Shown here in pieces: positions 1 through 30,952 of a stretch of DNA of 30,952 bases; the stretch's first letter is position 1; each line of letters begins with the position of its first letter. The DNA lies in the IMG/VR virus record IMGVR_UViG_3300043464_001218, positions 1 to 30,952 of that record, one strand, 5' to 3'. The stretch is from a virus. Position numbers and translations under genes: made by a program. The notes below the pieces were generated by a model that ran no database searches, was not told the DNA's origin, and saw only the letters and a program-made list of their open reading frames with translations.

Positions 1-1
1 G

Positions 2-682
2 GGGTGCAAGCAACCGGTGATGACGACGCCCTACGGCGTGACGGCATACGGGGCTGGCGAGCAGGTTAGGGCAAGGTTTGTAGAGTTAGGCTTTACAGGT
101 GAGTTGGCCCGCGACGCCAAGCGGCTCATCGTCAAGCGGCTCATGGAGGGCGTGCGGACCATGTTCCCCCGCGTGTGTGAGGCGATGGACTGGATTCGCG
201 GCGCGGCGGAACAGATTGCGAAGGCCAACCGCCCGGTGATCTGGCGGACGCCGGTGGGCTGGGTGACGGTGCAGCCGTACTCGGCGGACCCAACCGTGTG
301 CGTGAACACCGAGTTTGGGCGGGTGTTAGTGGCCGCTAACACGCTGAACAAGGTCCACGTCAAACAGCAGATCAACGGGGCGGCTCCCAACTTTGTGCAT
401 GGCATCGACACGGCGGTTCTCATGCGGACGGCGGTGGAGTGCCGCAACCGTGGGGTGGCTTTCTTGGGGGTTCACGACTCGTTTTGGAGCCACGCCGCGA
501 CCGCCGAACAGGTGGGCGACACGGCCATGCGGAAGTTCGCGGAAACCCACGCAAACCCCTTGCTGACAGACCTTTGGCTACAGTGGCGAGAACAGCACAC
601 AGACATCGCGTTTTCACCCCCGCCAGCGTGCGGCGAGTTTGACGTAAATGCTGTCATTGCCGCGAACTACGCCATGTGTTGA
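2..682 (+). CDS. Single-subunit phage DNA-dependent RNA polymerase, C-terminal part (5' truncated by window)
   Basis: The protein is open from the left edge, so only the last 226 residues are seen. It carries the T7-type fingers motif KQPVMTTPYG, with Lys and Tyr eight residues apart like T7 K631 and Y639. It also has the PNFVH...D segment and the palm motif HDSF around residue 158, matching T7 H811/D812, and ends in a short hydrophobic foot (NYAMC) comparable to T7 FAFA. In the cell this enzyme would transcribe phage genes from its own promoters. The position directly upstream of the structural genes fits the usual layout of T7-like phages with integrases. The polymerase N-terminus and most of the palm lie outside the window. 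The family call is firm; promoter specificity cannot be read from the sequence. Confidence 0.95.
   Translation, partial: GCKQPVMTTPYGVTAYGAGEQVRARFVELGFTGELARDAKRLIVKRLMEGVRTMFPRVCEAMDWIRGAAEQIAKANRPVIWRTPVGWVTVQPYSADPTVCVNTEFGRVLVAANTLNKVHVKQQINGAAPNFVHGIDTAVLMRTAVECRNRGVAFLGVHDSFWSHAATAEQVGDTAMRKFAETHANPLLTDLWLQWREQHTDIAFSPPPACGEFDVNAVIAANYAMC
323..342. repeat. Dyad GTGTTAG-N6-CTAACAC inside RNA polymerase 3' end
   Basis: A perfect 7-bp inverted repeat with a 6-bp spacer. The same TTAG-N6-CTAA core recurs at 686-703 just after this gene and at 23734-23747 after the terminase gene. It may be a binding site for a dimeric regulator; this is inference. Confidence 0.5.
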
Positions 683-685
683 CAA

Positions 686-703
686 TGTTAGCGTAGACTA
701 ACA
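686..703. promoter_or_regulatory. Dyad TGTTAG-N6-CTAACA after the RNA polymerase stop
   Basis: A perfect 6-bp inverted repeat with the same 6-bp spacing as the copy at 323-342, located a few bases after the RNA polymerase stop codon. A TTGACA hexamer at 679-684 abuts it, but I see no matching -10 at 16-18 bp. It could be an operator or a small hairpin; the repeated spacing favours a protein-binding dyad. Confidence 0.5.
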
Positions 704-794
704 CGATGGCTTTTGCTCGCGCTTTCGTTTTTTCGCCTCGGGGCATCCGTGGTCCGCGTCGGTAGCCGCTACCGCCCTGACCACGCGAAGCCAC

Positions 795-1247
795 TTGGTA
801 CACGTCGCCTTCGGTGACGGCACCCATGTCGTCGAAAGGACCGATAACCACGGCGAACGGCTGGTTCCGTGGTCGGTCTACGTAGAGCGGTCGGTAAATA
901 TACAGACCTGTCTACATATCGGCGTGCCGAACCTAGTCCCGCTCGCTAGCCGAGTGCTGGACACGCGACCCGTGAGCATCGTTCGAGGGCTTCTGTACCT
1001 CTGGACGGGCGGCATCATCACCCAATCCAACTGCGTTACGAGTTGCCGCGACTACCTCGCGGCGTGCGGGCTGGACACGCCCGACTCGATTCTGTCGCCT
1101 GTCAATCTCTATGACCAACTCCGGCCCCTCGCAGACGGCGAAATCGTTTGGGATGAAGCGCATCCCGCTCACTATCGAGCAAGCCGAATCGCTCGTCGCG
1201 TATCTCCGCGAGAAGTACCCCGACAAGCACCCGCAGAACGTGGATGA
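795..1247 (+). CDS. Permuted NlpC/P60-like (YiiX-type) cysteine peptidase, start apparently frameshifted
   Basis: The family layout is recognisable: a His-containing strand (SHLVHVAFGDGTHVVE, partly upstream of the nominal start), then the Cys segment NCVTSCRDYLAACGL, then a conserved SPVNLYDQL tail like the TPxxLYxxL ending of permuted papain-like phage proteins. These proteins are usually cell-wall or amide hydrolases; the substrate here is unknown. The only standard start in this frame is TTG at 795, which would cut off the His motif, while the frame stays open back to 702. An ATG at 706 in the +1 frame reads MAFARAFVFSPRGIRG, typical of the family N-terminus, and stops at 763-765. A -1 shift between 728 and 762 would join the two. 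A T6 run lies at 728-733. The last 95 bases overlap the next gene. Confidence 0.6.
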   Translation: MVHVAFGDGTHVVERTDNHGERLVPWSVYVERSVNIQTCLHIGVPNLVPLASRVLDTRPVSIVRGLLYLWTGGIITQSNCVTSCRDYLAACGLDTPDSILSPVNLYDQLRPLADGEIVWDEAHPAHYRASRIARRVSPREVPRQAPAERG

Positions 1248-1344
1248 GTGCCGCGACCCCTGCAAACTGGCGTTCAAGGCCGGTCAGTTGCAACTCATCA
1301 ACGACCTCGAAGTGATCGCCAAAGACCACAACCGAAAACCATGA
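1153..1344 (+). CDS. Small conserved-looking phage protein (63 aa)
   Basis: Reads MKRIPLTIEQAESLVAYL and ends in a charged helix; it includes the segment CRDPCKLAFKAGQLQLINDL, reminiscent of small proteins encoded just upstream of the portal in marine T7-like phages that have an Ala/Gly-Gln motif near the C-terminus. The preferred start is the ATG at 1153 after GGG; an in-frame ATG at 1111 would add 14 residues with unlike composition. It overlaps the peptidase gene by 95 bases in another frame and joins the next gene through an ATGA at 1341-1344, which suggests translational coupling. No function is assigned. Confidence 0.65.
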   Translation: MKRIPLTIEQAESLVAYLREKYPDKHPQNVDECRDPCKLAFKAGQLQLINDLEVIAKDHNRKP

Positions 1345-1559
1345 GTGCCATTGGAAGCATCGTTGACAACGCTTTCGGCGTGAGCGCGCCACGGGCGAAC
1401 GTCGCCGATCCCGCACCGACCGCCGTGGACGACGCCGCAGCCGCCGCTGCCGAGCGTTCTACCGCCGTCCGCAGGGCTGCGCAGCGTGACCTTGCCTCGT
1501 ACATCGTGCCCCTCAACAACGCCCCCGCCGAGGGCACCGGACTTTACATCCCCAAATGA
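1341..1559 (+). CDS. Small Ala-rich protein upstream of portal (72 aa)
   Basis: Starts MSAIGSIVDNAFG and continues with a low-complexity Ala/Pro stretch (about residues 20-40), then an Arg-rich helix and a short C-terminal tail ending GLYIPK. It is coupled at both ends by ATGA overlaps (1341-1344 and 1556-1559), so it is almost certainly translated. Short Ala-rich proteins in this slot occur in several T7-like phages and are thought to be virion-associated; that role is inferred from position only. Confidence 0.65.
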   Translation: MSAIGSIVDNAFGVSAPRANVADPAPTAVDDAAAAAAERSTAVRRAAQRDLASYIVPLNNAPAEGTGLYIPK

Positions 1560-3127
1560 GCCTTGCCAAACTTTGGGCAGCAGAGGATTCCCGATCCTCT
1601 GGTGCGATTGAGCGCGCGCGCTGGGCGGCTGCGCTCTCGCTGCCGTTCATCATGCCCGAGTACGGGCACCTCTCGGGCGACAAACTCCACAATCCCAACG
1701 ACTCGCTCGCCGCACGCGGCATCATCAACGTCGTCGGCAAACTCCGCTCGACCATCTTCACAGGCGACGGTTGGTTCGAGTTGGACGTGGACCCCGAGTA
1801 CAAGTACGACGCCAAGAAAGAGGGCGCGTACCCCGCGATGGCGCAGGCGTTGTACATCGAATCGCTCAAGATTCGGGCGGCACTGGAAGCCAGTTCGCTC
1901 GACAAGAAGTACCGCACATCGTCTGGTTTCTTTGCCCGCACCACCCAATCGCTGACGCAATTGGTTGTGACGGGCAGCACGCTTGAAGGCATCGGCCTTC
2001 GCGGGAACGACGACTTCACTAAACGGGTGTTCCGCCGCGACCAGTACCGCACACGCCGCGACGGGTACGGGGACGCCCTCTACCACGTCATCAAGGAATG
2101 CGTCGCCGCCGAGGAACTTGGCGAGGATGTGATTGCCAGGATCGGCCCGCAGGACAAAGACAAGCAACTTGACCTCTACACCGTTTACCGCCGCCAGCGT
2201 GACGGCAAGTGGCTGTTGCAGCAGGAAGTCGCGGATGTCATCGTCCACGAAGTCACGCACGACACGCCCCGCATCTTCCAGACCGATTTCAAGCGTGCAG
2301 GTGGCGACGACTACGGACGTGGCCTGTTGGAGTTGTACGCGGGCGACTTTACCGCCAACGACTTCTTCGCCGGTCGCATGAAGGATTGGGCCGAGGCCGC
2401 GTCAAAGTTCAATTTCCTTCTCGACCGCCTCAGCCAACTCACGCCCGAGGACTTGTCTGTTCCGTCCGGTCGCATCATCCCCAACGCTCGCGTTGAGGGT
2501 GGGCAGGCTCAGGACGTTGGCATCCTCAAGGTTGACAAGATCGCTGATTTCTCGGTCGTCTCGCAGGTGTGGGAACGCCTGCAAATGTCGCTCGCCAAGA
2601 CGATGCTCTTGGACGCCGACGCCGCCCCGTCCGGTGAGGCTGGCCGTCACAGCACGGCATGGAAGCAGACCGCCGAGCAGTTGCAGGGCTGGCTTGGCGA
2701 CTTCTACGCGACGATCGTGGACGAACAGCAGAAGCCTCTGTTGTGGGCCGCGATCGACATGGGCACGCGAACGGGCTTGCTCGACAAGAAGAAACTCGAT
2801 TACGCCGAAGTCGTCTCGCTGACGGGGCTTGAAGCGATCGACAAGAAGCGTCGCGCCGAGGCCGCGTTGCAACTCGCGCAACTCGCGGGTTCGCTCGGAC
2901 CCGAGGCGGCACGGCAGATCAACGTGGGGGTGTTGCTCTCTCTCGCCGCTCGCACGCTTGGCGTGGCCGAACCCGGCCTTGTCAAGACACCCGAGCAGTT
3001 GGAGCAGGAAGCACGGCGGGCAATGGCGGATCAGGTCAAGGTCCAAGCGGCCACTTCGGTCGCCCAGGAAGCAGCACGCGCGGCGGGTGGCATTGCACAG
3101 CAGCAAGCCGCCCCGCCCGCAGCGTAA
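1556..3127 (+). CDS. Portal / head-tail connector protein (T7 gp8-like)
   Basis: A 523-residue protein of the length expected for T7-like connectors. It has the N-terminal helix-rich segment with RARWAAALSLPFIMPEYG, the following NDSLAARGIINVVGKL segment typical of the family, and a long Ala/Gln-rich C-terminal helix (about residues 470-523) ending in a low-complexity tail. It would form the dodecameric ring at the unique capsid vertex through which DNA is packaged and ejected. It sits directly before the scaffold and capsid genes, the canonical order, and starts within an ATGA overlap with the preceding gene. Confidence 0.95.
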   Translation: MSLAKLWAAEDSRSSGAIERARWAAALSLPFIMPEYGHLSGDKLHNPNDSLAARGIINVVGKLRSTIFTGDGWFELDVDPEYKYDAKKEGAYPAMAQALYIESLKIRAALEASSLDKKYRTSSGFFARTTQSLTQLVVTGSTLEGIGLRGNDDFTKRVFRRDQYRTRRDGYGDALYHVIKECVAAEELGEDVIARIGPQDKDKQLDLYTVYRRQRDGKWLLQQEVADVIVHEVTHDTPRIFQTDFKRAGGDDYGRGLLELYAGDFTANDFFAGRMKDWAEAASKFNFLLDRLSQLTPEDLSVPSGRIIPNARVEGGQAQDVGILKVDKIADFSVVSQVWERLQMSLAKTMLLDADAAPSGEAGRHSTAWKQTAEQLQGWLGDFYATIVDEQQKPLLWAAIDMGTRTGLLDKKKLDYAEVVSLTGLEAIDKKRRAEAALQLAQLAGSLGPEAARQINVGVLLSLAARTLGVAEPGLVKTPEQLEQEARRAMADQVKVQAATSVAQEAARAAGGIAQQQAAPPAA

Positions 3128-3142
3128 GCGAAAGGAAGCAGA

Positions 3143-3988
3143 ATGGCAGAGCAGGTCGCCGCACCAGCGGCACCGGCCAGCGCGCCCCCACAGCCGCAGC
3201 CGGAGTTGATTGCAAACAAATGGAAAGACGACGCCGCAGCCCAACAGGGAATGCGGGAACTGTTCAAGCATCGAAACGTGCCCATAGGCGACAACGCCCC
3301 GGTGTACGGCGACGGAGGCATGTTCGCAAGCAGGGACGCGGCCATTGCGTTCTATAAGGCCATGTCCGGACAGGACACGACCAAAGTTGAGTACGCCGAG
3401 ACAGACATTGACGGTCTGTTCAAGGCCGTGGGCTTGGACAACAAGGCGTTCGGCGAGACTCTGGTGAAGAACCGGAGCATCGACGACGACGCTTTCGCCA
3501 AGTTCAAGAACATCGAAGTCAAGGGTGCGGACGGCAAGGTGTACCGGCTCAACAAGGACGCTCTCAACGCGATCTTCGTTGGGCAGGTGGAAGCCGCCGA
3601 AATCAAGGCCGCTCGCGTCAAAGAGACGCAGGAGCAGGTGCGGCAGAACGCTTTCCAGATCGCGGGCGGCAAACAAGAGGACTACGAAAACCTCATGCGA
3701 TGGGCCGCGTCGAACCTCGATTCCGACGAGGCGAAGGCCCGCAACGCCGCGATCACGGGCACCGACACGAAGGCCGCACTGGACGCCGTGCGTCTCGTGA
3801 AAGCCAAGTACGACGAGGCGAATCGCGGGTTTAAGGCGATCGTGGGCACCATGCCCGCGACCATCGGCAACGCCCCCAAGAACCTCGCGGAACTCAAAGA
3901 CCTCAACAAGCGTGCGCAGGAAGGCGACATCGTTGCCCAACGCACGCTCAAAGAACACATGGCGGAAATCAACCGCCGCTTCTCGTAA
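3143..3988 (+). CDS. Scaffolding / capsid assembly protein (T7 gp9-like)
   Basis: A 281-residue hydrophilic protein between portal and capsid. It has a Pro/Ala-rich N-terminus, central charged helices (KAARVKETQEQVRQNAFQ) and a basic C-terminal helix ending EINRRFS. T7-like scaffolds use a basic C-terminal helix-turn-helix to contact the coat protein. A Shine-Dalgarno (AAAGGAAG) stands 5-8 bases before the ATG at 3143. It would guide procapsid assembly and then leave. The call rests on position, size and composition more than on a signature motif. Confidence 0.88.
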   Translation: MAEQVAAPAAPASAPPQPQPELIANKWKDDAAAQQGMRELFKHRNVPIGDNAPVYGDGGMFASRDAAIAFYKAMSGQDTTKVEYAETDIDGLFKAVGLDNKAFGETLVKNRSIDDDAFAKFKNIEVKGADGKVYRLNKDALNAIFVGQVEAAEIKAARVKETQEQVRQNAFQIAGGKQEDYENLMRWAASNLDSDEAKARNAAITGTDTKAALDAVRLVKAKYDEANRGFKAIVGTMPATIGNAPKNLAELKDLNKRAQEGDIVAQRTLKEHMAEINRRFS

Positions 3989-3997
3989 GGAATCTCG

Positions 3998-4399
3998 ATG
4001 GCAACCATGACGAAGTACGCAAAGTGGATGACCGAAAACGCCGCGTCGATTCACACGGGCAACTACAGCGGCAAGAACAAGGCTGGCAACCCCGTCAGCG
4101 GCAACTACGCGATCATCTACGACAACAAGACCAATCAGCCGTGGGTGAACGCACGTGCGGCGGAACTGGATGTGGCGATTAGTGCGGCGATTGAGAAGAC
4201 CAAGACGGTTCAGCGTCCGCTGCACGAAGCCGACGCCAACGCAAACGAACTGGTCGCCGCACGCGCCCGCATCGCCGAACTCGAAAAGGAGTTGGGCAAG
4301 CCCGCTCCAGCAAAGCCTGTTGTTGACGAGGAATCGGAGATTTCCGGTCCTGTCGGCATGAGCATCGAGCAGGCAAGCAAGGCCCGTCTCAAGAAGTAA
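3998..4399 (+). CDS. Small protein between scaffold and capsid (133 aa), function unknown
   Basis: Reads MATMTKYAKWMTENAASIH, then a Gly/Asn-rich stretch, then a coiled-coil-like helix (ARARIAELEKELG, about residues 88-100) and a basic C-terminus. The start at 3998 has AAGGA seven bases upstream; ATG at 4007 is an alternative. It follows the scaffold by ten bases and is closed by a hairpin terminator. Position suggests a head-associated or assembly factor. I do not recognise the family. Confidence 0.75.
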   Translation: MATMTKYAKWMTENAASIHTGNYSGKNKAGNPVSGNYAIIYDNKTNQPWVNARAAELDVAISAAIEKTKTVQRPLHEADANANELVAARARIAELEKELGKPAPAKPVVDEESEISGPVGMSIEQASKARLKK

Positions 4400-4401
4400 T
4401 C

Positions 4402-4435
4402 ACCCGTGGGCGTTGAAAGACGCCCGCGTGTTTTC
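4402..4435 (+). terminator. Intrinsic terminator before the capsid gene
   Basis: GGGCGT-TGAAAG-ACGCCC forms a 6-bp core stem (4408-4425) that extends by five more pairs with one mismatch, followed by TTTTCT. It separates the portal/scaffold genes from the capsid gene, so stoichiometric control of capsid expression is plausible. Confidence 0.65.
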
Positions 4436-4609
4436 TGGTCGCGTGACACACAGCCATTAGGCCGTCGAGTGTCGCGTCGCCACGGTCACATTTCGCTGGC
4501 AATCGAGCCTACGGACACCTTCGCAAGAAGCCCGTGGACACCTCGTGCGCGGCAAGTGCCGGAAGCGCGTTCTTTGCACTTTCTCACTTTCCACCCATGA
4601 GGTGAACCC
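4436..4609 (+). other. Noncoding leader before the capsid gene
   Basis: About 170 bases with no convincing gene. It holds GTGACAC at 4442 and GTGTCGCGTCG near 4468, which resemble one half and the inverted half of the GTGACACGGCGCGACAC element repeated around 25.0-27.0 kb, and a GAGGTG ribosome-binding site just before the capsid ATG. After a terminator this is a natural place for a late promoter of the phage RNA polymerase, but I cannot identify its sequence. Confidence 0.4.
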
Positions 4610-5650
4610 ATGTCTTCGAGTAATCCGTCTCGCTTCCTCAACAACGCGGCAGGCACCGAGTATGCCCTGTCGCCAGAGGAAATGTTTCAGTTGGGCGTGG
4701 TCGAGGCGTTCCGTGACGAAGTGATCTTCGCGGACAGCCCGGCCATTCAGCGCAAGATCATCACGCAGGGCAGCAGCCACCAGTTCTATCTGATGGCCGA
4801 CACCCCCGACCCCGAGGAACACACCCCCGGCGATGAACTGCTTGGTCAGCAGTTTGAGATTGACGAGGGCAACATCACGATCGACAGCATCGTTGTGGCT
4901 CATCACGACGTGCCGCTCGACCAGATGAAGATTGCCAACTTCGACATTCTCGGCCCGCTTGCCCGCAAGACCGGCGAGCGCATCGCGCGGTTCTACGACA
5001 ACCGGCTTGCCCGTTTGCTTGTTCTCACCGCTCGCAGCGCGTCCGTCAGCAAGAACGGCCTGACCGTTCACAACGGCGGCAACCGCGTCACCCGCGACGA
5101 GGAGACGGTGGCGGCGGCGTACCCCGTTACGTCTACGGGCGCGGCCAACTTCCTTGACGACGCCCAGGCTCTTGCCGAGGCGATGGACAACGACAACGTG
5201 CCGGAGGCTGGTCGCTACATGTGGATCGACCCCTACATCCGTCGCGTGCTTGCGAAGGACACTGGCATCTGGGACGTGCAGTACGCCCAGAACGCCAGCG
5301 GCAACAACCTCCAGAGCCGTCTGATTGGCAAGATCGCTGGCTTTGAGGTCATGGTCGCCAAGAACCGCATCCCGAGCGCGAACGTCACCACCGGCCCGAG
5401 CAAGTACCAGGGCACGTTTGAGGTCACCGACAGCACCACCGCGTCCGGTCGCCCCGTGGCGATTGTGGCGGCTGGCGGTCAGTACGGCATGGCCCCGGTC
5501 GGCATCGTGCAGCACGGCGGCGTTGAGTCGGCGTTGGTGCCCGATGAGCGTCGCAACACCATGTTCATCAAGTCGCAGGTTCTCATGGGTGCGGGTTCGT
5601 TGCATCCGTGGTGCGCTGGCGTCATTGAGGTCAACGACTCCGACGCCTAA
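4610..5650 (+). CDS. Major capsid protein (T7 gp10-like, HK97 fold)
   Basis: A 346-residue protein, the size of T7 gp10A. Family-like segments are visible: the N-terminal arm SRFLNNAAGTEYALSPEEMF, the DQMKIANFD segment of the spine-helix region, RKTGERIARFYDNRLARLL, and the C-terminal block with GVVEALVPDERR-like residues ending in the ADCAGVI-like HPWCAGVIEV. It would build the icosahedral shell. It is preceded by GAGGTGAACCC and lies downstream of a terminator, consistent with separate strong expression. No frameshifted longer form analogous to gp10B is evident. Confidence 0.93.
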   Translation: MSSSNPSRFLNNAAGTEYALSPEEMFQLGVVEAFRDEVIFADSPAIQRKIITQGSSHQFYLMADTPDPEEHTPGDELLGQQFEIDEGNITIDSIVVAHHDVPLDQMKIANFDILGPLARKTGERIARFYDNRLARLLVLTARSASVSKNGLTVHNGGNRVTRDEETVAAAYPVTSTGAANFLDDAQALAEAMDNDNVPEAGRYMWIDPYIRRVLAKDTGIWDVQYAQNASGNNLQSRLIGKIAGFEVMVAKNRIPSANVTTGPSKYQGTFEVTDSTTASGRPVAIVAAGGQYGMAPVGIVQHGGVESALVPDERRNTMFIKSQVLMGAGSLHPWCAGVIEVNDSDA

Positions 5651-5677
5651 TCCCAAACCCACAAGGAGAACACACAC

Positions 5678-6259
5678 ATGTCACTTGCAACTGCAACTCC
5701 CAGCATCGCGTCGTCGCGGCCCCCGGTCGCCAACGACGTTGGCACGCTCACTACGGCGGCTCAGGCCGCTGGCGTGTCGAAGAAGGAGTACGGCAACGGC
5801 GTACTCCGTCAGACCCTCATTACGCTGTCCAACACGGCTATCACCGTGACCGACACGGGCGGCGCGAACGGCGGATACGGCAGTCTCCAACTGCTCGACC
5901 TTCCTGCCGGTCACGTCGTCTTCGTCGGCGCGGTCAGCAACTTCACAAGCATTGCCGCTGCGTCCGGTATCGGCGCGACGGCTGCCGTGAAGCACTCTGT
6001 CGGCACCGCTGCCGAGGCCACCAACGACACGCTCGACTCGACGCAGGCCAACATCCTGCCGTCTACGTCGGTCACGTTGGCGGCTAGTGCGGGCACTGGC
6101 GGCGGCGTCAACACCGCCGTTGCGTTCGTGGACGGCACTTCCACCGCGAACGACGTGTTCCTCAACATCGGCGTTGCCGATGCGGGAATCTCTGCCAACT
6201 CGTCCGTGACCATCTCCGGCACCATTCTGGTGACGTGGGCACTTCTCGGCGACAAGTAA
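5678..6259 (+). CDS. Capsid-associated / decoration-like protein (193 aa)
   Basis: A Gly/Ala/Thr-rich beta-type protein with the pattern ...NGVLRQTLITLSNTAITVTD, then YGSLQLLDLPAGHVVFVGAV and a C-terminal TISGTILVTWALLGDK. I recognise this as a widespread phage family of unknown function with repeated LxDxPAGxIxFLGAV and LNGTITLTWxNLGDN elements, commonly next to capsid genes. A role as head decoration or fibre component is inferred from that position. A strong ribosome-binding site (AAGGAGAA) precedes the ATG, and a perfect-stem terminator follows. Confidence 0.75.
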   Translation: MSLATATPSIASSRPPVANDVGTLTTAAQAAGVSKKEYGNGVLRQTLITLSNTAITVTDTGGANGGYGSLQLLDLPAGHVVFVGAVSNFTSIAAASGIGATAAVKHSVGTAAEATNDTLDSTQANILPSTSVTLAASAGTGGGVNTAVAFVDGTSTANDVFLNIGVADAGISANSSVTISGTILVTWALLGDK

Positions 6260-6265
6260 TCCGAT

Positions 6266-6296
6266 CCGCCCCGTGGAAACGCGGGGCGGTTTCTTT
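6266..6296 (+). terminator. Intrinsic terminator after the decoration-like gene
   Basis: Perfect 8-bp arms CCGCCCCG and CGGGGCGG with loop TGGAAACG, followed by TTTCTTT. It closes the head module. The GGAAAC loop recurs in hairpins at 29423 and 30582. Confidence 0.8.
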
Positions 6297-6307
6297 AGGG
6301 GGAAACC

Positions 6308-7915
6308 ATGATACTCGCACGCAACCTTTCCACAACGGGCACGACCGGCTGGGGCGCGAACACCGCGTCCTCGCCGACGATCCCGTTGCGGTTCAAGTTC
6401 TCCAGTTCCGGGCTGGTGCGGGTTGACGGTCGCAACAGCGACTCGGACACGGCGACCCCGCTTGGCTTTGTGTATCAGGACGGCGTGTTCGTGGTGCCCC
6501 GGTTCAACCAGTACCGCTTGTCGGTTGTCAACCTGACGGGCACGCTCAATCTGTGCGAGCGGGCTTCGGTGCTGCTTGCCGACGACCTGAGCGTGACGTA
6601 CTCGCCCCTCCTGCAATACAAGTCCCGCACGACGCCGAAGGGCTTGCGCAAGGGCGGGTTCCGCACGACGCACGTTTGTCCGCTCGACCTGTACGCGGGC
6701 GGCACCACGGTTGCCGCAGACCGCGCCAAGTTGGAGACGGGATCGGCGGCGAAGGACTACGTCAACTGCCGCTCGGGCGAAGTCCAGAGCGGCGAGTCGC
6801 AGCCGTACTCGATCTCCCTGACCGCGACCAGCGGCGTCACGTCTGAGTTCCGGTACGACTACCGCGTGTCGGCTGGCGGCTCTGGCCCGATTGACCTGAG
6901 CGGCGGCACGAACGAATGGCCGTTCATCCTGTTGCGGGTGTACGTCGATCCGTCGCAGCACGCGGCCCTGTCCGGCAACGTCTCGCTGTTGACGATCGGC
7001 TTTGCGGACACGGCGAACAACCAGGGCAACGTCCAGATCGCCAACTTCCAGCAGTTCCTGTCTTCGGCCGTGACGGGTCCGGGCTGGAACACGCTTGTCG
7101 TGCATCCCACGACCGTTGGCTCAGTCAACCCTGCCGACGTTCACCTCATCCGAATCTACCTCACCTCGAAGACCGGCACGACCTGCACCGTCACCCTCGA
7201 CACCCTCCAGTTCCTTCGCCCCACGACTTCGACAAAGTTGGTCGCCTTCCGCGACGACGACGGGTACGCGAACTGCATCCTGACCGCCAAAGAGTTCGAC
7301 AAGTGGGGCATCCGTGGCAACTTCCACGTTCACCCGCGAGTGGTCGGCACCTCGGGCTTCGCGTCGAAAGCGGACCTCATCGCCATGCAGAAGTCCGGCC
7401 ACATGATCGGCAACCACGGGTGGAGCAAGTACCCCGGCGACGACCTCAACGACAACGCGAACGGCCCGTTCTACAAGCAGCGTGAGAACACGGCGCAGTC
7501 GCTTCTCATCGACCACATCCGGCCCGCGACGTGGTGGCTACAGGACAACGGCTTTGAGCAGGGTGCCCGAATCTACGCGACGCACCAGGGCAATCTCTTG
7601 CCCGAGCAAGCCGACTTGCTTCTCGAAACCGACATCGACGTGATTTCGCACACCTCCACGGCTGGCGAGAACGCGACGACGACCAACCACCTCGACTTCC
7701 TCGAAGTGCAGCACGCGACGGGCTACAGCGCAATCTCAGCGAGCCTCCTGACGGCATTGGACGCCCACGGCGGGCTGGCTGTGTTCTACGGCCACGCCAA
7801 CCGCTCGCAAGAGAACGCGTTTATGAAGGGCGTTACCGACGCCGTGGTGCCCAAGTTGAAGGACGGGACGTACAAGTGCGTCACGTTGGCCGAACTCGTG
7901 AACGGGGTGTATTGA
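6308..7915 (+). CDS. Tail spike/fibre with CE4-like polysaccharide deacetylase domain (535 aa)
   Basis: Residues 1-300 are beta-rich and resemble a virion-anchoring or carbohydrate-binding part. The C-terminal ~225 residues look like a NodB-homology (CE4) deacetylase: FRDDDGY at about 315-320 corresponds to the catalytic motif TFDDG, GHMIGNHGWSKY (His370) to the metal-binding HxxxH motif, and YGHANR (His496) to the late catalytic His. The second motif-2 histidine is a Lys here (374), so metal ligation is altered or the assignment of that ligand is different. The role would be removing acetyl groups from host surface polysaccharide during adsorption. Ribosome-binding site AGGGGG precedes the ATG. 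Confidence 0.75.
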   Translation: MILARNLSTTGTTGWGANTASSPTIPLRFKFSSSGLVRVDGRNSDSDTATPLGFVYQDGVFVVPRFNQYRLSVVNLTGTLNLCERASVLLADDLSVTYSPLLQYKSRTTPKGLRKGGFRTTHVCPLDLYAGGTTVAADRAKLETGSAAKDYVNCRSGEVQSGESQPYSISLTATSGVTSEFRYDYRVSAGGSGPIDLSGGTNEWPFILLRVYVDPSQHAALSGNVSLLTIGFADTANNQGNVQIANFQQFLSSAVTGPGWNTLVVHPTTVGSVNPADVHLIRIYLTSKTGTTCTVTLDTLQFLRPTTSTKLVAFRDDDGYANCILTAKEFDKWGIRGNFHVHPRVVGTSGFASKADLIAMQKSGHMIGNHGWSKYPGDDLNDNANGPFYKQRENTAQSLLIDHIRPATWWLQDNGFEQGARIYATHQGNLLPEQADLLLETDIDVISHTSTAGENATTTNHLDFLEVQHATGYSAISASLLTALDAHGGLAVFYGHANRSQENAFMKGVTDAVVPKLKDGTYKCVTLAELVNGVY

Positions 7916-8521
7916 ATGACGAAGAACATCCGGTCTGCTTTGATCCGCGTGGGCATCGGCCTACTCGCGGCTGGGTTCCTCATCGCGCTCGTGTTCCTGA
8001 GTGGCTGCACCTCGGGCACGAAGGACATCGCCCGCGCCGCTGGCAATACGCAGACGCTGGCGGCTGGCATCATCGCCCACACCGAAGCCCTTGCCCCGTT
8101 GGTGGCCGAGCATGAGCAGGCGGCTAGCCACGTCAAGGGCATTGCGCAGAACGCCCGCGACATCCAGATTGAGGCGGGCAGGGTCCAGTCCGCGCTGCCG
8201 AAGGTCGAGGACAAAACCCCGTGGTGGGCAACCGCGTTGGGAAACCTGCTTTGGCTTGGCCTCGGGATCGTCGCAATTGTCCTCACCATCAAGTTCTGGC
8301 CCGTCGTCGCCGCGTTCCTTGCTGGCGTGAAGTTCCTGCAATGGCTCATTCCGCAGCCCGTGCGAGTTGCCGCAAAACTCGACGTTGAAAAGTACGTCGG
8401 CATGACGCCGGAGGAGCAGGCGGCAGAAGACGCACGAATCACCGCGATCCGCATGGACCCGTATTACGCCGCCGCGTGGAAGGCGGAAGTCAAGCGAATC
8501 AAACTCGGAGCGAAGGCGTGA
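7916..8521 (+). CDS. Lipoprotein with central membrane segments (201 aa), possible lysis protein
   Basis: The N-terminus is a lipoprotein signal: a hydrophobic core followed by the lipobox LSGC with Cys at residue 31. A helical periplasmic-type region (about 40-100) follows, then two hydrophobic segments (about 106-126 and 128-145) and a charged C-terminal tail. A lipoprotein that also carries membrane segments recalls unimolecular spanins such as T1 gp11, which span from outer to inner membrane, although those are shorter and end with the membrane segment. It is abutted to the spike gene and overlaps the holin-like gene by GTGA. Spanin function is inference. Confidence 0.7.
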   Translation: MTKNIRSALIRVGIGLLAAGFLIALVFLSGCTSGTKDIARAAGNTQTLAAGIIAHTEALAPLVAEHEQAASHVKGIAQNARDIQIEAGRVQSALPKVEDKTPWWATALGNLLWLGLGIVAIVLTIKFWPVVAAFLAGVKFLQWLIPQPVRVAAKLDVEKYVGMTPEEQAAEDARITAIRMDPYYAAAWKAEVKRIKLGAKA

Positions 8522-8853
8522 GTATGCCGCAGAGCGACCCACCGGAACACTCGGCAGGTTACGAACTGGCACTGATTGCCCAAGACGTTCGGCGTCTTGT
8601 AGACGGGCAGTACCGCATCGAGAAGTTCATCACCGGAAACGGCGACCCGTCAAGCGGGCTGTTGTTTCAGGTGGCCGAGTTGAAGCGTCAGGCACGCGAA
8701 AAGGAAGAGGCTGACAAGGCCCGCAATGCCCGCGTAAACACCGCAATCGGTGCGGCGATCGCAGCGGCAATCACCGCACTGGTAGGTGTGGGTATCAAGG
8801 TTGTCACCAGCGGCAACTACGCACAGGCTCAGCAAACACAGAAGGACCGCTAA
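8518..8853 (+). CDS. Holin-like membrane protein (111 aa)
   Basis: An amphipathic N-terminal half with coiled-coil character (LALIAQDVRRLVDG, VAELKRQAREKEEADKA) leads into a single hydrophobic segment (NTAIGAAIAAAITALVGVG, about residues 74-94) and a short polar tail. This resembles XhlA-type or class III holin architectures. The GTG at 8518 has GGAG seven bases upstream and overlaps the previous stop as GTGA, so I prefer it to the ATG at 8524. Together with the lipoprotein upstream it may form a lysis pair. An accessory membrane tail protein remains possible. Confidence 0.65.
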   Translation: MSMPQSDPPEHSAGYELALIAQDVRRLVDGQYRIEKFITGNGDPSSGLLFQVAELKRQAREKEEADKARNARVNTAIGAAIAAAITALVGVGIKVVTSGNYAQAQQTQKDR

Positions 8854-10040
8854 TGGCACTCACCACGATTCCCGCAGCCCCGCTCATGCGGCTGTCGCAG
8901 TTCCCCTACGCCGCCCACGCGACGATCACGATGAACAACGCCACGGCGTCGAACAACGTGGTCGCGGCGATCTGCATGTTGCAGCCCGGCGAGACAATCA
9001 GTTCGGTGTTCATCGTCGGCGGCGGCGCGCCCGCTGGCACCCCGACGTACAACGTCTCGATCGAAGGCGTCGTCAACAGCGGCTCTGGCTACGGCGGTCG
9101 TCCCAACGGCACGCCCCTGACCAGCAACGGCAGCGGCTCTACGCCGATGATCGTCGAGGACAACCCCGGATCGGCGGTCACCAGCGGCGCGGTCGTCTCG
9201 CACGACTTCGCGGACACCTACACCAACAACACCGCAAGCCCTCAGTTGATCGCTATCACGATCCGCACCGGCACGACTGGCTCGGGCCTGACCAACACCA
9301 ACACGATCACGATTCGGGCAGGCTATCAGACGTGGCTCACGAACTTCGTCCACCCGCACTACTCCAGCCTTGTCAGCGGTTCATGGTCGCACACCGGCAG
9401 TATGCCGACGCTCTGGGCCTCAGACAACTCCGGCTCCGTCATCAGCAACACGTCAAACGTGCCGCTTCTGACCAACGAAACCAACTGGAACTCGGCGAGC
9501 AACCCCAACCGGCGCGGCATCCGCTGGAACGCACAGTTCGGGTGCCGCCTCAAGTCCCTAAATGTCCTGTACCGACCAGCGGGCAACGCGACACACGAGA
9601 TTGTCGTGAACGTCTATCAGAGCGACGGAACCACGCTCAAGACGACCAGCACGACTTCCTACAACACCTATTCCCTGACGTCGAGCAACCCCGCCCAGAT
9701 TCTCGTGAACGTGGACGTTCCGGCGACCGAGATTGCGGCGGGCGACGTGGTGCGAATCTTCCTCAAGCCCGACGCGACGGGCAACTCCGCGCTCCAGTTC
9801 TACTGCTTGGAGTGGACCCTGAGCGGACAGCGCAACGCCTTCTTCGGCACCGGCTCCACCGACGTGTTCATGTACACCGCGTCGGCGGACGGAACGACGT
9901 GGACGGACACCAACACCAAGTGCGCGGCGATCATTCCGATCATTGACCAGATCGACGTGAGCAGCGGCACGACCACCAACCGCGTCCGTCGCACGCAAAT
10001 GATGATGCCCGATGGTCGCATCGCCTCTTTCCGGGGATGA
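8853..10040 (+). CDS. Tail fibre-like structural protein (395 aa)
   Basis: Rich in Thr, Ser, Asn and Gly with short beta-strand patterns throughout, no transmembrane segment and no enzyme motif that I recognise. The second half (about 220-350) looks like a jelly-roll-type module with repeated alternating hydrophobics. The last residues are basic (RRTQMMMPDGRIASFRG). The start overlaps the holin-like gene by one base (TAATG). Placement just upstream of the tail tube genes suggests a receptor-binding or tail-associated protein. Assignment by composition and context only. Confidence 0.65.
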   Translation: MALTTIPAAPLMRLSQFPYAAHATITMNNATASNNVVAAICMLQPGETISSVFIVGGGAPAGTPTYNVSIEGVVNSGSGYGGRPNGTPLTSNGSGSTPMIVEDNPGSAVTSGAVVSHDFADTYTNNTASPQLIAITIRTGTTGSGLTNTNTITIRAGYQTWLTNFVHPHYSSLVSGSWSHTGSMPTLWASDNSGSVISNTSNVPLLTNETNWNSASNPNRRGIRWNAQFGCRLKSLNVLYRPAGNATHEIVVNVYQSDGTTLKTTSTTSYNTYSLTSSNPAQILVNVDVPATEIAAGDVVRIFLKPDATGNSALQFYCLEWTLSGQRNAFFGTGSTDVFMYTASADGTTWTDTNTKCAAIIPIIDQIDVSSGTTTNRVRRTQMMMPDGRIASFRG

Positions 10041-10041
10041 C

Positions 10042-10839
10042 ATGCTGAAACTCGACGCCGTGAACATCTGCATTCGGGCACTTGGCGACCCGGCTGTTAC
10101 CGCCCTTGACACCAACGGGCAGAGCGACGCGGGCGAAGCCGAGGCCGAGATTGACCGGCAGTTGAAGATCGTTCTTCGCCACGGCGGTTGGGGCACGGCA
10201 GCGAACATCCGCGAGGAAGTGCCGTTTGAGTTGCCCACCCAGACCATTACCGCGTCGGGCGGGTCCGGCACGTTCACCTACGGCGAGACGATCACGCAGG
10301 CGGGCACGGGTGCAACGGGCGCGTTCAAGTACGAAGAGGGCGGCAAGGTCTACGTCACTACCGCGACGGGTTCGGCGGCATGGAACGGCTCGGGTGCGTT
10401 GACGGGCGGCACGTCCGGTGCAACGCGAGCCACCGTGTCCGCCACCGCTGCAATCACTTCCGCCAAGCACGCTGTCCCCGAGACGGCGTTCTACGCCTTC
10501 CGCCCGTCCAAGCGCGAATGGCGACCCCTCACCGTCTACAACGGCTTTCTCTACGACGTGAACCAGGACACGCAGACGTTCACCGGCAACGTCTACCTCG
10601 ACGTGATGAGCGTGCGGACGTGGACCGAGACGCCCGACATCATTCAGGAGTACGTCGCACGCAAGGCCGCTCGCCAGTTCCAGCGGTTCAAGAAGCGTGG
10701 CGTGACCGACGACCAGATGCTCGCGGCGGATGAACTGGAAGCCAAGATCGCTTTCATGCGTTGGGATAACGCCATGAAGCAGACGCACATTCTCCAAAAC
10801 TCCCACGGCCTGAGCGCGTGGGTGCCCGTGATGCCCTGA
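10042..10839 (+). CDS. Tail tubular protein A (T7 gp11-like) with an inserted domain
   Basis: The family start is clear: MLKLDAVNICIRALGDPAVTAL, and the core resumes with AFRPSKREWRPLTVYNGFLYDVNQDTQTF and the C-terminal helices YVARKAARQFQRFKKRGVTDDQML. This protein forms the ring joining portal to nozzle. At 265 residues it is longer than T7 gp11 (196) because of an insertion at about residues 67-140, a Gly/Thr-rich module with the pattern GGSGTFTYGETIT...TGGTSGAT. A similar module sits in the next gene. The ATG at 10042 follows the previous stop by one base. Confidence 0.92.
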   Translation: MLKLDAVNICIRALGDPAVTALDTNGQSDAGEAEAEIDRQLKIVLRHGGWGTAANIREEVPFELPTQTITASGGSGTFTYGETITQAGTGATGAFKYEEGGKVYVTTATGSAAWNGSGALTGGTSGATRATVSATAAITSAKHAVPETAFYAFRPSKREWRPLTVYNGFLYDVNQDTQTFTGNVYLDVMSVRTWTETPDIIQEYVARKAARQFQRFKKRGVTDDQMLAADELEAKIAFMRWDNAMKQTHILQNSHGLSAWVPVMP

Positions 10840-10840
10840 T

Positions 10841-12514
10841 ATGCCAGAACAAACAGTCGTCAGCAAGCCCCTTCTGTACGGGGGAATCTCGAAGCAGGCG
10901 ACGCACTTGCGTCACCCCTCGCAGGTGGACGACGCGAGCAACGTGGATTTCAGCCCCGCGTCTGGTGCGTTCACCCGTGCGGGCACGAAGTTGGTGGCGA
11001 ACCTCGGCAACTGCCGCATGAGCCTGAGCGTTGAGGGCGGCAGCGGATCGTGGAACGTCGGCAGCACGATCACGCGAACGGGCGGTTCCGGCTCGGCGTG
11101 GTCCGGCGTGATTGTCGCGGTGAGTGCTACGTCGCCCCCGCACCTCACTATCCAGATCACCAGCGGCACGCCCGTGTCCGGCTCCACCGTGTCAAGCGGC
11201 ACCCGCACGGGTACCGTGGGCACTGTCTGGGCACATTGGGCGACTGGCACCAAACTCCGCTTGCAGCCCATCGCACGCGACGAGACTGAGCGGTACTTGC
11301 TCATTCAGGGACCGAACGGCTACCCCCGCATCATCCCTGTCGGCAGTTCGCTGGGCAAGGAAGCCGTGCTAGTCGAAGGCGGTTCGACGCTGACGTACTT
11401 GCAGGCCAACACGCCCACGGCGGCGGACTACCGCTATTGCACGATCCGCGACGTGACGTACATCGTCAACAGCAAGAAGAAGATGGCGGGGGTGAACAAG
11501 CACAGCGTTATTAGCGGCACGCTGGAACAGGGCATCATCACGGCATCCACGATGCCGCACAAGATCGCCCGAACGTCCCTGTCACCCCTGACGTTCACAT
11601 TCAACGCCGAGACGTGGTTCAACCGCGACGACGCAGGCACCGACTACGGCACCAGCGTCACCAACCCGCTCCCGGCAGCGATTGGCGGATTCCCATATAC
11701 CTACGCGATTAGCGCGTCGAGCGAGGGCTTTGCCGTCTCTGAGATTGCCGTATTCAACAGCCGCCTCATGCTTGTCGCTGGCGGGTACATCCTGTTCTCG
11801 GCGATCAACTCGTACACGAATTTCTGGTACGCCAACCCCGCCGCCGTGGTTGACAGCGACCCCATCCAGTTCGCTTTGCCCGGTGCCTACGCCGACCGCG
11901 CCACCGCCCTTCGCAAGACGATCATCTTCGGCACCAAAGAGAACCAGCAGTACGAAGCGTCCTATTCGGGCGACTCGTTCACCCCGTCCACCGCGACGCT
12001 TGCGGCCACCACGTCGATCCGCAGCGTGCCCGGCGTGGAGATGCCCCGGTTCCAGACCGGCGTACTTGTGCCGAGCATTAGCAACGACTGCGGCACGCTC
12101 CACTACTACGACTACGACGACCTTGCACTGTCATACACCACGCGGCCCATGTCGGCCCACGTCGAATCGCTCATGGAGTCGTCGATCACGCGGGTTGTGG
12201 CGGACACCACGACGGGCTTTGCGGGCGTTGTGACCGACAACGACGGCAGCACGATCTACGCGATGCGGCTGGCGTACATCGACGGCAAGCAGGTGCAGAA
12301 CGCTTGGGGCAAATGGTTCTTTGGCAACGACGGCCTGACCCGCGTGTGTGACGTGGCGATCATCGGTGGCGTTTTGTACGTTGTGTCCGAATACGACGGC
12401 GCGTACTACGTCCACGGCATGACGCTTGGCTCGCCCCTGTCGGCGACGACTGAAAACCTCTTGACCGGCGCGACCGTGAGCGCGTCGGGAGAAAGCATGG
12501 CCGCAGATGCCTAA
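10841..12514 (+). CDS. Tail tubular protein B, N-terminal part (T7 gp12-like nozzle)
   Basis: A 557-residue protein beginning with a classic gp12 N-terminus (LLYGGISKQATHLRHPSQVDD, close in pattern to GVSQQPxxLRxPGQ) followed by NVDFSPASGAFTRAGT. An insertion at about residues 61-129 (EGGSGSWNVGSTITRTGGSGSAW...GTVGTV) resembles the insert in the upstream tail tubular protein A. The middle carries gp12-like beta-propeller segments. The gene stops at about the point where T7 gp12 still has roughly 200 residues; those are encoded by the next gene in another frame, overlapping by eight bases. Together they add up to 750 residues, close to T7 gp12 (794). Confidence 0.92.
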   Translation: MPEQTVVSKPLLYGGISKQATHLRHPSQVDDASNVDFSPASGAFTRAGTKLVANLGNCRMSLSVEGGSGSWNVGSTITRTGGSGSAWSGVIVAVSATSPPHLTIQITSGTPVSGSTVSSGTRTGTVGTVWAHWATGTKLRLQPIARDETERYLLIQGPNGYPRIIPVGSSLGKEAVLVEGGSTLTYLQANTPTAADYRYCTIRDVTYIVNSKKKMAGVNKHSVISGTLEQGIITASTMPHKIARTSLSPLTFTFNAETWFNRDDAGTDYGTSVTNPLPAAIGGFPYTYAISASSEGFAVSEIAVFNSRLMLVAGGYILFSAINSYTNFWYANPAAVVDSDPIQFALPGAYADRATALRKTIIFGTKENQQYEASYSGDSFTPSTATLAATTSIRSVPGVEMPRFQTGVLVPSISNDCGTLHYYDYDDLALSYTTRPMSAHVESLMESSITRVVADTTTGFAGVVTDNDGSTIYAMRLAYIDGKQVQNAWGKWFFGNDGLTRVCDVAIIGGVLYVVSEYDGAYYVHGMTLGSPLSATTENLLTGATVSASGESMAADA

Positions 12515-13088
12515 CTACGCCCCCCACCTTGACCGGCGGCAGGAGTTGTCGGGCGGAAGTTTCGACGCTGGGAATAACGAAACTTCGTGGGACATTGCGG
12601 TTCCTGACGGCGGGATTGACACGCTCATCATTGCGTCGGGCGGGTCGATCGGCACGGTTGTTCCAATCAAGACACTCAACACTCTTACCTACCCGTACAA
12701 TGTCATCGTCACGGGCGACTACAGCGGGCTTTCGGCGGTTGTCGGCGTGTCGTTTCAGGCCGCTTTAACGCCCACCAAGCCCATCCGCTACCGCTACGAC
12801 GGGTCGCCCGACTTTACCAGCCGCATCAACGTGCGGACGCTGGACATCCGTTGCCACCGCAGCGGCCCCTACATGATTCTGCGGACCATGACCAACCGCA
12901 GCAACGCGACCCGCACGTTTACGTCTACCGCCGCAGAGCAGGCAGCGGCCAGCGAGAACACCCAGTTCCACCTCAACGGCAACACGCACGACGCGAACTG
13001 GATCATCTACGGCGACGGCCCGCAGCGGATGGTGATTGCCAGCATGGAGTGGCTTGTGGACAGCAACAACCGGAGAGATAGCCAGTAA
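12507..13088 (+). CDS. Tail tubular protein B, C-terminal part (T7 gp12-like)
   Basis: Encodes 193 residues. It starts PNYAPHLDRRQEL, which matches the VHLDRR segment that follows the propeller region in intact gp12 homologues, and continues with the typical C-terminal pattern of ...TSRINVRTLDIRCHRSGPYMI and TGxF-like strands. Its own ATG at 12507 overlaps the upstream stop by eight bases in the +1 frame, so translation may be coupled. No slippery run is visible in the overlap. A genuine gene split, a programmed shift or a sequencing indel are all possible. Confidence 0.85.
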   Translation: MPNYAPHLDRRQELSGGSFDAGNNETSWDIAVPDGGIDTLIIASGGSIGTVVPIKTLNTLTYPYNVIVTGDYSGLSAVVGVSFQAALTPTKPIRYRYDGSPDFTSRINVRTLDIRCHRSGPYMILRTMTNRSNATRTFTSTAAEQAAASENTQFHLNGNTHDANWIIYGDGPQRMVIASMEWLVDSNNRRDSQ

Positions 13089-13603
13089 TGGCAGGAACAG
13101 AAATCCTCATCGCGTCGGCACTCGGCGGCGCGGCCCTGTCTGGTATTGGTGCGATTTCGCGCAACAATCAGATCGAGAAGCAGGGGCGGAACACCGAGGA
13201 CGCGGCACGCTTGCAGGCCGAGCAGTTGGCCGAACGCAAGCGTCAGCAGCGCGAGAACGCCCAACTGGAAACCGCCGCCCTTCGCGGTCGGTTGCTTGCG
13301 TCGGCGGCAGAGCGTGGCGGCGGGTTCGCGGGATCGTCCTACGAAGCACTCGACCAGAGCATTCTCGGCAGTTCGGCCCGTGCCAATCGCTCGATTGACA
13401 TGAACTACAACAACGCCTTGCAGCAGATTCGGCTTGGCACGCAGGCGAGCCTGGATCAGTTGTACGCGACCCAGCAGAACCCGGTCATGTCGGGCTTGTC
13501 GGGCGGCTTGCAGGGCGCGCTCACGGGCATCCAACTCAACGCGGGCTTGAAGGACTTGTTCCCGGCCAAGCCCAAAGTCGATCGTTTCCCCTACGGCTCA
13601 TAA
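13088..13603 (+). CDS. Internal virion protein (T7 gp14-like)
   Basis: A 171-residue protein with a hydrophobic Gly/Ala N-terminal segment (ALGGAALSGIGAI), a long charged helix (RLQAEQLAERKRQQRENAQLE), and a central GSSYEALDQSILGSSARANRSIDMNYNN segment typical of the gp14 family. In T7, gp14 inserts into the outer membrane as the first component of the DNA-ejection conduit. It overlaps the previous stop by one base (TAATG). Order and size match the family. Confidence 0.88.
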   Translation: MAGTEILIASALGGAALSGIGAISRNNQIEKQGRNTEDAARLQAEQLAERKRQQRENAQLETAALRGRLLASAAERGGGFAGSSYEALDQSILGSSARANRSIDMNYNNALQQIRLGTQASLDQLYATQQNPVMSGLSGGLQGALTGIQLNAGLKDLFPAKPKVDRFPYGS

Positions 13604-13606
13604 CCC

Positions 13607-15874
13607 ATGTCACAAATCAGCGGAAGCCCGTTCCTTCAAGGCCGTCGTCCGGGCGGGGAGTTCCTGAGCGGCACGCAACTCGCGGACGCCGTGCAGTCTC
13701 AGCCGTTGCAGGTCTTCGACGTGCCAGCCACAGGTGCGATCCAGCGTTCCAGCCTGCCCAACGACATGCTCGAAGCGTTTGGGCTTGTGGGGCAGGTTGT
13801 GGCGACGGCGGGGAATGTCGCGGCTCGTGAGCGGGCGCAGGAGGATCAGGCGCAGTCGGGGCTTGGCTCAAAGGCGTTCTCTCTCGACGGCGTGGATTTG
13901 GCCGACGACATTGAAAACGGGCGAGTCACGCTGCCTCCCGGCGCAAAGCCGTCCGAGTTCGCTACGCAGTTCGTTGACAGCCTCATTGAGACGCGGTACG
14001 CCGACCGTCCCGAGGCGTGGAAGAACGCCTATCGCGCAAACGCCCCGCGGGTTGCCGAGGCATTGCAGAACAAGCGGCAGCGGGACATTGAGCGTGGACG
14101 GGCTACCGCCGTCGATGGACTCAAGGACGCAGCATTCCGGGCCAAGACGCCCGACGAAGTGTTGCAGGCAGTCAACAGCGCAAAGGCTCTTGGCCTGAGC
14201 GACCGCGAGGCCGTCGCGTCCGTTGTCGTTCCAAGCCTCAAATCCGCCGCCTTACTTGGCGACACCGCCACATTCGACCGCCTTGCCAGCCAGATTCCCG
14301 AGGGCGAGTTCACGCAGACCGTGCAACTCGAACGGCTCCGGCTCCAATCGACGCGGGCCAACATCGAGACGGCATCGCAGACCAACGCCCTTGCGATGTT
14401 CGAGGAAGTGGCAACGTCGCAGCCCCCCGAGGTTGCGGCGGAAACGCTTCGCCAAATGACGGAAAGCGGCACGCTGTCAGCGGTCAACGCGGCGAAGGCA
14501 CAGCAGTTCCTTGCCGACCGCCAGAACGAATACGTCGCCGCCGCTGCCAGCAACGCCCTCAACTCACTTACGTCGGGCGTTCGTAGCGGTGCCCTGAATG
14601 TTGGCGACGCCATGCGGCAGATCGACTCCATCGAGGCGACCGTTGGCGTTCGCGCAGCCAACTCCATGCGAGAGGCCATGCGATCCGCGCTCAGCGAGCA
14701 ACTGGAAGCCCAGCAGCAGCAGGCCGAGAACGCTGCCCGCAACGAAATGCTGTCCGAGTACCGCACGCAGTTCCAGTCTGGGGCGGCGGTTTCAGTTTTC
14801 GAGGACTCTGAGCGGCAAGTCGGCAAGAAGACCGTCAAGGTTGGCGGCGACGACGCAGCCCGCATCCTCATGTCTGAGGAGTTTGCCAGGATCGACGCAA
14901 CGGCTCGGACACCAGAAGAGGCTGCATACCAGAAGGTGCAGTCTGTCGCCAATCGCGCTTACGCGCCCGCTGATTGGGTGGCCCCGCTGAAAATGCCGTA
15001 CATGGCGGCTGGCAGCATCGAGAAGATGGAAACGCTTCCGCCGTCGTGGGAGAACTCACTGACGACCTACGCCATCATGCGTCGCACGCAGCCGCATTTG
15101 ACGACCACGGTTCTCAGCGACAACGAGCGTGCGTTCTACGACTCCGTTCTCGCATTCATGCCCAGCACGACCACCGGCGGCAGGACCAATGCGTTGCAGG
15201 CGTTCAAGCAGGCATACGCGGCCCGCACTCGCTCGCCCGAGGACATCGCACAACTGACGCGGAACATTTCAGACAACGACGTGCAGAAGGCCGCGCTAGG
15301 CGTTGTCAACAAAGACACTTGGTTTGCTTCGCTTCGCGGCGAGGGCGTGCAGTCGGCCCCCCGCAACATCGGCAACCTGAGCGAGTTGCAGACGGCGATC
15401 AAGTCGGAAGCGGAGCGGCTTGTCCGTGCGGGCCAAGCAAGCCCCACGCTGGCTATCGAGCAGGCGAAGAACACCGTGTCTTCCTCTGGCAGTGTCATCA
15501 ACGGCTTTTGGACGCTCACCAACGTCGAGGGCTTGCCCGAGCCTGTGCGAAAGGACTTGCCCGCCATCGGCCAGCAACTCATCGACGACTACAAGACGAC
15601 CAACAAGGACGTTGACAAGGCCGGACTCTCGTACAACCGATCCACTGGCACTTGGGAAATCGTGGACTTCCTCGGCCTGCCCGTTGAAGGTCCGGCCAAC
15701 AAGACGAAGTTCCGCAACGGCGACCTCATCCGCATCCACAACGAGCGGTTGCAGAAAGAGGCTGACGCCGCTGAACTGAAAGCCGTGCAGCGTAACGCTG
15801 GCATGCAGGCAGAGCGTCGCCGCGTCGCCACCGACCCGATCCTGACCGATCGCATTCAGGGTCTTCTGAACTAA
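13607..15874 (+). CDS. Internal virion protein (T7 gp15-like ejection protein)
   Basis: A 755-residue, mostly alpha-helical protein, the size of T7 gp15 (747). The N-terminus has the short phenylalanine-containing virion segment FLQGRRPGGEFLSG; helix repeats with Ala, Gln and Arg follow through residue 400. No transmembrane segment. In T7 gp15 forms the periplasmic tunnel segment of the ejectosome with gp16. It is placed between the gp14-like and gp16-like genes and ends in a TAATG overlap. Sequence divergence is large, so identity rests on length, composition and gene order. Confidence 0.85.
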   Translation: MSQISGSPFLQGRRPGGEFLSGTQLADAVQSQPLQVFDVPATGAIQRSSLPNDMLEAFGLVGQVVATAGNVAARERAQEDQAQSGLGSKAFSLDGVDLADDIENGRVTLPPGAKPSEFATQFVDSLIETRYADRPEAWKNAYRANAPRVAEALQNKRQRDIERGRATAVDGLKDAAFRAKTPDEVLQAVNSAKALGLSDREAVASVVVPSLKSAALLGDTATFDRLASQIPEGEFTQTVQLERLRLQSTRANIETASQTNALAMFEEVATSQPPEVAAETLRQMTESGTLSAVNAAKAQQFLADRQNEYVAAAASNALNSLTSGVRSGALNVGDAMRQIDSIEATVGVRAANSMREAMRSALSEQLEAQQQQAENAARNEMLSEYRTQFQSGAAVSVFEDSERQVGKKTVKVGGDDAARILMSEEFARIDATARTPEEAAYQKVQSVANRAYAPADWVAPLKMPYMAAGSIEKMETLPPSWENSLTTYAIMRRTQPHLTTTVLSDNERAFYDSVLAFMPSTTTGGRTNALQAFKQAYAARTRSPEDIAQLTRNISDNDVQKAALGVVNKDTWFASLRGEGVQSAPRNIGNLSELQTAIKSEAERLVRAGQASPTLAIEQAKNTVSSSGSVINGFWTLTNVEGLPEPVRKDLPAIGQQLIDDYKTTNKDVDKAGLSYNRSTGTWEIVDFLGLPVEGPANKTKFRNGDLIRIHNERLQKEADAAELKAVQRNAGMQAERRRVATDPILTDRIQGLLN

Positions 15875-18800
15875 TGACAACCTTCCAATCCGGCTCGGAC
15901 CTTGACATTCCGGGCCTCGGGCTTGTGGGTACGTCCCGCTCCGACTCGCAGAAGTTGGAAGCCAACCCGATTCGCCAGTCGTCCAGTTTCACGCAGGCAC
16001 TTGGCGCGGCCTTCCGCAATGAACTGACGGGCCTCACCTACGACTTCCTTTCCGGCCCCGGCAGTCGCTACGACCCGTCGTTTGTTCTGACAAAGGACGT
16101 TCTCACGCAGGCGCGCGAAGGCGTGGCCGACGAGTTTGTGCCGATGTTTGCCGACGCTGGCAGCATCGACGACGTGCAGGCGATCCGCGAGGTTGCACTT
16201 GAGCGGACCCGCCGCATGACCGTTCTTGCCAACGCGGGCACGACAAGCCGCGTGGCCGCTTCGATTCTCGCCAGCGTGGCTGACCCGATCAACCTGACGG
16301 CTGGCGTGCTGACCGGCAGCGCGGGCTTGGGCGTGGGCCTGACGCGGGCGGCTCGCATCACGCGGGCGGCGTCGGCAGGCTTTATTACGAACACCGCCCT
16401 TGAGTCTTACCGCTCCACGCTGGACCCCACCGTGACCGGCGAGAACATTGTTGTTTCCGGCCTGTCCGGTGCGGGCTTGGGTGCGGGTATTGGCGGCACG
16501 CTCACGAGGTCCGCTGGCGTCCGTGCCCTTGCTGGCGGCGTCGGTGCTGCGGCTCCCGTGGCGGCGTTCCAGTCGGACGGCGACGCACTCGAATCGGCAA
16601 TCGGCATCGGCACGGCCTTCCTTGCTGGCGGCGTAGCGGGCACTTTGACGCCCCGCGTGCGCGAGGAAGCCAGCCGCGTTATCCGCACGCAGGTCAAGAC
16701 AATGGTCCGCGAGGAACTTGGCAACGCGGGCACGCTGACTCCCGAGGGCGAGCGGTACTTTGCGGACACCACGCCCGCCGCGTTCGAGACTCGCCAGCAG
16801 GCAGCGGTGGAATCCGTGTCAAATGGCGTGATGGACGAGGCCAAGCGGTTCGACGAGATTGCGTCGATTGCTCGGGCCAACACGGAGGTTCCGCCCACCA
16901 CCGCCGTTGGTGCCGCGACCGCAGCCGACACCGCCCGTACCGCCGCATCCCCGTTCGGCGACACCTACGACCAGACCATCCCGCTCCCGCGCAACGGGTT
17001 CTTTACCCCGCAGCAGGCGACGGATGGACGCTCGACCGGCGCGCACTTCGGCACGATGGAGGCAATGGCGGGACGTTCTAGCGTGCCGTCGATCCGCCGC
17101 ATCGCCAACATGGTCTTTGACGACCCCGTGCCCCGCAGCGACGGCAACGTATTCGAGGGTGCTGACAAGTGGACGCCTGCCCGCACGGGCGAGTACGCCA
17201 ACCCGTTCCTTCGCGTTGCCAACCAAGCCTTTTCTGAAACCGGCAACACTCTGGGCATTGACGATGCCCAACTCAGCCGCATGTGGTATCGGTCGGTCGT
17301 GTCGGACGCAAACAACATCCCCGCGTCGATGCTGTCGCTTCAAGATGCTACCCGCACGGCGATGAGGGACGTTCTGGAGTTCGAGAAGGCCCATCAGGTT
17401 CCCGGTGCCGCCGACGTTCCGGCCAATGAGTTCTACCTGCCGCACAAGGGACGCCGCGACCTTATCGACAGCCTTGTGTTGCAGTACGGCGAGCAGCCGA
17501 TCATCGACCACGTTGCAAAGGCTTTCAAGGCCCGTCGCCCGCAGGCTCCCGATCGCGTTGCCAATGCCGTTGCAACGGCGTGGGTGCGGAAGATCGGCAC
17601 GCACACCCGCAACGACCTTGTGCGTCCAGACGCATTCGACACCGTGATTCGGTTGCTGGAAGAGGCGAACACCGATCCGGCACTGGTTGCCGAGGCTCGC
17701 ATCGTCCTTGAGGATCACGTCAGCCGCAGCGCCGATCGCGGGTTGCTCGCCCAGTTGCGGCAGACGGCAGACCCCGAGCAGCGTGCGGCGATCAAGGCCA
17801 AGATTGGGCAGGTCATTACCGAGAAGGAAGCCATTACCAAGAGGGCTTCACTCGCCAAGCAGTTGCAGAAGGCCACCGACGCCGAGAAGAAGCAGACGCT
17901 CCAGAAGCAGATTGACCGCATCGACGCGATCTTCACGGCAGCGGACGAGCAGGCCAAACTTGAAGCACTCGCCGACGTTGCCGAAATTGTCCGGCCCAAC
18001 GTCAAGGGTGCCGACGACGCGGGCAACCCGTCCAACTACAAGCACCGCCTCGATCTTGATGAACTGGTCGAGTCGGTCATGCCCGATGGCCGGTCCATTT
18101 CCTTGCTCGACATGCTGGAGACGGACCCCCGCGTTCTCATTCCCCACCGCATCCGTCGCGCGGCTGGCAACGCGGCCTTCGCGCAGATTCTCAAGTGGTC
18201 GCAGAACCCAATCTCACCAGCCCGCCCCGTCACGTCGCTCGCCGACCTTCTCGAATCGCTCCGCAAGGATGCACGAGACGCGGGCTTGCCGGAGGGTGCC
18301 GAAGAGGGCAACATCCGCCGCCTTGAGGTTGGCCTCAAGCACGTCATCGGCATTCCGATCGACGACATTGGCAACCCGACGACGCAGCGTGCCGCACGCA
18401 TGGCCCGCATCGCTGGCGAACTGACGGGCGCGAAGTTTCTGTCGGGCGCGGCTACGGGGCTTGCCAACGTCACCGAGACGATTGGTGCAGTTGCCGCCGT
18501 GCAACTCCGCACCACGTTCGAGATGGTCCCCGCCCTAAAAGAACTCCGGTCAATGGCACTGGACGGCAAGTTGACCAACGCCGACCTTGCGTTGGCCGAG
18601 TCGTTCACGGGCGCGGGTTTGGACTCACTGACCTACGTTGCCCCCCACCGTCCGAGCGGCCCCGCACTCAACACCTTCGATCGCGCGTTGACGTGGGTAG
18701 AACCCAAGTCTGCGAAGTTCAACGAACTGGCGATGCGGGCGTCGCTTATGACGCTCGGCAACGAAGTCTCACAGAAGATCATTGCGGGCGGGCTTGTTCA

Positions 18801-19656
18801 CCAGTGGGGCAAGTGGATTCAGTCGGGCAAGGCTCCCGGCAAGAAGTGGCTCAAGGGCACGAATCTTGACGGCAAGCCCTATCTAGTTGATCGGATCATC
18901 GCGCAGGGCCAGAAGTACGGCACGCTTGGCGAGCCTGGCACGATTGCGGGCAAGAAGGGATTCGACCTCAACTGGCACGAGTGGGACGACGTGGAAGCCG
19001 CCGCCGCCCTTCGCTCGGCGGTCAACCTTGAGTACGGGCGTCTGTTTCTCCAGCCGTCGAAGATCAACGCCTATGCGTGGTCTACGACGTGGTGGGGCAA
19101 ACTTGCGTTGCAGTTGAAGCGATACCCGATGGCCGCGTTCCGGTCGAAACTGGTGTACGGCTTTGCCACGGGCGACGTGCGGCATTGGGCCGCGCTTGGG
19201 CTTGGCACCGCAGCCACCGTGCCCATCTACATCATTCGGACCTACGCCGAATCGCTCGGGCAGGACGACCCACAGAAGTACCGCGAGGAACGGTTGAGCA
19301 TGGGCGCGATGGCACGGGCCACCGTTGGCCGTGCGGCGTGGGCATCAATGCTGCCGAGCATGACAGACAGCGCGGCGTCTCTTGCGGGATTTGAGCCCCC
19401 GTTTGCTATTTCCAGCACCACAAAACGCAAGGCGCAAGACATCGACTTCCTGAATATTCCGGCCCTCGGTGCGGTTCGGGACGTGGGTGCGGCAATCCCC
19501 GAAGTCGTGCAGCCGATGATCGACTCGGAGTATTCGTTCTCAATGCAGAGCCTCAAGAAACTTGAGCGTGCCCTGATGCCCAACGCGATCAGGCAGTTGC
19601 ACATCATCGACGCCGCCGGGCGGATGCTCGGCCTGCCGGAGACATCCAAAGAATGA
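15874..19656 (+). CDS. Internal virion protein (T7 gp16-like ejection protein)
   Basis: A 1260-residue protein, close to T7 gp16 (1318), and the largest gene of the window. It has Gly/Ala-rich amphipathic stretches (about residues 125-260, e.g. GSAGLGVGLTRAARITRAAS) that could be membrane-interacting, a charged coiled-coil-like region around 620-700 (KQLQKATDAEKKQTLQKQID), and a conserved-looking C-terminus. I do not see the lytic transglycosylase motif that forms the T7 gp16 N-terminus, so wall digestion during entry may rest on another virion enzyme. The role would be the inner-membrane part of the DNA-ejection tube. Confidence 0.85.
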   Translation: MTTFQSGSDLDIPGLGLVGTSRSDSQKLEANPIRQSSSFTQALGAAFRNELTGLTYDFLSGPGSRYDPSFVLTKDVLTQAREGVADEFVPMFADAGSIDDVQAIREVALERTRRMTVLANAGTTSRVAASILASVADPINLTAGVLTGSAGLGVGLTRAARITRAASAGFITNTALESYRSTLDPTVTGENIVVSGLSGAGLGAGIGGTLTRSAGVRALAGGVGAAAPVAAFQSDGDALESAIGIGTAFLAGGVAGTLTPRVREEASRVIRTQVKTMVREELGNAGTLTPEGERYFADTTPAAFETRQQAAVESVSNGVMDEAKRFDEIASIARANTEVPPTTAVGAATAADTARTAASPFGDTYDQTIPLPRNGFFTPQQATDGRSTGAHFGTMEAMAGRSSVPSIRRIANMVFDDPVPRSDGNVFEGADKWTPARTGEYANPFLRVANQAFSETGNTLGIDDAQLSRMWYRSVVSDANNIPASMLSLQDATRTAMRDVLEFEKAHQVPGAADVPANEFYLPHKGRRDLIDSLVLQYGEQPIIDHVAKAFKARRPQAPDRVANAVATAWVRKIGTHTRNDLVRPDAFDTVIRLLEEANTDPALVAEARIVLEDHVSRSADRGLLAQLRQTADPEQRAAIKAKIGQVITEKEAITKRASLAKQLQKATDAEKKQTLQKQIDRIDAIFTAADEQAKLEALADVAEIVRPNVKGADDAGNPSNYKHRLDLDELVESVMPDGRSISLLDMLETDPRVLIPHRIRRAAGNAAFAQILKWSQNPISPARPVTSLADLLESLRKDARDAGLPEGAEEGNIRRLEVGLKHVIGIPIDDIGNPTTQRAARMARIAGELTGAKFLSGAATGLANVTETIGAVAAVQLRTTFEMVPALKELRSMALDGKLTNADLALAESFTGAGLDSLTYVAPHRPSGPALNTFDRALTWVEPKSAKFNELAMRASLMTLGNEVSQKIIAGGLVHQWGKWIQSGKAPGKKWLKGTNLDGKPYLVDRIIAQGQKYGTLGEPGTIAGKKGFDLNWHEWDDVEAAAALRSAVNLEYGRLFLQPSKINAYAWSTTWWGKLALQLKRYPMAAFRSKLVYGFATGDVRHWAALGLGTAATVPIYIIRTYAESLGQDDPQKYREERLSMGAMARATVGRAAWASMLPSMTDSAASLAGFEPPFAISSTTKRKAQDIDFLNIPALGAVRDVGAAIPEVVQPMIDSEYSFSMQSLKKLERALMPNAIRQLHIIDAAGRMLGLPETSKE

Positions 19657-19940
19657 GCGACACCCGCAAGCAACTAGCCGACCTGCTCGACCAGCGGATG
19701 CTGGAAGCACTCCGCGACGGGCAGGAAGTGATGGACCAGAAGACCGGCGAACTGGTCCGCATCCCGCCCACGCCCGCGATGCTCAAGGCTGTTATGGAAC
19801 GCATGAAGCAGTTGGGCGCGGACGACGTGCCGCTCCACAACACGCCAGCGGGCGAACTCACGAAGCAGGTGCAGAAGCATCTGAAACTCACCGGCACGGA
19901 CGGGCAACTGTCCAAACCCATTGGGGACTTTGACCAGTGA
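19653..19940 (+). CDS. Terminase small subunit-like protein
   Basis: A 95-residue protein with the pattern KQLADLLDQRMLEALRDGQEV then QKTGELVRIPPTPAMLKAVM and a terminal hydrophilic tail. This matches small terminases of marine T7-like phages, which have a VVDKETGE-VRxSPxAAxLNVVRQFLK-type core. It would recognise phage DNA for packaging. It overlaps the gp16-like stop as ATGA and the following gene as GTGA. The large terminase is four genes downstream, whereas T7 keeps its holin gene between them. Confidence 0.75.
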   Translation: MSDTRKQLADLLDQRMLEALRDGQEVMDQKTGELVRIPPTPAMLKAVMERMKQLGADDVPLHNTPAGELTKQVQKHLKLTGTDGQLSKPIGDFDQ

Positions 19941-20797
19941 AGTTGTACGACTGCCTCTACCCGCACGATCGGCCTTTCCTGCCGCGTGCGCCCCTGCCGG
20001 GCATGGTGGACGTTCTCGTGGACGGGCAGCGGTTCTACGCCGTGAAGCCCAACACTGGCGGGGCGCGTGACGTGTCCCGCTATGACCCCGCAGAGGCCCG
20101 CAAGTGGCCGACGCTCTCGCCGGGCGCGTTGGTCGTCGTCAACATCGAAAGCCGCGCCGACCGCATTGGCGAGCCTCACCGCCCGTTGCGTTCGGACACC
20201 CGTATCCACGTTGGGCGGGACATTTCCAACGACTGTGCGTTCATTCGTCAGGTCATCGCCGACGTTCGCACCGGCAGCGAGACGGCACCCGTGGGGCTGT
20301 ACGGCATCCTGCCGACAGGCTACAACGTCTTCAACTCCGTCATCACCAACGACACGAACGAGTTGCGGCGGTCGCAGATCGCAAACGACTTCCTCGCGTT
20401 GGAACTGATTGAGTGCTTCGACACGCTGCACCCGTCGCTGTACGTCAACAGCACCAACATCCAGCACTGGCAGCGGTTCGCACGCTGGCAGGTCGATGAG
20501 TGCCGCAGGCTCGCGCGTGCGTATGGCATCGGGCTACCGATCATCCCGTTTATCTCGCCCGAGATTCACCCGTCAGCCGGACGCGGCCTTATCTCGCCGG
20601 AGTTCTGGCAGACGCAGATCAAGACTCTGCGGGACTTGGGGTGCGACGGCGCGGTTCTCTGGTACTCATCCGCCAACTGCACCATGAAACAGATTCGCCC
20701 CTACGCGGACATGGCGACACGCGCCATCGGTCCCGTGGTTGACACCATGAAGCATGGGGACGCCACCGCCGCGTTTGCCCCACGCAGGGCCGATTAG
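19937..20797 (+). CDS. TIM-barrel glycoside hydrolase-like protein (286 aa), possible endolysin
   Basis: Strand-loop patterns of a barrel hydrolase are visible: a strand ending in an acid, ALVVVNIES (Glu71), PVGLYGILPTG, the segment ECFDTLHPSLYVNS, LPIIPFISPEIHP, and a terminal CDGAVLWYSS. The phrasing (DYVYPSLY..., PVYPFLS..., DGVVLW) recalls hyaluronidase/GH-type barrels. It probably cleaves a host glycan, which in this location between the packaging genes could be the cell-wall-degrading endolysin. No signal peptide. Start is GTG in a GTGA overlap with the small terminase. Exact family and substrate are uncertain. Confidence 0.6.
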   Translation: MKLYDCLYPHDRPFLPRAPLPGMVDVLVDGQRFYAVKPNTGGARDVSRYDPAEARKWPTLSPGALVVVNIESRADRIGEPHRPLRSDTRIHVGRDISNDCAFIRQVIADVRTGSETAPVGLYGILPTGYNVFNSVITNDTNELRRSQIANDFLALELIECFDTLHPSLYVNSTNIQHWQRFARWQVDECRRLARAYGIGLPIIPFISPEIHPSAGRGLISPEFWQTQIKTLRDLGCDGAVLWYSSANCTMKQIRPYADMATRAIGPVVDTMKHGDATAAFAPRRAD

Positions 20798-20805
20798 GAG
20801 GTCGC

Positions 20806-21576
20806 GTGATTCTCACACCCCGAGGCAGGGCTGCAATCTGCATCCTGCCCCTGCCGGACGTACACGCGCACTTTACTAGCGAGCCGCACTGGTCCAAGTT
20901 CCTTGACCTTGCCGGACGCAACCGCAACGACATTACCGACGTGGTGAACATCGGCGACTGGGGCGATTACTCATGGGCGTCCGAACACCCACGCAGCGAA
21001 GCCGCCGACGCCTACAGCGAATACCACTGCATGGCCCGCCAGTCCGACCAGTTGTGGAAAGCCCTCGGCAAGCGGGCCGGTCGCGTCCGCTGGCACTGGA
21101 TGGACGGCAACCACGAGTATCGCATCGACCCGACGAACCCCAAGTCGATCGCACGCGACCTCATCATCCGCCCCGAGAACACCGAATGGAAGTCCTCATT
21201 CGCACGCTGGCGGCGTCGCCCCTACGTCTTTGACCGGCGCGGCATCCTTCGCATCGGCAACACCGCGTTCTTCCACGGGGCAGGCTGTGGGCGTGGTTCC
21301 GACCGACTGGAAGGCTTGCGGATGTGGTCGCTCTTGGGTGGACCCCGCAACCTCCTGACCGTGCGCGGGCACACGCACACCGTCGTCGTGCCGCAGCCCG
21401 TCGAAATCACCGCCGCGACCCGTGGCACGCAATGGATGTTCAATCCAGGCCACCTCGGGCCTGCCAAACCCAGGTACGCCACGAAAGAGAACACGACGAC
21501 TTGGGGGACCGCCCTGAGTCTCATCCGCCAGTGGGGGAACGAACTGCCTCGCGTTCAGTACGAAATCATCCGCTAA
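20806..21576 (+). CDS. Calcineurin-like metallophosphoesterase (256 aa)
   Basis: All five metal-binding motifs are present in order: PDVHAH (Asp18, His20), NIGDWGDY (Asp51, Asp54), DGNHEY (101-104), FFHGAG (His157) and RGHTHT (188-191). It would hydrolyse phosphodiester or phosphomonoester bonds with two metal ions. Phage-encoded enzymes of this kind act on DNA ends, RNA or nucleotides, and the substrate cannot be told from sequence. Start is GTG with a strong GGAGG ribosome-binding site. It sits inside the packaging region, so a role in genome processing or in countering host signals is possible but unproven. Confidence 0.88.
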   Translation: MILTPRGRAAICILPLPDVHAHFTSEPHWSKFLDLAGRNRNDITDVVNIGDWGDYSWASEHPRSEAADAYSEYHCMARQSDQLWKALGKRAGRVRWHWMDGNHEYRIDPTNPKSIARDLIIRPENTEWKSSFARWRRRPYVFDRRGILRIGNTAFFHGAGCGRGSDRLEGLRMWSLLGGPRNLLTVRGHTHTVVVPQPVEITAATRGTQWMFNPGHLGPAKPRYATKENTTTWGTALSLIRQWGNELPRVQYEIIR

Positions 21577-21591
21577 CCGTGGGGGTGGAGC

Positions 21592-21729
21592 GTGCGCGAA
21601 ACACCGGAAGGCGAAATCGCGTCGATCGCTACTGACAACCCCTACGGCGACTACCTCGACATCATTTTCATGGACCCGTTGCCAACCGCGCCACCACCGG
21701 GCAATCGCCCGCGAAAGGACGCCCCGTGA
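21592..21729 (+). CDS. Very small protein (45 aa), unknown
   Basis: Starts GTG with GGGGGTGGAG upstream and reads MRETPEGEIASIATDNPYGD, then a hydrophobic strand LDIIFMDPLP and a Pro-rich tail. It ends in a GTGA overlap with the next gene. The acidic N-terminus and coupling to neighbours argue for real translation. No family recognised. Confidence 0.6.
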   Translation: MRETPEGEIASIATDNPYGDYLDIIFMDPLPTAPPPGNRPRKDAP

Positions 21730-21944
21730 GCAAGCGCAAGCAGTCCAAGCGTGACCGTGCCGCCCGCGTCTTCTACGAAAACACCACGCCCGAGTACCGC
21801 AAGCAACTCCTCGACGAGAAAGACATCTTCACCCGTTGCGGGTTCGCCGACGACGAACTCATGCTCATCATCGACGAGAACCCCGGTCGCCAAGAGGACC
21901 GCTTTCAGTACGTCCCCTGCAAGGCTGGCGACGTTTGGCCCTGA
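21726..21944 (+). CDS. Small protein upstream of large terminase (72 aa), unknown
   Basis: A basic N-terminus (SKRKQSKRDRAARVFYEN) is followed by an acidic C-terminal half with CGFADDELMLIIDENPG. It starts on GTG overlapping the previous stop, and AAAGGA lies just upstream. Location before the large terminase suggests a packaging accessory, but that is position alone. Confidence 0.65.
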   Translation: MSKRKQSKRDRAARVFYENTTPEYRKQLLDEKDIFTRCGFADDELMLIIDENPGRQEDRFQYVPCKAGDVWP

Positions 21945-21974
21945 AAAAGTCTCCGTTTACCCCACCCCCACAGC

Positions 21975-23732
21975 ATGTTTTTACCCCCCGGACTGACCCC
22001 TGAGCAGGCCGAGTATTTCGCATTGCTCGACTCGGACGCCAAGTTCTTCATCCGTCAGTTGTGGCTTGAAATCGGCTCCGAGCGTCCAGACGGCACAGGC
22101 CGCGCCCCGCTCTCCGAACTCGAATACGACTTCGTAGACAACGCCGTTGCCGCCTCCCCCACCACCCGCGTCCTTCTCGGGTGCCGTGGCCTCGGCAAGA
22201 CCTACCTCGTTGCCGCCACGAACGCCGTGTGGCGACTCTTCCGCGACCCGCGCCGCAAGGTCGTCATCGTCTGTAAGAACGAAGCGACCGCGATCAAGAC
22301 TTCCACGCTCATCCGTGGGTGGCTCGACAGCGTGTGGTTCCTCCGGCACATGCGGCCCACGAAGGCCCACCGCGACAACGCCAAGTCCTTCGATGTGGGC
22401 ATGGCCCCGCTAGACCGCCAGCCGTCCATCTCCGTCGTCGGCATCGGCGGCACGCTGGAGAACAACCGCGCCCACACCGTCATCGTGGACGACATTGAGA
22501 CGATCGGCAACACCGTCACGTTCGATGCCCGCGAACGCCTCGCCAACCAGACCGGCGAGTTCATGCACTGGCTCTACCCGTCCGTGGCCTTCGAGGAAGG
22601 CGGCGCACGCGACCCCAACGAGATTCTCTACACCCTCACCCCCAACCACGAAGAGACGATCGTTCACAAGTTGAACGCAGCCGGGCATCCGATCTTCGCC
22701 TACCCCCTCTGCGTCCCCAAGCCCGACGAACAGACGTTCCCCCTCGCCCCCGGCGTGATCGCCTTCATCGAGCAGGGCAAGGCACGCTCGGACGGGTGCC
22801 TGTTCCCCAAACGCTTCACGGAACTTGACGTAGAGGCCCGCCGTCGCCAACGGCTCGAATGGCTCAAGGGTTGCCAGTTGGTCCGGCACCTTGCCGACTC
22901 TGACCGCTACCCCCTCAAGTTGCGGGACTTCATGGTGTTCGACATCGCTGGCGACGAAGCCCCCGTCAGCCTCACATGGGGCACCCGCGACCACAACGGC
23001 TCCACCGCCATCGACGACCTCGAAAGCGGCGGCATCGGCCAGGACCGCTTCTACCGCCCCATCCACGTCACGGCCACGTCCTTCGCCCCCTTCACCGGCA
23101 CGAAGATGTACGTTGACCCGGCAGGCACGGGCACCGACTTGACCGGCTACGCCATCGTCAGCCACCTCAACGGCTTCTATTGGGTCCGCCGCATGGGTGG
23201 CCTCAAGGGTGGCGCGACCCCCGAGAACCTAGCCGCCCTCGCCAGGCTCGCATACGAGACAACCACACAGGAGATTGTGGTTGAGCAGAACTTCGGCGGC
23301 GACGCCTACCGCGCCGCCCTCGAAATCCACGTCAGCCGCCTCCACGTCAAGCCCAACGCCCGCCCCGACAAGCCCAAAGGGTTCGCCGCCAACGTCATCA
23401 GCCGCCCCACCACCGCCACCCGTGGTCACAAAGAACTCCGCATCATCAAGACCATTGAACCGATGTTGAGTAACCACCGACTGATTATCCCCACCGACGT
23501 CGCCGCCAACCCCCTCTTCCAGAAGCAAGTCAGCCGCCTCTCCCACGACCGGGGCTGTCTCGACCACGACGACCTTGTAGACGCATTAGCGGGCTGCCTA
23601 GACGCTTGGGGCTTCACCTTCGCTGACGGCCCCAAAGACCTCAACGACGCCGCAGACCCCCGTATAGCCGCCCACATCGAACGCCTCCGCCGCAAGTACG
23701 GCAAAGCCGTCTCGTGGTTTACCGCCCACTAA
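21975..23732 (+). CDS. Terminase large subunit (T7 gp19-like)
   Basis: A 585-residue packaging motor. The ATPase half has Walker A GCRGLGKTY (69-77) and Walker B HTVIVDD (167-173). The RNase H-like nuclease half shows VDPAGTGTD (380-388), VVEQNFGGD (435-443) and HDDLVDALA (531-539), which supply the metal-binding acids. It would dock on the portal, pump DNA and cut the concatemer. Length equals T7 gp19 (586). Codon use in the second half is strongly C-ending, like the rest of the late genes. The TAA stop is followed at once by direct CCCACTAAC repeats. Confidence 0.96.
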   Translation: MFLPPGLTPEQAEYFALLDSDAKFFIRQLWLEIGSERPDGTGRAPLSELEYDFVDNAVAASPTTRVLLGCRGLGKTYLVAATNAVWRLFRDPRRKVVIVCKNEATAIKTSTLIRGWLDSVWFLRHMRPTKAHRDNAKSFDVGMAPLDRQPSISVVGIGGTLENNRAHTVIVDDIETIGNTVTFDARERLANQTGEFMHWLYPSVAFEEGGARDPNEILYTLTPNHEETIVHKLNAAGHPIFAYPLCVPKPDEQTFPLAPGVIAFIEQGKARSDGCLFPKRFTELDVEARRRQRLEWLKGCQLVRHLADSDRYPLKLRDFMVFDIAGDEAPVSLTWGTRDHNGSTAIDDLESGGIGQDRFYRPIHVTATSFAPFTGTKMYVDPAGTGTDLTGYAIVSHLNGFYWVRRMGGLKGGATPENLAALARLAYETTTQEIVVEQNFGGDAYRAALEIHVSRLHVKPNARPDKPKGFAANVISRPTTATRGHKELRIIKTIEPMLSNHRLIIPTDVAANPLFQKQVSRLSHDRGCLDHDDLVDALAGCLDAWGFTFADGPKDLNDAADPRIAAHIERLRRKYGKAVSWFTAH

Positions 23733-23748
23733 CTTAGCACCCACTAAC
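23725..23748. repeat. Two CCCACTAAC repeats and a TTAG-N6-CTAA dyad at the terminase stop
   Basis: CCCACTAAC occurs at 23725-23733 and 23740-23748, 15 bp apart. Between them TTAG-CACCCA-CTAA (23734-23747) repeats the core and spacing of the dyads at 323-342 and 686-703. Confidence 0.5.
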
Positions 23749-23800
23749 CCAATGTCCCTCAACCCGAACAAAATCGTGTCAAACAACGAAATTGTTGGTA

Positions 23801-23808
23801 GGGGGGGG
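23801..23808 (+). repeat. G8 homopolymer upstream of promoter
   Basis: Eight consecutive Gs just upstream of the promoter at 23811. It is a possible length-variable tract or sequencing-error site. Confidence 0.4.
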
Positions 23809-23810
23809 TC

Positions 23811-23839
23811 TTGTTTCCAGACTTTTGCCCTCGTACAAT
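23811..23839 (+). promoter_or_regulatory. Sigma70-type promoter after the terminase gene
   Basis: TTGTTT (23811-23816), a 17-bp spacer, and TACAAT (23834-23839). It would start transcription near 23846 and drive the small gene at 23870. Host-type rather than phage-polymerase type. Confidence 0.6.
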
Positions 23840-23869
23840 CATGTGTCTATTTATTGCGCTCGTAACGCT

Positions 23870-24058
23870 ATGAACGCTCACGACCAAGCAATCGACCGCG
23901 TTATCCGTTTACGACGCCCACTCGACCCCAAACACCAACAGGCTCGCAACAACGAAGACCGCGACGCCCACCACTACGTACCCGTCGATAAACCCAAGCG
24001 GCTCCCGTGGATGCGCAAGCCGCCGGGGTACTCGATTGTCCTGCCGCCTGAGACGTGA
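23870..24058 (+). CDS. Small basic protein (62 aa), unknown
   Basis: Reads MNAHDQAIDRVIRLRRPLD and continues with charged, His/Asn-rich sequence, ending RKPPGYSIVLPPET. It is the first gene after a sigma70-like promoter (23811-23839) and ends in a GTGA that could couple to an ORF beginning at 24055. No recognisable domain. It lies in the region that in T7-like genomes follows the terminase and carries early accessory genes. Confidence 0.55.
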   Translation: MNAHDQAIDRVIRLRRPLDPKHQQARNNEDRDAHHYVPVDKPKRLPWMRKPPGYSIVLPPET

Positions 24059-24282
24059 TGGGTACCCCCCGAAAAGCGGTGACGAAAAATATGAGGGGAT
24101 GGTTGAGCATCACGCGCGAGTCAGCCCCCCAATGGCCTGGGCGTGCGAGCGGGCACGGACGAGCCTGCAACGCTTCCGGTAAGCATTGGCAACCACTGCG
24201 AATCTTGCGGGTTCGCGTGCGATCGTGCGGCGGGTTGTGCGGAAACGCGACGGCGTGCGAACAGGCGAGGGTGAAAGGGTGA
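24055..24282 (+). CDS. Doubtful ORF (75 aa) in repeat-rich region
   Basis: An open frame from GTG overlapping the previous stop. It reads MMGTPRKAVTKNMRG and is unusually rich in Arg, Trp, Gly and Cys, unlike any neighbour, and third positions are not C-biased. Its DNA carries three of the four GCGTGCGA octamers, so the sequence may be a DNA element rather than a gene. Kept because of the tight junctions on both sides. Confidence 0.25.
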   Translation: MMGTPRKAVTKNMRGWLSITRESAPQWPGRASGHGRACNASGKHWQPLRILRVRVRSCGGLCGNATACEQARVKG

Positions 24283-24441
24283 CGAATGAGCGATGAAAGC
24301 GGCGGGAGGGTGAGGGACTGTGTGAGTGAATCGACCGCTCGCCAGTGTTTTTCTACTCCTGTCCGACCGTCTCCAAACGTGCCCGAAAGCGACACGAAAC
24401 CCTCACGCTGGCAGCGCGTGCGTTCGCGTGCGATGGTGCGG
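24141..24441 (+). repeat. GCGTGCGA octamer cluster and 20-bp direct repeat (iteron-like)
   Basis: GCGTGCGA occurs in the same orientation at 24141, 24215, 24253 and 24426. The second and fourth lie inside a 20-bp direct repeat, GTTCGCGTGCGATCGTGCGG (24211-24230), matched at 19 of 20 bases by 24422-24441. The composition switches here to G-rich third positions. It could be an origin, a packaging site or a regulator-binding cluster. Confidence 0.5.
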
Positions 24442-24636
24442 GATGGGCGCGGGTTGGTGGTGTGGCGCGTGGTCGGTGCGACGCTGGGCGCGGGCTTAGA
24501 TGTGACGCTGGACGCGGATAGGGGCGTGTGGTTCGCGTCGGTTGGTCATGGTGGTGCGATGGTGGGCGCGTGGTCCCCTTGTCCGCTAGAGGCTGTGTCG
24601 CTGGCGTGTAGGCGCGCGCTGGATGTTCGGGTCTAG
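24286..24636 (+). CDS. Hypothetical protein (116 aa)
   Basis: The first ~45 residues are low-complexity and Ser/Arg-rich, but from residue ~50 it looks like a compact domain: MVRDGRGLVVWRVVGATLGA, then LDVTLDADRGVWFASVG and a helix LEAVSLACRRALDV. Alternating hydrophobic strands suggest a small alpha/beta fold. Codons end mostly in G rather than C, unlike structural genes, which may mean recent acquisition or the constraint of the repeats it overlaps. The start may be the internal ATG at 24433. No family recognised. Confidence 0.45.
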   Translation: MSDESGGRVRDCVSESTARQCFSTPVRPSPNVPESDTKPSRWQRVRSRAMVRDGRGLVVWRVVGATLGAGLDVTLDADRGVWFASVGHGGAMVGAWSPCPLEAVSLACRRALDVRV

Positions 24637-24639
24637 GTG

Positions 24640-24658
24640 CCCGAGAACACCCGAGAAC
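24640..24658 (+). repeat. Tandem CCCGAGAAC repeat
   Basis: CCCGAGAAC at 24640-24648 and 24650-24658, about one helical turn apart. The segment from 24637 to 24745 holds no gene I can support; it also has an imperfect GTAGAAAGTGT-type tandem repeat (24714-24742) just upstream of the promoter. Confidence 0.4.
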
Positions 24659-24745
24659 GCGACTCTGTACCCAAACGCGACCGCGCGCAAGTGGTGCTAT
24701 CTCAGTGCGATATGTAGAAAGTGTAGAGAAAGTGTTGAAAAAGCA

Positions 24746-24774
24746 TTGACAATCGACGCGATGTAGCCGATACT
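24746..24774 (+). promoter_or_regulatory. Strong sigma70-type promoter
   Basis: Consensus TTGACA (24746-24751), a 17-bp spacer and GATACT (24769-24774), with A/T-rich repeats upstream that could act as an UP element. Start of transcription near 24781. It would drive the small genes from 24830 and is the best host-type promoter in the window. Confidence 0.8.
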
Positions 24775-24780
24775 CTGTGT

Positions 24781-24829
24781 GTTGGGACAGAATCCCAACC
24801 CCGCTAGAACGGGTACAGGAGTACGAATC
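24781..24829 (+). promoter_or_regulatory. 5' leader with two hairpins, including a CUAGAA loop
   Basis: The transcript would begin with GTTGGG-N7-CCCAAC (24781-24799), then CCCG-CTAGAA-CGGG (24800-24813), then CAGGAG before the ATG at 24830. The CTAGAA-loop hairpin recurs before the next two genes, so it is a shared leader element. Confidence 0.6.
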
Positions 24830-25027
24830 ATGGAACGCAAGGCATTGGAAACCCGTCTTGGTTCTCTCTCGGTTGGCCGCATTGCGATCATCGACGGATG
24901 CGTTGTCTGGCGCATGGCCGACGACCGGTACGTTGTCGGCGAGAACGAAATCAGTCTTGGCATGGCCCCGATGACGATGGAACAGGCCGCCGGATCAATC
25001 GAGTACGTCCGGGCCATTCGCGCCTAA
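24830..25027 (+). CDS. Small protein with shared leader (65 aa), unknown
   Basis: Reads MERKALETRLGSLSVGRIAI then a beta-hairpin-like DGCVVWRMADDRYVVGENE and a C-terminal helix (MEQAAGSIEYVRAIRA). It is probably a small alpha/beta protein. It is driven by the consensus promoter at 24746 and preceded by a hairpin leader and CAGGAG. The stop TAA runs straight into the first GTGACACGGCGCGACAC repeat. Expression before the main early region is likely, as in T7 accessory genes that modify the host. Confidence 0.7.
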   Translation: MERKALETRLGSLSVGRIAIIDGCVVWRMADDRYVVGENEISLGMAPMTMEQAAGSIEYVRAIRA

Positions 25028-25048
25028 GTGACACGGCGCGACACCCTA
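25027..25048 (+). repeat. GTGACACGGCGCGACAC element, copy 1
   Basis: A 17-bp imperfect dyad (25028-25044; GTG-N-C-N-CG-G-CG-N-G-N-CAC) followed by CCTA, starting on the base after the stop codon of the preceding gene. The copy at 25362 is identical over 22 bases. Confidence 0.65.
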
Positions 25049-25066
25049 ACCGCGTGCGCGTCGATT

Positions 25067-25095
25067 CCCGCTAGAACGGGTCAAGGAGTACGAAC
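25067..25095 (+). promoter_or_regulatory. Leader hairpin CCCG-CTAGAA-CGGG and Shine-Dalgarno
   Basis: The second copy of the shared hairpin (25067-25080), followed by AAGGAG (25083-25088) and the ATG at 25096. Nearly identical through the ribosome-binding site to the leader before 24830. Confidence 0.6.
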
Positions 25096-25362
25096 ATGTC
25101 TTCATATCCCGCACTGACACCTGAATACGTTGTCGCCCTTCGCAATTCGGAGCGCAAGTGGACGCTGGAACGTCGCCGATTGCTGGCTCGCCACCGATCG
25201 GACGTAGCGAACCGACTGCGAGTTCTGCGCTCGCGTGGCATCTACGTTCGCACGCTCTGGTCCGGTGGGACTTGGATTGTGTGGGGAACGAAAGAGAACC
25301 GTCGCAACGGCAAGAAGTTGTCGATCATCAACAATCGCATCGACGGCGTTTTCGTCCACTGA
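25096..25362 (+). CDS. Small basic protein with shared leader (88 aa), unknown
   Basis: The N-terminal helix (TPEYVVALRNSERKWTLER) is followed by an Arg-rich helix (RRRLLARHRSDVANRLRVL) and a beta hairpin (IYVRTLWSGGTWIVWGTKE). Strong positive charge suggests nucleic-acid or acidic-partner binding. It shares the leader hairpin with its neighbours, and its stop TGA overlaps the start of the second GTGACACGG repeat. No family recognised. Confidence 0.7.
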   Translation: MSSYPALTPEYVVALRNSERKWTLERRRLLARHRSDVANRLRVLRSRGIYVRTLWSGGTWIVWGTKENRRNGKKLSIINNRIDGVFVH

Positions 25363-25430
25363 GTGACACGGCGCGACACCCTACCGGGTTTCGCTCCGAT
25401 TCGCGCCCGTCATAGTGACACGGCGCAAAC
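25362..25430 (+). repeat. GTGACACGGCGCGACAC element, copies 2 and 3
   Basis: Copy 2 (25363-25379) is complete. Copy 3 (25415-25427) begins GTGACACGGCGC but then diverges. Both are in the same orientation, 52 bp apart, in the intergenic stretch before the gene at 25488. Confidence 0.6.
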
Positions 25431-25435
25431 AAGTG

Positions 25436-25460
25436 CCCCCGCGTGCTAGAACACCGGGGG
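25436..25460 (+). promoter_or_regulatory. Leader hairpin with GCTAGAAC in its loop
   Basis: Arms CCCCCG and CGGGGG enclose a 13-base loop containing GCTAGAAC (25444-25451). It is the third occurrence of this octamer, again within an inverted repeat and upstream of a ribosome-binding site (GGAG). Confidence 0.55.
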
Positions 25461-25487
25461 CGTGGACCGAGCAATGGAGTCTTGCCC

Positions 25488-25979
25488 ATGTCTCTGAATG
25501 ATAAGGCGTCCGCCGCGCTTCGGCGTGAACTGGCGAAGTGTTTCCCTGAGCGCAGCCCCGACGACGCTGGGCATGCGCGGTTGGCCGATGCCCTGACCAA
25601 GCCCGCCCCGCGTCGGTTCTATCTGGTCCCGCTCAATCCGCAGTCGAAGGGCATGACCGACCGCTACGCCGCATACGAGGAAACGCCCGAGGGCTTGCGG
25701 GTTGTCTGGGCCAAGCACAACCCAGCGAAGGCGATCGGCGAGAAAGGCGAACACGTTCCCGCGTTCGGGCAGGTCCACTCGACCCGCCGCGAATACCCCG
25801 CGTTCCACTATGCGTTGAACGGGTGCGGATACTCCAAGCCTCAGCAGATCGGCGAGTACCTCCAAGCCCATGTCGGCAAGGGCGTCGAAATCGAAGTGTT
25901 CGTGTTGGGCGGTTGCCACCCGTCCAGCGCATACCGGACCCGAGACTACACGCCCCGCACGGAAGGGGGTGCCCGTTGA
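25488..25979 (+). CDS. Hypothetical protein (163 aa)
   Basis: Starts MSLNDKASAALRRELAKCF; an N-terminal helix pair is followed by a mixed region with RRFYLVPLNPQSKG, a PAFHYALNGCGYSKPQQIGEYL segment and a C-terminal strand GVEIEVFVLGGCHPS. Soluble and mid-sized, it looks like a single alpha/beta domain. The start is the ATG at 25488 with GGAG twelve bases upstream. It opens a run of three tightly overlapping genes (to 26823) that ends in the AAA+ ATPase, so a replication-linked role is possible. No function assigned. Confidence 0.7.
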   Translation: MSLNDKASAALRRELAKCFPERSPDDAGHARLADALTKPAPRRFYLVPLNPQSKGMTDRYAAYEETPEGLRVVWAKHNPAKAIGEKGEHVPAFGQVHSTRREYPAFHYALNGCGYSKPQQIGEYLQAHVGKGVEIEVFVLGGCHPSSAYRTRDYTPRTEGGAR

Positions 25980-26188
25980 ACCTCTACCACGTCCAGAATC
26001 CCACCAAGCGTCCGGCATACTGGCGCACGCGCCCAAGCCGCACAATCAAAGCGGCATCGGAACGGGAAGCGGCGGTACAAGCGTGCAAGGACATGCCGAG
26101 CGGCGTCTACTTTGTGAACGTCACGGAAGAGACTGGGCGTTCCTACATGTCGGTCGCCGTTGTCCGCCCGATCGGGGGTGGCGCGTGA
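25976..26188 (+). CDS. Small protein starting on TTG (70 aa), unknown
   Basis: TTG at 25976 overlaps the previous stop (TTGA) and has GGGGGTG upstream. The product begins MNLYHVQNPTKRPAYWRTR and holds a helix (ASEREAAVQACKD) and a final strand pair. Its initiation region is nearly the same as that of the following gene: GGGGGTG, then TGAACCTCTA over the start, giving MNLY in both. It ends in a GTGA overlap. No family recognised. Confidence 0.65.
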   Translation: MNLYHVQNPTKRPAYWRTRPSRTIKAASEREAAVQACKDMPSGVYFVNVTEETGRSYMSVAVVRPIGGGA

Positions 26189-26823
26189 ACCTCTATGAAC
26201 AATTCCGCCCGCGCTCCCTGTCCGAGTTTGTTGGCCAACCGAAGGCGCACGAAATCGCGTCCGCGTACATTCGCAAGGGCATGGTGAAGCACAATGCCTT
26301 TTGGATCACGGGTCCAACCGGCACGGGCAAGACTTCACTCGCCCGGATCATGGCCGAGTCTATCGCCGATGATTTCTCTATCGAGGAAGTTGGCGACGGT
26401 TCGGAACTGACTGTCTCGGACATTCAGCGCATGGCCGACAATCTGCGCGTGCCCGGTTGGACGAAAGGGGGGCGCGCCTTGATCGTGAACGAGGCGCACG
26501 GGCTGAAACCGCAAGTCTTCCAACAGTTGCGGGGTTTCCTTGAGACGATGCCTCTGCACGCCGCATGGTTTTTCACCACCACCACCGAGAATCAGGCCGA
26601 GTTGTTTGAGCGCACCACCACCGACCAAGTTCTCAGTCGGTGCGTCAAGATCAGGCTTACGAATCAGGGATTCGCGGCAGGGTTCGCGTCTCGCCTGAGT
26701 GACATAGCGCGACAGATTGGCCTGAGCCTCACCGAGTCCGAGGCTATCAAGATCATGCGGGACACCAAGAACAATGCGCGTGACGCGCTGGAAGAACTCC
26801 AGACGATGTACGCGCTCGCCTGA
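26185..26823 (+). CDS. DnaX/RFC-like AAA+ clamp-loader ATPase, minimal (212 aa)
   Basis: The first residues NLYEQFRPRSLSEFVGQ match the clamp-loader N-terminal motif (RPxxFxEVVGQ). Walker A is GPTGTGKT (43-50), the Walker B region is ALIVNEAH (98-105) with Asn where Asp is usual, sensor 1 is TTTTEN (131-136) and the family SRC motif is at 151-153. It stops shortly after the lid region, so the collar domain used for oligomerisation in DnaX or RFC is missing. It could cooperate with a clamp or with host clamp-loader subunits to load a sliding clamp, or be a chaperone-like ATPase. GTG start in a GTGA overlap. Confidence 0.85.
   Translation: MNLYEQFRPRSLSEFVGQPKAHEIASAYIRKGMVKHNAFWITGPTGTGKTSLARIMAESIADDFSIEEVGDGSELTVSDIQRMADNLRVPGWTKGGRALIVNEAHGLKPQVFQQLRGFLETMPLHAAWFFTTTTENQAELFERTTTDQVLSRCVKIRLTNQGFAAGFASRLSDIARQIGLSLTESEAIKIMRDTKNNARDALEELQTMYALA
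26698..26714 (+). repeat. Degenerate GTGACAC element inside the AAA+ gene
   Basis: GTGACATAGCGCGACA matches the GTGACACGGCGCGACAC element at 14 of 16 positions, same orientation. It lies 187 bp before the integrase start. Confidence 0.4.
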
Positions 26824-26831
26824 AAACAGCA

Positions 26832-26866
26832 CCCTCGCCCGCGCCTAACGGTGCGGCGGGGGTTTC
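26832..26866 (+). terminator. Hairpin terminator before the integrase gene
   Basis: A G/C-rich stem with arms 26832-26845 and 26850-26862 and a TAAC loop, then TTTC. It closes the AAA+ operon, though with a weak T-tract. The integrase ribosome-binding site AAGGAA follows it directly. Confidence 0.55.
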
Positions 26867-26884
26867 AGCAGAAGGAACTACCAA

Positions 26885-27973
26885 GTGACAACCCGCAATC
26901 CCGTCAGGCTCAGGAAAAATGGCGACTACTGGCGCGCCGCGTGGCGAGACTCCACCGGCGTCGAGCGTATCAAGTACCTCGGCAACCGCGCCGAAGTGAC
27001 ACGGCGCGAAGCCCTCGCCATGTGCCAATCGCTCACCGCCGAGCATTTCGCCGCGAAGGGCAACGAGACGGTGGACTCGTGGGCCGAGGACTTTCTGGCC
27101 CAGAACGAGCAACTAGCACCCTCCACCGAGGTCCGTTACCGCACCGCGCTCGGGTGGATCAAACGCTTCTTCAGTGCCGACGCCCTCATTGACCAGATCA
27201 CGCCGAAGCAGTGCGCGGATTATGTCGCCTGGCTCCGGCGTCAGCGGAAAGGGAACAAGCCGGACACGCCGATCCTGGCACCGGCAACCGTGTGGGGCAT
27301 CGTGACGTTTACGAAGATGTGGTTCGCCGAGGCTGAGCGACAGAACCGGCTCGCCAAGAACCCGATGGCGCGGGTCAAGAACGACAAGCCCAACGTCTCA
27401 CGGGCGAAGGCGTATGTGCCCGTGGCCGAGGTCGAGAAAGTGATAGCCGCCGCCCGTAACGACTCATGGCGTGCGTTCCTTGCCCTTGCCCGGTTCGCCG
27501 GACTCCGGGCAATGGAAGCCCTCACGCTGGAGGTGGGGCATGTTGACTGGAAGGCCCGCACAATCAGCGTGTGGCCCCGTGGGGGCGTCGAGACGACCAA
27601 GCAGGCCGCGAGGGTCGTTCCAATGGCCCCGAGGCTCTACGAGGCTCTACGGGCCGCACAGAAGGCCATGCCCGATGGTCAGGTCCGGTTCTGCTGGGAC
27701 GTGCGGGTGGATGGGTACGTCCGCGACACCATCCGCCTTATCGAGCGGGCGGGGTGCTACTGGACGCCGCCCCTGCACGCCCTCCGGTCAAGCCTGGAAA
27801 CCGACTGGATGGGGGAGTACCCCGCGCCCGCCGTGTGCAAGTGGCTGGGCCATGACATCAAGATCGCCATGAATCACTACGTCAATCACGAGCGGTTCAT
27901 GGTGCTAGTGACAGCCCGCGAGAAGGAACCCGCGCCGCCGGAAGATTCTCGCACAATATCCGCACAAAAATAG
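26885..27973 (+). CDS. int: Tyrosine integrase (phage site-specific recombinase)
   Basis: A 362-residue enzyme with an N-terminal arm-binding part (about 1-60), a core-binding SAM-like domain (about 62-155) and a catalytic domain with R208 (FAGLR), K239 (TTKQAAR), H298-x-x-R301 (HALRSS), H323 (LGHD) and nucleophile Y332 (MNHY). It would recombine attP with a host tRNA-Thr gene. The start is GTG with AAGGAA ten bases upstream. The stop codon touches the putative attP core, the usual arrangement. A copy of the GTGACACGGCGCGA repeat lies within the coding sequence at 26996. Confidence 0.95.
   Translation: MTTRNPVRLRKNGDYWRAAWRDSTGVERIKYLGNRAEVTRREALAMCQSLTAEHFAAKGNETVDSWAEDFLAQNEQLAPSTEVRYRTALGWIKRFFSADALIDQITPKQCADYVAWLRRQRKGNKPDTPILAPATVWGIVTFTKMWFAEAERQNRLAKNPMARVKNDKPNVSRAKAYVPVAEVEKVIAAARNDSWRAFLALARFAGLRAMEALTLEVGHVDWKARTISVWPRGGVETTKQAARVVPMAPRLYEALRAAQKAMPDGQVRFCWDVRVDGYVRDTIRLIERAGCYWTPPLHALRSSLETDWMGEYPAPAVCKWLGHDIKIAMNHYVNHERFMVLVTAREKEPAPPEDSRTISAQK
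26995..27015 (+). repeat. GTGACACGGCGCGA element inside the integrase gene
   Basis: GTGACACGGCGCGA (26996-27009) is identical to the first 14 bases of the intergenic element copies at 25028 and 25363, and the following AGCCCT resembles their CACCCT. The same orientation as all other copies. Confidence 0.45.
27950..27967 (+). other. Left arm-type CGCACAA pair next to attP
   Basis: CGCACAA at 27950-27956 and 27961-27967, both in the same orientation and 11 bp apart, in the last codons of the integrase gene. They are matched by a second pair on the other side of the core (28123-28141), as expected for arm-type integrase sites of attP. Confidence 0.6.
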
Positions 27974-28018
27974 AGCCACCTGCGGGATTTGAACCCGCGA
28001 CCTATGCTTTACGAAAGC
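27974..28018 (-). other. attP: attP core: 3' half of tRNA-Thr(CGU)
   Basis: On the minus strand this reads as an anticodon loop TTCGTAA (anticodon CGU), part of an anticodon stem, variable loop AGGTC, T arm GCGGG-TTCAAAT-CCCGC and acceptor strand AGGTGGC. The 5' half of the tRNA is absent, so it is not a functional gene. Integrases of tRNA-targeting phages restore the host gene in this way. It directly follows the integrase stop codon. The sequence continues with phage genes on both sides, so this is attP, not attL or attR. Confidence 0.85.
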
Positions 28019-28025
28019 CCAGCAG

Positions 28026-28058
28026 CCCCCTCTGGCACCACGCCATAGGGGGTTTTTT
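28026..28058 (+). terminator. Strong intrinsic terminator downstream of integrase/attP
   Basis: CCCCCT-C-TGGC-ACCAC-GCCA-T-AGGGGG forms a 10-bp stem with one mismatch, followed by TTTTTT. It ends the rightward integrase transcript and would protect the repressor operon, which runs in the opposite direction. Confidence 0.88.
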
Positions 28059-28060
28059 CT

Positions 28061-28110
28061 ACCACCTGTTGTGGTTTCTCTACAGACGTAGCACTAGACA
28101 CGCGCTGTAG
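28061..28110. repeat. Inverted repeats in the P' arm
   Basis: ACCAC-CTGTT-GTGGT (28061-28075) and CTACAG-N19-CTGTAG (28080-28110). They lie between the core and the right pair of arm repeats, so they may be sites for an excision factor or a host bending protein. Confidence 0.4.
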
Positions 28111-28122
28111 AAATTGGGAATC

Positions 28123-28141
28123 CGCACAAATTCCCGCACAA
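28123..28141 (+). other. Right arm-type CGCACAA pair
   Basis: CGCACAA at 28123-28129 and 28135-28141, 12 bp apart, in the same orientation as the left pair at 27950-27967. Together the four copies bracket the tRNA core. Confidence 0.6.
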
Positions 28142-28143
28142 AC

Positions 28144-28365
28144 TCACCGGCGTTCCCGTGACACGGCGATCATGCCAACGACGATCGCGCCCAGCACGAA
28201 CAGGACGCTGCCGACGAGCGAGCCAACCGTGATGCCGAGCAACGCCGCCGCCCACCACGGCGCGCCGTAGTGCATCGAGACGAAGAACACCACGAGCGGC
28301 CCGCCAAACCAGTTGACGAGGACGATGGGCAGCATCACGACCGGGTTCTCTGACCAGTTTTTCAT
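28144..28365 (-). CDS. Small two-helix membrane protein co-transcribed with the repressor (73 aa)
   Basis: Two hydrophobic segments (VVMLPIVLVNWFGGPLVVFF at about 9-28 and ALLGITVGSLVGSVLFVLGA at about 41-60) with a short charged end RERR. It is encoded right behind the repressor on the same strand. The ATG at 28365 has GAGG at good distance; a GTG at 28377 overlapping the repressor stop as GTGA is the alternative. Because it sits in the lysogeny operon it should be made in lysogens, and superinfection exclusion is a reasonable guess. No family signature. Confidence 0.65.
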   Translation of the reverse strand: MKNWSENPVVMLPIVLVNWFGGPLVVFFVSMHYGAPWWAAALLGITVGSLVGSVLFVLGAIVVGMIAVSRERR

Positions 28366-28373
28366 CCGCCACC

Positions 28374-29027
28374 TCACGACCGAAACGGCGTGCGCCTCTG
28401 GACGACCACGGCGAACTGTTCGACGTGTTCCCGAGAGACTACCACGCTCGGATACGCAGGGTTGTCCTTCTCAAGCAGGTAAGTACCGTCACGCTGGGGA
28501 TTCCACCGGCACAGCATCCCGCCCGGCGTTCGGCTGTCTGCACCCATGCGGATGTAGACAACGGTGCGCGGGGGCGGCATCCTGTCGGCATCTTGAGGAA
28601 CGGGCTTACAGATGACTAAATCACGATCAAGAAGCGTCGGAGCCATTGAAGACCCGTCAACCACGAGGGCGAACAGGTCGCTGTCTTCCGTCTGAATGTC
28701 CCTGTCAACGTAGGTGTACCCCTCCGTCGAGTTGACGCCCCACTCTGTCGCGTCGATGAACTGGCCCGCCGCCGTGCGGTTGATGACCGCGATCTTGCCG
28801 TCGCTCGTGCCGAGGATCAGCCGCCGCAACTTCTCCGGCGGCACCTGCAAAATCTCTGCAAATCGTGGCACTTCCGAGAGTTTGACTTTCGTAACGCCCT
28901 TCTCACGCTGGGCAATTGCTTGATACGAGAGGCCAAACAACTCAGCCACGTCCTGCAACGAGAGTTGCAGCGTCTCACGTCGCTCGCGAATGAATCGCGC
29001 GACGGGTGGCAGTGGCTTTGACGGCAT
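28374..29027 (-). CDS. CI-like repressor: XRE helix-turn-helix plus S24 peptidase-like domain
   Basis: Residues 9-64 form an XRE-type DNA-binding domain (LQDVAELFGLSYQAIAQREKG contains the recognition helix). Residues 110-217 form a LexA/CI-type domain with Ser127 in VVDGSSMAPT and the closing NPAYPSV. An Ala-Gly (87-88), the usual self-cleavage site, lies in the linker. The catalytic Lys expected in the VKRL/FKKL position is replaced: LCRW has Cys173 there. The repressor may thus not cleave itself. It would bind the operators to its right and hold lysogeny. Alternative start GTG at 29045 would make it leaderless from a promoter at 29057. Confidence 0.9.
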   Translation of the reverse strand: MPSKPLPPVARFIRERRETLQLSLQDVAELFGLSYQAIAQREKGVTKVKLSEVPRFAEILQVPPEKLRRLILGTSDGKIAVINRTAAGQFIDATEWGVNSTEGYTYVDRDIQTEDSDLFALVVDGSSMAPTLLDRDLVICKPVPQDADRMPPPRTVVYIRMGADSRTPGGMLCRWNPQRDGTYLLEKDNPAYPSVVVSREHVEQFAVVVQRRTPFRS

Positions 29028-29042
29028 GTCGCAGGCTAGGAA

Positions 29043-29085
29043 CACAAAATAAAGTTATCCAACAACCCGAGAAAATACAAGGGTT
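29043..29085 (-). promoter_or_regulatory. Candidate leftward repressor promoter
   Basis: On the minus strand TTGTAT, 17 bp, TAACTT (its -10 covers 29057-29052) followed six bases later by GTG at 29045. A start at this GTG would give a leaderless message; the ATG at 29027 is the other option. Confidence 0.45.
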
Positions 29086-29121
29086 TGCGTCACGGAATCA
29101 AGAAAATATCCCCGAAGGGTC

Positions 29122-29155
29122 TTGTAAAGACGTTGTAAGCACAATATCTTTACAA
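29122..29155. promoter_or_regulatory. Operator region with TTGT/ACAA dyads and rightward promoter
   Basis: TTGTAAAGA (29122-29130) is the exact inverse of TCTTTACAA (29147-29155), and between them lies TTGT-AAGC-ACAA (29133-29144), a third dyad. A rightward promoter TTGTAA-17-TATCTT (29122-29127, 29145-29150) overlaps all of them, so repressor binding would block it. Its start would fall at about 29157, the A of the ATG of the next gene, giving a leaderless transcript. Confidence 0.65.
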
Positions 29156-29156
29156 C

Positions 29157-29387
29157 ATGGCACGACCGAAAACAGCACCGAAACTCCTCACGATTGCCGT
29201 ACCCGAGGCCCACCACAGCGTACTGAAGCGTCTTTCGGCGTCTGCCGGGATGCGAATGAGCGACACAATCGGTGCGCTTGTGTACGCATGGAACTCGTGC
29301 AGCCCGACCGTCCGAGAACAGGCGATCGTCGCCGCGACCGTGGCCCGCAACGCATCCGAGGCCGCAGCACAACCCCTTTCAACGTGA
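29157..29387 (+). CDS. Ribbon-helix-helix regulator (Cro-like position), 76 aa
   Basis: KLLTIAVPEAHHSVLKRLSAS... SDTIGALVYAW fits the RHH pattern: a beta strand with alternating residues, a helix with hydrophobic positions, a turn and a second helix (about residues 9-46). Arc and Mnt of P22 are known phage RHH regulators. It is the first rightward gene facing the repressor, so it may act like Cro or be an early activator. No Shine-Dalgarno is possible if transcription starts at 29157. A 30-residue tail follows the RHH core. Confidence 0.7.
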   Translation: MARPKTAPKLLTIAVPEAHHSVLKRLSASAGMRMSDTIGALVYAWNSCSPTVREQAIVAATVARNASEAAAQPLST

Positions 29388-29395
29388 CTCCATAT

Positions 29396-29413
29396 CCCCG
29401 CTCCCTGGCGGGG
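29396..29413 (+). terminator. Hairpin after the RHH gene
   Basis: CCCCGC-TCCCTG-GCGGGG, six perfect pairs, but without a T-tract. It precedes a second hairpin at 29423. Confidence 0.45.
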
Positions 29414-29422
29414 ACCGTTCCG

Positions 29423-29455
29423 CTCCGCGCCCGTGGAAACACTGGCGCGGGGTTT
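29423..29455 (+). terminator. Hairpin with GTGGAAAC loop before a small gene
   Basis: Arms CTCCGCGCC and GGCGCGGGG (one G-U pair) with a GTGGAAAC-containing loop, then TTTC. The ribosome-binding site AGGAG of the next gene follows within ten bases, as at 6266 and 30582. Confidence 0.5.
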
Positions 29456-29469
29456 CACAGGAGATTGAA

Positions 29470-29748
29470 ATGCCCGCACTCAAAGAACTCACCGACGCGC
29501 AGTTGTTCGTGCGTCACGCGGAAGCGGCGGCACGGGTGGCACAACTCGCCGAGTTTGCCCGCGTCGCCGCGAACGAAGGCCCGACCGCGATGGCGGACCT
29601 CAACAACGTGCGGGCAGAGTCCGCGCGTCGATCCGGTCGCGTCTTTGACAAGTGCGGCATGGAAGCCCACTGCGAGAACGAGGCCGTGCTGTCACGGATG
29701 ACCACGGTGTACGCGACGACGGTGCGGAAGTTGTCCGCGATCGACTGA
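29470..29748 (+). CDS. Small helical protein (92 aa), unknown
   Basis: Reads MPALKELTDAQLFVRHAEAA and is nearly all alpha-helical, with an Ala/Arg-rich middle and a C-terminal helix TVYATTVRKLSAID. CAGGAG lies nine bases upstream of the ATG. Second gene of the rightward early operon. No recognised domain. Confidence 0.65.
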   Translation: MPALKELTDAQLFVRHAEAAARVAQLAEFARVAANEGPTAMADLNNVRAESARRSGRVFDKCGMEAHCENEAVLSRMTTVYATTVRKLSAID

Positions 29749-29804
29749 AAAGGAAGCGGCCCGCGTGTCAGCGCGAGCCGCAAGCCCAAAGGAGCGTGAT
29801 TCCA

Positions 29805-30254
29805 ATGGACGGGAACAGCGTAGGCAACACGACGACAGAACAGGACGCCGCGAAGCGTGCAGCGTACACGCAGCAATGGCTTGCAAAGGCCCGCGAGGTG
29901 CTTGGCCTCAGCCGCCGTTGCCAGCGTGCGGACAAGGAGCGTTACCACCCGATCGGACCCGGTCGCCCAGGCCGTCCCGTGTTCGACAGCGTTGACGCGA
30001 GCATGACCCCCAGCGCGAAGGCCCGCACATGGGCACGCATCGAGTTGTGCGAGATGGGCGACGTTGACGGCGCGGATGCTGGGCGACTGGCGACGGTGCT
30101 GCGTGCGATCGCGGACGGGCTTGAGGGCGAGATGCCGCACTACGTCGAGTCCGACAGCCGCCGTGGGTGCTGCGGATGCACGCTGATCCAGCGCGAAACC
30201 GAGGACGGAACGGATTACGAGTGCCCGCTTTGTGGAAAGGACGTGGAAGCATGA
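29805..30254 (+). CDS. Hypothetical protein with C-terminal zinc-ribbon-like CxxC pairs (149 aa)
   Basis: The N-terminal half is charged and Arg-rich. Near the end CCGCTL and CPLCGK form two Cys pairs about 20 residues apart (C-x2-C ... C-x2-C), consistent with a zinc ribbon or knuckle. The ATG at 29805 has AAAGGAG ten bases upstream; GTG at 29796 is less likely. It shares an ATGA overlap with the next gene. Possible DNA-binding early protein; function unknown. Confidence 0.65.
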   Translation: MDGNSVGNTTTEQDAAKRAAYTQQWLAKAREVLGLSRRCQRADKERYHPIGPGRPGRPVFDSVDASMTPSAKARTWARIELCEMGDVDGADAGRLATVLRAIADGLEGEMPHYVESDSRRGCCGCTLIQRETEDGTDYECPLCGKDVEA

Positions 30255-30460
30255 GCCAGTACATCGTGACAGGCAAGGGCGATGGGACGGTGCAGGTTGT
30301 GATGCGCGACGGCAAGACGCACGCCCTGAACTTCAACACGCCGGGCGGGGCGTTTGTGCTAGAGGCCGTGCTTGAAGCCATCCACGGCGCGGGCAAGTTG
30401 GAAGGTTTCCGCGAGGCCCGCGTGATTGCGACGACGGGCGAGGAAGAGGTGGCAGCATGA
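30251..30460 (+). CDS. Small protein (69 aa), unknown
   Basis: Starts MSQYIVTGKGDGTVQVVMRDG: paired strands, then a helix (GAFVLEAVLEAIHGAG) and an acidic end. Coupled to both neighbours by ATGA overlaps (30251-30254 and 30457-30460). It looks like a small alpha/beta fold. No function assigned. Confidence 0.65.
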   Translation: MSQYIVTGKGDGTVQVVMRDGKTHALNFNTPGGAFVLEAVLEAIHGAGKLEGFREARVIATTGEEEVAA

Positions 30461-30576
30461 CCTCCACCACCCTCTACGGCTGGGCTGTGTTCTGTGCCCT
30501 GTGCGCCGTCCTTCTTCTGCCCATCGTCGCAGTTCTCGTGAGCGACATGTTGGGCATGTACGAAGACCGCGATTGA
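30457..30576 (+). CDS. Tiny membrane protein (39 aa)
   Basis: Starts with ATG in an ATGA overlap. One hydrophobic segment, WAVFCALCAVLLLPIVAVLV (about residues 9-28), then a short acidic tail MYEDRD. Single-span early phage proteins of this size often interfere with host membranes or redirect metabolism; here that is only a suggestion. Conceptual reading is well supported by overlaps and codon choice. Confidence 0.6.
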   Translation: MTSTTLYGWAVFCALCAVLLLPIVAVLVSDMLGMYEDRD

Positions 30577-30581
30577 CACCG

Positions 30582-30614
30582 CCTCTCCCTTGCGGAAACG
30601 CGGGGAGGGGTTTT
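30582..30614 (+). terminator. Hairpin with GCG-GAAA-CGC core before the ERF gene
   Basis: Arms CCTCTCCC and GGGAGGGG (one G-U pair) enclose GCG-GAAA-CGC, a GNRA-type tetraloop stem, then TTTTC and CAGGAG of the next gene. It resembles the hairpins at 6266 and 29423. It may attenuate or terminate the upstream transcript, or stabilise the downstream message. Confidence 0.55.
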
Positions 30615-30625
30615 CAGGAGTACCC

Positions 30626-30952
30626 ATGAACAAGAGCGAAAACATCGGAGAACTGGCGGCGGCACTGTGCAAGGCGCAGACCAAGATGAAGTCCGCCGTC
30701 AAGGACAAGGCCAACCCCTTCTTCAAGTCGTCCTACGCAGACCTGTCCTCAGTGTGGGATGCGTGCAAGGCCGAACTCGCCGCCAACGGGCTTGCGATTA
30801 GCCAGCACCCGACGACCGACAGCACGGGCAGCGTGATCGTCGAGACGGTCCTTATCCACTCGTCCGGCCAGTGGATGTCGTCAGCACTGGCGATGAAGCC
30901 CACCAAGAACGACCCGCAGGCATACGGCTCGGCAATCACCTACGCCCGCCGT
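30626..30952 (+). CDS. ERF-family single-strand annealing protein (N-terminal part)
   Basis: The ERF family signature is clear: NIGELAAALCKAQTKMKSAVKD, then NPFFKSSYADLSSVWDAC, the segment GLAISQHP and YGSAITYARR at the window edge. The protein continues beyond the window. ERF (phage P22-like) proteins anneal complementary single strands for recombination and genome circularisation or repair. ATG at 30626 with CAGGAG upstream. It is the last gene seen in the rightward early operon, as expected at the start of a recombination/replication module. Confidence 0.92.
   Translation, partial: MNKSENIGELAAALCKAQTKMKSAVKDKANPFFKSSYADLSSVWDACKAELAANGLAISQHPTTDSTGSVIVETVLIHSSGQWMSSALAMKPTKNDPQAYGSAITYARR

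What the first reader, a model, noticed from the sequence alone, without database searches (positions are those of the whole stretch)
24781..25460. Shared leader hairpin with a CUAGAA loop before three small genes
CCCG-CTAGAA-CGGG precedes the genes at 24830 and 25096, with near-identical bases through the ribosome-binding site. GCTAGAAC lies in a hairpin loop before 25488 too. Arms differ between copies while the octamer is kept, which is the mark of a functional RNA loop, perhaps a site for a phage or host RNA-binding protein or a processing enzyme.
Basis: partly seen in the sequence, partly recalled or inferred. Interest (0 to 1): 0.65.

Follow-up and report, generated by a model that had tools for sequence, protein, structure and literature searches.

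The report
Phage leader hairpins with matching loops
In a little-known group of temperate phages, several unrelated small genes in a row each start with a short RNA hairpin whose loop is mostly the same within one phage but differs between phage lineages, which suggests that each phage uses a shared RNA tag to control this gene set, although nothing here proves it.

Summary
CCCG-CTAGAA-CGGG lies at 24800 and 25067, and the octamer at 25445 (4 in the window against 0.4 expected). The true unit is larger: a second hairpin lies 0, 3 or 8 nt upstream. In all five lineages found, the first leader's upstream hairpin starts 6 nt after a -10-like hexamer, so it probably forms the 5' end of the transcript. 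Relatives fetched through the terminase show stems kept by some compensatory changes, with leaders placed before different small genes. The octamer itself is not universal: three lineages carry CUAG-type loops, one carries CCGCAA in three leaders, one carries CUGCA in two. The loop thus tends to be shared within a genome and to change between lineages, as reading by a phage-specific trans factor would predict; duplication and chance are not excluded. A short hairpin before a ribosome-binding site is ordinary here (32 of 82 starts, against 29% of shuffles). Marine phage leaders of Rfam freshwater-2 share the hairpin-hairpin-RBS plan and a UAGAAC loop, but no homology could be shown. Verdict: a real structured leader, a new variant of known phage start-associated or translational-operator elements; the mechanism is inferred.

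The parts
24746..24774 (+). sigma-70-like promoter, TTGACA-17-GATACT
   Evidence: Only promoter-like hit in 23700-27000, 10 of 12 matches; 0.6 expected, so weak alone. A -10-like hexamer ending 6 nt before the upstream hairpin is present in 5 of 5 lineages.
24781..24799 (+). upstream hairpin of copy 1, GUUGGGA-CAGAA-UCCCAAC; probable 5' end of the transcript
   Evidence: MFE; 2 of 7 pairs with a change on both sides among 4 lineages, 92.9% of cells paired.
24800..24813 (+). tag hairpin of copy 1, CCCG-CUAGAA-CGGG, directly abutting the upstream hairpin
   Evidence: arms invariant in the 4 lineages of A3.
24817..24821 (+). Shine-Dalgarno AGGAG for the gene at 24830
   Evidence: sequence
24830..25027 (+). 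small gene 1, 65 aa, no Pfam or PHROG match
25034..25063 (+). upstream hairpin of copy 2, CGGCGCG-A-CAC...GUG-CGCGUCG
   Evidence: MFE; L058 has GUCGCGC/GCGCGAC at this place.
25067..25080 (+). tag hairpin of copy 2, CCCG-CUAGAA-CGGG
   Evidence: found by model R1 built without it, E 1.1e-9.
25084..25088 (+). Shine-Dalgarno AGGAG for the gene at 25096
   Evidence: sequence
25096..25362 (+). small gene 2, 88 aa, no Pfam or PHROG match
25403..25426 (+). upstream hairpin of copy 3, GCGCC.GUCA-UAG-UGAC..GGCGC
   Evidence: MFE of the leader; nearly the same letters in L201.
25435..25461 (+). tag hairpin of copy 3, GCCCCCG-C-GUG-CUAGAA-CAC-CGGGGGC
   Evidence: outer stem kept in L201 (one C-G to U-A change on both sides), L215 and L217.
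25475..25479 (+). Shine-Dalgarno-like TGGAG for the gene at 25488, 13 nt after the hairpin (3 nt in copies 1 and 2)
   Evidence: sequence
25488..25979 (+). gene 3, 163 aa; first 35 residues conserved, the rest unrelated by eye between relatives

Best explanation
A repeated, structured 5' leader marks the genes of an accessory operon in a temperate phage with a T7-like terminase. Shown by sequence: a promoter-like site places the transcript start at a 7-bp hairpin; directly or shortly after it comes a short hairpin with a shared loop; then Shine-Dalgarno and start. Copies 2 and 3 lie between the genes. Inferred: the first hairpin protects the 5' end of the mRNA, and the second is a tag whose loop is read by a trans-acting factor, most likely a phage RNA-binding protein, which sets translation or stability of all tagged genes together. 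The loop changes between lineages along with its reader, as known for the T4/RB69/RB49 gene 43 operator loops.
For: Five lineages hold the first leader's upstream hairpin with a -10-like hexamer exactly 6 nt before it. That hairpin has two pairs with changes on both sides among 4 lineages. At the copy-3 place, stem cells stay paired while the loop changes: CUAGAA, CUAGAA, CGCAA, CUGCAAA. In L201 the copy-2 arms read UUCCG/CGGAA. Loop k-mers shared by all leaders of one genome: window CTAGAA (1 of 1000 shuffle sets share any loop 6-mer), L215 CCGCAA (2 of 1000), L201 GCTAG as a 5-mer (8 of 1000). The genes behind the first and second leaders differ between lineages. 12 of 14 folded leaders show the tag hairpin in MFE or centroid. 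Model R1 finds W2, L058b, L215a and L201b, none of which it was built from.
Against: No reader protein was found, and none was tested. Short hairpins before Shine-Dalgarnos are common here. The CCCG/CGGG arms never vary at the copy-1 place. L215's first leader has no tag hairpin, and its third (UUCG/CGAA) is not in the MFE. In L217 and L058 the shared loop k-mer is within or near chance (84 and 40 of 1000 for 6-mers), and a third L217 leader, before the clamp loader, has loop CCGGAAA. Only five lineages; W1 and W2 may be a recent duplication. W2, L215 first, L215b and L217a do not fold better than shuffles (z 0.02, -0.49, 0.08, 0.37).
Confidence: 0.42

Rival explanations
1. Generic insulating or stabilising hairpins: the stems keep the RBS free of upstream structure and slow decay; the loop is not read by anything and is shared by descent or chance.
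For: Hairpins before Shine-Dalgarnos are frequent in these genomes (32 of 82). The upstream hairpin at the predicted 5' end fits known stabilising 5' stem-loops (review PMC7509114, passages). Stems are conserved better than loops at the copy-3 place.
Against: It does not explain why leaders with different arms share a loop in the window, L201 and L215. [quoted passage not shown]
Confidence: 0.3
2. Cassette boundary: duplicated leader DNA serves as recombination homology for swapping accessory genes, and loops match within a genome through gene conversion or duplication.
For: Genes behind the leaders are swapped; a 237-nt stretch of leader plus the first codons of gene 3 is 86% identical to L217 where TerL is 67%; W1 and W2 share 26 of 28 nt; a 12-mer recurs 17 times in 4 of 5 genomes.
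Against: Conversion would copy arms as well as loops, yet arms differ in W3, L201b, L201c and L215a-c; compensatory stem changes point to RNA pairing.
Confidence: 0.15
3. The dyads are DNA operators for the phage S24-type repressor (28374-29045, minus) or another DNA-binding protein.
For: The 7-5-7 dyad lies at the predicted start site and its halves are GC-rich inverted repeats.
Against: No enrichment of the dyad elsewhere in the window: 10 sites with up to 2 mismatches against 9.9 expected, one exact. Copies 2 and 3 have other dyads, no promoter was found for them, and the asymmetric loop is the shared part.
Confidence: 0.08
4. The element is a diverged member of the freshwater-2 RNA family (RF02980), here found in marine-type T4-like phage leaders.
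For: 6 of 7 tested loci pass the freshwater-2 gathering score; in that model the last two hairpins abut, the last loop holds UAGAAC, and an RBS follows.
Against: The Rfam model gives no hit in the window or in L201, L215, L217 and L058. Model R1 scores freshwater-2 leaders at 14.7 bits or less, below loci outside that set at up to 19 bits. Loops in L215 and L217 differ.
Confidence: 0.07

Closest known systems
Freshwater-2 RNA (Rfam RF02980, cis-regulatory)
   Same: Two abutting hairpins directly before the Shine-Dalgarno, last loop with UAGAAC, found in phage leaders.
   Different: One extra hairpin; the loci seen here stand before one gene family (MGRP...) of T4-like phages; the Rfam model does not hit the window or its relatives. 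Its original description (Weinberg et al. 2017) is recalled, not read.
SAS and ESAS of cluster K mycobacteriophages
   Same: A short conserved sequence holding the RBS before many unrelated non-structural genes of one phage group, about half with an inverted repeat upstream; the repeat consensus differs between subclusters (PMC3203893, passages).
   Different: SAS is a linear 13-mer, typically 3-7 bp from the start; its authors found little support for RNA pairing in ESAS and favoured DNA binding. Here stems show some compensatory changes.
T4/RB69/RB49 gene 43 translational operator
   Same: Hairpin upstream of the RBS with a loop read by a phage protein; loop letters differ between related phages (UAAC in T4 and RB69, UAAA in RB49) (PMC3014915, passages).
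   Different: A single autoregulated gene with a known reader; here several unrelated genes share the loop and no reader is known.
Stabilising 5' stem-loops (ompA type)
   Same: Hairpin at or near the mRNA 5' end (PMC7509114, passages; the ompA case itself recalled).
   Different: Stability was not measured; these do not need a conserved loop (recalled).

Membership tests
freshwater-2 RNA (RF02980) | Score above the curated cut-off of the covariance model (49.9 bits) | tested here: not met
   No hit in the window nor in L201, L215, L217, L058.
freshwater-2 RNA (RF02980) | Two abutting hairpins then RBS, with UAGAAC in the last loop | tested here: met
   Met by window copy 1 and by L058a; L201a has CUAGUAA and L217a CUGCAC instead.
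freshwater-2 RNA (RF02980) | First of three hairpins present | tested here: not met
   The predicted start site is at the first base of the second hairpin; prediction only.
SAS/ESAS | 13-mer GGGATAGGAGCCC near starts | tested here: not met
   Leader letters differ by eye (against the consensus).
Phage translational operator | Hairpin near the RBS | tested here: met
Phage translational operator | Binding of a protein that changes translation | not testable with these tools
   needs experiment
5' stabilising stem-loop | Stem at or within a few nt of the 5' end | tested here: inconclusive
   The 5' end is predicted from the -10-like hexamer only.

The most novel reading that the evidence does not exclude
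Each phage lineage carries a private loop 'password' (CUAGAA, CCGCAA, CUGCA) on the leaders of its accessory operon, read by its own co-evolved RNA factor or by loop-loop pairing (CUAG and UGCA are self-complementary, CCGCAA is not), so that newly acquired genes come under control simply by landing behind a tagged leader.
Probability: 0.15. Interest if true: 0.72.

Novelty: new variant of a known kind. Interest (0 to 1): 0.42.

Why it matters
If the loop is read in trans, this is a plug-in control code for a phage accessory operon: genes are exchanged while the RNA tag stays, and the tag letters change between lineages. It would give a small, testable RNA-protein or RNA-RNA pair, and a handle on how temperate phages regulate newly acquired genes. 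It also offers a structural parallel for freshwater-2, on which I found no paper in the searched library.

Tried and rejected
Homology to freshwater-2: attractive by anatomy, but not shown. Model R1 ranks loci outside the freshwater-2 set (L171, L139, L113) above the freshwater-2 leaders among loci picked for the same octamer and RBS spacing, and the Rfam model is silent on the window.

The 71 viral stretches with the exact 14-mer are not evidence by themselves: contexts show that apart from the near-identical contig and L058 they are either the T4-like leader or places of other kinds. The 8-N pattern scan was set with a wrong spacing, so its 5 hits do not bear on the window.

Host: not found. 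Gene 3 and terminase scans of genome contigs gave no relative, and no tRNA was found in five loci. Searches for relatives of genes 1 and 2 returned only the near-identical contig. A scan with the gene 3 N-terminus returned four contigs already known.

Rows dropped: of the 10 terminase loci, L213 is near-identical to the window; L214 and L216 repeat L201 and L058; L218, L219 and L220 end close to the terminase match and were not inspected further (L218 and L220 were in the CTAG-loop scan, L219 was not); L221 and L222 are 39-residue matches in 28% G+C contigs and were left out. The clamp-loader leader of L217 was aligned but not folded.

Kissing of loops: CUAG and UGCA are self-complementary, CCGCAA is not, so it cannot be the general rule. 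RNase III sites as in T7 early mRNA (recalled): stems of 4-10 bp look too short; not tested. Literature: searches for freshwater-2 and related terms, T7 early hairpins, translational operators and intergenic hairpins listed no paper on this element; only titles and abstract starts were seen there, and the library is partial.

Full report
What is there. The window is a 30,952-base virus record, G+C 0.63. Around the finding lie a T7-like terminase large subunit (21975-23732), an integrase (26885-27973), an S24-type repressor (28374-29045, minus) and a clamp-loader-like ATPase within 25870-26823. Three genes with no Pfam or PHROG match start at 24830, 25096 and 25488. CCCGCTAGAACGGG lies before the first two and GCTAGAAC in a stronger hairpin before the third. 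The octamer occurs 4 times in the window against 0.40 expected.

The full unit. In copy 1 a hairpin GUUGGGA-CAGAA-UCCCAAC (24781-24799) directly abuts the CUAGAA hairpin; copy 2 has a longer imperfect hairpin 3 nt upstream, and copy 3 one 8 nt upstream. The only promoter-like site in 23700-27000 is at 24746-24774, so transcription should start at about the first base of the upstream hairpin. One such site is about what shuffles give (0.6), but a -10-like hexamer ending 6 nt before the upstream hairpin is present in 5 of 5 lineages (read by eye).

Relatives not chosen by the motif. A terminase alignment (A1) returned 10 loci in viral contigs. Four lineages besides the window reach the leader region: L201 (TerL 99% identical protein), L215 (66%), L058/L216 (52%) and L217 (50%); contig 3300035126_000526 is 99.98% identical to the window over 18,978 nt and was not counted apart. 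L201 keeps three leaders: CCCG-CUAGUAA-CGGG, UUCCG-CUAGAAA-CGGAA, and GCUG-CUAGAA-CAGC inside a GCCUCCG/CGGAGGC stem; the genes behind the first two differ from the window's. L058 holds two leaders with CCCG-CUAGAA-CGGG; its contig ends soon after. L215 holds four leaders: the first has only the upstream hairpin, the other three carry CCGCAA with arms CCCU(C), UUCG and GUG(C). L217 holds CCCG-CUGCAC-CGGG and GUG-CUGCAAA-CAC, plus a leader before the clamp loader with loop CCGGAAA.

Pairing. On the four copy-1 leaders (A3) 95.5% of cells pair; two of seven upstream-hairpin pairs change on both sides; sliding the partner by one base drops pairing to 50-51%. Control (a) is reached by 6 of 500 shuffles for cells paired and for covariation score, but by 186 of 500 for pairs changed on both sides, so the covariation is suggestive only. 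At the copy-3 place the seven outer pairs hold in 4 of 4 lineages, with one C-G to U-A change on both sides in L201, while the loop changes (read by eye). Of 14 leaders folded, 12 show the tag hairpin in MFE or centroid; the misses are L215's first leader, which lacks it, and L215b. Folding energy is better than shuffles with z below -1.9 in 7 of 14 and less remarkable in the other 7.

Is the hairpin special? Not by itself: 32 of 82 starts with a Shine-Dalgarno and at least 60 codons have a G+C hairpin within 12 nt, against 473 of 1640 shuffled upstream stretches (28.8%). The unusual part is the loop. With arms of at least 3 bp, a 6-mer shared by hairpin loops of all leaders of one genome arises in 1 of 1000 shuffle sets for the window and 2 of 1000 for L215; L201 shares a 5-mer (8 of 1000), L217 a 6-mer (84 of 1000) and L058 6-mers (40 of 1000). 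L215's first leader, which has no tag hairpin, and L217's clamp-loader leader were left out of that test. With the stricter 4-bp arms the window shows no shared loop k-mer because copy 3's inner stem has 3 bp, nor does L217. A label shuffle of loop type over genomes gives p of about 4e-4 (loop types assigned by me), which overstates the case because W and L201 are close kin and W1 and W2 are near-duplicates.

Model search. Covariance model R1, built from the four copy-1 leaders, finds W2 (E 1.1e-9), L058b (2.7e-7), L215a (2.8e-4) and L201b (4.3e-3) among 29 sources, with two loci outside this family following at E 0.005-0.006; over five whole records its hits of at least 16 bits all lie in this operon.

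Freshwater-2. The exact 14-mer scan and an arm-free pattern both picked out T4-like phage leaders before a gene starting MGRP, downstream of a gp23-like gene (identity recalled; ORFs). Six of seven such loci tested pass Rfam freshwater-2 (L117 does not). The plan is alike: hairpin, abutting hairpin with a UAGAAC loop, then AGGAG. But neither model finds the other family beyond background. I treat it as a structural parallel.

Best reading. A 5'-terminal hairpin plus a tag hairpin before the RBS, repeated before each gene of an exchangeable operon. Stems vary with some compensation; the loop tends to be uniform within a genome and differs between lineages. The simplest functional reading is a loop read in trans, as in the gene 43 operators of T4, RB69 and RB49, whose loops also differ (PMC3014915, passages). 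The main rival is a generic stabilising or insulating hairpin whose loop is inherited. The first fits the loop pattern better; the second fits the high background of hairpins. No reader is known and I have no expression data.

Noticed in passing
window 25028-25039, 25363-25374, 25415-25426, 26996-27007 (+): GTGACACGGCGC recurs 17 times in 4 of 5 related genomes, always in the operon's orientation (0 copies of the reversed control), often right after stop codons, once inside the integrase gene; resembles one-way binding sites such as stoperators (recalled).
   Followed up: partly
window 25488-25979; L201:13546, L215:11922, L217:13097: Gene 3 has a nearly fixed 35-residue N-terminus (91-97% identical) followed by a C-terminus that looks unrelated in each lineage: a shared head with exchanged tails.
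   Followed up: partly
L059:12906-12978; also L031, L108, L099, L154, L195: Freshwater-2 RNA lies between a gp23-like gene and an MGRP gene in T4-like phages; that gene of L059 has no tblastn match in the phages collection.
   Followed up: partly
L217:14115-14145: A hairpin leader also precedes the clamp-loader gene, with loop CCGGAAA.
   Followed up: no
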